Source: Terriglobia bacterium
GTDB lineage: Bacteria; Acidobacteriota; Terriglobia; Acidiferrales; UBA7541
NCBI GenBank assembly: GCA_020073605.1
Contig: JAIQEW010000011.1
Span: 1 to 64,000, forward strand
DNA: 64,000 bases
Direction: 5' to 3'
In this document: positions 1 to 64,000 of the stretch, in pieces
How positions within the stretch are numbered: position 1 is the stretch's first letter
Layout of the letters: every line of letters begins with the position of its first letter
Position numbers and translations under genes: made by a program
Notes under the pieces: generated by a model
Seen by the model: the letters and a program-made list of their open reading frames with translations, nothing else
Database searches by the model: none
Told to the model about the DNA's origin: nothing

Positions 1-68
1 GTTCCGCTGGTGATGTAAGTAGTGGGCCATCCATCGAAGCCGGAGCTGACCTTCTCGGCTTAACTCTG

Positions 69-100
69 GCCCAAGGCGCGCCAGGTGGCGCGCCTTGGGC
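69..100 (+). terminator. 14-bp perfect hairpin, possible terminator
   Basis: GCCCAAGGCGCGCC and its exact complement are separated by a 4-nt loop AGGT. There is no T-run after the stem, so this is not a textbook intrinsic terminator. It lies 50 nt after a possible stop codon at 16-18, which suggests the 3' end of an off-window gene. A protein-binding palindrome is the alternative. Confidence 0.4.
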
Positions 101-290
101 ACCTTCCCCCATCGAATTTGCATCGCGACACTCTATCTGAGTGTCACCAATCATTCTGAACGAGAACATCCATAGGATCACTGTTCCGCGCTTGCCGTCT
201 GAGCGGGTGGACCAGCCTTTCGGTCTCGGGTGAATCCCTCGGCGGGTGGCCCATCCTTGCTAGATACAAAGACGCGGCTCCAACGGGAAA

Positions 291-360
291 GTGGCGCGCC
301 CCCACCAGAAAACGGCGGGTAAACTCCGAGCCGCCGCGGCGGAGAACTCCCGACCTTCTG
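291..360 (-). repeat. Repeat module, inverted copy of 1938-2007
   Basis: Read on the minus strand this block matches the block at about 1938-2007: both begin with CCAGAA then GTCGGG, share GTTCTCCGCC, and end with CGGAGTTTACCCGCCG. The plus-strand text at 291-301 is the complement of the 3' end of the tRNA-Arg gene (GGGCGCGCCAC), so tRNA-derived sequence is attached to this copy too. The two copies flank the gene at 381-1298 and the tRNA-Arg in inverted orientation. Confidence 0.65.
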
Positions 361-380
361 GACGGGGACCCGATTTCAGT

Positions 381-1298
381 TCATTCCTTCTTGTCGGGCG
401 CTGGGTTGCTTGGCGCAGTGCTGGGTGCAGTGCCCGGCGCAGTGCTGGGCGCGGTGCCCGGCGCGGCGTTGGGCGGAGGGTTACCACCAACGCGGACGCG
501 GTAGCCCGCTGGCACGTGCGTCAGGGTATGCACGAAACGCAGCTTGCCCTTCTCTACGCGAAACAGGTGGGAATCCGGTATTCCGCCGACTCCGAAAGTG
601 CAGAACGCGACAACCGCGCCCGTCGACTCATCGACGATAAAGCGCCGCGCCACGATGTTCACGCCGGCAGGCACGCCGACCGTGCAGCTGTCGTCCGGCG
701 CGCCTTTGCCGGTGCGGAGACCGCCTTCGGTTCGGTTACACGGCTCTCCCCACGGCACCAGGTCGAGTTTCTTCTCGAGAAAAGCATCGAGGTAGGCGTT
801 GGCCGCGGCAACCAGCGTGTCGCGGCTGTCGCGCTGCGCGGCCGGGATCGCGCCCCAATCCTCATTGGGCGACCACTTGTAGTAGTTATCGGCGTTGAAT
901 AGCCAGTCGCCTTCCTGCGTCACCATCGATTCGATCTCTACGATTTTGTCGTGATTCACCCGGAGGCGCGTGCCGAGGACATACGGGTGGGTTTTGTCCG
1001 TAACGATCACTTCGGTAAACGTCTGGCACGTTGTCGGGTCAATCAGGGTTCGGTGAAAATCGATCTTCAGCGGCTTCTGAATGACGCCCGTCTTGATATC
1101 GACCACCTGCATGTTCTCGATATACCCAAGCCCGGTCGCCAGCGGCATGCCGGAAGGGTCGCCCTTGGTTTGAGCGTCCACGTAGAGATTGGTCGCGGCT
1201 TGCAGGCCGTCCCGCGTGCAGGCCACCTGCGCGAAACTCGCCGCCGGCGCCAGCAGCACCGCCGAGAGCACGATCCACTTGCAAAGAATTCGACTCAT
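381..1298 (-). CDS. Exported protein of unknown function, Pro/Ala/Thr repeat tail
   Basis: The 305-residue product has a signal peptide (residues 1-23, ending A-S-F-A-Q) and a folded part (about 25-280) that looks like two related halves, each with an A-N-x-Y-x-D-A helix (ATNLYVDA and AANAYLDAF) as in SnoaL/NTF2-like or DUF8021-type exported proteins. The C-terminus is a tandem APGTAPSTAP low-complexity tail encoded by a near-perfect 12-bp DNA repeat at about 411-477. The ATG at 1298 is preceded on the minus strand by GGGAGGAG, a good ribosome site. It stands alone between two repeat modules, and its function is not known. The fold assignment is a resemblance only. Confidence 0.75.
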   Translation of the reverse strand: MSRILCKWIVLSAVLLAPAASFAQVACTRDGLQAATNLYVDAQTKGDPSGMPLATGLGYIENMQVVDIKTGVIQKPLKIDFHRTLIDPTTCQTFTEVIVTDKTHPYVLGTRLRVNHDKIVEIESMVTQEGDWLFNADNYYKWSPNEDWGAIPAAQRDSRDTLVAAANAYLDAFLEKKLDLVPWGEPCNRTEGGLRTGKGAPDDSCTVGVPAGVNIVARRFIVDESTGAVVAFCTFGVGGIPDSHLFRVEKGKLRFVHTLTHVPAGYRVRVGGNPPPNAAPGTAPSTAPGTAPSTAPSNPAPDKKE

Positions 1299-1372
1299 CG
1301 AACTCCTCCCATTTCATTTCTGGTTCGCGAGCGAGTCTACCACCGAATCACGCGATCGTTTCCGACCTGTGG

Positions 1373-1490
1373 TAAACTTTCTAGGTTGACGGTCCACGTT
1401 GTTCGTTGCAACCGTGCGCGCCCGTAGCTCAGCTGGATAGAGTCCGCCTCCGGCGGAAACCAGAAGGCCGGACTTGCTCGACGGGTCGAG
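1373..1490 (+). pseudogene. Decayed tRNA-Arg copy with its upstream region
   Basis: Bases 1373-1440 repeat 1517-1583 (promoter side plus the 5' half of tRNA-Arg) with only a few mismatches, so this is a tandem duplication. After the D-arm the anticodon arm is replaced by the perfect hairpin CCGCC-TCC-GGCGG, and no T-arm or 3' acceptor strand follows. It therefore cannot fold as a tRNA. The same chimera (tRNA 5' half joined to TCCGCCTCCGGCGGA-like hairpin) recurs at 1896. Confidence 0.7.
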
Positions 1491-1560
1491 CAGCGGATTG
1501 CTTTTCGAGCTATGATAAACTTTCTCAGTTGCAGGTCCACGTTGTTCGTTGCAACCGTGT

Positions 1561-1637
1561 GCGCCCGTAGCTCAGTTGGATAGAGCGTCTGGCTACGAAC
1601 CAGAAGGTCGGAGGTTCGACTCCTCTCGGGCGCGCCA
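1561..1637 (+). tRNA. tRNA-Arg(ACG)
   Basis: Full cloverleaf. The acceptor strands are GCGCCCG (1561-1567) and CGGGCGC (1627-1633). The anticodon stem CTGG/CCAG encloses the loop CTACGAA with anticodon ACG, and the T-loop is GGTTCGACTCC. The discriminator is G1634 and CCA is encoded at 1635-1637. The anticodon ACG decodes CGU/CGC/CGA once A34 is deaminated to inosine; the deaminase TadA is encoded at 59364 in the same window. The 3' half of the gene is duplicated at 5692. Confidence 0.95.
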
Positions 1638-1639
1638 CT
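1593..1639 (+). repeat. Direct repeat, left copy (tRNA 3' half, att-like)
   Basis: These 47 bases, from the anticodon loop (CTACGAACC) to just past CCA, recur without mismatch at 5692-5738. Duplication of a tRNA 3' end is the usual footprint of site-specific integration into a tRNA gene. The intact tRNA sits on this side. Confidence 0.8.
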
Positions 1640-1651
1640 CTCCCAAAAGAC

Positions 1652-1918
1652 ATGTTCTTCGTCTACGTTTTGCAAAGCGATAGCACCGGCAAGCATTACG
1701 TCGGTTCCTGCCAAGACGTTATCCAGAGGGTTGGCCAGCACAATTCCGGGCTCACGAAATCTACGAAGAACCGCGGCCCGTGGAGCTTGGTACACCAAGA
1801 GGTCTTTTCCACGCGATCAGCAGCCGTGCGGCGCGAGCGATTTTTCAAGTCCGGTCAGGGCCGGGAACAACTGAAGCGCATGCTCAACGAACGAGGCGCC
1901 CGTAGCTCAGCTGGATAG
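1652..1918 (+). CDS. GIY-YIG nuclease family protein (UPF0213/YhbQ-like)
   Basis: The 88-residue product consists of one GIY-YIG domain. FVYVLQS at residues 3-9 provides the first strand, HYVGSCQDV at about 15-23 is the Y-V-G version of the YIG motif, and RVGQHNSG with a following TK and the R-R-E-R-F-F-K-SG segment match single-domain bacterial members. Such proteins are thought to cut DNA, but the cellular role of the small ones is unsettled. The gene starts 15 nt after the tRNA-Arg CCA, inside the putative island. Its last codons (G-A-R-S-S-A-G-stop) are supplied by a tRNA-Arg 5' fragment at 1896-1918, so the native C-terminus has been replaced or the gene was joined to that repeat. Confidence 0.85.
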   Translation: MFFVYVLQSDSTGKHYVGSCQDVIQRVGQHNSGLTKSTKNRGPWSLVHQEVFSTRSAAVRRERFFKSGQGREQLKRMLNERGARSSAG

Positions 1919-2010
1919 TGCCCGCCTCCGGCGGAAACCAGAACGTCGGGCCTGCTCGCCGAGGCGAGAGTTCTCCGCCCCGACGGATCGGAGTTTACCC
2001 GCCGATTTGT
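1896..2010 (+). repeat. tRNA-Arg 5' fragment fused to repeat module
   Basis: GCGCCCGTAGCTCAGCTGG (1896-1914) is the tRNA-Arg acceptor and D-arm. It runs into CCGCCTCCGGCGGAAACC, the same junction as in the decayed copy at 1418, and then into the module shared with 291-360 (ends TTTACCCGCCG). There is no 3' tRNA half. The reading frame of the GIY-YIG gene terminates within the tRNA part. Confidence 0.7.
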
Positions 2011-2116
2011 GGAGGGTGTGCGTGTTAGAATCTGTGTAAATTGTCTCTTTGTAAATTCTCGCGGCGCTTCTGCCGATGGGAAGCCGCGCGGAAGGTCGGC
2101 ACCTAGGCAGCGCAAT

Positions 2117-3028
2117 ATGAATCAAGAGAAACTCCACGCGCAAGTTCAACTGCTGACCCAAACCGCAGCTTTTGTGGTCTTGGTCTCCTATGTCGCAGGG
2201 TTCTTGATTCTTTCCTTTCGTAACGCCTGGTTTGGAATCATGGAGTTCGGTCTACTGCGCGCGAGAATCTTATCGGCGGGGGTTCTGTTTGCCATCTTTT
2301 TTGCGATAGGGCTTATCGCCGCCGCAAAAGTTTTCGGTTTGTTCAGTAATCAGGCGTCGAATCCGCCTCCGCCCGCCGTAGGTGCTATTGCTGTTAGAAG
2401 ACGGGTGTCACGGTGGCTTAACTTTGTCCTCACAGCGATGGGATTTAGCTTCGTGATGCGTTCCGCTCTCGAAGGCTTCATGGATCCTAAGGGCGTGGCA
2501 TGGATAGTCGTAATAGTTGTGTCCATGGGTTTGGCTAGCTGGGTATCGGGACTGCTGGGTCACCGCCGACCAAAGGTATCTTCCGCATTTGGGATCGTAG
2601 CCATATTACTAGCGCTATTTTTCCTCTATCGCGTGGAGGACCTCGGATTGGCGGTGGTCTTTCTTTGGTTCGTCTGGATAGCCCTCATGGGACATTTCAT
2701 TGACCCCATCGTTCGAGACCCAAACAAGGTACGAAATTTGAATTGGGAGGTATGGGTGGCATGCTCCGTCGGCACCGTTTCCCTATTTGCGCTCTTCTTA
2801 TATCCGCACATGAGGTCTTACATGGGTGGCGGAGTCCCTGTGCCGATCACGATCCAGTTCTCCGGCATGTCGCCCATTGATGGTTCTACTCGGTCGCACC
2901 TCTGGTTGATTGACGAAACTGAGTTCGGCTTCTATGTCGTCACCAGCAAGGAACAGAGAAAGGCAGTGTTACTGACGCGGCGAGCAACGTCACGCAGTAC
3001 GCCTACGACACGGAAAACAACCTGCTGA
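2117..3028 (+). CDS. Polytopic membrane protein with displaced C-terminus
   Basis: Translation from the ATG at 2117 gives about 303 residues with roughly six hydrophobic segments (around residues 14-32, 48-70, 100-120, 128-150, 155-180 and 205-225). A soluble C-terminal part would then sit outside the membrane. No family is recognised. The GC content is close to 50 percent, clearly below the flanking core genes, which fits acquisition by transfer. The last 20 or so codons (after about 2966) lie on the same DNA as the start of the RHS repeats but in a different frame, so the natural C-terminus is lost. An earlier in-frame start at 2009 lies inside the repeat module and is less likely. Confidence 0.7.
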   Translation: MNQEKLHAQVQLLTQTAAFVVLVSYVAGFLILSFRNAWFGIMEFGLLRARILSAGVLFAIFFAIGLIAAAKVFGLFSNQASNPPPPAVGAIAVRRRVSRWLNFVLTAMGFSFVMRSALEGFMDPKGVAWIVVIVVSMGLASWVSGLLGHRRPKVSSAFGIVAILLALFFLYRVEDLGLAVVFLWFVWIALMGHFIDPIVRDPNKVRNLNWEVWVACSVGTVSLFALFLYPHMRSYMGGGVPVPITIQFSGMSPIDGSTRSHLWLIDETEFGFYVVTSKEQRKAVLLTRRATSRSTPTTRKTTC

Positions 3029-4953
3029 CCATCACGGACGCGAACACCCACGCGACCACGTTCGCCTACGACGCCTTCGGCCGGGTCACGCAGACCACCT
3101 TCCCCTCGAACTTGTTCGAAACCTACGCCTACGACGCGGACAACAACTTGACCAGCAAGACCGACCGCAAGAACCAGACGATCCAGTATGTGTACGACGC
3201 GCTGAACCGGCTGTCGCAGAAGAGCTATCCCGATTCGACGAGCGTGCAATACACCTACGATCTGGTGGGGAAAGTGATGCAGGTGAACGATCCCACGGGG
3301 ACGTACGGGTTCAGCTATGACAACATGGGGCGGCTGACCGGGACGACGGCGCAGTATTCGTTCCTTTCGGGGACGACTTTCACGAACGCCTACACGTACG
3401 ATGCAGCCTCGAACCGGACGGGGTTCACAGCCCCGGACAGCAGCACGAACACGTACAGCTACGACACGCTGAACCGGCTCACAGGCTTGTCGAACTCGTG
3501 GGCGGGGTCGTTCGGCTTCAGTTACGATGCGCTGAGTCGCCGGACGCAAATGACGCGTCCGAACAACGTCACCACCAACTACAGCTACGACAATCTTTCG
3601 CAGCTGCTGAGCGTGCTGCACCAGCTGTCCGGGAGTACCATTGACGGCGCGGTATACACGGTGGATGCTGGCGGAAACCGGACTTCGAAGGTGGACCAGT
3701 TGACGGCGGTGACTTCCAACTACGGCTACGACGCGATCTACCAGCTTTTGCAGACGACGCAGGGGGCGAGCACGACGGAAACCTACACCTATGATCCAGT
3801 GGGCAACCGGCTGAGTTCGCTGGGCGTGTCGTCGTACACGAACAATTCATCGAACGAGCTCACGGCGACATCGAGCGCGAGCTATGCGTACGACTACAAC
3901 GGCAACACCACCAGCAAGACGGTTGGTTCGGATACGACAAGCTACACGTGGGATTACGAGAACCGCCTCGCCAGCGTTACGCTTCCAGGAAGTGGCGGCA
4001 CGGTTACCTTCAAATACGATCCCTGGGGACGGAGAATCTATAAATCCTCTTCTTTGGGCACGTCGATTTACGCCTACGACGGCGGTAGCCTCATCGAAGA
4101 AACAAATTCGTCGGGTGCTGCGGTCGCGATGTACGCTCGGAATCGAACCATCGACGAACCGTTGGCGATGCTGCGGAGTGGCGCGACCAGCTATTACGAA
4201 GGCGACGGCCTAGATTCGGGTTCGATCACGTCACTGAGCAACTCTGTCGGGACTCTCGCAAACACTTACACTTACGACAGTTTTGGAAGACTCACGAACT
4301 CGACCGGTTCCATCACGAACCCATTTCGCTACACAGCGCGGGAATTCGATTCCGAAGTTAATCTCTACTATTATCGAGCCAGATACTACGACACAGCGGT
4401 CGGTCGCTTTTTGAGTGAAGACCCGAGGAACTTCGATTCCGACGTGGATTTCTACACCTACGTGTACAACAGCCCGCTGAATTTCACGGACCCATCCGGC
4501 ATGCAAGGTAAGCCGAAGAAGAAGCACGAGCCGCCACAGCCTCAGCCGAATCCCGATGCCGCTTTCTACATTTGCTGCCAGGGAGGCACTTTCGGAGTCT
4601 GCGAAGGGCCGATGGCAAATAGCTCGCTAGGCAACACCAATCCCTTTTTCAGAAGGGAGCATCTGAAGTGCCAGAAAGAGCACGAACAGCAGCATGTCGA
4701 TGATTTTAACGCGGGACTTGGCGATCCGTGGATTCCTTCTGACTTTTGCAAGGGGAGGAAGAATGGTGATAAGCCCGGCCTTCCAAAGGGAGATCCGCAA
4801 AATCAAGAGGAATGCAGGGGTTACCAGAAGCAGCTGGAATGCTTACAGAATTCTCCAGTCGTAAAGTCCGGTGTGTTAGACGGTGACATCAACTTTATCA
4901 AGAAGGATCAGTTCACAAAGTTTCACTGTAGTTGCGACGGACAAGAAAAGTAA
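2971..4953 (+). pseudogene. 5'-truncated RHS/YD-repeat protein with toxin-like tip
   Basis: From 2971 the frame reads a run of YD repeats (Y-A-Y-D, F-A-Y-D, Y-T-Y-D and similar) up to the RHS core end, where RYTAREFD, YYYRARYYD, GRFLSEDP and TDPSGM are clear. Full RHS proteins have an N-terminal secretion part and well over 1000 residues; here there is no start codon or N-terminus, only weak TTG at 3112. After DPSGM (4501) a variable tip of about 150 residues carries at least nine cysteines and an in-frame H-E-Q-Q-H (4681-4695), the HExxH signature of zinc peptidases. The tip may be a polymorphic-toxin metallopeptidase. The fragment could be a silent cassette that recombines with an intact RHS gene elsewhere. 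Toxin activity is inferred. Confidence 0.75.
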
Positions 4954-4973
4954 TCTCGGTCGGAGGTGCGACT

Positions 4974-5540
4974 GTGCAACGAGGAATCGCGCTTTACGGA
5001 TTCATCCTGACCGTGAGTTGCTGCTTAACGATCGCAGCGATGGCATCCGGCGGACAAGGCGCTCCGCAGGGCCTTAAGCCGGATGAATACGATGGCGTTG
5101 CGCTTATCTACAATCAAGAACTTTCAGCTCTCGGAAATAGAGCACTCTTTCCGATATGCATTGGGATGCCTTCAGAGATGCCGACCGAGCCTCTCGTACG
5201 ATACTTGCGCAAGGGCGGATTCGAAATTAGTGACGAAGCTGTGTGTCAGCCTGCTATGGCCCCTGGCGGGCAGCATCATCCCAAAGATTATTCTCATGGC
5301 CTTCGGATCTTCATCGATAAACTTCAGCGGGACTCTGCCGGAGTGATGAGCATGCGCGTTCAAGCCGACGATCTCACCGTTCGGCCAGGTGAGCACCTCG
5401 CTCAAACACTAAGGCGTGGTGCCTATCGCCTTAAACAGAATGAATCGGGGAAATGGCAAATCGCCGGTTACACGAAGGAGTATGACTCGAACGATGGCGT
5501 CCAGGATAAGTGCAATTGCGCTCAGGCTTCGCCCCGCTGA
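4974..5540 (+). CDS. Small exported protein, candidate partner/immunity of the RHS tip
   Basis: The GTG at 4974 is chosen because GGAGG lies 7 nt upstream (4962-4966) and it directly precedes a signal peptide-like stretch (hydrophobic about residues 6-24). The mature part of about 160 residues has four or five cysteines and ends NCAQASPR. No family is recognised. It starts 20 nt after the RHS stop codon, the usual place for an immunity gene. An exported partner would fit a cysteine-rich toxin acting outside the cytoplasm. That pairing is inferred from position only. The stop codon lies within a perfect hairpin. Confidence 0.7.
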   Translation: MQRGIALYGFILTVSCCLTIAAMASGGQGAPQGLKPDEYDGVALIYNQELSALGNRALFPICIGMPSEMPTEPLVRYLRKGGFEISDEAVCQPAMAPGGQHHPKDYSHGLRIFIDKLQRDSAGVMSMRVQADDLTVRPGEHLAQTLRRGAYRLKQNESGKWQIAGYTKEYDSNDGVQDKCNCAQASPR

Positions 5541-5556
5541 CGGGGCGCCGTCAGCG
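5535..5556 (+). terminator. Stem-loop overlapping stop codon
   Basis: CGCTGACGG and CCGTCAGCG form a 9-bp perfect stem around GGCG. The TGA stop of the preceding gene is inside the left arm. No T-run follows, so it may act as a Rho-dependent or RNA-stabilising 3' end. Confidence 0.4.
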
Positions 5557-5691
5557 ATAGCTTGGGCTTCGGGACCAAGAGGCCGGTGGGAACGTTAAGG
5601 GAACAAAACCTGTCAAAAAGGCCCTGTAATCGCTGCTATGAGAATTTGTAAGGGCAAGACAAGCCACCGCTTACCAGATTGACTTCTCCAA

Positions 5692-5738
5692 CTACGAACC
5701 AGAAGGTCGGAGGTTCGACTCCTCTCGGGCGCGCCACT
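5692..5738 (+). repeat. Direct repeat, right copy (tRNA-Arg 3' half, att-like)
   Basis: Exact 47-base copy of 1593-1639, starting in the anticodon loop and including the T-arm, 3' acceptor strand and CCA. There is no tRNA 5' half in front of it, so it is not a gene. It marks the right end of a segment of about 4.05 kb. No integrase gene is present between the copies. Confidence 0.8.
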
Positions 5739-6104
5739 TCTCCTCCGACTCCGCTGTTTGCACGTGCCCCGGATGGTTCACCCGTCGGATCAGGAGAAGG
5801 CCCCACGCTCACAAACCGAGCATTGGGCACCCGAAAAATCAAAGACCGAAGGCGGGTGGCTCACCTCTAGGCTCCGTCCCCACATCTGCAGGTAACAGCC
5901 GAGTTGATTCAAAGTCTCCGACAACATTTGTGGGTGCCGCACTCTTCGTCCGCCGCAGGCGGAAAGGGTGCGTCTTTCTGTTTACTTGCTCCTAGGACAT
6001 GCCGCTCGGCCCAGCCTTTGGCCTTTTTCGCGCGACTTTCAAATCCAATTTCGGTTGACTCCCACACACTGAGCGCACACAATCCCCGACACCGGAGGTT
6101 TGCC
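5739..6104. other. Intergenic region with dispersed repeats
   Basis: No protein gene is supported. The region contains the repeat at 5800-5850, a GCGGGTGG motif at 5852, and a small palindrome CCGCCGCAGGCGG near 5951. The last 15 bases hold the ribosome site of the next gene. Confidence 0.5.
5800..5850 (-). repeat. Dispersed repeat, inverted relative to 7001-7051
   Basis: GCCCCACGCTCACAAACCGA and the next two bases (5800-5821) are exactly complementary to 7030-7051, and the match continues imperfectly through GGGCACCCG and AAATCAAAG to about 5850. The two copies bracket the gene at 6105-6941 in opposite orientation. Confidence 0.7.
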
Positions 6105-6941
6105 ATGGCTGGTAATCCATACGGCAAAGACGCCTTCAAGTACGGCAGCGACGACAATATTGCGATGAGAGATCTGGCGGCGTCACGGGCGGAAAGAGCC
6201 GCTCGATCAGCCCCCTCACCGAGACCGGCGCCCATCTACAATCCTCCCAGCATTCCTTCGGCCTACCCACAAGTTCAGCAGTCTTCAACAGTTCGGGGGT
6301 CCAGCGGAAGGGGTGGATTTCTCGCCAGCTTGGCAAAGCTGATCGTGGCAGGTGTCATTTTTCTGGCGGTGGTCGGATACTTTGAAAGCAAACCTTCCGG
6401 ATCTGCGCCGAGCGCGACGCCGAGGGAACCATATCCTGCTCAAGTCGATGACGCCACGCAAGCAGCGCCGCAAGCGCAGTCTGAGCAAACAGATGAACCG
6501 TCGCCTCCGAGTCAGCCCGTGAATGATGGGCAGGCCGACCCGGCGGCGCCAGCCACGGCACCACGGGCTGACAGCCAGGCGGAGACGCCAACTGACGATC
6601 CGATTGGGCAAGGTGGTTTCATCACTCCTCCTCAGTCACAAAGTATCGATTCGTTGCTTTGTGTTCCGTTAAGCCTGGTCAATAGTTTCTCTTGGGATAA
6701 TCCTCCACAGGACGGCGAGATCTCCGCGTTCAAGAACTACGTCTTTCACTATATTCACACCGTCGCAAAGGACAACATGCGGTTCAAAATTCGGGATGAC
6801 GCATACGGGCGTTTTGATCAGGGCTGGCGCGCGTCAACCGCATATGCGCCTCCTCCGGAAACCCTTGTCCAAAGCGAGCAAGAAGGACAAGCGTGTTCCG
6901 AGACGGATCAAGCCTACCAGCTGACCATCCATGCACGATGA
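6105..6941 (+). CDS. Single-span membrane protein of unknown function
   Basis: The ATG at 6105 is preceded by GGAGG with a 6-nt gap, so this start is preferred over earlier in-frame codons in the repeat region. The 278-residue product has a polar N-terminal part (1-65), one transmembrane helix (about 70-90, rich in V, I and A), a Pro/Ala/Gln/Ser linker (about 95-165) and a small C-terminal domain (about 170-278) with three cysteines and the segment YVFHYIHTVAKD. The arrangement suggests an anchored periplasmic domain. No family is recognised. It is flanked by inverted dispersed repeats and has no operon partner. Confidence 0.75.
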   Translation: MAGNPYGKDAFKYGSDDNIAMRDLAASRAERAARSAPSPRPAPIYNPPSIPSAYPQVQQSSTVRGSSGRGGFLASLAKLIVAGVIFLAVVGYFESKPSGSAPSATPREPYPAQVDDATQAAPQAQSEQTDEPSPPSQPVNDGQADPAAPATAPRADSQAETPTDDPIGQGGFITPPQSQSIDSLLCVPLSLVNSFSWDNPPQDGEISAFKNYVFHYIHTVAKDNMRFKIRDDAYGRFDQGWRASTAYAPPPETLVQSEQEGQACSETDQAYQLTIHAR

Positions 6942-7460
6942 CCACGGCGGGTGGCCCAGGCTCTAGCGTTCGGATTTTGGGGGCGACGTGCGGCCCCGGC
7001 CTTAGCCTTTGATTTTGCGGGTGCCCTACGCTCGGTTTGTGAGCGTGGGGCTTTTGACTTCTCTTTCTCCTGCAATTCCCGCACAAGGTTACGCATCTGG
7101 GCGGGTGGCCTAACTTGTGGCTTGCAAGGGTGGGATCCTTCTCTTGCCGGGCCGAAGTCCACACCAGCAACCAATTGACGCGCGCCCAGCAATGTGCCAG
7201 CGTGATTAGTGATGTGGGAAGTTGCCCGCTCTCCTGGAGAGAGCGGGACGCTCTTTGAAAATTGAATAGTAGCGGCGAGCTGAAGAGAATCTTTCCGGGC
7301 TCTAACACGGCCTTGCCCGCCTGTTTTCAGGCCCCAGAGCGGCAACCTTGGTCGACACACATGGCGACCTGAAACACGCGTATCTCCTTGAAAACACAGG
7401 GTCGTGACACTCTCAAGTCGACACACTTTCGGGACCCTACAAGGGCCAGCGCGACGCCCT
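6942..7460. other. Intergenic region with repeats and a hairpin
   Basis: Two GCGGGTGG motifs (near 6949 and 7100) and the repeat at 7001-7051 occupy the first part. A 9-bp perfect hairpin CCCGCTCTC/GAGAGCGGG with loop CTGGA is at 7225-7247. The decamer GTCGACACAC occurs twice, at 7351 and 7417. Two copies are not a CRISPR array. No protein gene is supported. Confidence 0.5.
7001..7051 (+). repeat. Dispersed repeat, inverted relative to 5800-5850
   Basis: Complementary partner of 5800-5850 with 22 consecutive matching bases at 7030-7051 (begins GCTCGGTTTG, ends GCGTGGGGC) and further imperfect matching towards 7001. Confidence 0.7.
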
Positions 7461-8693
7461 CTAATTCTCTCTCAGGTAGTGCAAGAAGAGAGTCAGGTGC
7501 CGCCGTACATCGCTCGTGATCAGGAAATGCTCGCGGACGTGTTCGTGTCCTTGTTCGCCGAGCCGTTGTGCGATCCCGGGATTTGAGAGCAGGAAGCGAA
7601 TCTGGTAAGCCGTCCCTTCGATCGAATGAGCTAGCATGCCGGTATGCTTGTGGATCACCTGTGACGGGATCCCACCGACGGCGGACGCCACCACCGGCTT
7701 CTTCTTCCACAATCCCTCCGTCACGGTCAGGCCGAATCCCTCGCGAAGGCTTTTCTGGACGATGATCGTTGAGGCTCGTTGGAGCGCGTTGATTTCGACG
7801 GCGCTCCATGGCGGCAAGTCCAGAATATGAATGTCCGCGTCCTTTCCTGCCGCTTCGCGAACCTCCGCCAGGACGGCGTCACCCTCGGGATCGTCCGTGG
7901 CCCCGCCCCCGGCGAGCACGAGCTGGCAATCTGTGTAGCGCTTCACAATCTGGTAAGCGCGCACTACGCCGACGGGATCCTTCAAGCGGTCGAACCGTGA
8001 GATCTGAGTGATGATCGGCCGAGCGGGATCGATCTGAAAGCGGCGCAGGGTCTCCTCGATCACGCACGGCTCCAGTTCCCTGTTCTTTTCCGAAAGCGGA
8101 TCAATCGAGGGATAGAAGAGGTATTGCGGGATCGGCAGCTGGCGCGAAAAGGCCGGCGACGAAAAAATCGCTCCATCGTACTTGTTTACTGACTGCGCCA
8201 GGAAACCCCACACTTTCAGGTTGGGCTGCGACAAATCGATGTGGCAGCGCCAAATCCAGTGGCCGCTCCCGTTCGGGCGCGCATCGATCAGGGCGACCGG
8301 CTGCGGGTCGTGGATCACGGTAAAGTCCGCATCGAATTGGAGCCGCGCGCGGTTCTGCTCGGTGTAGGCCAGAAACGTGTTGAAGCTCTCGTCTGACATC
8401 CTGAAACCTTCACCGTGCAGCGCGTTGTGAAAGGCTTTTGTGATGGCGAAGAAATCTTCGCCGCCCGTGATCACGTCCCAACGGGTCGGAACCTCCAGCT
8501 CTTGCATGAGGGGGATCATTCGGTTGAGTATTTCCGCCACGCCGCCCCCGACCGCGGTCGAATTGATCATCTGCACTGAGCGGCCACGCAGACGAGCTGC
8601 TAGCGTCCTCAATTCGGCGATCTCGGCTTCACCGAGCACGCGATTGTAGTCGTCGAGTGTGCTTACGCGTGTTTCGGACGGGGCTGTGCTCAT
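7461..8693 (-). CDS. treT: Trehalose synthase TreT-type glycosyltransferase (GT4)
   Basis: TreT makes trehalose from glucose and an NDP-glucose. The 410-residue product has the TreT N-terminal signature INSTAVGGGVAEIL (residues 43-56) and SGED/TKAFHNALHG just after it. The C-terminal GT4 donor site has QISRFDRLKDP and the retaining-glycosyltransferase pattern REGFGLTVTEGLW followed by VGGIPSQV. Length is usual for the family. It is the last gene of a four-gene operon and overlaps the DUF5752 gene by four bases (ATGA). The cell thus has both an OtsAB route and a TreT route in one transcript. Related GT4 enzymes acting on other acceptors cannot be excluded from sequence. Confidence 0.85.
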   Translation of the reverse strand: MSTAPSETRVSTLDDYNRVLGEAEIAELRTLAARLRGRSVQMINSTAVGGGVAEILNRMIPLMQELEVPTRWDVITGGEDFFAITKAFHNALHGEGFRMSDESFNTFLAYTEQNRARLQFDADFTVIHDPQPVALIDARPNGSGHWIWRCHIDLSQPNLKVWGFLAQSVNKYDGAIFSSPAFSRQLPIPQYLFYPSIDPLSEKNRELEPCVIEETLRRFQIDPARPIITQISRFDRLKDPVGVVRAYQIVKRYTDCQLVLAGGGATDDPEGDAVLAEVREAAGKDADIHILDLPPWSAVEINALQRASTIIVQKSLREGFGLTVTEGLWKKKPVVASAVGGIPSQVIHKHTGMLAHSIEGTAYQIRFLLSNPGIAQRLGEQGHEHVREHFLITSDVRRHLTLFLHYLREN

Positions 8694-9343
8694 TCCGCGA
8701 GTTCCCTATCGATGAGGTGCAGGATCGCGGCGCGCGCGCCATCGAGCGTATTCGTGTAGATGTCGATCTGGTCCACCTTTTTCGCAACCTCCACAAGACC
8801 GAGTTCCCTGGAAAGCCACTGCGTGAAATCGTTCGATCGCAGATGCAGCCGCAAGCGCGACGTGATGAAATGAAAAAGCAGCGATCCGTGGGCCAGGTCC
8901 TTCAGCGCATCGCGGAATTCTTCGAGCGTCGATGCTTCCCGCCCCAGCGGAACTTTCTCTTCGACGGTCTCGCAAAAGAAGAACTGCTCGAATGCTCCTT
9001 GCGACGCTTCGCGCGGATTCGCCTCGCAGTACTCATGAACCACGCGCCGAAGGTCACTCCGCAATTCCACAAGCGAGACGTAGTCCCGCACGTCCACAGA
9101 AGCAAGCCGCTCGGCCAGCACAGGGCGATTGCAGGAGCCGAGCACCCACTGCGCGAAATCGTTCGAAAACCCTTCGGTGAGGAAGTGGTGGCGGCCGAGG
9201 CTTTGGAACGTGTGATAGAAAATCGAGGCGTCGCTGCAGGTCCCGATTCCTTGCTCCAGTTCAAGCAGATTCGTCGCTTCCTGATTTCCGATGCGAACCA
9301 GGTAGGACGCGGTCGCAAACTGAAATGGCTCGGCCGCTTTCAA
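8690..9343 (-). CDS. DUF5752 family protein
   Basis: This 217-residue soluble protein starts with PFQFATASYLVRIG and contains FYHTFQSLGRHHFL and SNDFAQWV segments; a second SNDFTQWLSREL segment near residues 170-181 suggests an internal repeat. These features match DUF5752 proteins, which are commonly encoded beside TreT-type glycosyltransferases; their biochemical role is unknown. No signal peptide or membrane helix is present. It overlaps both neighbours by four bases, so translation is probably coupled and a role alongside OtsB and TreT is likely. The family name rests on remembered family features, not on a search. Confidence 0.7.
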   Translation of the reverse strand: MKAAEPFQFATASYLVRIGNQEATNLLELEQGIGTCSDASIFYHTFQSLGRHHFLTEGFSNDFAQWVLGSCNRPVLAERLASVDVRDYVSLVELRSDLRRVVHEYCEANPREASQGAFEQFFFCETVEEKVPLGREASTLEEFRDALKDLAHGSLLFHFITSRLRLHLRSNDFTQWLSRELGLVEVAKKVDQIDIYTNTLDGARAAILHLIDRELAE

Positions 9344-10227
9344 CGAAGTTCCCTTTCCAACCGCGTGAGAAACCGCAGCACATAGGCTGGCGATGGCAGG
9401 CAGAACTGCGCCCCTGTCCTTGTGTTGCGGGTGTAACCCACTCGAATGGTGATCTGATCGGGAAGCATCGCAAAGGCAGGCTCGTCCGTGCCATCATCGC
9501 CTGCGTACACGACGGATGTGCCCGCGGGCAGGCCACCGAGCACGCGCCCCACCGCGGCGTGCTTCCCCGGGATTTCTTTGGGCAGGATTTCCCAGACCCT
9601 GCTTCCGTCCAACACGTGCAGGGCATCTTTCCAGGGCGCCAAGAGTGTGACGAGCGCCGCGCCGGCGGATTGTGACTCGGCCGCGTGCGCGTCGCGGTGA
9701 TGCACGGAAAACGCCAGTCCTTTGTCCTCGATCCATATTCCCGGAAATGGACCGAGTTCTCGCCGCACGGCGCGTTTCGCACTTTCGAGCGCCAGCGCGG
9801 ACTCTCGACTCACGGTCGCCTGTTCACCGTCTCTCTCGGCGCCGTGCAATCCAAAATAGTGCACGCGCTCCACTCCGATCAGGTCTCGGAGATTCTGGCG
9901 CCTTCGGCCACTGACGATCGCGATGAAGATGTTCGCGTTTCGCGCGAGTCGCTGGAGAACTCGTTTGACTCCCAACGGCACGGTGACATCGTCAGGCCGG
10001 CTGCGGAGCCTGGCGAGCGTCCCATCAAAATCCACAAACACCGCCCATCGGTTCGCCGCCCGCAAGCGAGCGCGGATTTCGGGCCACGCTCGAAACGCCG
10101 ATCGAGGTAACGCGTTGCGGCCCGCAGACCGCGGCGCGCTGCCATTTCCTCCGGCGGGCGTCCCATACCTTCCGCCTCCGGCCGTCGCGCCCCCCTCCGC
10201 ACCGTCTGTTGTCGACGACAATTTCAT
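9340..10227 (-). CDS. otsB: Trehalose-6-phosphate phosphatase
   Basis: OtsB removes phosphate from trehalose 6-phosphate. The 295-residue protein is a HAD phosphatase: motif I FVDFDGTLA (residues 64-72, nucleophile Asp66), motif II in IVSGRRRQNL, a cap domain, and motif III/IV AGDDGTDEPAF near residue 250. About 55 Gly/Ala/Pro-rich residues precede the enzyme domain and are probably disordered. AGGA lies 9 nt before the ATG. The gene begins 28 nt after otsA and overlaps the next gene by four bases. Confidence 0.9.
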   Translation of the reverse strand: MKLSSTTDGAEGGATAGGGRYGTPAGGNGSAPRSAGRNALPRSAFRAWPEIRARLRAANRWAVFVDFDGTLARLRSRPDDVTVPLGVKRVLQRLARNANIFIAIVSGRRRQNLRDLIGVERVHYFGLHGAERDGEQATVSRESALALESAKRAVRRELGPFPGIWIEDKGLAFSVHHRDAHAAESQSAGAALVTLLAPWKDALHVLDGSRVWEILPKEIPGKHAAVGRVLGGLPAGTSVVYAGDDGTDEPAFAMLPDQITIRVGYTRNTRTGAQFCLPSPAYVLRFLTRLERELR

Positions 10228-10255
10228 GAACGTGATTCCTTGGAATTCGACACCA

Positions 10256-12523
10256 TCACGACCTCCACGCCAGGACAGGCTCGGTTTCGTCGATTCGAAT
10301 CTCGGAAAGCTCGGCGATCAAGTTGCCCGCCCAGCGATAGACGTTGTGCTCCTTGACTACGTGCCGCATGCGCCGCATGCGAATCTGCCGCTCGTCGGCG
10401 TCCATCTCGAGAGCGGTTCGGATTGCGTCGGCAACTTGGTCGGTATCGTAGGGATTGATAACGAGCGCATCGCGCAGTTCGCGGGTCGCACCTGTGAACT
10501 GGCTCAGGATGAGAGCGCCGCCTTCGTCCTCGCGCGCGGCAACGAATTCCTTGGCCACGAGGTTCATGCCGTCGTGCAGTGACGTAACCATGCAGAAGTC
10601 CGCCGCTCGGTAGTACGGCAGGATCTCCTCGTGACTGTGGTGGCGGGTTAGCAGAGCGATGGGTTTCCAGTTGCCCTGGAAGAAGCGCGAGTTGATGCGC
10701 GCGGACTCTGCTTCGACCTCGCCCAGCAGATCGTGATACCGCGGGATCGTGGTGCGGCTCGGAGCTCCAATCTGCACGAACGTGAATTTGCCCCGATATG
10801 CCGGCCACCGCTCCAGAAACCGCTCGATCCCTCGCAGCCGTTCGATGATCCCTTTCGTGTAGTCCACGCGGTCCACACCCACGCCGAGAAAGCTCGACGT
10901 AAGTCCGAGGTTCTTCAGCAGCGACGTGCGAAGCTCGTAGGGCGAGGGGGCCTTCACGCCGGGCTCGGCCGAGGATTCGCGAAAGTCGACGCTGATCGGG
11001 AAGGGGCGCACGAACGTGGTGCGATCGCGCCTCTTGACCGCAAACCGTTCCCATTCGATTCGGGATTCGAGCGCCGCGTCCACCGTCTCGAGAAAATTGT
11101 TGCAGTGCGCCTGCGTGTGAAAACCGACCAGATCGGCTCCCAGCAGCCCATCCAACAACTCCTTCTGCCAGGGGCAGATTCCAAAGGCTTCCGGATTCGG
11201 CCACGGAATATGCCAGAAGATCGCGACCCGCACGTCCGGACGCGCCTCCTTTACCATTCGTGGAAGCAAAGCGAAGTGGTAGTCCTGTATGAGGAGCAGG
11301 GCGTGCTCCGCGCCTTTCATCTCCTCGAGCGCCGCCTCCGCGAACTTGCGGTTCGCGTCCTGATAACTCTGCCAATCCAAAGAGCGGAAGATCGGGCGGG
11401 TGTGGGCGATATGGCAGAGTGGCCAAAGGCCCTCGTTCGAAAATCCGTAGTAGTAGCCCTGTTCTTCCTCAGGCGTCAGCCAGACCCGCCGGAGCGTGTA
11501 TTCCGGCTTGTCTGGCGGGACGCGCAAGCGATCGTGCGCATCGACGGCTTCGCGATCGGCATCGCCCGAGCCGTGGGCGATCCATGTACCGTCGCAGGCG
11601 CGCAAAATCGGCTCGAGCGCCGTGACCAATCCGCTCGCAGGAACAAACGCCTCCACATTCTTGCCGCGTCTCACGTGCATATACGGCTCGCGATTCGACA
11701 CCACGAAGAGCGATCCCAGCAGCTTGCTCTGCACGCTCACTCGCAACCGCTCGGGAGTCCACAACGATTCCCCCGTCTCACGCAGGCGGGCCTCTTCCGC
11801 GGCCGCCGCCCTCGCCTCCGACAAACTGCGGGCGAAGTTCACTACTTCCTGTGAAAACGGCGCAAGAAAGTCTTCCTTGGGCAGCGGGGGGCGCGGACGA
11901 ATGCGGCCACCGCGCAGGTCTTTCATCCATTGCGCTGTCCGCGAAATCGGCAGTACGATCGACCAACGAATGATCAGAATAGTGACCAGCACGATGAGCA
12001 GCACCTGGGCGATTACGTGCCACACTGTCTCGCGCCAGATGCGCTCACTTTGCGCCTCGATGTAACTCGCGTCATGGAAGATCGCGAGTACTCCGGATAT
12101 CGCAGCCTCGTCGTGCAGCGCCAGATAGTAAGCGTGCATCGGCTCGTCGCCCAGCCGAAGGAACTCGCTCACGCCCTGGCTCTCACTTTGCAGGCGTTCG
12201 ACTGGAACGGCAGGAGGCAGCGGCTGGGAGGACATACTGGAGCTTTCGGCGAGCACACGGCCGTTCGGGTCGTAAATCACCACTCCCGCCAGCCGCTCCC
12301 GGTTTCCAAATCGCTCGACGATCCGCCGAAGTTGTTCGCGCGATCCTCTCTCGAGCGCCGGCTCGACGATCTCCTGCAAGCTCTCGGCCAGAATCTCGGC
12401 GCGCCTTTCCAGGTCGGCGCGAAGTCCGCGTTTTTCCGCGCGAACTTCGTTTCGTGAAACGACGAATGTGACGAGTGTGATCCCGACGACCAGGAAAAGG
12501 ATTAATCGGAGGCTGAGTCTCAC
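10256..12523 (-). CDS. otsA: Trehalose-6-phosphate synthase fused to membrane sensor/HAMP module
   Basis: OtsA joins UDP-glucose (or another NDP-glucose) to glucose 6-phosphate. The GT20 domain covers about residues 270-745 of 755, with VVSNREP, IQDYHFALLP, FWHIPWPNPE, GVDRVDYTKGI, LHDGMNLVAKEF and the E-x-x-GG-ALILSQFTGA loop. Standard OtsA has about 460-500 residues. Here the first 250 form a sensor-like module: helix 5-23, an extracytoplasmic region 24-165 with VVIYDPNGRVLAES (PAS/Cache-like), helix about 168-187 and a HAMP-like segment 188-245. This layout is that of a chemoreceptor or histidine kinase with the output domain replaced by OtsA. It suggests synthesis at the membrane under control of an external signal, which is inferred. 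It is the first gene of the trehalose operon. Confidence 0.9.
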   Translation of the reverse strand: MRLSLRLILFLVVGITLVTFVVSRNEVRAEKRGLRADLERRAEILAESLQEIVEPALERGSREQLRRIVERFGNRERLAGVVIYDPNGRVLAESSSMSSQPLPPAVPVERLQSESQGVSEFLRLGDEPMHAYYLALHDEAAISGVLAIFHDASYIEAQSERIWRETVWHVIAQVLLIVLVTILIIRWSIVLPISRTAQWMKDLRGGRIRPRPPLPKEDFLAPFSQEVVNFARSLSEARAAAAEEARLRETGESLWTPERLRVSVQSKLLGSLFVVSNREPYMHVRRGKNVEAFVPASGLVTALEPILRACDGTWIAHGSGDADREAVDAHDRLRVPPDKPEYTLRRVWLTPEEEQGYYYGFSNEGLWPLCHIAHTRPIFRSLDWQSYQDANRKFAEAALEEMKGAEHALLLIQDYHFALLPRMVKEARPDVRVAIFWHIPWPNPEAFGICPWQKELLDGLLGADLVGFHTQAHCNNFLETVDAALESRIEWERFAVKRRDRTTFVRPFPISVDFRESSAEPGVKAPSPYELRTSLLKNLGLTSSFLGVGVDRVDYTKGIIERLRGIERFLERWPAYRGKFTFVQIGAPSRTTIPRYHDLLGEVEAESARINSRFFQGNWKPIALLTRHHSHEEILPYYRAADFCMVTSLHDGMNLVAKEFVAAREDEGGALILSQFTGATRELRDALVINPYDTDQVADAIRTALEMDADERQIRMRRMRHVVKEHNVYRWAGNLIAELSEIRIDETEPVLAWRS

Positions 12524-12571
12524 GATAGCTCCTCACTCACGCTTCGATTCGGAAATGTAAATGGCGCCATC

Positions 12572-12608
12572 GGAGGAGAGGCGGGATTGCGCAGCCGTCC
12601 TCTCCTCC
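12572..12608. other. Inverted repeat between otsA and DUF5818 gene
   Basis: GGAGGAGAGG and CCTCTCCTCC form a 10-bp perfect stem with a 17-nt loop. It lies after the DUF5818 stop and before the otsA start on the minus strand. No T-run follows on that strand. It could separate the two transcripts or sequester a ribosome-site-like GGAGG. Confidence 0.45.
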
Positions 12609-12626
12609 AATGGCGGAAGGATAGGG

Positions 12627-12962
12627 TTAGGCGGTGGCTTGAATGCTTTGGACGCGAATCGTGTTGTTCGCGGCGTCCAGCGTGCCCGTCACCTTGACCC
12701 TCTTCCCGTCAAACTTGCTGGCGGTCTTCTGGTCGTCGAGTTGATAGGCGGACTTGGTGGCTTCATCACTGAAGACGAACTGGTCCCCCGTCTTCATGAT
12801 CATGCCAGTAAAAGTTTGCACCTGATCTTGGGTCTTCGATTGGTTCTGAAGGGCCGACAGCGGCTCTTGCGGAACGCCTAGAGGGTTAGCATTTGGAGCA
12901 GCGCTGAGAACGGCGGCACCGAGCAGGGTGAGGGCAGCCACGGTCAAAGCAATTCTCTTCAT
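12627..12962 (-). CDS. DUF5818 domain exported protein
   Basis: The 111-residue product has a signal peptide (1-22, ending V-L-S-A-A) and one small beta-rich domain (about 48-109) with TFTGMIMKTGDQFVFSD, YQLDDQKTASKFDGKRVKV and TGTLD near the end. This OB-like pattern is that of DUF5818, which is frequent in Acidobacteriota. The role is unknown. GAGGTGA precedes the ATG. The gene sits alone between the RND operon and the trehalose operon. Confidence 0.8.
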   Translation of the reverse strand: MKRIALTVAALTLLGAAVLSAAPNANPLGVPQEPLSALQNQSKTQDQVQTFTGMIMKTGDQFVFSDEATKSAYQLDDQKTASKFDGKRVKVTGTLDAANNTIRVQSIQATA

Positions 12963-13144
12963 AACTCACCTCAGTCAAGAATGTGGCTGGTACCCTGCGT
13001 CGTAGCAATAGCGGTTCCATAGTTGGCGGTTTTATTTTGTTCCCCCTCAGCACTTTAGGGTGAGGCTCTAACGCGGACACTGGAAGAATTGTCGAAGGGG
13101 CCGCACTTTTTGCCGGGTCCACGGAGAATCGCGCTACGAGCGGA

Positions 13145-16100
13145 TCAGCTCAAAGGAGAGTTGGGCAGCGAAGGTCTTAGACTCGGCCCGGCGTCGCCGG
13201 AGGGCGCAGGCACCTCTTTTCGGCGCGCCCAGCGAGAACGCACACGGTCCATATATAGGTAGACGACCGGCGTGGTGAACAGCGTCAGCATCTGGCTCAC
13301 GATCAGGCCCCCGACGATGCTGATTCCGAGCGGCCGGCGCAATTCCGAGCCCGTCCCCGTGCCGAGCGCCAGCGGCAGACCTCCGAGCAGCGCGGCCATC
13401 GTCGTCATCATAATCGGCCGGAAGCGCAGCAGGCACGCCTGATAGATCGCTTCCTGCGGCGACTTCCCTTCCTTCCGCTCCGCGTCGAGCGCGAAATCGA
13501 TCATCATGATCGCGTTTTTCACCACGAGACCGATCAGCAGGATGATCCCGATCATCGCCATCACGCTCAGGTCGGTCCCGGAAATGAAAAGCGCGAGAAG
13601 CGCGCCGACTCCGGCCGAAGGAAGCGTCGAGAGAATCGTGATCGGATGAATGTAACTCTCGTAGAGCATGCCCAGCACGATATACACCGTGAACAGCGCG
13701 GTCAGAATCAAGATCGGCTGGTTCGAGAGCGATGCCCGAAACGCCTGCGCCGTGCCGGAGAAAGTGGCCCGCACCGACGCCGGCAGGCCGATTCGATTCT
13801 CCTCCGCGTTGATGGCGCTCACGGCCTCGCCGAGCGAAACATCGGGAGCGAGGTTGAAGGAGAGCGTCACCGCCGGGTACGGGCCTTGATGGTTCACAGC
13901 CAGAGGCGCGGTTCTCGCCTCGAAACGAGCGAAGGAGCTCAGAGGCACCTGCGTGCCGTTCGACGAGCGCGCGTAGATGCTCTTGAGCGCGTCGGGATTT
14001 CGCTGGAACTCCGGGGCGACCTCCATCACCAGGTGGTACTCATTCAACTGCGTGAAGACGGTTGACACCTGCCGCTGGCCGAACGCGTCGTACAGCGTGT
14101 TGTCGATGGTCTGCGCGTCGAGGCCGAGGCGCGAGGCCGTGTCGCGATCGATCACCAGTCGCTCCTGCAGGCCTTTGTCCTGCTGGTCGGTCGAGACGTC
14201 GCGCAATTCCGGCATATTCTTGAGCGCGGCCAGCAGGCGCGGCGACCACGTCCGCAAATCCTCCAAATTCTCGCTTTCGAGCGTGTACTGAAATTGCGCG
14301 TTGCTCTGCCGGCCGCCCACGCGAATATCCTGGTTTGCCTGGAGATACAGCGTGGCGCCGGGAACAGCGGCAAGGCTCTTGCGCAAGCGCTGGATCACCT
14401 CGTCGGCTCGCATTTTGCGCACGGAGAGCGGCTTCAGCATGATGAACATGCGTCCCTGATTCATCGCGTTGCCGCCGCCGACGAATGCGATGTTGCTTTG
14501 GACCGCCGGGTCCGACGTCACGATTTCGGCGAATTGCCTCTGCTTCACCCGCATCGCGTCGAACGAAATGTCTTGCGAGGCTTGAATCGCTCCGTTCAGC
14601 ATGCCGGTGTCCTGCTGCGGGAAAAATCCTTTGGGAACGTAGTAATAGAGGATTGCGCTCAGAAAAACGGTTGCGATCGTGACCGCCAGCATCAACGGCT
14701 GACGGTCCAGCACCCAGCGGAGACGTTGACCATATTCCTCGATCAGTGATTGAAAGCACCGCTCGCTGAAGCGATAGAGCCGGTTGTGCCCCTCTTTCTG
14801 TATCGGTTTCAGGAACTTGGCGCACATCATGGGCGTCGTGCTGAGCGAAATTGCCAGAGACACCAGAATCGTGACGCTCAGCGTGACCGCAAATTCACGG
14901 AAAAGCCGACCCACGATGCCGCCCATCAGCAGGATGGGAATGAACACCGCGATCAACGACGTGCTCATGGAAAGCACGGTGAATCCGATCTCGCGCGCGC
15001 CCGTGAGCGCGGCCTTCATCGGCGAAAGGCCCGCCTCGCGGTAGCGGGTAATGTTCTCGATCACCACGATCGCGTCATCCACCACGAAGCCGGTCGAGAT
15101 CGTGAGAGCCATGAGCGACAAATTGTCGACCGAGTAGCCCAGCAGATACATCGCGCCAAATGTTCCGATGAGCGACACGGGCACGGCCACCGCCGGTATC
15201 ACCGTCGCCCACACGTTTCGAAGGAAAACGAAAATCACCAGAATCACCAGCACCACGGTAATGAGCAGCGTAATCTGCACGTCCTTCACCGAAGCGCGGA
15301 TCGTGATCGTCCGGTCGATCGCCACCGTCAGATCGACCGAAGCCGGAATCGAGGCTTGCAGCAACGGCATAATGGCGCGGATCCGGTCAGCGGTGCCCAC
15401 GATATTCGCGCCCGGCTGGCGGTTTATGATGACCATGACGGACGGCTTGTCGTTCACCCGCCCGGCCGCGCGGATATCCTCGACCGAGTCCTGCACGGTT
15501 GCGATGTCACCCAGCCGCACGGGAGCGCCGTTGCGGTACGCGATGACCAGCGGCCTGTAGTGGTCTGCGTCGAACAACTGGTCGTTATCCGCGATCGTCC
15601 ATCGCACCAGCCCGTTGGCAACTTCTCCCTTCGGCATGTTGGAATTCACCTGCCCGAGGACGGCGCGAACATCCTCCAGGCCCAGGCCGTAGCCGGCCAG
15701 GATTGTCGGATTCAACTCAATGCGAACCGCGGGCCGGGCGCCGCCGCCGATGTTCACCTGGCCGACTCCGTTCACCTGCGATAGCTTCTGCGCGATGATC
15801 GAATCCGCGATGTCGTAAAGGCGGCTGAGCGGCAACACGTCTGATCGAACGGCCAGGATCATGACGGGCGAATCGGACGGATTGACCTTCTTGTAGTTCG
15901 GGCGGCTCGGAAGATTCGCCGGCAATTGGCCGGCAGCGGCGTTGATCGCCGCTTGGACGTCGCGAGCAGCCGCGTCGATGTTGCGATTCATGTCGAATTG
16001 CAGCGTGATCGATGTATTGCCGGCAAGACTGCTGGAGGTCATCTCCGTGATGCCGGCAATCCGTCCGAACTGCCGCTCGAGCGGAGTCGCCACGGAGGAA

Positions 16101-16279
16101 GCCATGATTTCGGGGCTGGCGCCGGGGAGGTAAGACTGCACCTGAATCGTGGGAAACTCCACTTGCGGCAGCGGAGCCACGGGCAGAAAGCCGTATGCAA
16201 TGATCCCCGCGAGCAGGATCGCCACAGTCAGCAGCGAAGTGGCAATCGGTCTCTTGAGGAATGGCGCGGAGATGTTCAT
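13145..16279 (-). CDS. mdtC: RND efflux transporter, MdtC-type inner-membrane subunit
   Basis: This is a proton-driven trimeric drug or lipid exporter subunit of 1044 residues, normal for HAE1-family RND pumps. The start ATG at 16279 (MNISAPFLKRPIATSLL) is 11 nt after the mdtB stop; longer readings of this frame run antisense to reason and overlap mdtB coding sequence. Twelve helices, the double porter domain and the helix-4 proton-relay region ([14 protein letters not shown], two adjacent Asp) are present. MdtB and MdtC in enteric bacteria form a mixed trimer; two non-identical subunits in one operon suggests the same here. No outer-membrane channel gene is nearby. Confidence 0.9.
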   Translation of the reverse strand: MNISAPFLKRPIATSLLTVAILLAGIIAYGFLPVAPLPQVEFPTIQVQSYLPGASPEIMASSVATPLERQFGRIAGITEMTSSSLAGNTSITLQFDMNRNIDAAARDVQAAINAAAGQLPANLPSRPNYKKVNPSDSPVMILAVRSDVLPLSRLYDIADSIIAQKLSQVNGVGQVNIGGGARPAVRIELNPTILAGYGLGLEDVRAVLGQVNSNMPKGEVANGLVRWTIADNDQLFDADHYRPLVIAYRNGAPVRLGDIATVQDSVEDIRAAGRVNDKPSVMVIINRQPGANIVGTADRIRAIMPLLQASIPASVDLTVAIDRTITIRASVKDVQITLLITVVLVILVIFVFLRNVWATVIPAVAVPVSLIGTFGAMYLLGYSVDNLSLMALTISTGFVVDDAIVVIENITRYREAGLSPMKAALTGAREIGFTVLSMSTSLIAVFIPILLMGGIVGRLFREFAVTLSVTILVSLAISLSTTPMMCAKFLKPIQKEGHNRLYRFSERCFQSLIEEYGQRLRWVLDRQPLMLAVTIATVFLSAILYYYVPKGFFPQQDTGMLNGAIQASQDISFDAMRVKQRQFAEIVTSDPAVQSNIAFVGGGNAMNQGRMFIMLKPLSVRKMRADEVIQRLRKSLAAVPGATLYLQANQDIRVGGRQSNAQFQYTLESENLEDLRTWSPRLLAALKNMPELRDVSTDQQDKGLQERLVIDRDTASRLGLDAQTIDNTLYDAFGQRQVSTVFTQLNEYHLVMEVAPEFQRNPDALKSIYARSSNGTQVPLSSFARFEARTAPLAVNHQGPYPAVTLSFNLAPDVSLGEAVSAINAEENRIGLPASVRATFSGTAQAFRASLSNQPILILTALFTVYIVLGMLYESYIHPITILSTLPSAGVGALLALFISGTDLSVMAMIGIILLIGLVVKNAIMMIDFALDAERKEGKSPQEAIYQACLLRFRPIMMTTMAALLGGLPLALGTGTGSELRRPLGISIVGGLIVSQMLTLFTTPVVYLYMDRVRSRWARRKEVPAPSGDAGPSLRPSLPNSPLS

Positions 16280-16290
16280 TTGCGTGGCCG

Positions 16291-19200
16291 TCAATCGGCC
16301 GTGGCTTCGGACTCGACGGGATTGCCGACGCGATGTCGCCTCAATCGCATCGCGAGCCGGCCAAACGCCAGATAGACGACGGGAGTCGTGTAGAGCGTCA
16401 AAACCTGGCTGATCAGCAAGCCGCCGACGATGCTGATGCCCAACGGCTGGCGCAATTCCGAGCCGGTTCCAGAGCCGAGCGCGAGCGGCAGCCCTCCAAG
16501 CAGGGCGGCCATCGTCGTCATCATGATGGGGCGAAATCGCAACAAGCAAGCCTGATAAATCGCCTCCTGCGGAGGCTTCCCTTCTTTCCGCTCCGCGTCG
16601 AGCGCGAAATCGATCATCATGATCGCGTTCTTCTGCACGATGCCAATGAGCAGGATGATGCCGATCAAGGCGATCACGCTGAAATCGTTTCCGCAGACCA
16701 GCAGCGCCAGCAGGGCGCCTACTCCTGCCGAAGGCAGCGTGGAAAGAATCGTGACGGGATGGATGTAACTTTCGTAGAGCACCCCCAGCACGATATACAC
16801 CGTCACGATCGCCGCGAGGATAAGCAGCGGCTCGTTCACCAGCGAAGCCTGAAACGCTCGCGCGGTGCCCTGAAAACTCGGGTGGACTGACACGGGCAGG
16901 TTGATCTGCTGCTCCGCCTGGTGAATCGCATCCACGGCCTTCCCGAGTGAAGCGTTGGGCGCCAAATTGAAGGATAGCGTCACCACCGGGAACTGCCCTT
17001 GATGGTTCACCGCAAGCGCCGTGGTCTTCTGCTCGTAGTGCGTAAAGGCGCTGAGCGGCACCTGCGTGCCATTCGACGATTTCACGTAAATGTTTTTCAG
17101 CGCGTCCGGGTTCTGCTGGAATTTCGGATCGACTTCCAGGACCACGTGATACTGGTTCAATTGCGTGAAGATCGTGGAGACCTGGCGCTGGCCAAAGGCG
17201 TCGTAGAGCGTATTGTCGATCGCCGCCGGCAGAATCCCGAGCCGCGCCGCCGTGTCGCGGTCGATCGCGAGGCTGGCCTGCAAGCCCTGATCCTGCTGGT
17301 CGGACGCAACGTCGCGCAATTGCGGCAGGGTTTTCAGCGTGTTCACCAGCTTGGGAGCCCACTGGGCGAGTTCCCGCGCGTCCGCATCCTCGATCGAATA
17401 CTGGTATTGCGTGCGGCTCACGCGATCCTCGACTGTCAAACCCTGCACCGGCTGCATATAGAGCGTGATTCCATCGACCTGCGCGAGCTGCGGCTGCAAG
17501 CGCCGGATGATATCGGAGCTGGTCTCTTTCCGTTCGTCGCGCGATTTCAGGTTGATCTGGATACGGCCGCTGTTCGGCGTCATATTCGTGCCGTCCACAC
17601 CGATGAAGGACGACAAGCTCACCACGTCCGGGTCCTTCAGAATCACCGCGGCAAGCGCCTGCTGGCGGTTGGACATTTGGGTGAATGAAACGGACTGAGG
17701 AGCCTCGGAAATGCCCAGGATTACGCCTGTGTCCTGCACGGGGAAAAAGCCCTTGGGAACGAAGTAGTAGAGCAGAAACGTGAGGAGCAGCGTCCCGACG
17801 GTGATGGCGAGCGTCGCTGTCTGGTGCCGGAGCACCACCTGCAGCGTCCTTCCATAAAACGCAATCATCCGGTCAAAGAAGCGTCCGGAGGCCTTATAGA
17901 AACGGCTCTGCTTCGACACTTCTTCGCGGTGGAGCAGCTTCGCACACATCATCGGCGTCAGCGTGAGCGACACAAACGCGGAAACCAGGATCGTAACGCC
18001 GAGAGTGACTGCAAACTCGCGAAACAGCCGGCCCACGATGTCGCCCATGAAGAGCAGCGGAATCAGTACGGCGATCAGCGAAACGGTCAGCGAAAGAATC
18101 GTGAATCCGATCTGCTCGGAGCCCATCAAGGCCGCTTTGAGAGGCGGATGCCCTTCCTCGATGAACCGGGCGATGTTTTCGATCATCACGATCGCGTCAT
18201 CCACCACAAAGCCGGTCGAAATCGTGAGCGCCATCAGCGAAAGGTTGTCGAGGCTGAAGCCCGCCAGGTACATCACTCCGAAAGTGCCGACGATGGAAAG
18301 CGGCACGGCAACGCTGGGAATGATCGTGGCCGCGACGCTGCGAAGAAACAGAAACATCACCATCACGACCAGCGCCACCGTGAGCATGAGTTCGAATTGA
18401 ATGTCTTTCACGGACGCGCGGATCGTCGTCGTCATGTCGGTAAGCGTCGTCACGTGAACCGAGGAAGGCAGCGACGCCTGCAAACGCGGGAGCAGGTTTT
18501 TCACGCGGTCGGCCACACCGATGATGTTGGTGCCCGGCTGGCGTTGAATGTTGAGGATCACGGCCGGTTGAGCGTTCATCCACGCGGCCTGCGTGGTATT
18601 TTCGGCGCCGTCCACCACATCGGCGACATCCGAAAGCCGGATCGGCCCGCCGTTCTTGTAGGCGATGATGAGGGGCCGATAGCTTTCGCTGGAAAGAAGC
18701 TGGTCGTTCGCTTGAATCGTGAAGGACTGGCGCGGGCCGTTCAAGTTGCCCTTCGCCTGATCCACGTTGGCACTCCCAAGCGCCGCGCGAAGATCTTCGA
18801 GGCTGAGCCCATAGGACGCGAGCGCCGTAGGATTCGCCCGGACTCGAACCGCGGGCTTCTGCCCGCCGCTGATCGTTACCAATCCGACGCCGGACAACTG
18901 CGAGATTTTCTGCGCGAGGTTCGTGTCCGCATAGTCCTCTACCTTCTGAAGCGGCAGAGTCTCCGATGTGAGCGCAAGCGTGAGGATAGGTGCGTCGGCG
19001 GGATTGACCTTGCTGTAGACCGGCGGGTTCGGCAGATCGCGCGGCAAGTAGGTTGACGCGGCGTTGATCGCCGCCTGCACCTCCTGCTCGGCGACGTCGA
19101 TATCTTCCTTCAAATTGAATTGCAGCGTGATCACCGACCCGCCAAGCGAGCTGGTCGATGTCATCTGGTCGAGGCCCGGCAGCTCTCCGAACTGCCGCTC

Positions 19201-19401
19201 GAGGGGCGTGGTTACGGCCGAGGCCATCACGTCTGGGCTGGCGCCCGGATAAAAAGTCAGCACCTGTATCGTCGGATAGTCGACTTGCGGAAGGGCCGAA
19301 ACGGGAAGCTGCAAGTACGCCACCACGCCCGCCAGCATCACGCCCACCATCAGCAGTGATGTGGCGACCGGCCGGAGTATGAACGGCCTGGACGGACTCA
19401 C
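16291..19401 (-). CDS. mdtB: RND efflux transporter, MdtB-type inner-membrane subunit
   Basis: The 1036-residue subunit starts [17 protein letters not shown], as in MdtB, and has the RND helix-4 motif [17 protein letters not shown] with its proton-relay aspartates. It is clearly related to the following mdtC product but diverged (for example [13 protein letters not shown] here against [13 protein letters not shown] there). It overlaps mdtA by four bases and is followed by mdtC after 11 nt. The pump probably exports hydrophobic compounds; the substrate cannot be read from sequence. Confidence 0.9.
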
Positions 19402-20621
19402 GGGTGCAGGTCCGGCGCTACATTCGATCCGGGAGAATTGCCTGGATTGGACTGGTGCGGAGTGACGACCGCATCCGATTGCAGCTTGTCCGCGCCATCG
19501 ACCACGATCTGCTCACCGGCGTTCAGCCCCTGGCGAATCACGGAAATGTTCCCTTCCGCAAAATCCATCTGGACGGCGCGAACCTGCGCCTTGTTATCGG
19601 AGCTCAGCACGTAAACGAAGGGTCCCTGCGTGCCGTTCTGAATCGCGGCGGACGGAATCACGATCGCATCTTTCCGCGCACTGAGAAACAGGCGCGCGTT
19701 CACGAACTGGTTCGGCCAGAGAGAAAGATCGCGATTGTCGAATTGAGACTTCAGCTTGATCGTCCCCGTGGTCTGATCGATCTGGTTGTCGATGGTCAGG
19801 AGCTTGCCGTCGGCAAGCTTGGTGCCGTTGTCCCGGCTGTAGGCTTCCACGGCGAGCTGCCTATTCCTCATCTCGGCGACAACCTGCGGCAGGCTGTCTT
19901 CAGGCAGCGTGAAAATCACGGCGATCGGCTGCACTTGCGTGATCACCAGAATTCCGTTCGCATCCCCCGCATGAACGATGTTTCCCGAATCCACCAGCCG
20001 AAGCCCGACGCGCCCGTCGATCGGTGAGGTAATCCGGCAATAGGTGAGCTGGAGTTTCTGATTGTCGATCGCCGCCTGATCGGACTTGATTGAGCCGTCG
20101 AACTGGCCGACGGTGGCCTGTTGCGAATCGAGCTGCTGGCGCGGAATCACGCCTTCTTGCCAGAGCTGCTGATACCGCGCGAGGTTCGCCTTCGCGTCAT
20201 TTTGCGCCGCGACGTCTTTGGCGAGCTGCCCTTCCGCCTGGGCGAGCGCCACCTCAAACGGCCGGGGGTCAATCTCTGCGAGGATATCCCCGGCGTGGAC
20301 GAACTGCCCCTCCTGGAAGTGCACCTGCATGATCTGCCCATCCACGCGGCTGTGCACCGTCACCGTGTTGAACGCGGTCACCGACCCCAGCCCGGTCACG
20401 TAATAGGGCACATCCCTTTTTTGAACGGATGCCACTCCGACGGAAAGCACCTGCGAGTTGGAGTCCTTATTTTTCGATGCCGCCTCTGAAATCGCGTGCA
20501 TCCGGTACGCCACGATGCCGAGGATGACCAGCAGGATGATGACAATCCAAACCCCGTAATGGCGCTTAGCCGCGCCCTTTTCGGTTGAAAGACTCGATGG
20601 CGATGAAGACGACATGTCCAC
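19398..20621 (-). CDS. mdtA: RND periplasmic adaptor, MdtA-type
   Basis: This membrane-fusion protein of 407 residues links the RND subunits to an outer-membrane channel. It has one N-terminal anchor helix (about 22-42), then a lipoyl-like half ([20 protein letters not shown]), an alpha-helical hairpin (about 110-190), the second lipoyl half ([20 protein letters not shown]) and beta-barrel and membrane-proximal domains with [16 protein letters not shown]. It is the first gene of mdtABC and is divergent from the leader of the SUMT gene. Confidence 0.9.
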
Positions 20622-20761
20622 TCCTGGCCCTATTTTTCCACAGTTTTTAGACGTTCGAGAATCATTCCCGGATACACGGGCGCCGCGGCGCTTCCCCTTG
20701 GCCGCAAAGGTGGAGCCGCATCGGCGCAGGCATCGCTTTCCCGGGGCGGTGAGCCGTTTCC

Positions 20762-20790
20762 TTGACCGGGTCGGACGAGCCGAGTAAGAT
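20762..20790 (+). promoter_or_regulatory. Sigma-70-type promoter for the SUMT leader
   Basis: TTGACC (20762-20767) and TAAGAT (20785-20790) are separated by exactly 17 nt, which gives a predicted transcription start at about 20797-20798. The start falls on or beside a GTG codon. Confidence 0.6.
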
Positions 20791-20797
20791 TTGTTCT

Positions 20798-20878
20798 GTG
20801 AATTATCGCATCAAGACGGCCGTTTCCGTGGCGTGTTGTCGCCCCGCAGCGGCTGGCTCGGGTGCGCAGTCCGAATAG
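20798..20878 (+). CDS. Leader peptide with tandem cysteines (putative attenuator peptide)
   Basis: A 26-codon frame begins at GTG 20798, at the predicted transcript start, so the message would be leaderless. It starts MNYRIKTAVSVACCRP; residues 13 and 14 are adjacent cysteines encoded TGT TGT at 20834-20839. It stops at TAG 20876. An intrinsic terminator follows, then the SUMT gene. Leaderless cysteine-rich leader peptides that sense cysteine supply are known upstream of sulfur genes in mycobacteria. SUMT makes the siroheme precursor needed by sulfite reductase, so a cysteine-sensing role would make metabolic sense. Translation has not been shown, and an open frame this short can arise by chance. 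Confidence 0.45.
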   Translation: MNYRIKTAVSVACCRPAAAGSGAQSE

Positions 20879-20903
20879 TTCAGGCATCATCGGATTGAAT
20901 CAG

Positions 20904-20942
20904 CCCGCTGGCCGGAGCGAAAGCCCGGAGAGCGGGTTTTTT
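20904..20942 (+). terminator. Intrinsic terminator upstream of SUMT gene
   Basis: CCCGCT/AGCGGG stem with additional inner pairing, followed directly by six T (20937-20942). It lies 38 nt before the SUMT start on the same strand, with no protein gene before it except the short leader frame. Confidence 0.75.
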
Positions 20943-20980
20943 GTTGTGGCAGAAACTTTCGGCTGTAGGATTGTTTCTCG

Positions 20981-21778
20981 ATGAGTGGAAAACTCACAGG
21001 TAAGGTTTACTTGGTCGGCGCAGGCCCGGGCGATCCGGACTTGCTTACCGTAAAGGCTCACCGGCTAATACGCCGTGCCGAGGTGATCCTTCACGACGAT
21101 CTCGTCCCCGCCACAATCCTTGCGCTGGCCAGCCCTAAGGCCGAAGTCACGAACGTGGGAAAGCGCTGCGGCAGAAAAGGAATCACTCAGGCCGAGATCA
21201 ACGCACGCATGATCGAGTCCGCGCGACGCGGCTTGGAAGTCGTCCGCCTGAAGAGCGGCGACCCCGGCATCTTCGGCCGCCTGGCGGAGGAAATCGACGC
21301 TCTGGAAACCGCCGGAGTGCCTTTCGAAGTTGTTCCCGGAATCACCGCCGGAGCCGCGGCCGCGGCCTCGCTCGGCGTCTCGCTTACCGACCGCCGGAAG
21401 AGTTCCCATGTGATTATCGTGAGCGGCCACCGCGCGCCGAAAAACGCTCCCGAGGAAAAGCCCGATTGGAAGAGCCTCGCCCGCGAAGACGCAACATTGG
21501 TCGTGTATATGCCCGGAAATAATTTCACCATCGTGCGGGAAGAGCTCCTTGCGGCAGGCCTCGATCCCGCCATTCCGGCTGCGATTGTTTCCCATGCCGC
21601 TACGCCCCGCCAGCAACATCAATCCACTACTCTCGGAGCGCTCAACGCGCTGCCGCGCATGGAATCGCCGGCCGTCCTGCTGATCGGCCGATCTCTCGAT
21701 CGCGCGAACCGGCGCTCGAAGAGCGACGCCGCCTCGCTCGCCTTCGACGAAGCCGAATTGATCCTTTCCTCGCTGTAG
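20981..21778 (+). CDS. cobA: Uroporphyrinogen-III C-methyltransferase (SUMT)
   Basis: SUMT adds two methyl groups from SAM to uroporphyrinogen III, giving precorrin-2 for siroheme or cobalamin. The 265-residue product has the family signatures VYLVGAGPGDPDLLTVKA (residues 9-26), YDxL replaced by HDDLV near 38, VGKRCGRKG, VRLKSGDPGIFGR and VVPGITAGAAAAASLG. There is no fused CysG oxidase/ferrochelatase or HemD domain. It follows a structured leader with an intrinsic terminator and is not in an evident operon with the two-component genes 117 nt downstream. Confidence 0.92.
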   Translation: MSGKLTGKVYLVGAGPGDPDLLTVKAHRLIRRAEVILHDDLVPATILALASPKAEVTNVGKRCGRKGITQAEINARMIESARRGLEVVRLKSGDPGIFGRLAEEIDALETAGVPFEVVPGITAGAAAAASLGVSLTDRRKSSHVIIVSGHRAPKNAPEEKPDWKSLAREDATLVVYMPGNNFTIVREELLAAGLDPAIPAAIVSHAATPRQQHQSTTLGALNALPRMESPAVLLIGRSLDRANRRSKSDAASLAFDEAELILSSL

Positions 21779-21895
21779 AATTCTCAGCAGCGCTCGCCGC
21801 AACTCGCCTATCTCCGCGAAACGAAACCCTCGCGCTTCGTGTTAGATTCGTCTTGGATTCAGCGGAACCCATTCGCCGGGGAGCCAGCGCGCGAA

Positions 21896-23167
21896 ATGCT
21901 CGACCGCAAACGAACGACCGTCGATTGGATTGACGTTGTCTGGCTGCTCTTCATCATAGGGCTGGCTTTTCTCCCGCCCATCAATGAAATCCACAAGCAG
22001 CTCATCCTGGTCACGATCGGCGTTTTCCAATTTTTCGAAGGCCGCCTTATCGCCGGGCTGCCCAAGCGCGGGCGCGCCTATAGCGTCCTCATCAAGATCA
22101 TGCTCGCCACGCTTCTGCTGGACCATACCGGCGAAATGGGCATCAACAGCAGCTACTATCCGATCTACTATCTGCCGGTCGTCACCGCCGCCATCTATTT
22201 CGGCCCGGCGGCCACGCTGTTCTGGACGGCCCTCACGTCGCTCGCCTACTGCTCTTTTCTCTATCCGGCTCTTCAAGACTACGAGCTGACGGCCGAAGGC
22301 AGCTACCAGCTCGCCATCCGCATTCTCTTTTTCTTCCTTGCGGCGATGCTGGTGAATCGCTTCGTGGTCGAAAATCGCCGCCAGGTGGCGCGATATCAGG
22401 CGCTCTCGCAGACGCTTGAGGAAACCAATCGTCAGTTGCAGCGCGCCGAGGCCGAAGCGCGCCGGTCGGAGCGCCTTGCCGCTCTAGGACAGCTCTCCGC
22501 AGGCCTGGCGCACGAGATTCGCAATCCGCTCGGCGTCATCAAAGGATCGGCGGAAATACTGGCGCAGAAACTGAAGGACTCCCAGCCGCTCTCGAGCGAG
22601 CTTGCCGGTTACATTTCCTCGGAGGTGAACCGGCTCAACGCGCTCGTGGCCCGGTTTCTCGATTTCGCCCGGCCCTCCAATCTCGATCTGCGGGCGCAGC
22701 AGATTTCGGAGATCGTCGACCGCGCTCTCGAATCGGTCCAGTCCCAATCTCCGAACGCAAACGTCCGCATCGAACGCCACTACGCTCCGGCTCTACCGGA
22801 AATTCTCGCCGACGAGCAGATGTGCGAGCGAGTTTTCGTCAATCTGATTCAAAATGCCTATCAGTCGATGGAAGCCGCGGCCGATGGCGGAGAGCGCGTG
22901 TTGCGCCTTTCGATTGCACCCGAATCTTCGAACGGGCGAGAGGGCGTCGGCATCACGGTCGAAGACACCGGCCCCGGCGTGCCGCTGGATTTGCGCGAGC
23001 AGATCTTCAATCCTTTCTTCACGTCGAAGAAAGAGGGCGTCGGGCTGGGGCTCGCCATTGTCGCCAAGATTGTGGACGACCATCGCGGCTGGATTCGGCT
23101 GGAAGACAATTCTGCGCCCGGCGCACGCTTTCGCGTGTTTCTCCCTGCTTCTCAGGAGAAATCATGA
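21896..23167 (+). CDS. Membrane histidine kinase, NtrB/AtoS-type
   Basis: The 423-residue kinase has an N-terminal membrane part with about five or six hydrophobic segments (residues 10-160), a coiled linker (about 165-195), the HisKA H-box LAHEIRNPLGVIKGS with phospho-acceptor His206, and a HATPase domain with the N-box QNAYQSM, G1 DTGPGV, F-box FNPFFTSKKEGVGLGLAI. It overlaps the response regulator by four bases. The membrane part has no recognisable ligand domain, so the signal is unknown. A GTG at 21839 would add 19 residues; the ATG is preferred because the hydrophobic region follows it closely, but neither has a strong ribosome site. Confidence 0.88.
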   Translation: MLDRKRTTVDWIDVVWLLFIIGLAFLPPINEIHKQLILVTIGVFQFFEGRLIAGLPKRGRAYSVLIKIMLATLLLDHTGEMGINSSYYPIYYLPVVTAAIYFGPAATLFWTALTSLAYCSFLYPALQDYELTAEGSYQLAIRILFFFLAAMLVNRFVVENRRQVARYQALSQTLEETNRQLQRAEAEARRSERLAALGQLSAGLAHEIRNPLGVIKGSAEILAQKLKDSQPLSSELAGYISSEVNRLNALVARFLDFARPSNLDLRAQQISEIVDRALESVQSQSPNANVRIERHYAPALPEILADEQMCERVFVNLIQNAYQSMEAAADGGERVLRLSIAPESSNGREGVGITVEDTGPGVPLDLREQIFNPFFTSKKEGVGLGLAIVAKIVDDHRGWIRLEDNSAPGARFRVFLPASQEKS

Positions 23168-24546
23168 CATCGGACAAACCATCCATTTTGATCGTGGAAG
23201 ACGAGCAGAAACTCCGGCGTCTGATCGAACTACAGCTCGCCGACGACGGCTTTCACGCGCGCTCTGCGCCCGACGCAGAGACGGGCCTGCAACTCCTGAA
23301 CAAGGAGCCTTTCGACCTGGTCGTCACCGATTTCAAGCTGCCCGGCATGAGCGGCCTCGAATTCCTCCAGGCCGTGAAGCGCGTCGATGCGCACATGCCC
23401 GTCGTGATGATGACCGCTTACGGCACGGTCGAATCCGCGGTCGATGCCATGAAGGCCGGCGCCAGTGATTACGTGCTGAAGCCGTTCGCGCTCGCCGAGC
23501 TGGTCCTCGTGATCCGCAAGGAGCTGGCCACGCATCAGCTTCGCCGGGAAAATCGCGACTTGCGCGAAGCGCTCGGCCACCGTTACGAGTACAAGAACAT
23601 CGTCGCGCGCAGCGGCAAAATGCAGGCCGTGCTCGCAATCGTCGAGCGCGTCGCTCCCACGAATGCGACCGTGCTCCTCGGCGGCGAGAGCGGCGTGGGC
23701 AAGGACCTCATCGCGCGCGCGATTCACGAGCATTCGCAGCGCTCCTCGGGACCCTTCGTGAAAATCAACAGCACCGCCATCCCCGAAAATCTTCTCGAAA
23801 GCGAGCTCTTCGGCTACGAAAAAGGCGCGTTCTCCGGCGCCGTCGGCAGCAAGCCCGGAAAATTCGAGCTCGCGGACAAGGGCACGCTCTTCCTCGACGA
23901 AATAGGCGACGTGCCGCCGCCCATTCAAGTGAAGCTCCTGCGCGTACTCCAGGACCGCGAGTTCGAGCGCCTCGGCGGCACGAAAACGCTCAAGGTCGAT
24001 GTCCGCCTGATCGCCGCCACGAACCGCGATCTTCGCGCCGCGCTCGAAGACGGCACCTTCCGCCAGGATCTCTACTACCGCTTGAACGTGGTCGCCATCG
24101 ATATTCCGCCGCTGCGCGACCACAAGGAAGACATTCCCGCCCTCACTGATTTCTTCCTTGAGAAATTCGCGCGCGAATCCGGTCAGCAGGTCCGCGGAAT
24201 CACGCCGCAGGCCATGCGCCTGTTGACGGATTTTCACTGGCCGGGAAACGTGCGCGAGCTTCAGAATGTCCTCGAGCGCGCCGTCACGCTCTCCGCTGGA
24301 ACCACGCTCGATGTCTCCGACATTCACCTCGATAATCCGCCGTCGCGCGGCGCCGCGGCGGCTTCGCCCGTGCTGCCCGCGGGCATGACGCTCGAGCAGT
24401 GGGAAGACGAGATGATCCGCGAAGCCCTGCGCCGCGCGGGGGGCAACAAGAGCCAGGCGGCTCGCGCACTCGGACTTTCGCGCAACGCGCTGCGCTACCG
24501 CCTCTCGAAAATCGGCGTCCCCGACCCCGCAGAAGAAGATTCATAA
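23164..24546 (+). CDS. Sigma-54-dependent response regulator, NtrC family
   Basis: The 460-residue regulator has a receiver domain (phospho-acceptor Asp56 in VVTDFKLPG), an AAA+ domain (Walker A GGESGVGK at 173-180, Walker B LFLDEIGD at 242-249, arginine finger region in the FRQDLYYRLNV segment) and a Fis-type helix-turn-helix at the C-terminus (NKSQAARALGLSRNALRYRL). The sigma-54 contact loop reads GAFSGA (221-226) rather than GAFTGA; serine keeps the hydroxyl, so activity is expected. Its partner kinase is encoded just upstream. Targets are unknown; a sigma-54 promoter is present at 29604 in this window. Confidence 0.93.
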   Translation: MTSDKPSILIVEDEQKLRRLIELQLADDGFHARSAPDAETGLQLLNKEPFDLVVTDFKLPGMSGLEFLQAVKRVDAHMPVVMMTAYGTVESAVDAMKAGASDYVLKPFALAELVLVIRKELATHQLRRENRDLREALGHRYEYKNIVARSGKMQAVLAIVERVAPTNATVLLGGESGVGKDLIARAIHEHSQRSSGPFVKINSTAIPENLLESELFGYEKGAFSGAVGSKPGKFELADKGTLFLDEIGDVPPPIQVKLLRVLQDREFERLGGTKTLKVDVRLIAATNRDLRAALEDGTFRQDLYYRLNVVAIDIPPLRDHKEDIPALTDFFLEKFARESGQQVRGITPQAMRLLTDFHWPGNVRELQNVLERAVTLSAGTTLDVSDIHLDNPPSRGAAAASPVLPAGMTLEQWEDEMIREALRRAGGNKSQAARALGLSRNALRYRLSKIGVPDPAEEDS

Positions 24547-24663
24547 GACCAGCCGCCGTGGTGGGTCCGTTTGAAAACCGCATTCGTTTCCCAGAACGGA
24601 GCTTGGCCAATCAAGGCGAACTTGTCCTGTTAGCGCGATTATCAGGAGTTGGCTTGTTCCGAG

Positions 24664-24695
24664 AAAAAAAGAGGCGGCCCGGGGTGGGGGCCGCC
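24664..24695 (-). terminator. Strong intrinsic terminator (minus strand)
   Basis: GGCGGCCC (24673-24680) and GGGCCGCC (24688-24695) form an 8-bp all-GC stem with a 7-nt loop. On the minus strand it is followed by TC and then seven T (24670-24664). It faces away from the NtrC-type gene and lies about 350 nt beyond the stop of the next minus-strand gene. Confidence 0.85.
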
Positions 24696-24826
24696 CTAGT
24701 TAGTGCGTTCTCGGGAGGAAAGCCGCCTCAACGGTCGAGTCTTGTAGGGGAGCGTTTGGGGTCGTATTCGCTCTGCCGGTGCCCCTCCCGCTCAACGACT
24801 CATGTTGAGTGCTCGCTTCCTCCGTT
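24664..24826 (-). ncRNA. Candidate small RNA under CRP-like control
   Basis: A transcript from about 24826 to 24664 (about 163 nt) is predicted from a promoter with CRP-like sites and a strong terminator. It contains no frame longer than a few codons with a ribosome site. Visible folding: CTCAAC/GTTGAG hairpin near 24791-24809, GAGCG/CGCTC in the middle, and a GGAGGAAGC segment near the 5' end that can pair with GGCTTTCCTCC near 24717. It has C-rich stretches (CCCCTACAAG, TTCCTCCCG) that could pair with ribosome sites of target messages. It matches no RNA family I recognise (not 6S, SRP, tmRNA or RNase P). Existence and targets are inferred. Confidence 0.55.
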
Positions 24827-24832
24827 GTGCCT

Positions 24833-24897
24833 TTTGTAATCGTTTTGCCAGACGCGCGATGTGATCCTAGTCACATCGGGCTGTGATCCCCTTCACC
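24833..24897 (-). promoter_or_regulatory. Two CRP-like operators and -10 element of the small RNA
   Basis: TGTGATCCTAGTCACA (24860-24875) is a perfect TGTGA-N6-TCACA palindrome, the CRP/FNR-superfamily consensus. A second copy with one mismatch, TGTGA-N6-TCACC, starts exactly 22 bp away (24882-24897). On the minus strand a -10-like TACAAA (24838-24833) predicts a start at 24826, which puts the perfect site at -41.5 (class II position) and the second at -63.5. No other gene start lies near these sites: the NtrC-type gene ends upstream and the PQQ-barrel gene converges. Confidence 0.65.
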
Positions 24898-25039
24898 CGC
24901 CCACGCAGTGGCCGACGATCCCCCAAGAATGTGTCGGGCGCGGAGGGGCCTCTACGCGCAGTGCGTTACACGTCACTTCGCGATGGGGCGCACCGCTGAG
25001 CGCCAGTTACGCTCGAGTGACGGCGCGTCCGGATCGATC

Positions 25040-27121
25040 CTATTTGCCAGGCGGTTCGTTCTGTCCACCCTTCGGGGCAGCGGGTTCGACGATGATTTGC
25101 CCGTATACCCACGGATGCTCCTTGCAGATGTACGTGTACGTTCCCGGTTTGTCGAATTTGACTGTGCCGACGTCGAGAGGGCTAAGGGGGCCAGTCGACC
25201 AGGATCCGTCTTCCGCGACGATGGTGTGGGTCATCCGGCCGTTGTTTCTCCACGTGACTCGCGTGCCCACCTTGACCCGCGCGCGGAAGGGACTGAATTC
25301 GTACTCGTCCGTCATGTAGTGCGAGCCGGTGAGGCCTGCATCCCGCGCAAGCGAGGCGGTTTCGATGTTCGCCGTGTCGGTGATCGCTCCGGCAAAATCT
25401 TCCTGAGGCGCCATCGTCGGCGCCGGGCGCGCGGGAACAGTGCCTCCCAATTTGAAAGCCCACACGGCGCCGCCGACAACGGTGGCGATGTACTGCTCGC
25501 CGGCATTTTCAAACGTGATCGGCGGGCTTCCGCTGGGCGTGCCCGTTTGAAACTGCCAGACGAGGGATCCGTTGGCGGCGTCGTATGCTTGCATGTTGCC
25601 GTCGCCGGCCATCTGGAAAACGAGGCCTCCCGCAGTTGCCAGCGCGCCACTCGGGCGTTGCCCGTGAAATTCCTTCGTCCAGACAATCTTGTTCGTGCGG
25701 CTGTCCAGAGCGGCCAGAACGCCGTAGCTCAGTTTGTTCAGTCCCGGCACACGCCCGTTGAAACTGAGAGCAAAGAAAGCAGGATCATCGGCGCGCCGGA
25801 ACCACTGCAATCCCGCGTTGCCGGTCACATAAAAAAAGCGCGTCTGCGGATCAAACGCCATCGGCGTGGCGCGCATGCCGTAAACCGGGGCTATAACGTT
25901 CTCCTTCCCAAACGACGCGGGCGTGAAGAAACAGCCCAACTCGAAACCGCGGGGGAGCTGCTGCTTCTTCCAGTCGTCGCAATCGGGCAGGACGTGATCG
26001 GCGCCCACGGGATAGGGTTGCGTCGCCGCAGTTTTTTGGAACGCATCCTGCGGTACCCGCCGGTCTTCGATGCGCCCGAGTGGTTTTCCGGTGGCGCGAT
26101 CGAGCATGAAGAGATAGCCATCCGTGCGCATCGCTGCAATCGCCTTCCGGGATTGCCCGCTGATTTGCGCATCGAACAGCACGGGCGCTTCTGCGATGTC
26201 GGCTTCCCAGATGTCGTGGCGAATCACCTGATAGTGCCAGCGAAGCTTGCCGGTCTTGCTGTCGAGCGCGACGAACGAGCAGAGATAGAGATTGTCGCCC
26301 GGCCGGTTTTCACCGCCGTATTGCGGGACGCCGTTTCCGGTCACGTAAAATACCAAGCCCAGCTCCGGATCGGACGCTCCGACCAGCCAGACAGCGCCAC
26401 CGCCGCGCTTCCACGCGTTGTTCTTCGGCCACGTCTCCGACCCGGGTTGGCCCGGTGAGGGAATGACGAAGAAGCGCCACGCTTCGCGCCCGGTCTTCGC
26501 GTCGACGGCGACAATCTGGCCGCGATTTCCGTTGTCGCCATTCGTGCCGATCGATACCAATCCGTCTGCGTACAGGGGAGCGCCCGAGGGACCGCCTGTG
26601 GGGCTGCCCGCTGGATCGATAAGCGAAGTCTTCCATACAAGCTCGCCCGTCTTCTCGCGGAGCGCGATCAGATTCGAATCGGAAATCCCAACGAACACCA
26701 GACCCTCGCCCACTGCCACGCCTTCCCGCGCGGGTGAACCTGCGACGGGCGCGCCCGGTTCCGTGTCCGGCGCCAGCCGGTATTGCCATTCGACGCGGCC
26801 GGTAGAGATGTTGACGGCGGTGACGAACGGAGGCGCCGTCAGAAACAACAGTCCGTTGTCGATTACCGGCATGGCGCGAGACGAAGGTGGCGGTCCGACC
26901 TTTTCCGAGATCCACGCGGCTCCCAGCTTCGCGACGTTCTGCGAATTGATTTGCGTGAGCGACGAATATCGCGAGTTGCCGGAATCGCCGCCGACGGTCG
27001 ACCACTGGCCGGCGCTTTGTTGCGCCGTGAGAACCACCCCCGCGGCTACTGCGAGGATGGACGCTAAAACTCGCGCTCCTGAGCGTCTGCGTCCGCGCTG
27101 ATATCTCAGTTCGCCTTGCAT
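25040..27121 (-). CDS. Exported PQQ-type beta-propeller protein with cupredoxin domain
   Basis: The ATG at 27121 is chosen because AGGAGG lies 9 nt upstream. The 693-residue product has a signal peptide (about 10-38), an eight-bladed PQQ-dehydrogenase-like propeller (about 40-560; blades with W-Q-F-Q-T-G, A-L-D-S-R-T, YDAANGSLVWQF) and a C-terminal cupredoxin-like domain (about 595-680). Such proteins oxidise alcohols or sugars in the periplasm. The adjacent-Cys ring typical of methanol dehydrogenases is not seen. In the cupredoxin site His (MTHTIV), Cys and His (YICKEHPW) are present, but the position usually held by Met reads V-Y-G. The physical link between an oxidase-like domain and an electron-transfer-like domain suggests periplasmic oxidation. 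Substrate is unknown. Confidence 0.82.
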   Translation of the reverse strand: MQGELRYQRGRRRSGARVLASILAVAAGVVLTAQQSAGQWSTVGGDSGNSRYSSLTQINSQNVAKLGAAWISEKVGPPPSSRAMPVIDNGLLFLTAPPFVTAVNISTGRVEWQYRLAPDTEPGAPVAGSPAREGVAVGEGLVFVGISDSNLIALREKTGELVWKTSLIDPAGSPTGGPSGAPLYADGLVSIGTNGDNGNRGQIVAVDAKTGREAWRFFVIPSPGQPGSETWPKNNAWKRGGGAVWLVGASDPELGLVFYVTGNGVPQYGGENRPGDNLYLCSFVALDSKTGKLRWHYQVIRHDIWEADIAEAPVLFDAQISGQSRKAIAAMRTDGYLFMLDRATGKPLGRIEDRRVPQDAFQKTAATQPYPVGADHVLPDCDDWKKQQLPRGFELGCFFTPASFGKENVIAPVYGMRATPMAFDPQTRFFYVTGNAGLQWFRRADDPAFFALSFNGRVPGLNKLSYGVLAALDSRTNKIVWTKEFHGQRPSGALATAGGLVFQMAGDGNMQAYDAANGSLVWQFQTGTPSGSPPITFENAGEQYIATVVGGAVWAFKLGGTVPARPAPTMAPQEDFAGAITDTANIETASLARDAGLTGSHYMTDEYEFSPFRARVKVGTRVTWRNNGRMTHTIVAEDGSWSTGPLSPLDVGTVKFDKPGTYTYICKEHPWVYGQIIVEPAAPKGGQNEPPGK

Positions 27122-27511
27122 GGTATGAAGCCTCCTGTGATGGGAGCCGAACAAATCGTCTCTAATTTCGCCTCAAATCCCGGCGGACCGGGATGAGCAT
27201 ACCCCCGATCCTTACAAAAGCGAAAGTATCCTCTCGGCTGCCGTGAGCCGACTTTGTGAACTTCTTCCATCGCACGGCGATCGTATTTGATTTTCCGAGG
27301 GAATCCTGAAGGGACGTCCATTAGCCCACGCAGCATCGGGCTAAGGCCTGATAGGTCGGATAACCGGACAAATACCCTTCCAGTGCTCCACATGTCCGGT
27401 TAGGACGCTAATGAGGAGTTATCTCTGCTGAAGTCTCGTTTGGCAATTCCCTGCTTCGAGCACCCATTACGGGTGCACGTGTCAGTGGGTAGCCGTGGTT
27501 TGAAGAGCGGC
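27122..27511. other. Upstream region of PQQ-type gene with two inverted repeats
   Basis: No gene is well supported here; a 95-codon minus-strand frame (27106-27393) lacks coding character. Two perfect inverted repeats are close together: TTAGCCC/GGGCTAA (27321-27344, 10-nt loop) and TAACCGGACA/TGTCCGGTTA (27361-27402, 22-nt loop). There are no T-runs. They could form a structured end of the upstream minus-strand gene or operators of the PQQ-type gene. Confidence 0.5.
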
Positions 27512-29242
27512 CTAGTGGCGTGCGGCCTCTTTGCTCGCCAAGGACGAACCGTCCTGCTTTCCAGACGCCTTCGAGTCGTGATAGCGCGTCACAAAAGGCA
27601 TGAAGGGCGTGACCGCAAACGGCATCTTTTCGCGGGCCGAGTGCAGCGAAACGGCCTTCGACTTGACCAGTTCCACACGGTCGCTCCATGGATCAACCTT
27701 CACTCGAGCGCCGAGCGGCAGGGCCGCCATCTGATCAATCTTATCGGCCTGGAGCGCCGGCCCCATGCTCAACAGCGCTGTGCTCAGCGCCACGCTGTTC
27801 CCGAGGTGGGCGTTGATCAGCGAAGGGAGAGCCGCCGAGGACACCTGGAGCTGCTTCAGGAATAGCGCCGCGTTTCCGAGCTTCTCTTGATAGGGAGAAT
27901 GCTTCAGGAATTCGATCGCCTTCTGGTTCGACATTTCCACTTCCGCCGGCGTGGCCTTGAACGAGAAGCGCGAAAGCGCCTCGGCGGCTGTGACGTTCGT
28001 CGTGTCGTTGAATCCCCACTGATCCGTGGACGGCTTGGTCACCACGATCGCGGCAAGCTCTTGCGCCAGCATGGTGGCAAGGCTGGCCTCGTCGGGAAGG
28101 ACGTCCAGGAGGCCGCGGCTGATCACGATCGTGTGTCCGATCGAGAAGGATTCGAGGGTGCCTGTTAGCAAGACGCGGCAGTGAACGTCGGGTTCGATAT
28201 CGAGATTGTTCGTCACCTCGAGATTGTTCACTACGGTTTCGAGGACTTTATCCACTTCACCCGCAGGCGCGAGCAGACCGATGCGCTGCAACCGGTCGAT
28301 CACGTTCACCTCCGCCCGGTGCTGCCATTCGCGCTCCACCTCGACGGGAGAGCGATCCGTCTGAGCGGAATCGCCACTGTCAGCCGGCAGGGCCTGTTCA
28401 ATCGGCCGGTCATTGAGCGCCGCTTCGTGGCCCGCGTTTTTCAGAGAATAGCCCCACAGGCGAGTTTGCGCTTTGAAGCGGACGCTGTCCGCGACGGAGT
28501 TCTTGGAGTCTGAATCCTGGCTGAAGACAAACGCAGGCAGCCAGAGGTCCGGCTGAAGGTTCAGCCGCCAGCTATCAAAGTGCACGTTGAATCCGTTGGG
28601 TTCTCCACCGGAAGTGAACATTCCATTGAACCGAATGATGGCGAATCCTTGGTCCTCCACCCAGATGCGGCCGTAGAAGCGGCCCTTGCCCGCCTTCGGC
28701 TGCGGGGTCACGTCGAACACCAAACAGCGGACCTCGCCGAGAAATTCCCGGCCCACGTAATCGAACATGTAGTGCTCTCGGTCAAAGGCGCTCGTATCGA
28801 CGTAGACCATCTGCAGGAAACCTTCGGGATCATACGAGGAGGAAGAACCGCTCATGTGCGAAAGGGGATTGAGATCCTCTTTCCCTTTCTTCTTCTTGTT
28901 CTTGTTCTTGTCGAGCATCGAGCTTTCGGCGACGGCGCTCGACTGGTTCGCCTGGCCGAGATAATAGTGATCGCGGACGGGAATGAAGCCCATCTGCGGA
29001 TCGGCCTTCATATCCTGGACGTAGGTCTCGATGATCGGCTTATAGCCCCGGATGACGGCATTCTCGTCACGCTCGCGCGCGATGATGCGGTCGATGGCCT
29101 GATTCACGGTCGTGACCGGGGCGGCGGTCGAGTTGCCGGCCTGGGGCTGCGTCCGGTCGGCCACCTGTGCCTGCGCCCACGCAGCGCCCGAAAGAGCGCC
29201 CGCGAGGATCATTGAGAGATAGAAGCGATTCCACATGCGCAT
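27512..29242 (-). CDS. Exported protein with degenerate M48-like peptidase region
   Basis: The 576-residue product has a signal peptide (1-23) and an N-terminal part (about 40-300) with a Lys-rich stretch (110-122) and the pattern FDVTPQPK...GRIWVEDQGFAIIRFNG, which resembles outer-membrane lipoprotein-sorting-type beta domains. Residues about 340-410 align by eye with M48 peptidases: TIVISRGLLDVLPDEASLATMLAQELAAIV. In active M48 enzymes the last part reads H-E-x-x-H; here it is Q-E-L-A-A (394-398), so both zinc histidines are missing and the protein should not be a peptidase. It may be a scaffold or envelope factor. AGGGGG precedes the ATG. Confidence 0.7.
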   Translation of the reverse strand: MRMWNRFYLSMILAGALSGAAWAQAQVADRTQPQAGNSTAAPVTTVNQAIDRIIARERDENAVIRGYKPIIETYVQDMKADPQMGFIPVRDHYYLGQANQSSAVAESSMLDKNKNKKKKGKEDLNPLSHMSGSSSSYDPEGFLQMVYVDTSAFDREHYMFDYVGREFLGEVRCLVFDVTPQPKAGKGRFYGRIWVEDQGFAIIRFNGMFTSGGEPNGFNVHFDSWRLNLQPDLWLPAFVFSQDSDSKNSVADSVRFKAQTRLWGYSLKNAGHEAALNDRPIEQALPADSGDSAQTDRSPVEVEREWQHRAEVNVIDRLQRIGLLAPAGEVDKVLETVVNNLEVTNNLDIEPDVHCRVLLTGTLESFSIGHTIVISRGLLDVLPDEASLATMLAQELAAIVVTKPSTDQWGFNDTTNVTAAEALSRFSFKATPAEVEMSNQKAIEFLKHSPYQEKLGNAALFLKQLQVSSAALPSLINAHLGNSVALSTALLSMGPALQADKIDQMAALPLGARVKVDPWSDRVELVKSKAVSLHSAREKMPFAVTPFMPFVTRYHDSKASGKQDGSSLASKEAARH

Positions 29243-29673
29243 TGAATTCCCCCTTCAGTATGTCGGTCCAAATGTGCTTTTCGATTTATGGATTAAGGAT
29301 AGCAAGAGCGCGCTGGAGCCCCACGAACTGATGCATACCCTGTGCCCAAAAAATCAGTCCGGAGCGATCGGCCTCCGGGTCCGAATATGGCGTTTGGGAA
29401 GTGATGGGCCGTGTGCGCGGCGTCGGGCCGACCACGACCACCGTTGCCTTATGCTTGCCTGCGAGCAGTGGTGGCTGAAAACCACCACCACCGCTCGAAA
29501 TCCACCAATGCAGAGCAACGGGATTCTTGAGCGTCTCTGACGTCACCTGCTGTAAGCAGTTGATTTGGGCTGGCTTGCGAGCGCGGCCCGGAAAATGGCC
29601 GTTTGGCACCGGCCCTGCATTACCAGGTGTGGATTCAAAGATTCCTGGCGCTTTGAGAGCCGGGAGGTGAGCG
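29243..29673. other. Divergent intergenic region
   Basis: Holds a 7-bp hairpin GTGGTGG/CCACCAC (29468-29488) and the sigma-54 promoter described separately. The minus-strand gene start lies at the left edge with its ribosome site. No gene is seen between them. Confidence 0.5.
29604..29619 (+). promoter_or_regulatory. Sigma-54 (-24/-12) promoter
   Basis: TGGCACCGGCCCTGCA has the GG (29605-29606) and GC (29617-29618) doublets with exactly 10 nt between them and a perfect TGGCAC -24 element. The transcript would start near 29630, about 44 nt before the ATG of the first FecR/DUF6600 gene. An NtrC-type activator is encoded at 23164. Confidence 0.75.
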
Positions 29674-32007
29674 ATGAAAAAGTATCTCGCAAGTTTAGCG
29701 GCGATGTTCTTGATGCTGGGTGTGATCCCGGCGAGCGCGCAGGATGAGCCGCCCCGCGACCAGGCGGGCCAGCCGGTCGAGCTTCAGCCCGGCGTCGCGC
29801 GCGTCAGCTTCATGCACGGGGATGTTTCCTCGCAGCGCGGCGATAACGGCGAGTGGGTCGCTGTGACGCTGAATACTCCCATTTCAACTGACGATCGCGT
29901 TTCGACGGGCGAAAAATCCCGCGCCGAGCTTCAGCTCGACTACGCCGATGTCCTTCGCATGGCGGACAGCGCCACGGCCAGAGTGGCGAGTCTCACTCGC
30001 ACGCACATTCAACTCCAGGTCGGGCAGGGCTTGGTGAGCTACTCGGTGTTCAAGGGATCCGAAGCGGATTCCGAAATCGACACACCGAACGCCTCGATTC
30101 ATCCGCAGGGTCCCGGCGAATATCGCATTCTCGTGAACTCCGATGCGGAAACGCAGGTGGTCGTGCGCCAGGGCTCCGCCGAAATCACGACACCCCAGGG
30201 CAGCACGCACGTTGAAAAGGGCCAGATGATCACCGTCGTCGGCACCGACAGCCCGGAGTACAAAACCGCATCCGCACCGGGTCGTGACGACTGGGATTCC
30301 TGGAATGACGACCGCAATCACCGAATCAGCAATGCCGAAAGCTGGCGCAAGACCAATCACTACTACACCGGTTCGGAAGACCTCGATGCTTATGGCCACT
30401 GGCGCGACGTGCCGGACTACGGTCCCGTGTGGGTTCCTTCCTCTGCGGGACCCGATTGGGCGCCGTATCGCGATGGCCGCTGGGTGTATGAGCCCTACTA
30501 CGGCTGGACGTGGGTTTCCTACGAGCCGTGGGGCTGGGCGCCTTATCACTACGGCCGCTGGTTCGTCTATGGCGGCGATTGGGTCTGGTGGCCGGGTCCT
30601 GTGGTTGCATACCCCGCTTACTACCCGGTCTGGGCGCCGGCCTACGTTTCCTTCTTCGGTTTCGGAGGCGGCGGCTGGGGCGTCAGCGTTGGGTTCGGAT
30701 TCGGCGGATTCGGCCGAGTTGGCTGGCTTCCCACCGGGCCGTGCGACGGATTCCACCCGTGGTGGGGCCGCTGGGGCAACCGCGTGAATGTCGTCAATGT
30801 GACGAACATTCACAACACGACCATCATCAACAATAACTTCCGCGACAGTTTCCGTCCGCTCGCGGGCGACGGGTTCCGCGGGCGCCGATTCTCGAACGTC
30901 GACGAAGCCTTCCGGAACGACCGCGTTCGTGGCGGCATGTCCTCGATGGCGGGCAACGAATTTGGCCGGGCCGCTGTATCGCGGCATCAGGACCGTATCA
31001 GCGAAGCCTCGTTCCGGCAGTCCAGCCTGGTGGCCGGCAAGATGCCCATGTCTCCATCGCGGGAAAGCTTCAGCCCGTCCGGGCGCGCGGCGAATCCGTC
31101 GGCGTTCCGCAGCGCTCCGCCGAACACGCAGCGGTTCTTCAACGGCGGGGCTCGCGCCAACAACACGAACGCATCAGCTCCGCGTTCCTTCGGCAATGCG
31201 AACGAGGCGAATCGGCCGCAATCCGGATTCGGCAACCGTTCCGCGAACGGCGCGACGATGACGCAAGCTCCGCGTACGCTCGAGAACCCATCGCAATCGG
31301 GCCGTGAACAATCCCCTTCCGGCAACAACCGGAGTTCGGGATGGTTCGGGCGGTCCTCGGCTCAGGCGCCGCAGCAAACTCCCTCACAAACCCTGAGCCA
31401 GAATCGCGGAAATGCTCCGGCGCCTGCGCAGTCCAACCGCCCCGGATGGCACACGTTCACTCCTCCGCAATCGGGAGCCGTCGCGCGTCCGGCGCCGGGA
31501 TCTTCAGCCGGCAACCGCGGTGAAGTGAACAATTCAGGGCGCGGATCGTTCGCGCCTCCGTCGCGCCCGTCTTCGCAAGGAGGATCGCAAGGCGCACCTC
31601 AAGGAGGTCCGGCCGAGAATCGCAGCGGATGGCAGCACTTCACTCCGCCTTCGCGGACCGTGCAGCCGCAGGAATCGGGCCGCGGCTTTGCGCAACCCAA
31701 TCAATCGCAGCGTTCGTTCAATCCGCCGTCGGCGGCGTCACGAGGGAGCAACCCCAATTCATACTCTCGTCCTCCCCTTAATATGAGGCAGCCCATCGTG
31801 ACGCCCCGAGGCGGCGGTTCTTACGGCGGCAACTATCCGCGCGGCTCGTATAGCCAGCCGCGCGGCGGCTACAGCGCACCACGCGGAAACGGCGGATATA
31901 GCGCACCACGCGGCGGAAACGGTGGTGGTGGCAATCGCGGCGGTGGTGGAGGCGGCGGAGGCAATCGCGGAAGCGAAAGCCACTCCAATGGAGGCCGCTC
32001 GCGCTGA
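29674..32007 (+). CDS. FecR/DUF6600 exported protein (paralogue 1)
   Basis: The 777-residue product has a signal peptide (1-22), a FecR-type domain (about 35-190: GVARVSFMHGDVSSQRG, STDDRVSTGEKSRAELQL, VVVRQGSAEITTP) and a DUF6600-like aromatic domain (about 225-370) with repeated WAPYRDGRW, GWTWVSYEPWGWAPYHYGRW and WWPGPVV motifs. The last 390 residues are low-complexity, rich in S, N, R, P and finally G. There is no transmembrane or anti-sigma segment, unlike the FecR signalling protein, so it probably works in the periplasm or cell surface. It has a sigma-54 promoter and the ribosome site GGGAGGTG. The next gene is a diverged tandem paralogue. Confidence 0.85.
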   Translation: MKKYLASLAAMFLMLGVIPASAQDEPPRDQAGQPVELQPGVARVSFMHGDVSSQRGDNGEWVAVTLNTPISTDDRVSTGEKSRAELQLDYADVLRMADSATARVASLTRTHIQLQVGQGLVSYSVFKGSEADSEIDTPNASIHPQGPGEYRILVNSDAETQVVVRQGSAEITTPQGSTHVEKGQMITVVGTDSPEYKTASAPGRDDWDSWNDDRNHRISNAESWRKTNHYYTGSEDLDAYGHWRDVPDYGPVWVPSSAGPDWAPYRDGRWVYEPYYGWTWVSYEPWGWAPYHYGRWFVYGGDWVWWPGPVVAYPAYYPVWAPAYVSFFGFGGGGWGVSVGFGFGGFGRVGWLPTGPCDGFHPWWGRWGNRVNVVNVTNIHNTTIINNNFRDSFRPLAGDGFRGRRFSNVDEAFRNDRVRGGMSSMAGNEFGRAAVSRHQDRISEASFRQSSLVAGKMPMSPSRESFSPSGRAANPSAFRSAPPNTQRFFNGGARANNTNASAPRSFGNANEANRPQSGFGNRSANGATMTQAPRTLENPSQSGREQSPSGNNRSSGWFGRSSAQAPQQTPSQTLSQNRGNAPAPAQSNRPGWHTFTPPQSGAVARPAPGSSAGNRGEVNNSGRGSFAPPSRPSSQGGSQGAPQGGPAENRSGWQHFTPPSRTVQPQESGRGFAQPNQSQRSFNPPSAASRGSNPNSYSRPPLNMRQPIVTPRGGGSYGGNYPRGSYSQPRGGYSAPRGNGGYSAPRGGNGGGGNRGGGGGGGGNRGSESHSNGGRSR

Positions 32008-32036
32008 CGCAAACTAAGTCGTCCAAATTTCGGCTC

Positions 32037-32060
32037 ACGGCCCCGAGCGATCGGGGCCGT
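32037..32060 (+). terminator. Stem-loop after FecR paralogue 1
   Basis: ACGGCCCCGA and TCGGGGCCGT form a 10-bp perfect stem around GCGA, 30 nt after the stop codon. No T-run follows. Its core is nearly the same as the true terminator after paralogue 2. Confidence 0.5.
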
Positions 32061-32289
32061 AGCGCATCAGGACCAAAAATGAAGTACCGAGACTTTCCGA
32101 ACTCGAGCGGCAAATGAAGCGCCAGGCAACTAATACGGCTGCGAGGGGTTTCATAATGAGGAGCGAAGATACGCTATGTCCACATCCTCGATTCGTGTTG
32201 TCGCATGGTTCACCTGGTTCCTCGCCTGCGATTGGCTCGATCGCCTGACCGTGCTATCAAGAGGACACTTCGCGAAAGGGGGCAACATC

Positions 32290-34305
32290 ATGAGAAACAG
32301 AGGCTCATTGCTCGCGCTCGTTTTCTTCATCGGCGCACTATTCGCAGCGCTCCCGATCACCGCCGCGGCGCAAGACGATCCTCCCAGCCGCGTTGCGCGG
32401 CTCAACTACATTCAGGGATCCGTCTCGTATCAGGTGTCCGGCGACACAGACTGGGTGCAGGCCGATCCCAATCGCCCGCTGACCACCGGAGACAATCTCT
32501 GGGCTGACCAGAACTCGCGCGGTGAAGTTCACATCGGCAGCACGGCGATCCGCCTCTCGAGCGAGACCGGCATCTCGTTTCTCACCCTTGACGATCGCAC
32601 GGTCCAGCTTCAACTCGCGCAGGGCACGATCGAGGTCCACGTGCGGAATCTTTCTTCCGACGACGCTTTCGAAATCGACACTCCCAATCTCGCCTTCACT
32701 CTCAGACGCGCCGGCGAGTACAAAATCCAGACCGATCCCGACGGGAACTCCACCGTCATCATCGTCCGGGAAGGCGAGGGCGAAGTCACCGGCGGCGGCG
32801 ATTCCTGGGATCTTCGCTCGGACCGGCGGTACGAATTCAGAGGCACCGACGAGCTCTCGTACGACGCCATGCCTGAGCCGGGCTACGACGATTTCGAAGA
32901 CTGGTGCCAATCGCGCGATCAGCGCGAAAACAGCGCCGCTTCGGCGCGCTACGTTTCGCGCGACGTGGACGGCTACTACGATCTCGACGAATACGGCGAT
33001 TGGGAATCGGATTCGGACTACGGCAACGTCTGGGTTCCGCGAACGGTCGCCGTCGGATGGGCGCCCTATCATTACGGCCACTGGGTCTGGATCGCGCCCT
33101 GGGGCTGGACGTGGGTCGATGAAGAGCCTTGGGGCTTCGCCCCATTCCACTACGGCCGCTGGTGCTTTGTGAGATCGCACTGGGCCTGGGTGCCCGGACC
33201 GATCGTCGTCCGGCCGGTCTATGCCCCGGCGCTGGTGGGGTTCGTGGGCGGAGGCGGATTCGGTTTCTCCGTCACGTTTGGCGGAGGCTTCGCCGGCGTC
33301 GGATGGTTCCCTCTTGGTCCGCGTGACGTCTTCGTTCCCGGATATCGCTGCAGCCGGCGTTACGTTCAGGTCGTCAATGTCACGAACACGCGCGTCATCA
33401 ACATCACGCAGGTCACCAATGTGTACAACACGGTCGTCATCAACCGCGACGTTCGCCGCGTGGACTACACCTACGCGCACACGAACTCGGCGGTCACGGC
33501 TGTATCCAGAGAAACATTCGTCGGCGCGCGTTCGGTGGCGTCCGCTTCCGTGCGCGTCACGCCCGACCAGATCGAGCGCGCTCGCGTCGTCGAATCCGAG
33601 CAGATCGCTCCGACGCGCTCGAGCCGCATCTTCGCCTCGGCCAGAGTTTCCACCGTGCGGCCTCCCGTCCCGATCGAGCAGCGGGCCGTCGTCGCGCGGC
33701 TGAATCCAGCGGTGTCTCGTCCTGCGCCAGTGACTACGAATGCTCCTCGCGGCTTCGGCCAGCCACAGGGCAACCAGCCCACGCCCCCGCGCGGCGGCTT
33801 CAATAACAACATCCCGGCGCCGACCCACCAGAACATCCCGCCGACGGCCGGACCCGCCGACAACAACGCGCCACAACAATCACGCGACGGGTTCCATCCT
33901 TTCCAGCCGCCAGCTGGCGCGAACAGACCCAATACTGGCGCTGGAACAAGCAACAACGCTCCCACTGGTGGAGGTGAGAACGCGCCTCCGGCGAATCGTG
34001 ACAACAGAGGTTTCAACCGTCCCGACACTCGCACAAACCAGGCGCCGCCCGCGCAAACGCAGCCAACTCAAACACAGCCGCAGCAGAACGAGGAGCGCAA
34101 GTCCATGCGGTTCACGCCTCCCGTGAAGGCGCGCGATGAAATGTACGACGTCCATCCGCCCCTGAATCGCAAGGAGACGCAGCCGCCGCCCAAACAGGAG
34201 GAGAAGCGCTCCGAGGCTCCGAGGCAGCAACAGGACAATCGCAACAAGGACCAGCACCAGGACACAAAGCACGACGACAATAAGCGCGACGACAACAAAC
34301 ACTAA
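32290..34305 (+). CDS. FecR/DUF6600 exported protein (paralogue 2)
   Basis: The ATG at 32290 is favoured because GGGGG precedes it and a signal peptide (1-24, ends T-A-A-A-Q) follows directly; an earlier ATG at 32176 would bury the signal. The 671-residue product repeats the architecture of its upstream neighbour: FecR-type domain (about 30-165), DUF6600-like aromatic domain (about 215-345, WAPYHYGHWVW, GWTWVDEEPWGFAPFHYGRW), then a disordered Pro/Asn/Gln tail ending in a run of Asp, Lys and His. The tail differs completely from that of paralogue 1. A weaker sigma-54-like TGG-N10-GC is seen at 32215-32229. Confidence 0.83.
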   Translation: MRNRGSLLALVFFIGALFAALPITAAAQDDPPSRVARLNYIQGSVSYQVSGDTDWVQADPNRPLTTGDNLWADQNSRGEVHIGSTAIRLSSETGISFLTLDDRTVQLQLAQGTIEVHVRNLSSDDAFEIDTPNLAFTLRRAGEYKIQTDPDGNSTVIIVREGEGEVTGGGDSWDLRSDRRYEFRGTDELSYDAMPEPGYDDFEDWCQSRDQRENSAASARYVSRDVDGYYDLDEYGDWESDSDYGNVWVPRTVAVGWAPYHYGHWVWIAPWGWTWVDEEPWGFAPFHYGRWCFVRSHWAWVPGPIVVRPVYAPALVGFVGGGGFGFSVTFGGGFAGVGWFPLGPRDVFVPGYRCSRRYVQVVNVTNTRVINITQVTNVYNTVVINRDVRRVDYTYAHTNSAVTAVSRETFVGARSVASASVRVTPDQIERARVVESEQIAPTRSSRIFASARVSTVRPPVPIEQRAVVARLNPAVSRPAPVTTNAPRGFGQPQGNQPTPPRGGFNNNIPAPTHQNIPPTAGPADNNAPQQSRDGFHPFQPPAGANRPNTGAGTSNNAPTGGGENAPPANRDNRGFNRPDTRTNQAPPAQTQPTQTQPQQNEERKSMRFTPPVKARDEMYDVHPPLNRKETQPPPKQEEKRSEAPRQQQDNRNKDQHQDTKHDDNKRDDNKH

Positions 34306-34336
34306 TTCGGCGCGATGTGTCGGCTACGTTCGTCCC

Positions 34337-34371
34337 GGCGGTCCCGAGCAATCGGGGCCGCCGCTTTTTTT
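34337..34371 (+). terminator. Intrinsic terminator after FecR paralogue 2
   Basis: GGCGGTCCCGA/TCGGGGCCGCC stem (11 bp with one G-T pair) around GCAA, then GC and seven T (34365-34371). Textbook terminator for the forward gene. Confidence 0.9.
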
Positions 34372-34419
34372 GAGGAAACGCACGGTAGGGGCAGCTTTGA
34401 ACTCCGCTGCTGCCTTCGA

Positions 34420-36681
34420 TCAAGGCACGATGGTGGGCGGCACGGCGGGCGATGGAGCCGCAGGTGCAACCGGGGCTTGTTCAAGTGCGAGATATGCGCG
34501 GCCGAACGCAGACTGTTGCGTCCCCGCGGCAATCACCACAGCCTGCACCGTGTAACGTCCGGGAGGCAGTTTCGCAAGCGGCAGGCTGATGCGGAACGAA
34601 GCAGTGCGCGACTTCGGGTCGGTCTGCGCGGGTGCGAGCAGCGGCGTCGCATTCACTTGCACTCCGCCGCGGAAAAACACCAGCCCGGCGCGCAGCGCGC
34701 TCGCGTCGAGCGCCTCGGATTTCCCCGCCTTCTCCGGATAGTACGCCTGGAAGAAAACGTAGAGCGTCTGCTGCTGCGTGAAAAACCTCGTCACGCTGGG
34801 TACGATCTTCTCCCCCGCCATCTCCAGCGGCGACGCAGTTAACTGCGCCCGAATTCCCTGCCCTTTCGTCTGCACTTCACTTGATTTCTCGACCGGCACG
34901 AGCTGGCTCGACAGCAGCACCGAGCTGAGCGCCATTCGTTCAGCCGGACGCGGCGGCACGATGAGCGCCTGTTCGAACGTGCCGATCTTTCCGGACTCAT
35001 TTTCACGCGCCAGGAATTTCAACCGATACGTTCCCGGCGTGAGCACCACGCCGCCTTGATACACCAGATTGGCGCTTTTCACCTGCTGAAAGCGCTGCTC
35101 GTCGAGATGCACTGTAATCGTGTCGCGCAGCGCGGCCACGCTCTGTCCGGACGGCGCCACGCGCACCTCCGCCGCGAAATCAAACACGGCTTCTCGGCGG
35201 TTGTGCTTCTGCGCCCAATCGAGCGCGCTTGAGGAAAGCTTCGCGGAGATCGGCACGTACACTTGCTGGTCGCTCAGACGGAACATCGCCGTCTCGACCG
35301 CGATGGGCAAATCGACTTCGGGGCTTTCCGAACGCATTGCGTCCGCGAGCTGCTGGTCGCGATCCTCTTTTTCGAGGTGCTGAAAATCTCGCGGAGCGTA
35401 GTAGCCGTTGCGGTAGCGAACGTGCGCCCCCGGCGCATTCACTTTCACGCGCACCGCCCGCCAGCGTCCATCGCGCTTCACGTCCGGCGGAAGGTCGTAG
35501 CCGAGCAGATAGTATCCGCCGTTCTCCTGCTGGATTTTCGGCAAGGCGTCGCTCAGATCGCCGAGATCGAAGAACGCCCGCCCTCCGGTGTCGGTTGAAA
35601 GCGTGGCCAGCGTGTCGCGCGAGTCCTCGCGCTCGTCCGTCTGGTGATACACCGCCGCGCCGCTGAACATCGACGTGCCGGTCGCGGCGCTCGTTGTGGC
35701 ATCTCCGCCGGGCGGCGTCGCGAACATCCCGCGCGCGTCGATGGAATAAATCGAGACGTTCGCCCGGTTGGCCGCGTCCGTGGCGGCACGCAGCTCGGCG
35801 CGGTTCTCTTCGCCGGTCTGCGTGATCCCGCCGGTGAACTCCACGAGCGCTTTGCGTCCGGGAATTCCCGCCAGCACGTTTGCAAGCCCCTCCACCGCGG
35901 CGAGTTTCTGGTCCGTGTTAAATACGTTGAACTCCGTCTGATCCGCTGTGTACGCCGCTCCCGTGTCTTCCTGCACGTCGTATTCGCCGTTCTGAGCCGC
36001 GGCATAGAGCGGATTCGCGATCTGCGAAGCCGCGCCGGGCACCAACTGCGCGATGGCTTTGTTCAGCACCGCCCGATCGTTCGTGAAATTCGCGAGCACC
36101 GCGAGGCGCATGCTGAATACGACCACGGCAACGAGGTCCGCCGGCGTCATCTGCTGCTTCAAGAATTTCTCCGCAGCGCCGTGTGCGCGCAAGATGTCGT
36201 CCGTCTCCATCGACGTCATGTCGAAGAACAGTACGATCATCCTGCGATCCCGAAGCTGATCGGGAAGCGTATCCGTCACGCCCGCGGCGCTGCTGTCCAC
36301 GGGGACAACGACCGGGGCTGCGTTTCCCTCGCCGGCCGTCTCGATCTTTTCGATGTCCGAATAGGAAAAGACGGAAATCTTCTGGGACTTACCGTCGTCG
36401 GTGACCTCGAATTGGCTCGCGCTCAATCCCTTGATCGGTTTTCCCGAGCCGTCGGTCACCTCCACGTCGATGCGCACCAGATTTGACTGCGCGCGAAGCC
36501 TCGCCGCCGGATTCAGTGGAGGAATCTTCGTTTGCGCCTGTGCCGGCGCGGGCGCGGACTCCTGCTGCGCGGCCACGGATACTGGCGACAGAGACAGCGC
36601 CGCGATAATCCACGCGGCCACGCAGGGGCGCGCGACTCGATCCCGGAGACTGCGTCGATCGTTGCAATTTGCCTCAAGCAT
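34420..36681 (-). CDS. VWFA-related Acidobacteria-type exported protein
   Basis: The 753-residue product has a signal peptide (about 16-39) and the N-terminal hallmark of this Acidobacteria family: RAQSNLVRIDVEVTDGSGKPIKGLSASQFEVTDDGKSQ is recognisable in the region 63-100 (only key words given here: VRIDVEV, GLSASQFEV, DGK). The VWFA-like domain (about 147-345) has MIVLFFDMTSM in place of the DxSxS metal site, and GRKALVEFTGGI. The second half (about 400-740) has beta-sandwich character with YYLLGYDLP and YRNGYYAPRDF. It follows the TonB-receptor gene by 9 nt, so the two are cotranscribed. Role: probably protein-protein interaction at the envelope; exact function unknown. Confidence 0.87.
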   Translation of the reverse strand: MLEANCNDRRSLRDRVARPCVAAWIIAALSLSPVSVAAQQESAPAPAQAQTKIPPLNPAARLRAQSNLVRIDVEVTDGSGKPIKGLSASQFEVTDDGKSQKISVFSYSDIEKIETAGEGNAAPVVVPVDSSAAGVTDTLPDQLRDRRMIVLFFDMTSMETDDILRAHGAAEKFLKQQMTPADLVAVVVFSMRLAVLANFTNDRAVLNKAIAQLVPGAASQIANPLYAAAQNGEYDVQEDTGAAYTADQTEFNVFNTDQKLAAVEGLANVLAGIPGRKALVEFTGGITQTGEENRAELRAATDAANRANVSIYSIDARGMFATPPGGDATTSAATGTSMFSGAAVYHQTDEREDSRDTLATLSTDTGGRAFFDLGDLSDALPKIQQENGGYYLLGYDLPPDVKRDGRWRAVRVKVNAPGAHVRYRNGYYAPRDFQHLEKEDRDQQLADAMRSESPEVDLPIAVETAMFRLSDQQVYVPISAKLSSSALDWAQKHNRREAVFDFAAEVRVAPSGQSVAALRDTITVHLDEQRFQQVKSANLVYQGGVVLTPGTYRLKFLARENESGKIGTFEQALIVPPRPAERMALSSVLLSSQLVPVEKSSEVQTKGQGIRAQLTASPLEMAGEKIVPSVTRFFTQQQTLYVFFQAYYPEKAGKSEALDASALRAGLVFFRGGVQVNATPLLAPAQTDPKSRTASFRISLPLAKLPPGRYTVQAVVIAAGTQQSAFGRAYLALEQAPVAPAAPSPAVPPTIVP

Positions 36682-36690
36682 ATCCGTCGC

Positions 36691-39600
36691 TCACAGGGTA
36701 AAACGAACCATCAGGGCCATCGTGCGCATCGATCCCGCGCTCGTCACGCGGCCGAACAGTGAAAAGCCGGATCCCGCGCCCGTGTCGAGCCCACATTTGA
36801 TGCCGGACGCCGTTCCCGTTCCCGACCCGCCGCTCCCGAAACAGGGGAGCACGGTGCCGATGCCGTTGAAGTTCGGCGTGTTCGTAAGATTCTGGATTTG
36901 CCAACTCACATTCAATTGATGCCGCCGCTCCGGGCCGAACCGATACGTCTTCGCCAGAGACATATTCCAATTGAAGCTGCACGGCCCCTCCACGGCGCCG
37001 CGCGGCTCGTTGCCATAGGTCAGATTTCCGTTTGCGTCCGTCGGCAGGCTAAAGACATTCGTATTGAAGTACGCCAATGGCGAACCGCCGCAAATCCCGG
37101 TGTTCGGATTCCCGGTAATGTCCGGGCGCAGAGAGAAATTCACTCCTGTACCGTTGTCGGAAGCGACCCCGCCCAGCAGCACGGTGAAAGGCGTGCCGGT
37201 CTGCCACGTGAAAATATTCTGGAGGCGCCAATCGCCGAACGCGCGCTCCTTCCATCCGTGGTTCGCCCAGTGGCTCCTCTGGCCGAACGGCAGCTCCCAC
37301 ATCGACATGGCGCGGAACTGGTGCCGCACGTCGAACGTGGAAAGCCCGTATTCGGCGTGAAGATTGCCGTCCTGCTGCTCGACCGTCGCCCCTCCTCCGC
37401 CGATCGAGCTGGCATCGTCGAGGGACTTTCCATACGTGTAAATGCCTTGCAGCATGAATCCCTTCGTGAATCGGTGCATCACGCGCACCTGGAGCGCGTT
37501 GTAGATCGAGTTCGCGCCCGACTGGTCGAACGTGAATCCCGCGGCGTTCGGGTCGATGCGGTGCGCCTGAATCTCATCGGATAGGGTGCCAAGAGGCGCG
37601 CGGTTGGGCGCTCGCAAGATGTCGAGATTGGTTCCCTTCGTGCCTGTGTAGGTCAGATCGAGCATCCAGTTCGGCGAAAGAGATATCTCGGTTCCCAGAT
37701 TCCACATCTGCGCATAGCCGTTCTTATAGAAAGGATCGACCGCCTGCGTGTTCGAAATAAAGCTGCTGCTCTGCTCCGTTTGAAACCCGTTTTGCAGTGT
37801 TAGCGGCGCACTCGAGGTGGTGGTCAGAGTTTGCGCGGTGGCAACCGGCGGCTGGTAAGCAAGCTGCCGCGCCAGCGTGTTGTAGATCGACTCGTTGTAG
37901 AAAATCGAATATCCGGCGCGCACCACGGTCTTCGGCTTTATAAACTTTGGCTGCCACGCGATCCCGATGCGCGGCTCGAAATTCTTGTAGTTCCCGTGGA
38001 CCAGCGCCCTTGGGAGGCCGGGCCCCGAGAGATTCGGCTGGCCGTGCGCGACCTGAGCCACGTGGGCAAGGTCGGTGATGTCGAGATTCACGATGTTGTT
38101 GTTGAGCTCGACCGGCGGCGTGACGGCCTCATATCGCAATCCGTATTGAAACGTGAAGGTCTTGCTCACGCGCCAATCGTCCTGCGCGTAAGCGGAAAAG
38201 CCCCAGCTCCGGAAATAGGTGTTCGGATTGCCGAACTGCTCGGTCGTGTTGAAAGGACGGTTTTCCAGAAAATCGGCGAAGTCGTTGCCGGTCGCGAGGC
38301 CCGTGAAGATGAAACCGCCACGCGGGTTCGGATTCGATTGCGTATTTAACTGGATGCGCCGGATCTCGCCCCCGAAGCCCATGCTGTGATTCTTGTGTAC
38401 CCACGTGAGGCCGTCGGACACTCGCAGCGTCTGGTTCCGCGTGAGAGACGGAATCGGATCGTTCAACGCCGAGAAACTCGTGAAGCTGATCCGGGGAATG
38501 CCGAAATCGATCGGCGCGACCGAGACGCCCGTGATTCCCAGGTTTCCGGCAATGTCCGTCCCGAAAGAATTGTTGCTCAAGAGTTCGGCGCGATTGCGGC
38601 TCCAGCTCAGACGAAGGTTCTCGACCACCCGCGGCGACCAGTTGTGGGAAAGCGCCAGATCCACGCTCTGGCTGCGTGTGGATTGGCGCCCGCCAATCCC
38701 CGCGAAATTGCTGAGCGTGTCGGAGCGCTGCGAGTTGAAGTTGTAGCCGCCGTTCACGTTGAACTTCGCGTTGATCGTGTGCAGCACGCGGAAATTCACG
38801 ACGTCTGAATTCAGCGGCGTCGTGGCTTGCAACAAGTAATTCTGCCCGGTCGTGGTCGGCAGGCTTGGATTCGGAACCAAGTTTGGCTTCGGAATGATGT
38901 TCAACAGGCCCTGCACCGCGGGGTTATTCGCGAAATCGCTCGTGGGAATCTGTTGGCATCCTGTTCCGGCGGACGGAAAGGGAGTGGTCGAAAAAGGCTC
39001 GAAGATCGTGGATCCACAAAACAATCCGTTGCGCTGGTCGAGTGTTGGGACCGCGGAAAAAGTACTTACGGGATTCTTGGCGATGTCGTGCTGGTAGTTC
39101 AAAATGAAATAGGTTTTATCGCTTCCGTTGTAGATGTGCGGAATCTTCATCGGGCCGCCCATGGTCCCGCCGACGCGCTCGTCGTAGCTGCCGATCTTTG
39201 GGGATTGCGCGCCCGTGATCGAAAACGGCTTTGCATTGAATGCTGAGTTCGTGTAGCGATCGAAAAAGCTGAAGCGCACACGGTTCACGGTCTGGCGCAA
39301 GAGTCTGGCGATGTTGGCTCCGCCCGGACCGCCACGGCCGCCGGAAAACCCGCCGCCTCCGCCACCCGGGAATCCCCCGCCCTGTGGCCCGAACCCTTGT
39401 CCCGAACCGCCGCCCTGCGCTCCGGGCACTCCGGGCGCGCCGGGCCCGAATTCTCCCCCGCCGAATCCGCCCGGTCCGCCGAATCCGGTGGCGGACAATC
39501 CCTGCCCAACGGTTCCTTGCAGCAAAAACGAATCGGAGGACGAACCCGCGCCCGACGAAATCGCGGCAGCCGCCTCCGATCCGGCACCCGGCTGACCGAC

Positions 39601-40275
39601 CGCTTCTTCGCCCTGCGCGCTCGCGCCGCCCCCGCCCGTCAAGTCAGTCTGCTGAAATCCGCCGCTCGCCAATCCCTCGCGAACCGCGTTCAGGAGCCCG
39701 GGAGCAATTTGGCCCCTTCCGCCGTTCCTGCCGCTCCCACTCGGCGCGTTCGCTCCCGATGCACTCGCGGAGTTCGTTGGCGGGCGCTGACCGCTCCATG
39801 GTGGGCCGCCCGGTCTTGGTCCTGCGGCTCTGGCCGGAGGTGGAGACTCCGCCGGCGCGGTCAACTGCGCGAGGGTCGCGACGCGGAGAACAAACTGAAG
39901 CGGTGGCGGCGGAGGTTGCGCTCCGAGCTGAAGTTCGAGTGACGCTGAAACGAACCCGAGCTGCGTCGCCTCAATCGTGTAGTGCCCTGCCGGAAGCGAA
40001 GGAACTTCAAACTTGCCCGCTTCGTCTGTCCAACTCACCCAGACTTTCTTCAGATCGGTGTTTGTGAGGCGCAGCGTTGCTCCGGGAACCGGCGACCCAT
40101 CGGCAGTTCGCACGATTCCCGCCGCAACGCCGATCGCGCCGGAACTTGACGGCGCTGAGGAAGTTTGAGGGGCCGCTTGTTGCGGCAAGCTCGCGCCAGA
40201 TGTTACGAGGAGAATCGCCAATAGCCGCAGGCTTTTCGTGAGGGTGCTCTGTCCGCGGATGGAGTGTGGCAACAC
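36691..40275 (-). CDS. TonB-dependent receptor with carboxypeptidase-regulatory domain (Oar-like)
   Basis: The 1194-residue outer-membrane protein has a signal peptide (about 13-34), a carboxypeptidase-regulatory/CNA-B-like domain (about 48-130: GIVRTADGSPVPGATLRLTN, GKFEVPSLPAGHYTIEA), a long Gly/Pro/Ser/Gln-rich linker (about 135-325), then a plug/barrel region rich in aromatic alternating strands and ending in the aromatic MALMVRFTL, the usual barrel terminus. The family is typically expanded in Acidobacteriota and takes up large or polymeric substrates with TonB. The glycine-rich linker is unusually long. It precedes the VWFA gene and follows the gene at 40346 by 70 nt. Confidence 0.87.
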   Translation of the reverse strand: MLPHSIRGQSTLTKSLRLLAILLVTSGASLPQQAAPQTSSAPSSSGAIGVAAGIVRTADGSPVPGATLRLTNTDLKKVWVSWTDEAGKFEVPSLPAGHYTIEATQLGFVSASLELQLGAQPPPPPLQFVLRVATLAQLTAPAESPPPARAAGPRPGGPPWSGQRPPTNSASASGANAPSGSGRNGGRGQIAPGLLNAVREGLASGGFQQTDLTGGGGASAQGEEAVGQPGAGSEAAAAISSGAGSSSDSFLLQGTVGQGLSATGFGGPGGFGGGEFGPGAPGVPGAQGGGSGQGFGPQGGGFPGGGGGGFSGGRGGPGGANIARLLRQTVNRVRFSFFDRYTNSAFNAKPFSITGAQSPKIGSYDERVGGTMGGPMKIPHIYNGSDKTYFILNYQHDIAKNPVSTFSAVPTLDQRNGLFCGSTIFEPFSTTPFPSAGTGCQQIPTSDFANNPAVQGLLNIIPKPNLVPNPSLPTTTGQNYLLQATTPLNSDVVNFRVLHTINAKFNVNGGYNFNSQRSDTLSNFAGIGGRQSTRSQSVDLALSHNWSPRVVENLRLSWSRNRAELLSNNSFGTDIAGNLGITGVSVAPIDFGIPRISFTSFSALNDPIPSLTRNQTLRVSDGLTWVHKNHSMGFGGEIRRIQLNTQSNPNPRGGFIFTGLATGNDFADFLENRPFNTTEQFGNPNTYFRSWGFSAYAQDDWRVSKTFTFQYGLRYEAVTPPVELNNNIVNLDITDLAHVAQVAHGQPNLSGPGLPRALVHGNYKNFEPRIGIAWQPKFIKPKTVVRAGYSIFYNESIYNTLARQLAYQPPVATAQTLTTTSSAPLTLQNGFQTEQSSSFISNTQAVDPFYKNGYAQMWNLGTEISLSPNWMLDLTYTGTKGTNLDILRAPNRAPLGTLSDEIQAHRIDPNAAGFTFDQSGANSIYNALQVRVMHRFTKGFMLQGIYTYGKSLDDASSIGGGGATVEQQDGNLHAEYGLSTFDVRHQFRAMSMWELPFGQRSHWANHGWKERAFGDWRLQNIFTWQTGTPFTVLLGGVASDNGTGVNFSLRPDITGNPNTGICGGSPLAYFNTNVFSLPTDANGNLTYGNEPRGAVEGPCSFNWNMSLAKTYRFGPERRHQLNVSWQIQNLTNTPNFNGIGTVLPCFGSGGSGTGTASGIKCGLDTGAGSGFSLFGRVTSAGSMRTMALMVRFTL

Positions 40276-40345
40276 CGTTCTCTCAGCTTACGGGATCGCA
40301 CTGCCATTTCGGTACGCTTGTTGGACGGTGTCGCACGAGACGCGG

Positions 40346-41104
40346 TTACCCGCCGGATGGCGTGGGATCGTACACGAGACGGAAGGTGACCGTCTGTTTA
40401 AAGCGCGGATTCTGGATTTTGGTCGTAACGTACAGCTGCTTGCCGTCGGGTGAAAGCTCGAACGTGCGCGTGATGCTGCCCTCGCGCCTTCCCGGCGTCA
40501 CCACAACCAGTTGAGTATCCTTCCACTGCGCGACAGGAGGAGCGCTCTCGCTGTTCGAAGAGCCGTTCGGCGAATTCGCGTGCGATGAATCGTCACTCGA
40601 ATAGAGCGCAAGCACGCGGCCGGATTCGTCAGTCACCTTGGCGGATGTCGCGGTCTGTTCGATGGTGATCCGCGAGAGATCGTTCATCATTCCGCCGCGT
40701 TCGCCATCCGATGATCCTTGCCCCCGGCTTCCGCTGGATCCGCCACCTCGTCGACCGCCTCCCATCCCGCCCCATCCTCCGCCGCCCATTCCGCCGCCCG
40801 CGCTCCAGCCACCGCGACGCTGCCCGCCGGAGTTCCCGGCCTGCTGCATCTTTTCGCGGGGATCGTCGCTGTCATCTTTGTTCAGGGTCCAGGCACCCGA
40901 GAGGTTCGGTTTGCCGCCGATTTCAGCGGGAGTTCGCGGCTTGGCCTTGGGCGGAGGCTGATCCGCCGGCGCGGCCGAAGGCAAGGGCCCAGCCGGGGCT
41001 TGTGCGAAAGCGCTTCCAGCCGAAAGCGCAAGTGCGATCGCAAAAGTAGCGGAAAAGCCAATAAAATGGCGGTATTTCGCGAAATTCACGCGTTTTCTCA
41101 TCAT
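40346..41104 (-). CDS. Exported protein with glycine-rich spacer
   Basis: The 252-residue product has a signal peptide (about 12-35), a conserved-looking NLSGAWTLNKDDSDDPREKM segment (about 66-85), a Gly/Arg/Ser-rich spacer (88-137) and a small beta domain (about 140-250: ITIEQTATSAKVTDESG, SITRTFELSPDGKQLYV). The NLSGAW plus RTFELSPDGK pattern is common in exported Acidobacteria proteins of unknown role. It lies 70 nt before the TonB-receptor gene on the same strand, so it is probably the first gene of that operon. Confidence 0.8.
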   Translation of the reverse strand: MMRKRVNFAKYRHFIGFSATFAIALALSAGSAFAQAPAGPLPSAAPADQPPPKAKPRTPAEIGGKPNLSGAWTLNKDDSDDPREKMQQAGNSGGQRRGGWSAGGGMGGGGWGGMGGGRRGGGSSGSRGQGSSDGERGGMMNDLSRITIEQTATSAKVTDESGRVLALYSSDDSSHANSPNGSSNSESAPPVAQWKDTQLVVVTPGRREGSITRTFELSPDGKQLYVTTKIQNPRFKQTVTFRLVYDPTPSGG

Positions 41105-41397
41105 GGCAAGAATGGCCTCTTAAACCCCTCTAGAGTGCCAAATTTGGCGGCCTTCTGACACTTTGATGATTCCTTTCAGGACACTGGTTAGTTCCACAAT
41201 CTCACGGAGGGCTTTCGCCCCCGCCGCGTCCTCCTGTATCATGCAGCATGCTTCCGTACTCACGGCGACCGTCTCCGGCACGCGTGCACCGACCGCGGCG
41301 ATAGTCCAAATCGGCCACGCGACGCCGGTCGCAGGCCGTCAGATTGCGCGGGTCTTCCCAAAACGGCCTAAAAGAATCGCGGGAAAGGGGAACACGA

Positions 41398-42234
41398 ATG
41401 GCACACCCTGGAAATCAGATGCGGCTCGCCGTCCTCGGCGCCGGAAAGATGGGCGGAATCTTGATCGAAGCGTTTGTGAAGCAAGGACTGGTCTCGCCGC
41501 AGCACATTTCCGCCACCGTGCAGCATAGCGGCGCGCAGCGCAAGAGCGCCATGAAGCTCCCCGTTTCGCTGGGCAGCGACAATCGCGCTGCCGCGAAAAA
41601 GGCGGACGTGATTTTCCTGTGCGTGAAGCCGCAAACCGTAGCGCACCTGGTGGACGAGATTCGCGGCGAGCTGAACGAGAAGAAACTTTTGATTTCGATT
41701 GCGGCCTCGGTGCCAACCGAATACATCGAAAAGCGGCTCAAGGGCAAGGTGCCAGTGATCCGCGCGATGCCCAATACTCCTTCGATGGTCGGCGCGGGAA
41801 TCACGGCGATCTCGCCGGGAAAGTTTGCGACCGCGAAGGACGTCGAGACGGCGCGCAAACTTTTCGACGCCGTGGGCAAGACAGTGGTCGTCGACGAGAA
41901 GAACATGGACGCGATCACGGGTCTCTCCGCGAGCGGGCCAGCGTTCATTTACATCATCCTCGAATCGCTCGCGGAAGGCGGCGTCAAGGTTGGGTTGTCG
42001 CGGGAGCTTGCGACGCTGCTCGCCGCGCAAATGACGTTGGGGGCGGCCAAGATGGTGATCGAGACCGGACACCATCCGGCGCTGCTGAAAGATACCGTGA
42101 CGACTCCGGCCGGCTGCACGATCGACGGCATCCTCGAATTGGAAGAGGGCGGATTGCGCGTAACGCTGATCAAAGCTGTCGTGAAGGCGGCGCAGCGTGC
42201 GAAGGAATTGCTCATTACCGACAAGAACGGCTGA
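41398..42234 (+). CDS. proC: Pyrroline-5-carboxylate reductase
   Basis: ProC reduces pyrroline 5-carboxylate to proline with NAD(P)H. The ATG at 41398 has AAAGGGG 7 nt upstream. The 278-residue product has the dinucleotide motif LGAGKMGG (13-20), VIFLCVKPQ, ISIAASVPTEYI, RAMPNTPSMVGAGI, GLSASGPAFIYIILESLAEGGVKVGLSR (key signature SGPAF) and a C-terminal DTVTTPAGCTIDGILELE, the family pattern TSPGGTT in variant form. Length is normal. It is a single gene, convergent with the Mop-type gene. Confidence 0.93.
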   Translation: MAHPGNQMRLAVLGAGKMGGILIEAFVKQGLVSPQHISATVQHSGAQRKSAMKLPVSLGSDNRAAAKKADVIFLCVKPQTVAHLVDEIRGELNEKKLLISIAASVPTEYIEKRLKGKVPVIRAMPNTPSMVGAGITAISPGKFATAKDVETARKLFDAVGKTVVVDEKNMDAITGLSASGPAFIYIILESLAEGGVKVGLSRELATLLAAQMTLGAAKMVIETGHHPALLKDTVTTPAGCTIDGILELEEGGLRVTLIKAVVKAAQRAKELLITDKNG

Positions 42235-42250
42235 GCGGAACGCCGGTGGT

Positions 42251-42460
42251 CTAGCTCTTTAGCAAGAGCACGTTGACCGCTTTGACGACAACTTCGACCT
42301 TGTCGCCCTTCTTGATGCCGAGTTCCTTCAACGATTCAAGCGTCATGACCGAGGCCATGCGCGATGACGCCGGTACGGTCAGCTTCACGAGACACATCAC
42401 GCTGCCCTTCTTGATGTCCGTCACTTTGCCTACGATCCGATTGCGCGCTCCGACTTTCAT
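42251..42460 (-). CDS. TOBE/Mop-domain molybdate-binding protein
   Basis: The 69-residue product is one TOBE (Mop) domain: ARNRIVGKVTDIKKGSVMCLVKL, then SRMASVMTLESLKELGIKKGDKVEVVVKAVNVLL. Free-standing Mop proteins form hexamers that bind molybdate or tungstate in the cytoplasm and buffer it. The ribosome site GAGGCA precedes the ATG. The gene ends 16 nt from the convergent proC stop. No molybdate transporter or cofactor gene is in the window. About 200 nt upstream, TGTGA-N6-CCACA (42554-42569) resembles a CRP-like site but has a mismatch. Confidence 0.88.
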   Translation of the reverse strand: MKVGARNRIVGKVTDIKKGSVMCLVKLTVPASSRMASVMTLESLKELGIKKGDKVEVVVKAVNVLLLKS

Positions 42461-42696
42461 GTTTTGCCTCCGATGACTTCACATTTCGCACGGCTTTGTT
42501 GACATCCTGCCCTTTGCTGACCGCCGAAGAGAGATTCTACCGCGCATCCCGGCTGTGAGATCAACCACACGATCTCCTGGAAAGAGTATCGCTTGGGGAC
42601 GCCCCGCTCCCTTCCTGCGCCAGGGCAGGCAGAATGACGGCGCGCGGGGAAGTCTTAGACGATAACCGCAGTTCGAGCCATCCCTTATAGGCTCGA

Positions 42697-43374
42697 TCAG
42701 GGGATCGAGAGGGTGTTTCCTTCGCGGGCGATCGTGGCCTGTTCCCTGCCCTGATAACGGTAGATCACGATCAGGAACTTGTCCGCGCCCGGCGCCGGGT
42801 CGCCGCCCAACGAGTTATTGCTCACAACCATCGTGAGCTGGCCCCCGCGCACGCCGCTCCGAAGAATGTCGGAAACGTTGACCATTCTCCCCTGTACTCC
42901 GTAGTAGCCCCGAATGATCGACAGACCGTTCCAATCATCGCGGTCACGATCGCGATCGCCAGAATATCCGTCGCGGCCGCTACGCCCGCCGTTTCTGGCG
43001 TGGTCGTCCCAATCATTGCTGACGGGGACCGAGAACATGCCTACCTCAACGAAGCCGCCCTCTTTGTAATCGAACTCGCGCTCCTGGCCTTTTTTGCTGC
43101 GCGCGAATATCCGCAGAGACTTGTCCTGGCCGACAGCCGGATCGCCGCCCATCGTCTGATTATTCACCGCCACACGGCCATTCACGCCGCCGCGCGAGAT
43201 CAGGTCCTGCACAAGATCGGTGACGTCGATGCGCTGCGACTTGTTCCCATAGTCTGCGCGAGTGACAAGCCAAGTGTCGCCCTGGGCCGCCACACGCGCG
43301 GCGAAGACCGCGGCTCCGACGGCGGCGAGAACCAACGCGACCAGCACTCCCGCAAAACGATTCGATACTTTCAT
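42697..43374 (-). CDS. Exported protein with two DUF3395-like repeats
   Basis: The 225-residue product has a signal peptide (1-31) and two homologous domains of about 70 residues (about 38-112 and 153-225) joined by an Asp/Arg/Gly-rich spacer. Each starts YG (ADYGNKSQRIDVTDLVQ and GYYGVQGRMVNVSDIL), has NNQTMGGDPAVGQDK or NNSLGGDPAPGADKFL, and ends in a Tyr/Arg strand plus acidic strand. The order of motifs is like the C-terminal DUF3395 domain of the eukaryotic DnaJ homologue DNAJC11. That likeness is a by-eye judgement. The role is unknown. Confidence 0.72.
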   Translation of the reverse strand: MKVSNRFAGVLVALVLAAVGAAVFAARVAAQGDTWLVTRADYGNKSQRIDVTDLVQDLISRGGVNGRVAVNNQTMGGDPAVGQDKSLRIFARSKKGQEREFDYKEGGFVEVGMFSVPVSNDWDDHARNGGRSGRDGYSGDRDRDRDDWNGLSIIRGYYGVQGRMVNVSDILRSGVRGGQLTMVVSNNSLGGDPAPGADKFLIVIYRYQGREQATIAREGNTLSIP

Positions 43375-43556
43375 GATGAGCTCCTTCGCGGCAGCCGTGC
43401 CGCGTGCTCTTTAACTCTAACGCCGCGGCGGGTCGATGGCGATTACTAGGGGCGCGGGATTGACCAAAATGCCTACAGTCTGGCAGTCCCCGGCCGGCAC
43501 GAGGGGCCGTGCATGGAGCTTTGCAAGGACCTGAATTTGCGACTAGGATGGGGGGC

Positions 43557-44393
43557 ATGGAGATCGATCGAAAAGCTTTCCTCGACAGCCTCGGAGGCGC
43601 GGACGCCATCAGCCGGATGGACTCGGAAGCGCGCGCGGACGCGCTGGAGCACCAGATGCTGTCCGAATTGAACAGCGCGATCGAGGCGAAGCAGGGCGGC
43701 GTTCAAAAAGAGGTGCGGAAGTATCCCACGGCAGCCGAGGTGGAGGCGCAGATCGAGACGCGCTCCTATCGCGCGGGCGCGGGGTTTCTCATCGTGTCGC
43801 GCACAGGCGAAACGGTGAAAAAACTTCCTGCCATGCCGGCCAATTCCACGCTGGCTGACTTTTTCAAGCTGCGGTTCATGGACACGGCGAATCACGTGCT
43901 GCAAAGCGCGAACCTGGCGATGAAGAACGGCATGTCCGAAGAGATTGTCCTGGCCTGCCTGCTCCACGACGTGGTGCAGGAAATCATACGGACGGACCAC
44001 GGATGGTGGGGGGCCCAGCTCTTTGAGCCGTACGTTTCAGAGAAAGTTGCATTTGCGATTCGCTACCACCAGGCGCTCCGGTATTATGCCGATCCATCAG
44101 TGGGATATGAGTATCCCGATCTCTACCGGCAACTGTTCGGCGCGGATTACGTGCCGCCGCCCTATATCGAAGCGACATACCAGATGGTGCGCAAACACAA
44201 GTGGTACATGGAGCCGCGGATGGTGGCGGTGAATGATTTGTACGCCTTCGATCCAAACGTGGTCGTCACGATCGATCCCTTCCTGGACATTATCGGACGT
44301 CACTTCAAGCAGCCGAAAGAGGGACTGGGAAACGATGGCAGCCCGGTCGCTCACATGTGGCGCACGATCATGAGACCCGATCAGCCTCTGTAG
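43557..44393 (+). CDS. HD-domain metal-dependent hydrolase-like protein
   Basis: Translation from ATG 43557 (AGGA about 9 nt upstream) gives 278 residues; an ATG at 43548 is possible. The central region has the HD pattern: TANHVLQSANLAM with the first His, LLHDVVQEI with His-Asp (about residues 133-134 of the mature frame), and later YHQALRYYAD. HD proteins hydrolyse phosphoester bonds with divalent metals. The wider N-terminal region has no known motif, and no cyclic-nucleotide or synthetase domain is fused. Substrate unknown. It converges with the YceI operon 43 nt downstream. Confidence 0.75.
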   Translation: MEIDRKAFLDSLGGADAISRMDSEARADALEHQMLSELNSAIEAKQGGVQKEVRKYPTAAEVEAQIETRSYRAGAGFLIVSRTGETVKKLPAMPANSTLADFFKLRFMDTANHVLQSANLAMKNGMSEEIVLACLLHDVVQEIIRTDHGWWGAQLFEPYVSEKVAFAIRYHQALRYYADPSVGYEYPDLYRQLFGADYVPPPYIEATYQMVRKHKWYMEPRMVAVNDLYAFDPNVVVTIDPFLDIIGRHFKQPKEGLGNDGSPVAHMWRTIMRPDQPL

Positions 44394-44436
44394 GCAGACC
44401 TTCCCGATAGAACTGAGTTCAGCAATCGACGTGATT

Positions 44437-45105
44437 CTACTGGTGCGACCGGGCGAGTCGCGCGGTGGCGTGCACCTCCACGTCGACGGTGTCGCTGACG
44501 TGCAAGAAGAAGTTGCTGGGATTCTTGAGGCCCCACTTGATGTAGGGGACGGCGAACTTCGTTGAAGCCTGCAATTCGCCATTCGCAGCCGGCTCGACAG
44601 AGATCATCAGGGTGATGTCGTGATCCTGGCCGTGTAGGCGGATCACGCCAGTTACGTCCACTTCGGATATTCCCTGAGGCGCGATCGATCCCTTTACTTG
44701 CGTGGGCGTGAAAACGATTTCGGGGAATTTCGCGCTCTCCAGGATTTCCCTGTGCATTTTGCCGTCACGGCTGGCGTTGCCCGTTTCGGCGGTCGTCGCA
44801 TCTAGAACCACGGCACCGCTGGCTTTTCCGGTCGAGGGATCGAAACGCATCTCGCCGCTCTTGAGTTTGAATGTTCCGTGAACGGTGTGCATCGTGGCGC
44901 CCAGCGTGAAGGCGACTTTTGTTGAAGTGGGAACGAGCGTGACAACAGATTCCTGTGCGCGGAGGGCCGACGAGAGAAGAAGCACAGCAGCGGCGATCAG
45001 AACGGCACACCGCACCCTTCCTGCGTCAGGGCAGGGAGTCGCAGAGGACGCAGAGAAGAAAGAAGTGCCCGAGCGCGCTTGCAAGAAATGAGGGAGCGGA
45101 GTCAT
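44437..45105 (-). CDS. YceI-family lipocalin-like protein
   Basis: YceI proteins are periplasmic eight-stranded barrels that bind isoprenoids or other amphipathic lipids. The 222-residue product has the YceI strands: STKVAFTLGATMHTVHGTFK, GEMRFDPSTGKASGAVVLDA, the DGKMHREILESAKFPEI helix and IRLHGQDHDITLMI. A hydrophobic export signal is at about 34-50, later than usual; the first 30 codons coincide with a dispersed repeat (45015-45035), so this start may be an extension. A GTG at 45015 is an alternative. It is the third gene of a type III PKS operon, 4 nt after the monooxygenase stop. Confidence 0.85.
   Translation of the reverse strand: MTPLPHFLQARSGTSFFSASSATPCPDAGRVRCAVLIAAAVLLLSSALRAQESVVTLVPTSTKVAFTLGATMHTVHGTFKLKSGEMRFDPSTGKASGAVVLDATTAETGNASRDGKMHREILESAKFPEIVFTPTQVKGSIAPQGISEVDVTGVIRLHGQDHDITLMISVEPAANGELQASTKFAVPYIKWGLKNPSNFFLHVSDTVDVEVHATARLARSHQ
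45015..45035. repeat. Short dispersed repeat, second copy at 42609-42629
   Basis: CCCTTCCTGCGTCAGGGCAG here and CCCTTCCTGCGCCAGGGCAG at 42609 differ at one position over 21 bases. Each is partly self-complementary (CCTG...CAGG). This copy lies in the 5' end of the YceI coding frame; the other is intergenic. Confidence 0.6.
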
Positions 45106-45108
45106 CGG

Positions 45109-46215
45109 CTAGGCAAAGAGGACGCGCCAGCCGAGATTCACGATTTGCGCGGCATCAAGCGCGTCCGATTCAGAGCTGCCGGTGTGGATTGAGATCATTT
45201 TGGCGAAGAATGCAGGGCGTGAGGCAAAGAGGCGGAGCACCTTGCGGCGCAGCACGGGGCTCGCGTTCATCAGAAGCAGTAGGCGGGTCATGCGCATCGC
45301 ATTTTGAGTGAGACGGCGGTGCGCCGATTCATACAGAGCGAGATCTTCGCGGGCCAGCGCTTCGGCCAGATGCAGGGCTTGCTGAAACGCGAGGCTCAAT
45401 CCCTGGCCCGAAACGGCGTCCACCATGCAGCTCGCATCGCCTACCAGCGCGACATTGCCGCGGGCCACGGCGCGCGCGCGGCCGAGCGACGTGATAGCAC
45501 CGACTTCCGTTGAAACCGGGCACGCGGCACCGAGGCGTCTGGCGACTTCGGGGAATTGATCGAGCGCGCGACCCATTCGCAGATGCGAATCGTACGAGAA
45601 GAGCGAGATGCAGATTTCGTTCGCGGCCGTGGGCGTGACAATCATCTGCGATTTCTTGCCCCAGTGGACTTCGACGAGATCGGTCCACGGAGCAACCGCG
45701 TAGTGGAGGCGGAATCCGAAGCGAGACGGGCGGTAGCGCGCCGACCCCAGTCGCGCGGATTGTCGAACGTTCGAATTCTGGCCGTCGGCGCCGACGATCC
45801 ATTTGCAAGGAAATAGATGGCCGTCAACGGCGACGTTGTGAGAATCGAAGCTCGACAGCCGGGAACCCCACAACAGGGAGACTCCCAATTCGGTCGCGCG
45901 GTCGATGAGGAGCTGATGGAGCGCGGTGCGGCGAAGGCCGAAAGCCTTGCCGCGCGGAATCCTCGCGCTGGCGGACGAATGCTCGTCCGAGAAACGAAAT
46001 CCGGCGAAAGGCGCGGCAACACTGGAATCGATTTCGACCCCGAGACTGCGCAGGGCCGCAACCGCTTCCGGGAGCAGACCTTCGCCGCAGGGCTTGTCGA
46101 TGGGCGGCTGGCGGGGATCGATGACCGTGACGCGAAGGTTCTTCAGACGCGCCGCAATGGCCGCAGCCAATCCCGCAGGACCTCCACCGACGACCAAAAC
46201 GTCAGCAGCTGACAC
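45109..46215 (-). CDS. FAD-dependent monooxygenase / geranylgeranyl-reductase family
   Basis: The 368-residue flavoprotein has the FAD motif VVGGGPAGLAAAIAARL (7-23), PCGEGLLPEAV (about 42-52) and the second flavin motif VALVGDASCMVDAVSGQGLSLAF (about 268-290). The last part ends in hydrophobic helices. It follows the type III PKS gene by 21 nt. In type III PKS operons such enzymes hydroxylate alkylresorcinols to quinones. That specific reaction is inferred from context. A geranylgeranyl-reductase role is the main alternative. Confidence 0.85.
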   Translation of the reverse strand: MSAADVLVVGGGPAGLAAAIAARLKNLRVTVIDPRQPPIDKPCGEGLLPEAVAALRSLGVEIDSSVAAPFAGFRFSDEHSSASARIPRGKAFGLRRTALHQLLIDRATELGVSLLWGSRLSSFDSHNVAVDGHLFPCKWIVGADGQNSNVRQSARLGSARYRPSRFGFRLHYAVAPWTDLVEVHWGKKSQMIVTPTAANEICISLFSYDSHLRMGRALDQFPEVARRLGAACPVSTEVGAITSLGRARAVARGNVALVGDASCMVDAVSGQGLSLAFQQALHLAEALAREDLALYESAHRRLTQNAMRMTRLLLLMNASPVLRRKVLRLFASRPAFFAKMISIHTGSSESDALDAAQIVNLGWRVLFA

Positions 46216-46236
46216 GGATGCGCGCTCCCTGACCGC

Positions 46237-47289
46237 TCACCATCGCAGCAGCACCAGCTCCGAACAAAAGCCAGGGCCCATGGCCGCGAGGATGCTCAGC
46301 GTGCCCGGCGCGGGGCGACGATGCTTGTAAACGTCCTCCAAAACGAGGAGGACGGATGTGGAAGAGATGTTGCCGACCTTGCGCAAACAATCCCACGAGG
46401 CCTCGAGATCTTTTTCGGAGAGATTAAGCGCCGCAGCGGTAGCTTCGAGCACCTTCGGGCCGCCGGTGTGCATGACCCAGCTTTTGACGTCACGTCGACA
46501 ATAGCCCTGCTCGGAGAGGAACTGGTCGACGTCTTCTCCCAGGTGCCGCAACACGGTATCGGGAACCTCCGGCGACAGTACGATGTGAAAACCCTTTTCG
46601 GAGATGTCCCAGCCCATCACGCGCTCGGTATTCGGGTAAAAGACGGACTTCGTGGCAAGAATCTCCGGGCCGTCCGATTCGATGTCCGATCCGGCGACAA
46701 CGGTGGCAGCGGCGCCGTCGCCAAAAAGCAGCGCGGAAATCACGTGCGCCATGGAGATGTCGTCGCGCTGAAGCGTAAGGGAGCAGAGTTCGATCGAAAG
46801 GAGCGCTGCGGATTGGCCGGGGTAGGCGCGAACGTAATCCGCCGCGCGGGAAATTCCGGCGGCGCCGGCCACGCAACCGAGCCCGAAGATGGGAATGCGT
46901 TTGATGTTGGGGGAAAGGCCCATGCGGTTGATGAGACGAGCATCGAGCGACGGAGCGGCGATGCCTGTGACGGATGTGACGAAAATCGCGCTCAAATCGC
47001 GCGGCTCGACTCCGGCGGCGGTGAGCGCGCGGCAAAGGGCTTTCTCGCCAATCTCAAGGCCCACTTCGATCCACGCGTTGTTTGCATCGCCCCAGGTCTG
47101 CATGTGATCTTCGTAGAAATCGACTGGGCGGGCGGTGAATCGGCCGTCGACTTTCATGCTTTCATCGAGGCGATCGAGAATGGCGGGCTGAAGCAGGCTG
47201 TCACGCCAATAGCTTTTCAATGCGCCAACGAGAACTTCCTGCTTGTGGTAGTGCTTGGGAAAGGCGCTGGCGACACCGGCGATTCGCAT
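46237..47289 (-). CDS. Type III polyketide synthase (chalcone/alkylresorcinol synthase family)
   Basis: The ATG at 47289 has AGGAG 8 nt upstream. The 350-residue enzyme condenses malonyl-CoA units on an acyl starter. The catalytic triad is visible: Cys139 in FGLGCVAGAAG, His274 in WVMHTGGPKVLE and Asn307 in GNISSTSVLL. GxGDGAAA (LLFGDGAAATVVAG) is also present. The sequence is bacterial alkylresorcinol or alkylpyrone-like rather than RppA-like as judged from GLGCVAGAAG. It is the first of three genes with a monooxygenase and YceI, suggesting a lipid-like phenolic or quinone. Product is not predictable. Confidence 0.9.
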   Translation of the reverse strand: MRIAGVASAFPKHYHKQEVLVGALKSYWRDSLLQPAILDRLDESMKVDGRFTARPVDFYEDHMQTWGDANNAWIEVGLEIGEKALCRALTAAGVEPRDLSAIFVTSVTGIAAPSLDARLINRMGLSPNIKRIPIFGLGCVAGAAGISRAADYVRAYPGQSAALLSIELCSLTLQRDDISMAHVISALLFGDGAAATVVAGSDIESDGPEILATKSVFYPNTERVMGWDISEKGFHIVLSPEVPDTVLRHLGEDVDQFLSEQGYCRRDVKSWVMHTGGPKVLEATAAALNLSEKDLEASWDCLRKVGNISSTSVLLVLEDVYKHRRPAPGTLSILAAMGPGFCSELVLLRW

Positions 47290-47484
47290 GAAAGAAGCTC
47301 CTGGGGCGGCCGCGGGTGGGAACGGCAGCAATTTGTTAAATGCGAGTTGGTACGGCTTTCATCCCCATCTTTCGGGTCTTTCTCCGAATTTAAGAGGCGC
47401 GATCCAACAAGCAAGATGCAAGGGTATTTACGAGCTACGGCACAGCGCGCCGCGCGAACATGGCCCAGTTGCCCACCCGGAGTA

Positions 47485-47521
47485 CCAACCTGTACCGCCC
47501 ATTGGCCGGTCGACAGGTTGG
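47485..47521. other. Inverted repeat upstream of PKS operon
   Basis: CCAACCTGT and ACAGGTTGG form a 9-bp perfect inverted repeat with a 19-nt spacer, 196 nt before the PKS start and 38 nt after the symporter stop on the same strand. It may be a terminator lacking T-run or an operator. Confidence 0.4.
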
Positions 47522-47559
47522 CTAATCTGATGCCTACCTCATGCTTAAGGTTGCGTATT

Positions 47560-49344
47560 TTATGCTTGTGAAGCGCGCGAGAGACCGCGGTAAATGAACG
47601 CTGCGCAGACGAAGGAAACGACGAGAAGCAAAATTCCGGGGCGCCAGCGAAGCAGACAAAGTTTCCCGACACCGAAGAGCGCGGAATAGATCATCGTGCA
47701 TCCGGCAATCCAGTCGAGGAGATTGCGCGCGAGATCCTGCTGCGGCACGACATCGGAGGCGAATTTCGCGATGGGCCGCCAGCCGAAAGTGTCCGGGCGG
47801 ACGCGACGGTAGAAACGCAAGAGCGTGTCGCGAGGCTCGGGCGGCGTGAGCAGAGTGACGACGACCCAGACGGCGGTGGTGACGAGCGTGGTGAGCAGAG
47901 TCTGCTTTGCGAACACGGACGGCTCCGAACCTTGGAAGGGCACAACCCCGCGAAATGCGAGGGTGACGGCGAGAGCGGTGATCATTGCGGCGATTTCGCT
48001 CCACGCGTTGATGCGCCACCAATACCAGCGAAGGAGGTACACGCTGCCCGTTCCTGCGCCGACTTCGAGCAGCACTTCCCAGCCAGCGCGAATGGTGGCG
48101 AGCTCCCAGGAAACGAATGCGGCGAGGACGATGAGAAGGATCGTCACCCACCGGGAGACGGCGACGTAGTGGCGCTCCGGGGCCGAGCGGCGGACGAATC
48201 GCCGGTAGAAATCCGAGACGAGGTACGAGCTTCCCCAGTTGAGATGCGTGGCAATCGTGGACATGAAGGCGGCGAGAAATCCCGCGACGAGCAGGCCGCG
48301 GGCCGCGCGCGGGAGGTGGTCCACGGCGAGAAGGACGTAGCCGGACTCAGGATGCGCGAGCTGCGGATAGAGGACGACGACGGCGAGCGCGGCAAGAATC
48401 CACGGCCAGGAGCGCAGCGCGTAGTGCGCAAAGTTGAACCAGAGGACCGAGAGAAGTCCATCGCGCTCGTTGCGTGCGCTGAGTATCCGCTGCGCGACGT
48501 AGCCGCCTCCTCCCGGCTCCGATCCAGGATACCAGGAGGCCCACCATTGCACGCCGAGGTAGACGCAGAACGTGATGACCGGAATCGTCCACAGGGATTC
48601 GCTGGAAAAACCGCGCGAGAAATCGGGGAAGAAGGAAGTGATATTCGACGAGTTCGGCCCAGCTGCGGCCCGGAGCGCAGCGAGCTTCGTGAGAAGCGCG
48701 CGCATACCGCCCGCGGCACGGACGCCGTACCAAGCGACGGCGATCACCACGCCCATCTTCAAAACGAATTGAAAGAGGTCGGTCCAGAGAACGCCCCAGA
48801 GACCGCCGAGCGCGACATAGATTCCCGTGAACGGAATCAAGAAGAACACACAGATAAGGAGCGCGGTGCGGTCGTCCACGCCGAGGACGACGGAAGCGAT
48901 GGTCGTCATCGCTTTGGTGACCCAGCCGAGGATCACGCAGTTGACCAGCAGTCCGAGATAGAGCGCGCGGAATCCGCGGAGAAAAGCGGCAGGCTTTCCG
49001 GCGTAGCGGATCTCGGCGAATTCGACGTCGGTCAAAAGACCGGCACGAACCCAGAGGCGCGCGAACAGGAAGACGGTCATCATTCCCGAGGGCAACATGC
49101 TCCACCAGAGCCAGTTGCCGGCGATGCCGTTGGTGTAAACGTAGCCGGTGACGACGAGGGGAGTGTCCGCGCCGAAAGTTGTGGCGACCATCGACGTGCC
49201 GATCAGCCACCAGGCCGCGCGGCGTCCGGAAACGAAATAGTCCGCGGTGCTTTGGCTGGAACGGCGGCGAAAGTACAAGCCGAGGAGAAGGGTGAAGAGT
49301 AGGTAGAGAGCGACGACAATCCAGTCGGCAAGTGTGAGCTTCAT
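47560..49344 (-). CDS. Sodium/solute symporter (SSS family)
   Basis: The 594-residue protein has the SSS fold with about 13-15 helices. DWIVVALYLLFTLLLGLYFRRR starts helix 1, then DYFVSGRRAAWWLIGTSM, which holds the S-G-R/S-M cation-site region, and GYVYTNGIAG. LNWGSSYLVSDFYRRF is at about 375-390 (also typical). The substrate cannot be read; nearest relatives carry sugars, amino acids or acids. It ends 38 nt before an inverted repeat and is separate from the PKS operon. Confidence 0.88.
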   Translation of the reverse strand: MKLTLADWIVVALYLLFTLLLGLYFRRRSSQSTADYFVSGRRAAWWLIGTSMVATTFGADTPLVVTGYVYTNGIAGNWLWWSMLPSGMMTVFLFARLWVRAGLLTDVEFAEIRYAGKPAAFLRGFRALYLGLLVNCVILGWVTKAMTTIASVVLGVDDRTALLICVFFLIPFTGIYVALGGLWGVLWTDLFQFVLKMGVVIAVAWYGVRAAGGMRALLTKLAALRAAAGPNSSNITSFFPDFSRGFSSESLWTIPVITFCVYLGVQWWASWYPGSEPGGGGYVAQRILSARNERDGLLSVLWFNFAHYALRSWPWILAALAVVVLYPQLAHPESGYVLLAVDHLPRAARGLLVAGFLAAFMSTIATHLNWGSSYLVSDFYRRFVRRSAPERHYVAVSRWVTILLIVLAAFVSWELATIRAGWEVLLEVGAGTGSVYLLRWYWWRINAWSEIAAMITALAVTLAFRGVVPFQGSEPSVFAKQTLLTTLVTTAVWVVVTLLTPPEPRDTLLRFYRRVRPDTFGWRPIAKFASDVVPQQDLARNLLDWIAGCTMIYSALFGVGKLCLLRWRPGILLLVVSFVCAAFIYRGLSRASQA

Positions 49345-49427
49345 ATCGGCGCGCGGCGCGGGATAGTTTTATCGCGGATGAGGCCCGAGTCAAAGCGATA
49401 AGGTGGGGACAATCACAACTTGGACAG

Positions 49428-49463
49428 AAAAAATCCCCGGGTCTGGAGGGGACAGACCCGGGG
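49428..49463 (-). terminator. Intrinsic terminator (minus strand)
   Basis: CCCCGGGTCTG (49435-49445) and CAGACCCGGGG (49453-49463) form an 11-bp perfect stem with a 7-nt loop; on the minus strand A then six T follow (49434-49428). It ends the transcript of the two tiny genes upstream (49570-49974). Confidence 0.9.
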
Positions 49464-49569
49464 GTCGGGGCACTGAGAGGGACTACTGGGCCGGCAAACT
49501 TTTTGAGCGAAACTATCTGGCAGCAGCCAAAGGGTGGCGTACGGCGCCCGCCCTTCCGGCTGCGGGGCG

Positions 49570-49668
49570 CTAGTAATTCAAGCGCCGCAAAATCATCGTC
49601 GCCCGGAAAACCACCTGCAAACCGAGGACGATGAGCGTGTCGCGAACCACGACGAATCTTTCCCGCAT
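49570..49668 (-). CDS. 32-residue membrane microprotein
   Basis: Starting at ATG 49668, with GAGG 8 nt upstream, the product is 32 residues with a hydrophobic helix (about 10-25: VRDTLIVLGLQVVFRATMIL). It lies between another small gene and a strong terminator, on one minus-strand transcript. No family is recognised. The good ribosome site and position support it; the shortness weakens it. Confidence 0.5.
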   Translation of the reverse strand: MRERFVVVRDTLIVLGLQVVFRATMILRRLNY

Positions 49669-49767
49669 CGAGATTTCCTCAAAAGCCGCAGGGTACGGAA
49701 TCGCGATCGCCACTGCTCCGCGACTCCGGCTCCAATCGGCGTTGGCGTATGGGCGCACTGGATTCCC

Positions 49768-49974
49768 CTAGTTGAGGACGTACACGGGATTATCGTGCTC
49801 GACCGCAACCACCATCGACTTGAAGATATCAACGTCCCAACTATCCGCGATGCGCAGGCGGACGACTTCATTCGTCTCGGAGAGCAGACGGCCGCGCAGA
49901 GGCACGCGGAGGTTCCCGGCCACAACTCGAAGAATCACTGGCTGCCCCATCCAAACTGCGTAGCCACCTTCCAT
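49768..49974 (-). CDS. Small soluble protein, conserved-looking, unknown role
   Basis: The 68-residue product has a compact beta-strand pattern: GQPVILRVVAGNLRVPLRG, SETNEVVRLRIADSWDVDIFKS and MVVAVEHDN. The order of strands is like small Sm-like or PilZ-like barrels, which is a weak resemblance. GAGGAGG lies about 8 nt before the ATG, one of the best ribosome sites in the window. It is the first gene of the two-gene transcript that ends at 49428. Confidence 0.65.
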   Translation of the reverse strand: MEGGYAVWMGQPVILRVVAGNLRVPLRGRLLSETNEVVRLRIADSWDVDIFKSMVVAVEHDNPVYVLN

Positions 49975-50185
49975 GGTCGCCCCTCCTCAGGGTCACTTCC
50001 TCGAACAACTGGATTCTCGGGCAGGGGCACATCCTGGCCAATGGTACAGGGGGCTAAGACTGGTAGGAACGAAGTACTATGACAGGGTCGGTATGCGGGC
50101 CTGGCCGTTGCACCCTTTTCTGCTATTGTAAATACGGGGTTTAGGAGCGGCGGCTGAACCTGGACCCAGCGAGGAATCGGGGCAC

Positions 50186-50833
50186 ATGATCGAGATGCTG
50201 CAGCATCTTCTGGCACGGGTGTACGACGTCCGAGGACTGATCGAATGGGGCGGAACGGCGCTCGTGTGTACGATCGTGTTCGTCGAAACCGGCATGTTTG
50301 CGGGGTTCTTCCTGCCGGGCGATTCCCTGCTGGTGACGGCGGGGGTATTCGCCGCTGCGGGACACCTGAAACTGGCGCAACTTTTGTCGGTCGTGACGGT
50401 ATGCGCGATCGCTGGGGATCAGTTGGGCTACCTGATCGGCTGGAGGGCAGGGGCTGCGCTTTACGGGCGCCCAGATTCCCGCTTTTTCAAGAAGCGCCAT
50501 CTGGAGCGTGCGCACGAATTCTATGAGAGGTACGGCGGAAAGACCGTGCTTTTCGCGCGGTTCATTCCCATCATCCGGACGTTTTGCCCGCCGGTGGCCG
50601 GGGCCGCAAAGATGAGGTACGTGCGCTTCCTGGCGTACGACGTTTGCGGGGGAATCCTGTGGGTGTGGAGCATGGTGCTGGTGGGATACACGCTCGGCCT
50701 GACGGTGCCGAACGTGGAAAAGCGCATTCATTACATCATCGCGGCAGTCATCGTGGTGTCGCTGATGCCGGCCGCGTATCACGCCTGGAAGGCGCGAAGC
50801 ACGAAGGCCAGCGTTCCTCCGAAGGCGGTTTAG
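50186..50833 (+). CDS. DedA-family membrane protein
   Basis: The 215-residue protein has the DedA signature: ETGMFAGFFLPGDSLLVTAG (about 34-53, with the conserved E and F-x-P-G-D), GDQLGYLIGW (about 77-86), FYERYGGKTVLFARFIPIIRTFCPPVAG (about 111-138, with the R-F-x-P-x-x-R motif) and helices after it. DedA proteins support lipid flipping and membrane homeostasis at the inner membrane. No operon partner. A terminator follows at 50867. Confidence 0.9.
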   Translation: MIEMLQHLLARVYDVRGLIEWGGTALVCTIVFVETGMFAGFFLPGDSLLVTAGVFAAAGHLKLAQLLSVVTVCAIAGDQLGYLIGWRAGAALYGRPDSRFFKKRHLERAHEFYERYGGKTVLFARFIPIIRTFCPPVAGAAKMRYVRFLAYDVCGGILWVWSMVLVGYTLGLTVPNVEKRIHYIIAAVIVVSLMPAAYHAWKARSTKASVPPKAV

Positions 50834-50866
50834 GCCAAGAAGAATCCCAAGGCACTGTAAATGCAG

Positions 50867-50892
50867 GGCGGGGAGCCTGGCAGCTCCCCGCC
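50867..50892 (+). terminator. Terminator hairpin after DedA gene
   Basis: GGCGGGGAGC and GCTCCCCGCC form a 10-bp perfect stem with a 6-nt loop, then TTGTT. The T-run is short, but position 34 nt after the stop fits a terminator. Confidence 0.7.
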
Positions 50893-51111
50893 TTGTTCAC
50901 CCGCTAGGCCGCGGCGAGGCCGATGGCCCCGCCAGCGGTTCGCGCTGCAGGAGCGATGTGAAAATCGGTATCGCGATTAAGGGCGCGCCGTAAAGTCGCG
51001 CTCGCGCTAGTACATTGGCTCCTACAAGGCCACTCATACGCCCACCCGCCGATCCGTGCAAGCGAATAATTCGCGCAGAGTGGTTCGCGCGTCCAGGGCC
51101 ATCCTGGAATG

Positions 51112-53412
51112 CTAGTACTGCCTCACAATGACGCCCGTCGCTACGCGAGTGCTGTCTTTGTCGAGAAGCAGGGCCGTATTGTCATCGATGAGGTAGTAAA
51201 TGAGATTGTAGGTGGCGGCCGGACTCGTCAGCGCAAGGGTCGCAGTCCCGCGGCCGTTCGTTGCAGGCACACCAATCGAGCTGCCTGAGACGCCAATCGG
51301 GTCGCCTGCAAAGACAGCGCTGAAATTGTTGACGTCGAGGCTCCCGCCGGTGATACCTGTGCCGCTCAGAGTGATCTGGCCTGCGGCGTCCGGCTGATAG
51401 GAAGTTGGGGCGTTGTGGAATATTCCCTGACCAGTCAAACCCGCCGCGACGCTCCCGCCCGGGAGCGAGAGACTGGTGGGGCAAGCCGCCGCGCCGGAAA
51501 CGCACTGCAGATGAGCGATGCCGGTGGAGACGGCCGCAGAATCGATCTCAAGCATCAAGGCAGTGCCCTGGGACGTGGGATAGACGGCAAATTCGGGGTT
51601 GCTGGAGCTAGGCGCTGACGCGCACGTGGCGCTTCCGGTGGGCAGCTTCACGTCGATTCGACCAGTCTTGCTGTCCGTGGCGTACGCGCACGAATTGATT
51701 GCCGGACCGCTGTTGTAGGTGCCTCCGCTGTTGGCGTCGAAGACGCCGCCCGTGATGCTGCCGCCATTCGAGACGAGAACGCCGGCAGCTGCATAAGCGG
51801 CCAAGGCGGGCGCGGGAGGCGTGCCCGTGCTGATGATCGTGTTTCCTCCACCCGCGAATACATAGTTGCCATTCGCCAAGTTCGCGGTTCCGCCAGGCGC
51901 GCTGAACATGTCTCCGGCGACAGACGGACCATTGCTGTCGATTTCGATGAGATGCAGATGTGTGGAATCGACGGCATACAAAGCATAGTTGCGCTGGCCC
52001 GTCGCAGTGCTCGTGAGCGTGAGCAGACCTCGCCCCGTGCCGGGAAAGGCTGCGTCAAACTGATAGGTGCCATGCAAGGTCCGGTCCCTCGTGGTGATTA
52101 CGCCTGCGATGGCGATGCCGTTGTCATTCACATCGAGAATCGTATCGGGTGTCGCCGGGTCCGGAATGTTCCCCGCGCCATCCGCGGAAAACTGGCCTGC
52201 AATCCCCAGCGGATTGAAGCCGACATCAGTCCCCAAAACACCGAAAACATACGAGCCAGAAATCACGGTTGGTGAATTCGTGAGGGCGTCCAGGTTCTGC
52301 TGGTCGATCGTCCCGCCGCCGGTGGCGTTCGTATCGAAGCGGATCAACTGGGCGTGCTGACTGGTCGCAAGCGCAAATTGCCACGTCTCGATTCCGCGAC
52401 CCGTGCTGAGCTTCGCGGTGCCGCGCCCGTCCGACCCGACGGTGTAGGTGCCGCTGATTGGAACTTGCGTCGAGACTCCATTGAGGAAGCTGTTGGCGTC
52501 CTCGACTCCGCTGATGATCTTGCCCTGACCGTCAGCGACAAAGCTTCCCGCAACGGCCAGAAAACCTGATTGGTCGTTTCCGGTATAGGAGAAAGCATAA
52601 GGGCCGCTCAGGGAATGATCGGAATAGAGGATGGTGATCGTGGCGATGGCAGGCGCCGTGGCAGCCGGGTCTGTGGCGGAAATCGTGACGGTAGCACCAG
52701 GAGGCGGGCTCGCAGGCGCGGTATAAAAACCGTTCGCATCAATCGAACCAACAACGGCTGGATCTCCCACAGTGGTCACAGACCATGTCACGCTCGGGTC
52801 GGCGATCCCATTGAGCAGCGCAGAAAACTGGCGGATGCCACCGGCGGGTACGGTCGCCTGGGTGGGGCTCACGGTGAGACCCAAACCCGAGCCGACCGTC
52901 ACGACAGCCGTGTTGGACGTGACAGTGCCGCTGGTGGTAGTGGTGGACGAAGTTTGCTGAGCGACCGCGGTGATACTGACCTGGCCAACTTGCAGACCCC
53001 CGCTGGCCGTCTTCGGCACTGATGAAGGCGCCGTGTACACGCCAATCAACTGATCGGCGCCGGACGGCACAATCGTGCCGACAGTCGAATCGCCGCCAGC
53101 GACGCCGTTCACTTGCCAGGTTACGGTCGTCGTCGTGGAGGTCGACGAATCGGAGAGTTTGACGACAGCCGTGAAGTTGGTCTGGGTATTGACGGGGACG
53201 GTGATGGCCGTGGGCGTGATCGCCACGGACACGATCGTCGTCGAGCCGCTGCCCTTGCCGCCGCCACAAGCCTGCAAACACAAGGTGGCCACAATCGCCA
53301 GCACTGAAAAACCAACAACGCGAAATCTTGCGCGGGTATTAGACCTCGATCCGTCTGAATCGACGAGACGCGCATGGAGTGTGAGTTTTCGGTTTAGATT
53401 CATCGGCATCAT
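51112..53412 (-). CDS. Large Ig-like exported lipoprotein
   Basis: Reading from ATG 53412 (others at 53409 and 53403 are possible) gives 766 residues. A hydrophobic signal (about 22-38) ends in the lipobox LQACGGG, so the protein is lipid-anchored. A Thr/Ser-rich BIG-like region (about 48-250: SVAITPTAITVPVNTQTNFTA, LGLTVSPTQATVPAGGIRQFSA) is followed by four or more repeats of about 110-150 residues, each with G-x-Y-x-F, GSFVADGQGKI or QFSADGAGNI and a closing hydrophobic strand. The DGxG-N/K-I motif repeats are typical of adhesin-like Acidobacteria proteins. The role is probably surface attachment, inferred from architecture. Confidence 0.82.
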   Translation of the reverse strand: MMPMNLNRKLTLHARLVDSDGSRSNTRARFRVVGFSVLAIVATLCLQACGGGKGSGSTTIVSVAITPTAITVPVNTQTNFTAVVKLSDSSTSTTTTVTWQVNGVAGGDSTVGTIVPSGADQLIGVYTAPSSVPKTASGGLQVGQVSITAVAQQTSSTTTTSGTVTSNTAVVTVGSGLGLTVSPTQATVPAGGIRQFSALLNGIADPSVTWSVTTVGDPAVVGSIDANGFYTAPASPPPGATVTISATDPAATAPAIATITILYSDHSLSGPYAFSYTGNDQSGFLAVAGSFVADGQGKIISGVEDANSFLNGVSTQVPISGTYTVGSDGRGTAKLSTGRGIETWQFALATSQHAQLIRFDTNATGGGTIDQQNLDALTNSPTVISGSYVFGVLGTDVGFNPLGIAGQFSADGAGNIPDPATPDTILDVNDNGIAIAGVITTRDRTLHGTYQFDAAFPGTGRGLLTLTSTATGQRNYALYAVDSTHLHLIEIDSNGPSVAGDMFSAPGGTANLANGNYVFAGGGNTIISTGTPPAPALAAYAAAGVLVSNGGSITGGVFDANSGGTYNSGPAINSCAYATDSKTGRIDVKLPTGSATCASAPSSSNPEFAVYPTSQGTALMLEIDSAAVSTGIAHLQCVSGAAACPTSLSLPGGSVAAGLTGQGIFHNAPTSYQPDAAGQITLSGTGITGGSLDVNNFSAVFAGDPIGVSGSSIGVPATNGRGTATLALTSPAATYNLIYYLIDDNTALLLDKDSTRVATGVIVRQY

Positions 53413-53705
53413 TGTATCCGTCTTGCAGCAATCTCCCAAGGGGGCGCGAAGGGTGTAGGGTGATTCCCGTCAAAAGGGAAAAGGTTCCAGGCTATTTTCG
53501 GGGAGCCATTTCGCGAAAAAGTCCGACCTGCCGCGGCAGACGCATGCAAAAGGCAAAGGCGCACTGACTCGAAGCCCGCATGGCATTCCGAAACCCACCC
53601 TGGCATACCCCGAAAAGACACCCACACGCCGTTAACAAGATGGCGCGAATGCGGAATTGGTTGTCAGGCAAGAGCCCTGCCTTTTTCGAAAGGTTGAGGG
53701 AGCCC

Positions 53706-54407
53706 TTACTTAAGGAAGAGGGCTTCGCGGACCTGGTCACGGCCGACGAAGGTCTTCGAGGAGCGAAATTCCCCGAATAGGCTGAGGATTTCGCGGTTCT
53801 GGAACACGTGGGCGTGGACGGCGATCGTGGGCGAAGGCAGCCACTCGATGGTCTGGCTGTCCACAACGCGATAGCGATGGAAGCGTTCCACCGGGCGGCT
53901 GTGGAAGAGCGCGAGGAGCGCACCCCCGGGGTGAAGCAAGCGGGAAAGCCGCTCCATGAGCCGGGGCACAACCTCGGGATCGAAATAATCCAAGAGGTCC
54001 CAAGCCAGAGCTCCGTGAAAGCTTTTCTCGGGGTATTGCAGGGCGGTCTCGAGAAACTTGTCGGCAAGCATTGAGGGAGAGACTTTGATCGCTTCGGCGC
54101 CGACGGGCGCCTTGCGAAGGCTTTCCTCTTCGCCCGTAAGAAAATCCTTCCAGGCCCGCAGGAGATCTTCAGTGGAAATCCGATAGGCCTTTTCGATGAA
54201 GAAGCTGACCGTGGATTGCCAGACCGGGCCGAGATCGAGGACCCGCGCCTGAGGCGTATCGCTGAGGAGCGAAAGGAACTCTTTCAGACCATTCGAGATG
54301 CGAACGTTGGCCGACGTGCTCGACGAAACCGAGGGGCCCGGTTTTGCCGGTGCTGCACCGGCCGCCGTGGCTGCGGCGCCGGGGCGCGTCTTGGCCGTCC
54401 AATTCAT
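53706..54407 (-). CDS. SAM-methyltransferase-like protein
   Basis: The 233-residue product has a Pro/Ala-rich N-terminus (1-35) and a Rossmann-like part: VLDLGPVWQSTVSF (about 56-69) is in the SAM motif I place but the usual G-x-G-x-G is degenerate (DLGPVWQS); LAWDLLDYFDPEVV and LLHPGGALLALFHS match motifs II-III of class I methyltransferases. Loss of the glycine loop raises doubt about SAM binding. It starts 8 nt after the bactofilin stop and is probably cotranscribed with it. Substrate unknown. Confidence 0.7.
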   Translation of the reverse strand: MNWTAKTRPGAAATAAGAAPAKPGPSVSSSTSANVRISNGLKEFLSLLSDTPQARVLDLGPVWQSTVSFFIEKAYRISTEDLLRAWKDFLTGEEESLRKAPVGAEAIKVSPSMLADKFLETALQYPEKSFHGALAWDLLDYFDPEVVPRLMERLSRLLHPGGALLALFHSRPVERFHRYRVVDSQTIEWLPSPTIAVHAHVFQNREILSLFGEFRSSKTFVGRDQVREALFLK

Positions 54408-54415
54408 GAGCCGAT

Positions 54416-54985
54416 CTACTCGCCTTTCACGCTCGCCGCGACAGGCTGAAGCGTTTCCGATTCCGTTTCACTCTTGGCAGCCATGGATTCGCGCGCGGGG
54501 CTGGCGGGAGACGTTTCCACTTTCCCTCGCAGGCGCGCGCCGTCATCGATCGCGATGCGGGGCGTGAGCACGCTTCCCACAACGCGGCTCGACGCACCAA
54601 AATGCGCGCGTTCGCCCGCCTTGAGGCTTCCCTGCACCGATCCCTCGACAAAAATCTCGCGCGCCTCGATGTCAGCCTGGACGCGGCCGTTGGGGCCAAC
54701 CGTCACGCGGGCGTTCTGCAAGCGAATCCTGCCCTGCACTTCGCCGTCGATGTAGAGATCGGAGGTCCCGGAAAACTCTCCCTGAATCTTGAGGCCAGAC
54801 GCGACCCTCGATGTGCCCCGGCCAACGGCTGCGGCGGCAGTTTCCGACGCCGACGGAGAGGACACCGGAACGGACTGCGACGGCGTACGGGACGGCGATG
54901 CCTGCGGCACGTCCTGCGGCTTTATCGAAGTGGTGGTGCCGGAAACCGGCGAAGATGGCTGGGCCTCGGTGGACTTACGCCACAT
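54416..54985 (-). CDS. Bactofilin (polymer-forming cytoskeletal protein)
   Basis: The 189-residue protein starts at ATG 54985 with GGAGGGAGG close upstream. A disordered Ser/Pro/Thr N-terminus (1-60) leads into the bactofilin domain (about 62-160): GLKIQGEFSGTSDLYIDGEVQGRI, ARVTVGPNGRVQADIEAREIFVEGSVQG, KAGERAHFGASSRVVGSVLTPRIAIDDGARLRG. These right-handed beta-helix repeats assemble into filaments that guide cell shape or envelope processes. The gene precedes a methyltransferase-like gene after 8 nt. Confidence 0.92.
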   Translation of the reverse strand: MWRKSTEAQPSSPVSGTTTSIKPQDVPQASPSRTPSQSVPVSSPSASETAAAAVGRGTSRVASGLKIQGEFSGTSDLYIDGEVQGRIRLQNARVTVGPNGRVQADIEAREIFVEGSVQGSLKAGERAHFGASSRVVGSVLTPRIAIDDGARLRGKVETSPASPARESMAAKSETESETLQPVAASVKGE

Positions 54986-55068
54986 GAAAACCTCCCTCCG
55001 AATATCTCGGGACGCCGCGCTGGGGGGCAAGCATCCTGTACGGCTGGCAAAATATAGTACACGCGCAA

Positions 55069-55815
55069 CTAGCTGTAAACACGCAATGTACGGGGATGTC
55101 GCGAATTGGCAACCATCGGGTGGAGAGGATCGAGCGAGCTGGAGTCGGAGGTTTGGGAGTCGCTGTGGCGCAGTTCCCAGAGAGCGACAATCATGCCCAC
55201 GAATTCGTGGGCGAAAATCTTCACGCCCGCGCGAGTGCGCCACCAATTGTCGGGATCGTATTCCGAGTCTCGCGCCGCGACGACGCGGAGAATCGTGCCC
55301 TGCGGAAAAGTTCGCTCCGCGATATAACGCGAGCGGCGCGTGTGGTAGTTGGACGTGACCACGATGATCCGCTTCCAGCCGTGCGACGAAATGAGCTGGC
55401 CGATCGCGGCGGTTTCCTCGCGCGTGTTTTCGGCGCGGTGCGCGAAGCGAACGATGGCGCTCACGGGAATGCCCCGGCTCGTGAGATCGTGCTCCTCCAA
55501 TTCGGCGATGCTGGCGTAGGGGCGCAGGTAGCGGCCGCTCGCGATGATTCGGGGCGCCCATCCGGCGCGGAGGATTTCAGATGCGCGCGCGGCGCGGTCG
55601 CCGTTGTAGTTGTCGTCGCCGAGGATCACGATGGCGTCGGAGGCCGATGGCCCTTCATCCACGACCCAAAAGCCGCCCGCGAGACGGAGTAGCGGATGCC
55701 GCACGAGATAGACGACAAAGAAAAACAAAAGAAAACACAGGAGGAGCAAGAAACTAAGGAAAATTCCGCCGCGCTGCGGAGTTCGCAGGCGGAAAGCCGA
55801 TCCGGCGGGGACCAT
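55069..55815 (-). CDS. YdcF/SanA (DUF218) membrane-anchored protein
   Basis: The ATG at 55815 overlaps the stop codon of galT (TAATG), and translation is probably coupled; longer readings run inside galT. The 248-residue product has an anchor helix (about 17-40) and a DUF218 domain: SDAIVILGDDNYNGDRAARASEIL, GWAPRIIASG, RFAHRAENTREETAAIGQLI, IIVVTSNYHTRRSRYIAERTFP. DUF218 proteins act at the envelope; SanA-like members affect vancomycin or envelope sensitivity. Biochemical role is unsettled. Confidence 0.85.
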   Translation of the reverse strand: MVPAGSAFRLRTPQRGGIFLSFLLLLCFLLFFFVVYLVRHPLLRLAGGFWVVDEGPSASDAIVILGDDNYNGDRAARASEILRAGWAPRIIASGRYLRPYASIAELEEHDLTSRGIPVSAIVRFAHRAENTREETAAIGQLISSHGWKRIIVVTSNYHTRRSRYIAERTFPQGTILRVVAARDSEYDPDNWWRTRAGVKIFAHEFVGMIVALWELRHSDSQTSDSSSLDPLHPMVANSRHPRTLRVYS

Positions 55816-56795
55816 TACTTTTCGGGATCGAGCTGGCGCAGGCGTTCGGCGGCGTGCTCGGGAAGAGTGCCGTTGAAATAGACTTCCTTGATGCTGTAGG
55901 ACTTGCTGCGAGTCTCGACGATCGGCAGGATTTCGATGTGCCAGTGGTAGTCGCCGGCAATTGTCGCCCAATAGTCGCTCAACTCGCCCTTGGTTTGGAG
56001 CGTGTTCGGAGCTGTGTGCAGGACCATGTGGTAGCTGCTGGAGATCTGCAAAAGCCGGCGCAGAGTGCGGCCGAGCAGGGCCGCCAGATGACGGCGATTT
56101 TCGCCAGGGGAGGGGGCCTCAAACTGGTGAGCGTGGGTCCGGGGGATCAGCCAAGTCTCAAAGGGAACGCGCGAAGCGTAGGGACAGAACGCATAGTAAT
56201 CGCCGACGCTGTCCACGATCCGCTTCTTCTGGCGAACCTCCTGCCGCAGAATGTCGCAGAAGACGCAGCGGTCGCGTTCGCGGTACCACTCGCGCGCCGA
56301 GCGCAATTCGTAAAGAATGCGCCGCGGAACAAACGTCGTCGCGGAGACTTGGGAGTGAGTGTGCGGCCATTCCTCTCCCGCCTGCGGGCCCTGGTTCTTG
56401 AAGACGGCCACGTACTTGAAGCGAGGGTCGCGTTTCAGATCCGCGATCCGCAGGGCGTAAGCCTCCAGCACGCGCTCGATTTCCTCATCCGTGAACTGGG
56501 TGAACGTGCGCGAATGATCGGGCGTTTCGACGATGATCTCGTGCGCCCCGACCGCATCCATGCGGTCGAATATTCCGTCAGCGCTGCGGCCCGTGTCGCC
56601 CTCGATATGGTAGCTGGGACGAAGGTGAGGATACGCGCGGACCTGCCAGCGCCCCTGCGGAGGCAATTCGAGAAGGACGTGTGTTTCAAGGCGATTATGG
56701 GGACACAGCGGACACGGCTCGGCTCGGTCGACTTCCCGTTCCCGCTGGCCAACGACTACCCAACTCCGAGTGATAGGGTCTTTGCGAAGTTCCAT
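55815..56795 (-). CDS. galT: Galactose-1-phosphate uridylyltransferase family
   Basis: The ATG at 56795 has AGGA close upstream. The 326-residue enzyme has two HIT-like halves. Zinc-ligand pairs CPLC (28-31) and CVFC (about 178-181) are present and the active site reads H-T-H-S-Q (145-149) rather than the usual H-P-H. Later GDYHWHIEILP and FETWLIPRTHAHQFE are also typical. The reaction is transfer of UMP between UDP-glucose and galactose 1-phosphate. Related ADP-glucose phosphorylases cannot be excluded, and the Thr in the active site supports some caution. Gene order galT-ydcF with a one-base overlap. Confidence 0.85.
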   Translation of the reverse strand: MELRKDPITRSWVVVGQREREVDRAEPCPLCPHNRLETHVLLELPPQGRWQVRAYPHLRPSYHIEGDTGRSADGIFDRMDAVGAHEIIVETPDHSRTFTQFTDEEIERVLEAYALRIADLKRDPRFKYVAVFKNQGPQAGEEWPHTHSQVSATTFVPRRILYELRSAREWYRERDRCVFCDILRQEVRQKKRIVDSVGDYYAFCPYASRVPFETWLIPRTHAHQFEAPSPGENRRHLAALLGRTLRRLLQISSSYHMVLHTAPNTLQTKGELSDYWATIAGDYHWHIEILPIVETRSKSYSIKEVYFNGTLPEHAAERLRQLDPEK

Positions 56796-57010
56796 GAAAT
56801 TCCTATGAGTCAAAACGATGCCGCCATCTTATAACGAAGCGTTGGCGGACCACAAAGACAACCGCGCAGAAGGTGGCCCAGCCGAAAGCGCTGGATGAGG
56901 GTAGTTCGCGAAATTCGAGGCGATCTAGTTTACACTGCACGCCAATTCCCGTTCCGGGAAGAGCACCAGAGCCAGGAATCCATGGAGGGCAATGAGTTGA
57001 GGAAATCTTC

Positions 57011-58363
57011 TTGAGCACGGTTTCCGCGGGGAGCTACCAGGTCGCGAAGGGCGGCAGAGCGACTGCACGCAAGATGACGGTAGTGCCGATGATCGCCGCG
57101 ACCTACTTCATGGTGGCGGGCGGCCCGTACGGCCTCGAAGACATCGTGCAAAAGACGGGATACGGCGCGACGCTGCTCATCCTGGTGATCACGCCGCTGA
57201 TATGGAGTCTTCCCACCGCGATGATGGTGAGCGAGCTGGCGACGGCGATCCCGGAGGAAGGGGGCTTCTACATCTGGGTCCGGCGCGGGATGGGGCGCTT
57301 CATGGGCTACCAGGAGACGTGGCTGACGATGGCCGGCAGCGTCTTCGAAATGGCGCTGTACCCCAACCTGTTCGTCGATTACATCGGGCGATTTGCGCCG
57401 GGATTGGTGGCGGGTCACCGCGGATTCGCGATCGGCTTCGCCATGATCGCGGCGTGCACGGCGTGGAACATTATCGGTTCGCGCGCCGTCGGCGAAGGTT
57501 CCATCTTTCTAAACGTGGCGCTGCTCGCGCCGTTCGCGGCGCTTGTGGTGTTCGCCGTGTTCGACGGGCGCCCAAGCGCTGGAGGCGCGGTCCCCCTGAG
57601 GCACGCCGACTTGCTCGGCGGGATCCTGATCGCCATGTGGAATTACATGGGCTGGGACAACCTCTCGACGATCGCGGGCGAAGTGGAGCGGCCGCAACGG
57701 ACCTACACAAGAGCGATGTCGGGAGCCGTGGTGCTGGTGGTCGTCAGTTACCTGCTGCCTGTGGCGGCCGTGGCGCGCCTGGGGCTCGACCCGAATAGTT
57801 GGACGACGGGCGGATGGGTGGACGTAGGACGGATCGTCGGAGGGGAAGCGCTGGCCCTGGCAATCGCGATCGCAGGAGTGCTCGGGGCGGTTGGATGCTT
57901 CGGGGCGCTGATGATGTCGTTCACACGGCTGCCCGCGGTGATGGCCGAGGGCGGCTATCTGCCGAAGGTGTTTGCCACGAAGCATCCGCGCACCGGGGCG
58001 CCGTGGGTTGCCATCGTGGTTTGCGCGATTTTCTGGGCGCTGTGCTACCCGCTGGGGTTCGAGCGGAGCTTGATTCTTGACGTCCTGCTGACGGGACTGA
58101 GCATCCTGCTCGAATTCTGGGCGCTCGTCGCGCTGCGAATCCGTGAACCGAATCTCGCGCGGCCTTACAAAGTGCCGGGAGGGCTGGCCGGGGCGATTCT
58201 AATCGGGTTGCCGCCACTGGCGCTGATTATCACGGCTCTCGTGCGCAACAGCAGAGAGCTGGTAGGCAACACGAGTGAACTCGTGATTGCCGCGGCGGTG
58301 ATTGCGGCCGGCGTCGCGATGTACTTCTTCAGTCGAATCGTCCAGCGCAAGAAGACCGCTTAG
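57011..58363 (+). CDS. APC-superfamily amino acid permease
   Basis: The 450-residue permease has twelve predicted helices. The first carries MIAATYFMVAGGPYGLEDIV, and the G-G-P-Y segment corresponds to the unwound substrate site of APC helix 1. SELATAIPEEGGFYIWVRRGMG, QETWLTMAGS and LLTGLSILLEFWALVALRIREPNLARPYKVPGG (short motifs given) are also typical. Substrate is probably an amino acid or amine. The TTG at 57011 with an upstream AGGAAA-type site is used because no good ATG exists before helix 1 other than 57074. Stands alone. Confidence 0.82.
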   Translation: MSTVSAGSYQVAKGGRATARKMTVVPMIAATYFMVAGGPYGLEDIVQKTGYGATLLILVITPLIWSLPTAMMVSELATAIPEEGGFYIWVRRGMGRFMGYQETWLTMAGSVFEMALYPNLFVDYIGRFAPGLVAGHRGFAIGFAMIAACTAWNIIGSRAVGEGSIFLNVALLAPFAALVVFAVFDGRPSAGGAVPLRHADLLGGILIAMWNYMGWDNLSTIAGEVERPQRTYTRAMSGAVVLVVVSYLLPVAAVARLGLDPNSWTTGGWVDVGRIVGGEALALAIAIAGVLGAVGCFGALMMSFTRLPAVMAEGGYLPKVFATKHPRTGAPWVAIVVCAIFWALCYPLGFERSLILDVLLTGLSILLEFWALVALRIREPNLARPYKVPGGLAGAILIGLPPLALIITALVRNSRELVGNTSELVIAAAVIAAGVAMYFFSRIVQRKKTA

Positions 58364-58388
58364 CAGCGAATCCGAGCGCGAGCGCGAC

Positions 58389-59262
58389 TCATTGTTTAGG
58401 CGGTTTTGCAGGGCCAGCGGGTTTCGCGGGCGGAGGCGAGGGAAGCCCTTTCCTGGCGCGAGCGCTTAGCCGAATAATTGCCGCTGCCGCGGCAAAGCGC
58501 GCGGGCCGTTCCTTGTCGCTTTCCATCATGTCCCTCAACTGAGGAATGGCTTCCGGATGGCCGAGGCGCGCGAGCGCTCGAGCGGCGGAGGCGCGCACGG
58601 CCCAATTCTTGTCGCCGAGGGCGTCGCGCAATTCTTTCACCGTCTCAGGACTGTCGTCCGCGGCGAGCATCTGCGCGCAAAGAGCCTGCACGGGGGCCGA
58701 GTTGTTTTTCGTGTATTCCTCGATGAAGGAAATTCCCATCGAGAATGGGCCCAGAAACGCGCCGCTCGCCTGGTTGATGCCGATCAGAGCCAGCGATTTC
58801 GGATCGTGCATTTGCTCCATGGCGCCGTTCATCTTGCCTTTGATGACGCCCGGCTTCGTTTTCCGCTCTCCCGTCAGGATTTCGTAGAGAATTTCCCGGG
58901 TGCTGCGGTCGCCCATCCGCCAGAGGGCTTGCACCGACGTCTTTATCCGCGAGCGCGTTTTCCATCAGAGAAACAGCTCTTGGATTGCGGCCCACAATCG
59001 TGAGCGCCGACAAGGCATCGGAGCGGTCGCGCGACTTGTCCGAAGCAGCGCCCTGCGCCAGCATCGCCCATGCGGCGGAAGACAAGCTTGCAGCAGGAGC
59101 AGGGGGCGTTGCCGGAGGCTGCGGCGCAGAGGTCGTCGATTCCTGTCCGGGTGTCGCCGATGCGGGCGGCGGCGTTGCCGACGCCTGATGGCCTGCCGGC
59201 TCGGCGGCGGCCGTCAATCCCAGAACAACCAGGAACAGGGCGAATGGAAGCTTGCGAGCCAT
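58389..59262 (-). pseudogene. HEAT-repeat exported protein broken by a frameshift
   Basis: Two frames carry one protein. From ATG 59262 (signal peptide, Pro/Thr/Ala linker, then first HEAT-like helices ending ENALADKDV) the frame leaves the natural track near 58930-58940. The next frame continues S-V-Q-A-L-W-R-M-G-D, then ILYEILTGERKTKPG and HEAT repeats ALGDKNWAVRASAARALARLG and LRDMMESDKERPARFAAAAAI to the stop at 58389. One lost or gained base near 58935 would rejoin them, and the ADKDV-SVQALWRMGD join is a typical HEAT boundary. This could be a true pseudogene, a sequencing or assembly error, or rare programmed frameshifting. The full protein would have about 290 residues. Confidence 0.72.
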
Positions 59263-59363
59263 GATGACCCCCCGATGACCGCGCTGGATTTCCGGCACCC
59301 GCGAGGCGGGTGGGCTTGGCCGCGAAAACATCCGCGCGCAACGTCGTGCTATTCTGGCACGCC

Positions 59364-59825
59364 ATGGCGGAGATCGGCAAAGCGGACACCTTCTTTATGG
59401 AAGCTGCGCTCGCCGAAGCGCGCGCGGCGGCGGAGCGGGGCGAGGTGCCGGTGGGGGCAGTCGTCGTGGTTGGCGACAGCATCGTGGCGCGGGCGGGAAA
59501 CCGCACGATCGGCGATTGCGATCCAACGGCGCACGCCGAAATGATCGCTCTGCGCGAGGCCGCGAAGACCGTCGGCAACTATCGCCTGCTGGGCGCCAGG
59601 CTCTACGTGACGATCGAACCGTGCGCGATGTGCGCCGGGGCGATGGTCCAGGCGCGAATCGGCCGTCTGATTTATGGCGCGGACGACGCGAAAGGCGGCG
59701 CCGTGCGTTCGTGCTTCGCCATCTTCGAGAGCCCGCAGATCAACCACCGCGTGGAGGTCACGTCGGGCGTGCTTGCCGAAGCCGCGGCCGCGGTGCTGAA
59801 GGATTTCTTCGCGTCGCGGCGGTAA
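59364..59825 (+). CDS. tadA: tRNA adenosine(34) deaminase
   Basis: TadA converts A34 to inosine in tRNA-Arg(ACG), a tRNA encoded in this window. The 153-residue product from ATG 59364 has the zinc/catalytic motifs DPTAHAEMIAL (HAE, about 53-55) and IEPCAMCAGAMVQARIGRLIYGADD (PCxxC), and the length is normal. An earlier start in frame is possible but not preferred. It is followed by tRNA-Ser on the opposite strand. Confidence 0.93.
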   Translation: MAEIGKADTFFMEAALAEARAAAERGEVPVGAVVVVGDSIVARAGNRTIGDCDPTAHAEMIALREAAKTVGNYRLLGARLYVTIEPCAMCAGAMVQARIGRLIYGADDAKGGAVRSCFAIFESPQINHRVEVTSGVLAEAAAAVLKDFFASRR

Positions 59826-59842
59826 ATCCCACTCAGTAGGAA

Positions 59843-59932
<90 letters not shown>

Positions 59933-60110
59933 GCACCGTTGGGGCTCGCTTAGCTTAACAAACACCCAGGGTGCTCACAACTCTGCTGCAGCAAGTGGCT
60001 TTAGACGGAGCGCCGGCGACGGCGAGGGGTACCCCATTAGTGGGGCCGGAAAGTGTTGACACCGCAAGACCGTGCGCGTAAATTTGCTCTGTAGTTTCTT
60101 GGAGGAGACC

Positions 60111-60809
60111 TTGCGTCCCATCGTCCTCTCTACCGCGCGAGCCTGCCTGGTAGCATTCCTATCGATCGGCTTGATGAATCTTCCCGTCATGGCTGCGAGC
60201 GAAAAGCCGCTTGGAATGGTTGTGACCGCGGCGAATGCTCGCCTCGATAACGCCAAAGCGGCAATCGGCGCGGATGTCTATTCCGGCGATACACTCAGCA
60301 CCGATCAGGATGGCTCGCTGCGCCTGAAGGTGGGATTGAGCCAGGTGTACATGCTTTCGTCCAGTTCCGCGACGCTTGAGCCGCTCGGCAGCAAAGTGAG
60401 GGCAAATGTAGAGCGCGGAAGCCTGGGTTTCTCGACGACTGCGCCTGACCAGATCGAGATCGGGACGCCGCTGGGAGTGATTCGCGGGGCGAACGGGCAG
60501 CGCGTCTTCGGGCAAGTGGCCATGCTGGACGCATCGAGCATGCGGATCAGCGCGTACGAGGGAACGCTGGTGGTCGAGGCCAGCAACGGCGAGATGAAGA
60601 TGATCGAGCAGGGCCAAACCTACGAAGCAACTTTGGTGGCGAATTCCGAGCCGGGCGGAGCGCAGGGCCCTAGCGGCGTCGGCAGGCCCGGGATCAATTG
60701 GAAACGAGTTGTGGTGGTTGCAGCCTTCGTAGGAGGGGCGGCAACTGCCGCTGCCATTTTGTGGCACGAAGCAACGGAGAGTTGCACCGTGCCGTCAAAT
60801 TGCGACTAG
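60111..60809 (+). CDS. FecR-domain exported protein (third FecR-type gene)
   Basis: TTG at 60111 is chosen because GGAGG lies 5 nt upstream (60101-60105). The 232-residue product has a signal peptide (about 1-28), a FecR-like domain (about 45-175: GADVYSGDTLSTDQDGSLRLKVG, VNVERGSLGFSTTAPD, VIRGANGQRVFGQV, SAYEGTLVVEASNGE) and a C-terminal hydrophobic helix (about 205-222: VVVVAAFVGGAATAAAIL) that would anchor it. The DUF6600 part of the earlier paralogues is absent. Unlike classical FecR there is no cytoplasmic anti-sigma portion. Confidence 0.8.
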   Translation: MRPIVLSTARACLVAFLSIGLMNLPVMAASEKPLGMVVTAANARLDNAKAAIGADVYSGDTLSTDQDGSLRLKVGLSQVYMLSSSSATLEPLGSKVRANVERGSLGFSTTAPDQIEIGTPLGVIRGANGQRVFGQVAMLDASSMRISAYEGTLVVEASNGEMKMIEQGQTYEATLVANSEPGGAQGPSGVGRPGINWKRVVVVAAFVGGAATAAAILWHEATESCTVPSNCD

Positions 60810-60880
60810 GCGGAATCGCCCGCACAGTCGCCGCGCAGCCTGCATTGCAATGGTCCTCACGATTGAGTGGTGATTCCTGC

Positions 60881-61465
60881 CTAGATCGGCCGCGATTTCC
60901 CCAGGCGCGGCAAGAATCCCGGAACGCGGCGGCAATAGTCCTCGTACACCTGCGCAAATCTAGCGCGAAGCTCGCGCTCCTCAAGAGCAATTGCGATTCG
61001 CGTGAGCAGCAGCCATATGCCGGCTACGACCCACATCACGCGAGTCCCCGCAAGAAGACAGGCTCCGAGAATCGCCAGGAACGAGCCCACGTAGCGCGGG
61101 TGTCGGATTCGAGCGTAAATGCCATGTTGCGCCAGCTCGCCGCCGCCCGACAGCTCCGTTTGTCCCACCAGCCGGGCGCCACCCAGATCGCGGCGCACGC
61201 GCCAGAAAATCCAGCCTTCGAACGCAATAAGAACGAGACCGGCGACCATCGCCCACACGGAGGGCCAGCTGGGGCGGAAAAGCTCATGCCGATAGACCGC
61301 CATCGCGCCGGTAACCGGAGGCCAAGAGAACAGCAACCCTGTGATGTACGCGGCCTTTCGATGGCGTCGCCAGAAACCAACCCGCGGGTGGACGACAAAC
61401 CAGTAGAGCGGAATCGGCAGATTGAGAAAGAGCACGAGCGCCGCGAGCCAGCCGGGGAGAGTCAC
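60881..61465 (-). CDS. Isoprenylcysteine carboxyl methyltransferase-like membrane protein
   Basis: The 194-residue protein has about five helices. The C-terminal catalytic pattern is HGIYARIRHPRYVGSFLA (about 113-130), then EERELRARFAQVYEDYCRRVPGFLPR (about 160-185), with conserved R-H-P-x-Y and E-E; this binds SAM in ICMT and related phospholipid methyltransferases. Bacterial members methylate small lipid-like or protein substrates of unknown identity. It is convergent with the preceding gene and stands alone, 13 kb from the type III PKS operon. Confidence 0.85.
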   Translation of the reverse strand: MTLPGWLAALVLFLNLPIPLYWFVVHPRVGFWRRHRKAAYITGLLFSWPPVTGAMAVYRHELFRPSWPSVWAMVAGLVLIAFEGWIFWRVRRDLGGARLVGQTELSGGGELAQHGIYARIRHPRYVGSFLAILGACLLAGTRVMWVVAGIWLLLTRIAIALEERELRARFAQVYEDYCRRVPGFLPRLGKSRPI

Positions 61466-61634
61466 GCGCGCATGTTAGTAGAAGCCGCGCGGGCGCGACA
61501 GCCTTTTTCGAGCCGCGAAGCGCGGGGCTGATTCGCGTGAATCTCGCCGCGCGGACGCCGGGTGCAACCGTGGCGGCCACGGATATAATGAGAGGCTCAC
61601 GAAACGCGATTCCGTCCGTCGGAGAGAGAATACG

Positions 61635-64000
61635 ATGGCCCAGGCATCCCAGCATTCACGACACTATCCGGCGACGGTTTGGTGCGCATTGCTCTTGTCC
61701 GCCGCTTTGGCGATTCCGTCGGCCGGGCGCGCGGACGAACCCTACGCGCGGAGCCGCGACTACGATTTGCAGGATCTGCGCACGCACCTCTGGTTCGATC
61801 TCGACAAACGAGGCGTGCGGGGCGAAGTGACCGAGAGCGTCGCCGCGCTTCGCGACGGCGTTTCGGAGCTGAAATTCGATTCCGTGGATTTGAAGATCGC
61901 AAACGTGACGGTGGACGGCCGGACGGCGAAGTTTTCGACGACGCCGAAGCAATTGATCGTATCGCTCGACCATCCCGCCGCGCGAGGCGAGCGGCACAGA
62001 GTGTTCATTCAGTATGAAGGCCAGCCGAAGAAGGGCCTCTACTTCATTTTGCCCGACAAGAATTATCCCCAGCAGCCGCGCGAAATCTGGACGCAAGGCG
62101 AGGCGGAGGACACGCGCTACTACATTCCGCTCTACGACTATCCCAACGACCGGACGACGTCGGAGATGCTGCTCACGGTTCCGTCCGCGTGGATCACCGT
62201 TTCAAACGGGCGCCTGGTGGATGTGAAGAACGAATCCGACGGGACGAAGACGTGGGACTGGAAGCAGTCCGAGCCGCTTTCGACCTACCTGCTCACGGCG
62301 GTCGCCGGAGAATTTGCCCAGCGGGAAGACACATGGCGGGGGATGCCGTTGCGGTACGTGGTGCCGCGCGGCGGGGAGTCCACGATCGACCCTACGTTCG
62401 CGCGAACGAAAGAGATGCTCGATCTTTTTTCGAGCAGGCTCGGCGTGCCCTATCCATGGGCGCAGTACGCGCAGACATCCGTCGATGACTTCGTGGCCGG
62501 TGGAATGGAGAACACCAGCGCGACAACGCTGACCGCGCGCGAGCTGGTGAACCCGAAGCTTGCGCCGGAGGACAGGATCGGGGCCGACACCGTGACGTCG
62601 CACGAACTGGCACATCAGTGGTTCGGCGATCTGGTGACGTGCAAGGACTGGGCGAACTTGTGGCTGAATGAAGGCTTCGCGACATTCTTCGAGCATTTCT
62701 GGATGGAGCAGCATTACGGCGCCGACGACGCGGCGTACGAATTCTGGCGGGACCAGAGCCAATGGTTCGTTCAGAAGCGGCTCTATCCCGTACCGATCGT
62801 CAATCGCGAGTTCGACGACTCAACCGAATACGAAGGCAACGTTTACAACAAGAGCGGCTGGGTGCTGCATATGTTGAGGGAAACATTGGGCGACGAGGAT
62901 TTCTTTCGCGGGTTGCGCCATTACCTCGAGACGAACCGCGGACAAAACGTCGTCACCGCCGATCTGCAAAAGGCGATCGAGCAGGCCACTTCCGTCAACG
63001 TGGACAAGTTCTTCCGCCAATGGGTATACGGCGCGGGCGCTCCCCAATTCGAAGTCAGCTACGCGTACGATGCGGGGGCGCACGAGGTGAAGCTGGACGT
63101 CAAACAGACGCAAAAAGTGGAAAAGCTCGTCGGACTGTTCGACGTGCCGGTAGACGTAGAAATCGCCACCGCAGGCAGTCGCGGGACGTACGCAATCCAG
63201 ATCAGCCAGGCAACGCAGAGCTTCACATTCTCCGCGGACAACGCGCCCCTGATGGTGATCTTCGACAAGGGCGACAAGATTTTGAAGACGGCTAACTTCC
63301 AGAAAGATCCGGCCCTGCTTATCTATCAGTTGAAGAACGCGGAGACCGTGCCCGACCGCGCGGATGCGGCGGCCGCGCTCGGCAACGTGCGCAACGATCC
63401 CGATGTGGTCGCGGCGCTGGGCGAGACTGCGCTGCACGATCCCTTCTGGGGGATCCGCGTGGAGGCATTGCGGGCGCTCGGCAGGATCGGAGGTCCGGAC
63501 GCGGAGAAGCAGATACTCGCCGCTGTGAGCAATGAGAAGCCGTGGGTGCGCGACGTCGCCGTGCGCGAACTGGGGAATTTCAAGGATGACGCTTCACTGC
63601 CCCCGCAGCTGGCGGGCATTGCATCGGGCGACGCAGCTTACCGGGTGCGCTCGGCTGCGCTCGCTTCCCTCGCACAGATCAAGGCGCCGAACGCGTTCGA
63701 TGTTCTCGCCGCGGCCGTGAAGACGGACTCGCCGGATGACATGGTGCGCCAGGCGGCGCTCGGCGGATTCGGAGTGCTCGGCGATACACGAGCCATCCCG
63801 ACGCTGTTCGAGTGGTCCACGGCCGGAAAGCCGAAGCAAACGCGCCAGGCGGCAATCGGCGGGATTGCCGGGCTCGACAAGAAAAACAAGGACATCACCG
63901 CGGCGCTACTCTCCTATCTCCACGAACCTTATTTTGATGTGAGACTCGCGGCGATCTTCGCGATCAGCCGGCGGGGCGATCCGGACGCCATCGCGCCGCT
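61635..64000 (+). CDS. M1-family aminopeptidase with C-terminal HEAT repeats (runs off window)
   Basis: From ATG 61635 (GGAGAG upstream) the frame is open to the window end, at least 788 residues. A signal peptide (about 1-32) suggests export. M1 features: the GAMEN-type motif G-G-M-E-N at about 293-297, the zinc site HELAHQWFGD (about 331-340) and the downstream glutamate in LWLNEGFATFFEHF. The catalytic half ends near residue 590, then HEAT-type repeats begin: RADAAAALGNVRNDPDVVAALG, WGIRVEALRALGRIGG, WVRDVAVRELGNF. Exported M1 peptidases with HEAT tails probably digest external peptides. The 3' end is missing. Confidence 0.92.
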   Translation, partial: MAQASQHSRHYPATVWCALLLSAALAIPSAGRADEPYARSRDYDLQDLRTHLWFDLDKRGVRGEVTESVAALRDGVSELKFDSVDLKIANVTVDGRTAKFSTTPKQLIVSLDHPAARGERHRVFIQYEGQPKKGLYFILPDKNYPQQPREIWTQGEAEDTRYYIPLYDYPNDRTTSEMLLTVPSAWITVSNGRLVDVKNESDGTKTWDWKQSEPLSTYLLTAVAGEFAQREDTWRGMPLRYVVPRGGESTIDPTFARTKEMLDLFSSRLGVPYPWAQYAQTSVDDFVAGGMENTSATTLTARELVNPKLAPEDRIGADTVTSHELAHQWFGDLVTCKDWANLWLNEGFATFFEHFWMEQHYGADDAAYEFWRDQSQWFVQKRLYPVPIVNREFDDSTEYEGNVYNKSGWVLHMLRETLGDEDFFRGLRHYLETNRGQNVVTADLQKAIEQATSVNVDKFFRQWVYGAGAPQFEVSYAYDAGAHEVKLDVKQTQKVEKLVGLFDVPVDVEIATAGSRGTYAIQISQATQSFTFSADNAPLMVIFDKGDKILKTANFQKDPALLIYQLKNAETVPDRADAAAALGNVRNDPDVVAALGETALHDPFWGIRVEALRALGRIGGPDAEKQILAAVSNEKPWVRDVAVRELGNFKDDASLPPQLAGIASGDAAYRVRSAALASLAQIKAPNAFDVLAAAVKTDSPDDMVRQAALGGFGVLGDTRAIPTLFEWSTAGKPKQTRQAAIGGIAGLDKKNKDITAALLSYLHEPYFDVRLAAIFAISRRGDPDAIAP

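Follow-up and report, generated by a model that had tools for sequence, protein, structure and literature searches.

Comparable small RNAs in other bacteria

The DosR regulon contains Usp, nitroreductase and crystallin-like genes, and DosR is a response regulator which does not belong to the CRP/FNR family. DrrS (MTS1338) of M. tuberculosis is a DosR-regulated small RNA (sRNA) of this dormancy-type regulon; it is described as having no obvious intrinsic terminator and as being processed (PMC5360333). FnrS of E. coli is a free-standing sRNA of a low-oxygen regulon, activated under anaerobic conditions by FNR, a member of the CRP/FNR superfamily (PMC8139620).

The locus described here lies in the window, which is the whole stretch of 64,000 nucleotides of Terriglobia DNA that was analysed. 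As a prediction, its RNA is like FnrS in being free-standing and in having a CRP/FNR-superfamily activator and a low-oxygen type of regulon, and like DrrS in belonging to a dormancy-type regulon. It differs from FnrS in having no Rfam match, in its tandem operators and in its presence as two copies in one genome; its half-sites are of the CRP type and not of the FNR type. Unlike DrrS, the window copy and the second copy of the same genome, on contig C14, have intrinsic terminators.

Acidobacteriota abound in soil but are poorly represented in culture. The sRNA families listed for the phylum are few, four in the table of PMC9029176. PMC2864571 lists two structured noncoding RNAs for Acidobacteria, Acido-1 (RF01686) and Acido-Lenti-1 (RF01687), neither of which matches this RNA. 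The first-pass annotation, a reading of the letters of the window, had considered a CRP-family-regulated sRNA as new in this phylum. The phylum already has listed small RNAs, as just described; neither this RNA nor its twin operator turned up in a limited literature search. It appears to be a new small regulatory RNA gene with two copies in one genome.

Layout of the locus

The features are listed in Table 1. Read on the minus strand, the distal operator is followed by the proximal one (TGTGA-N6-TCACA) at a spacing of 22 bp, by TACAAA, by about 163 nt of putative RNA and by a G+C-rich hairpin with its seven T. Both operators, the −10 element and the strong terminator are thus found as first annotated.

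Table 1. Sequence features of the sRNA locus (positions in the window).
Feature	Positions	Strand	Description
Distal CRP-type operator	24882-24897	.	TGTGATCCCCTTCACC, 1 mismatch; GTGA-N6-TCAC kept in 4/4 copies
Proximal CRP-type operator	24860-24875	.	TGTGATCCTAGTCACA, perfect; kept in 4/4 copies, one half degenerate in G006
−10 element	24833-24838	-	TACAAA; TAnnnA common to four copies at this place
Predicted small RNA gene	24664-24826	-	~163 nt; start placed from the −10 element; R1 matches in four copies
Conserved core	24749-24781	-	CACCGGCAGA...CGACCCCAAACGCTCC; by eye, the best-conserved part of the RNA across four copies
Intrinsic terminator	24664-24696	-	Stem 24696-24672 (9 pairs, 8 G-C), then seven T, CTTTTTTTCT

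The distance between the centre of the proximal site and the −10 element is 29.5 bp in all four known copies, in a stretch which aligns without gaps. The proximal site would therefore be centred near −41.5, the class II position, if the start site is placed from the −10 element. The constant distance is compatible with the annotated value of "exactly −41.5"; the figure itself follows from the presumed start. A sigma-70 scan gave no match in the TACAAA region. Both this negative result and the fixed spacing are consistent with the predicted class II activation from about −41.5.

The PQQ-type gene had been described as converging. It does converge with the NtrC-type gene (plus strand, ending at 24546), but not with the RNA: it is on the minus strand and ends at 25040, leaving about 140 bp to the distal operator, and is therefore upstream of the predicted RNA promoter on the same strand. 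Its product, a PQQ-type beta-propeller dehydrogenase (25040-27154 in the window), has a C-terminal plastocyanin/cupredoxin domain. As to the statement that no protein gene explains the operators, two mechanical plus-strand frames do follow them (24861-25319 and 24908-26458, the latter largely antisense to the PQQ gene), but neither frame has a Pfam match or is kept by a codon-usage gene caller.

Homologous copies

A BLAST search with positions 24650-24905 against the own genome (G000) and 60 relatives returned a second own-genome copy at C14:63766-64000 (72% identity, E 1e-24) and one in G018 (71% identity, E 6e-18); a 37-nt match in G049 was dropped for want of a match to R1, the covariance model of the three RNAs (window, C14 and G018). 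R1 covers the RNA without the operators, and it alone found a fourth copy, in G006, which ends at the contig end before the terminator. The operators of G006 therefore provide an independent check. In each of the four copies, two CRP-type sites lie with a spacing of 22 bp at one fixed distance from the −10 region; one half-site of G006 is degenerate.

When 10 kb of window sequence was compared with the other contigs by blastn, the sole homology was at 24665-24896 for C14, 24678-24910 for G018 and 24741-24896 for G006. Between the window and C14, homology begins no more than one base from the outer edge of the operators and ends at the terminator. The neighbours differ: a Usp gene in G006, a CBS-domain gene in G018, and small frames without Pfam match in C14. 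Since homology is confined to the stretch from operators to terminator while the neighbours change, the conserved unit consists of the operator pair, the promoter and the RNA. The joint presence of these elements next to different genes suggests a real gene. The first-pass annotation had named, as the outcome that would count against it, operators lost where neighbouring genes are kept; the opposite is observed, and its core claim of a CRP-family-controlled minus-strand sRNA is supported by the sequences of the four copies.

The copies are about 71-80% identical and have long invariant blocks in common. The RNA is most strongly conserved in the segment CACCGGCAGA...CGACYCCAAACGCUCC, which is kept in the window copy despite the loss of part of the apical pairing. 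A core search of a collection of genome contigs gave six stretches, two in Acidobacteriota (the G018 and G006 contigs) and four elsewhere, which were put down to chance (three have no R1 match, one scores 4.9 bits with E 7.9); viral contigs gave none.

The RNA is present in 3 of 20 genomes of the genus, G000 (twice), G018 and G006. R1 found no further match with E up to 0.001 in 399 genomes of the class, in a scan whose stricter filters lose some weak matches. G017, which is 96% complete and has 20 twin sites, has no R1 match at E up to 0.1. Four weak R1 matches were discarded: those in G019 and a second one in G018 align mainly at the terminator stem, one on the plus strand of G000 (21.8 bits) overlaps the C14 copy, and the fourth is in G008 (21.6 bits). 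The RNA looks lineage-restricted or fast-evolving, and much narrower in distribution than the twin operator it uses.

The twin-operator regulon

In the window, single sites with up to two mismatches are no more frequent than expected (14 against 15.5). In the own genome, perfect palindromes number 17, against one for the reversed control, and tandem 22-bp pairs with up to two mismatches number 26, against none; across the 20 genus genomes, the reversed control for tandem pairs gives 0 or 1 in each. When gaps of 0-30 are allowed, eight of nine exact pairs have the 22-bp spacing. In a sample of the class, exact tandem pairs occur in 77 of 299 genomes and total 179, and the control gives none throughout.

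Among the 26 own-genome pairs, 24 were examined, namely that of the window and 23 in 21 regions (L009, L046-L065). A called gene start lies within 400 bp of 22 of the 23 sites, the site of the C14 RNA being counted by its neighbouring frames, and only two of the 23 lie inside a called frame, though called coding sequence makes up 85% of these regions. The distribution of the 22-bp operator pair indicates that it marks a regulon.

The 29 own-genome proteins scanned with Pfam were chosen by proximity to twin sites, and eight of them have no match. The genes placed so as to be driven encode Usp, HSP20, an S30AE hibernation factor and a cold-shock domain (second gene after the site), nitroreductase, phosphoribosyltransferase, carbohydrate phosphorylase, E1-E2 ATPase, OsmC, malate synthase and acyl-CoA synthetase. 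Others in the same position do not look stress-like (PEBP, LigA, B12-binding, TonB-type, hydrolase), and haem-binding, 2Fe-2S and permease proteins are also found there. Genes for a phosphoketolase, a PAS-sigma54 regulator and a glycosyltransferase adjoin sites but end before them. The G018 copy of the RNA is divergent to the CBS-domain gene, and that of G006 to the Usp gene. The stress part of this gene set is similar to known dormancy or low-oxygen regulons, that of DosR for example; the RNA has the same operator as these dormancy-type genes, among others.

Candidate regulator

Five HTH_Crp_2 matches in the own genome exceed the family cut-off. One of the genes concerned, C11:27966-28682, has four twin sites of contig C11 within about 20 kb, and comparison with Pfam and the PDB assigns its product to the CRP/FNR family. 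Its recognition helix, SRETVTR, closely resembles the one in E. coli CRP. By eye, the N-terminus has a C-x2-C-x8-C motif, which may hold a redox cofactor; the homologue in G018 is without the second cysteine. A paralogue with a similar helix (ARETVTR) is encoded at C8:103866-104555; the acting protein may therefore be that of C11 or that of C8, and the likely regulator is one of the two.

Of the 20 genus genomes, 12 encode a homologue of the C11 regulator (E up to 1e-15). These 12 have 26, 15, 7, 1, 20, 19, 9, 6, 2, 19, 2 and 8 twin sites, whereas the eight genomes without homologue have 1, 0, 3, 1, 1, 1, 1 and 1 (one-sided Mann-Whitney p = 0.0005, kinship among genomes being ignored). G016, G007 and G014 have the homologue and just one or two twin sites.

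In the region G000:C11:11000-34000, the four twin operators near the regulator gene are located at a Usp gene beside the phosphoketolase gene, at an unknown frame, at HSP20 and at the phosphorylase/E1-E2 ATPase pair.

RNA structure and targets

At the gathering cut-off, Rfam 15 detects nothing in this region, and two tRNAs elsewhere in the window. At a low threshold, the best sub-threshold match here is suhB (21.2 bits against 41), and the Rfam 6S models do not match. The RNAs of the window (z −3.58) and of C14 (z −3.92) are each predicted to fold more stably than all of 200 shuffles; for G018 (z −0.92), 37 of 200 shuffles are as stable. The best fold of the window RNA is a long irregular hairpin, and that of C14 is branched.

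A shared branched fold, derived from C14, itself one of the compared sequences, pairs 92% of cells, and sliding the 3' partners lowers pairing to 38-53%. The covariance analysis proposed with the first-pass annotation did find homologous copies, but no compensatory base changes (0 double changes, with 9 further pair types). Pairing is no better than in column shuffles, and 364 of 500 shuffles reach the covariation score. As compensatory changes and an excess over column shuffles are both missing, the shared fold is plausible only.

The C14 terminator has 10 pairs and the tail CTATTTTGCC. G018 has no recognisable terminator, and this might be because of a frame which overlaps the 3' end of the RNA (L103:1645-2028, minus strand, contig C196); by eye, this frame is like the start of an IS110-type transposase, and it has no Pfam match.

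Two C-rich stretches had been proposed to pair with ribosome sites. One, CCCCTACAAG, is not conserved among the copies, and the other, TTCCTCCCG, is conserved in part, the remainder not. A scan for the complement of the core, with up to one mismatch, turns up 6 non-self sites, and the control yields 7. Duplex energies were also calculated between four conserved segments and 123 start regions; relative to simple shuffles, the mean differs by more than 0.3 kcal/mol for the CUUUCCU strand alone (−9.1 against −8.3), as expected of any stretch complementary to the Shine-Dalgarno (SD) sequence. What is left of the proposed pairing is this generic SD-like effect, beyond which the target searches show no enrichment above chance. 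Because they remain at chance level, an effect on targets is something that we infer. A match to the Hfq family is present in the own genome (33.5 bits against a cut-off of 27). GGA motifs in the RNA also suggested the idea of a CsrA sponge.

Alternative explanations

The same twin operator could drive a short mRNA for a small peptide. A 35-codon ATG frame in G018 has a similar counterpart in the same frame of C14 (NGSEQ.GTPAE..PTPNAPPT) and, in part, in G006; one frame of the window holds TPNAP, and a purine-rich GGAGG is found near the 5' end. This likeness of residues, however, follows from the conservation of the DNA. The small-protein reading was rejected, and we give it a very low probability, because the start codons are not shared (ATG in G018, GTG in C14, TTG in the window, whose sole ATG ORF has 3 codons), the G018 frame is interrupted by a stop in C14, and in G006 there are stops upstream and a frame shift caused by one inserted base. 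It is just as improbable that the transcript is the leader or attenuator of a downstream gene and not a free RNA. Downstream of the window RNA, the minus strand is antisense to the NtrC-type gene. In C14, a 71-codon frame on the same strand does start about 77 nt past the terminator, and a mechanical TTG frame of G018 (1726-2100) starts at the end of the RNA, but both frames are without Pfam match and blastn shows no downstream homologue common to these two copies.

The patchy presence of the RNA, the unrecognisable terminator of G018 and the reduced apical pairing of the window copy would also fit a genuine CRP-type operator pair followed by a decaying RNA remnant without present function. 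Against this, copies with about 71-80% identity keep long invariant blocks and a fixed spacing between operator and promoter, and the homology to C14 stops at the edges of the unit; a remnant is, by a shade, the least probable of the alternatives. We consider with good confidence that the locus is a free-standing sRNA gene on the minus strand, class II-activated by a CRP/FNR-family protein via the twin operators, within a stress and low-energy regulon. Very probably, the sRNA gene is genuine and new, and its functional kind is a known one.

Proposed mechanism and significance

The sequences themselves show the structure of the gene, its conservation, the enrichment of the operators, the genes found near them and the Hfq-family match. 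In the mechanism that we infer, from transcription, the direction of regulation and the identity of the regulator to the inducing signal and the targets, a CRP/FNR-family dimer with the RETVTR helix would bind the site near −41.5 and recruit RNA polymerase in class II mode. A second dimer, two helical turns upstream, would strengthen the activation. The free-standing small RNA would be transcribed from about 24826 to 24664 on the minus strand, alongside the stress and low-energy genes with the same twin operator. It probably acts by base-pairing, perhaps with Hfq, and would switch off mRNAs which are superfluous in that state.

The chances are about even that the RNA is the founding member of a new sRNA family and the RNA arm of a dormancy-like CRP/FNR regulon, whose 22-bp twin-operator code is spread through the class Terriglobia. 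The twin-operator regulon is the wider surprise: the operator pair makes it readable from genomes across the class. With a defined RNA, a promoter, a candidate regulator and a candidate set of co-regulated genes, the proposal is testable by reporter and binding assays.

Further sites and frames in the own genome

R2, a model of the promoter and the 5' half of the RNA, was run on 40 genomes and returned the four copies, a promoter-only match in the own genome (G000:C22:21077, 33.1 bits), a weak match in G010 (E 0.0033) and others with E of at least 0.09. The promoter-like match (G000:C22:21077-21135) covers the operator and −10 region without the RNA, and a 255-aa frame lies downstream of it. 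About 130 bp beyond the operator pair of the C14 RNA, another exact twin operator (G000:C14:64127-64162, or L009:4128-4163) precedes a divergent 104-aa frame without Pfam match. Near the C14 copy, a 338-aa frame (L009:1992-3008) has a C-terminal half which, by eye, resembles a Hint/intein-type domain.
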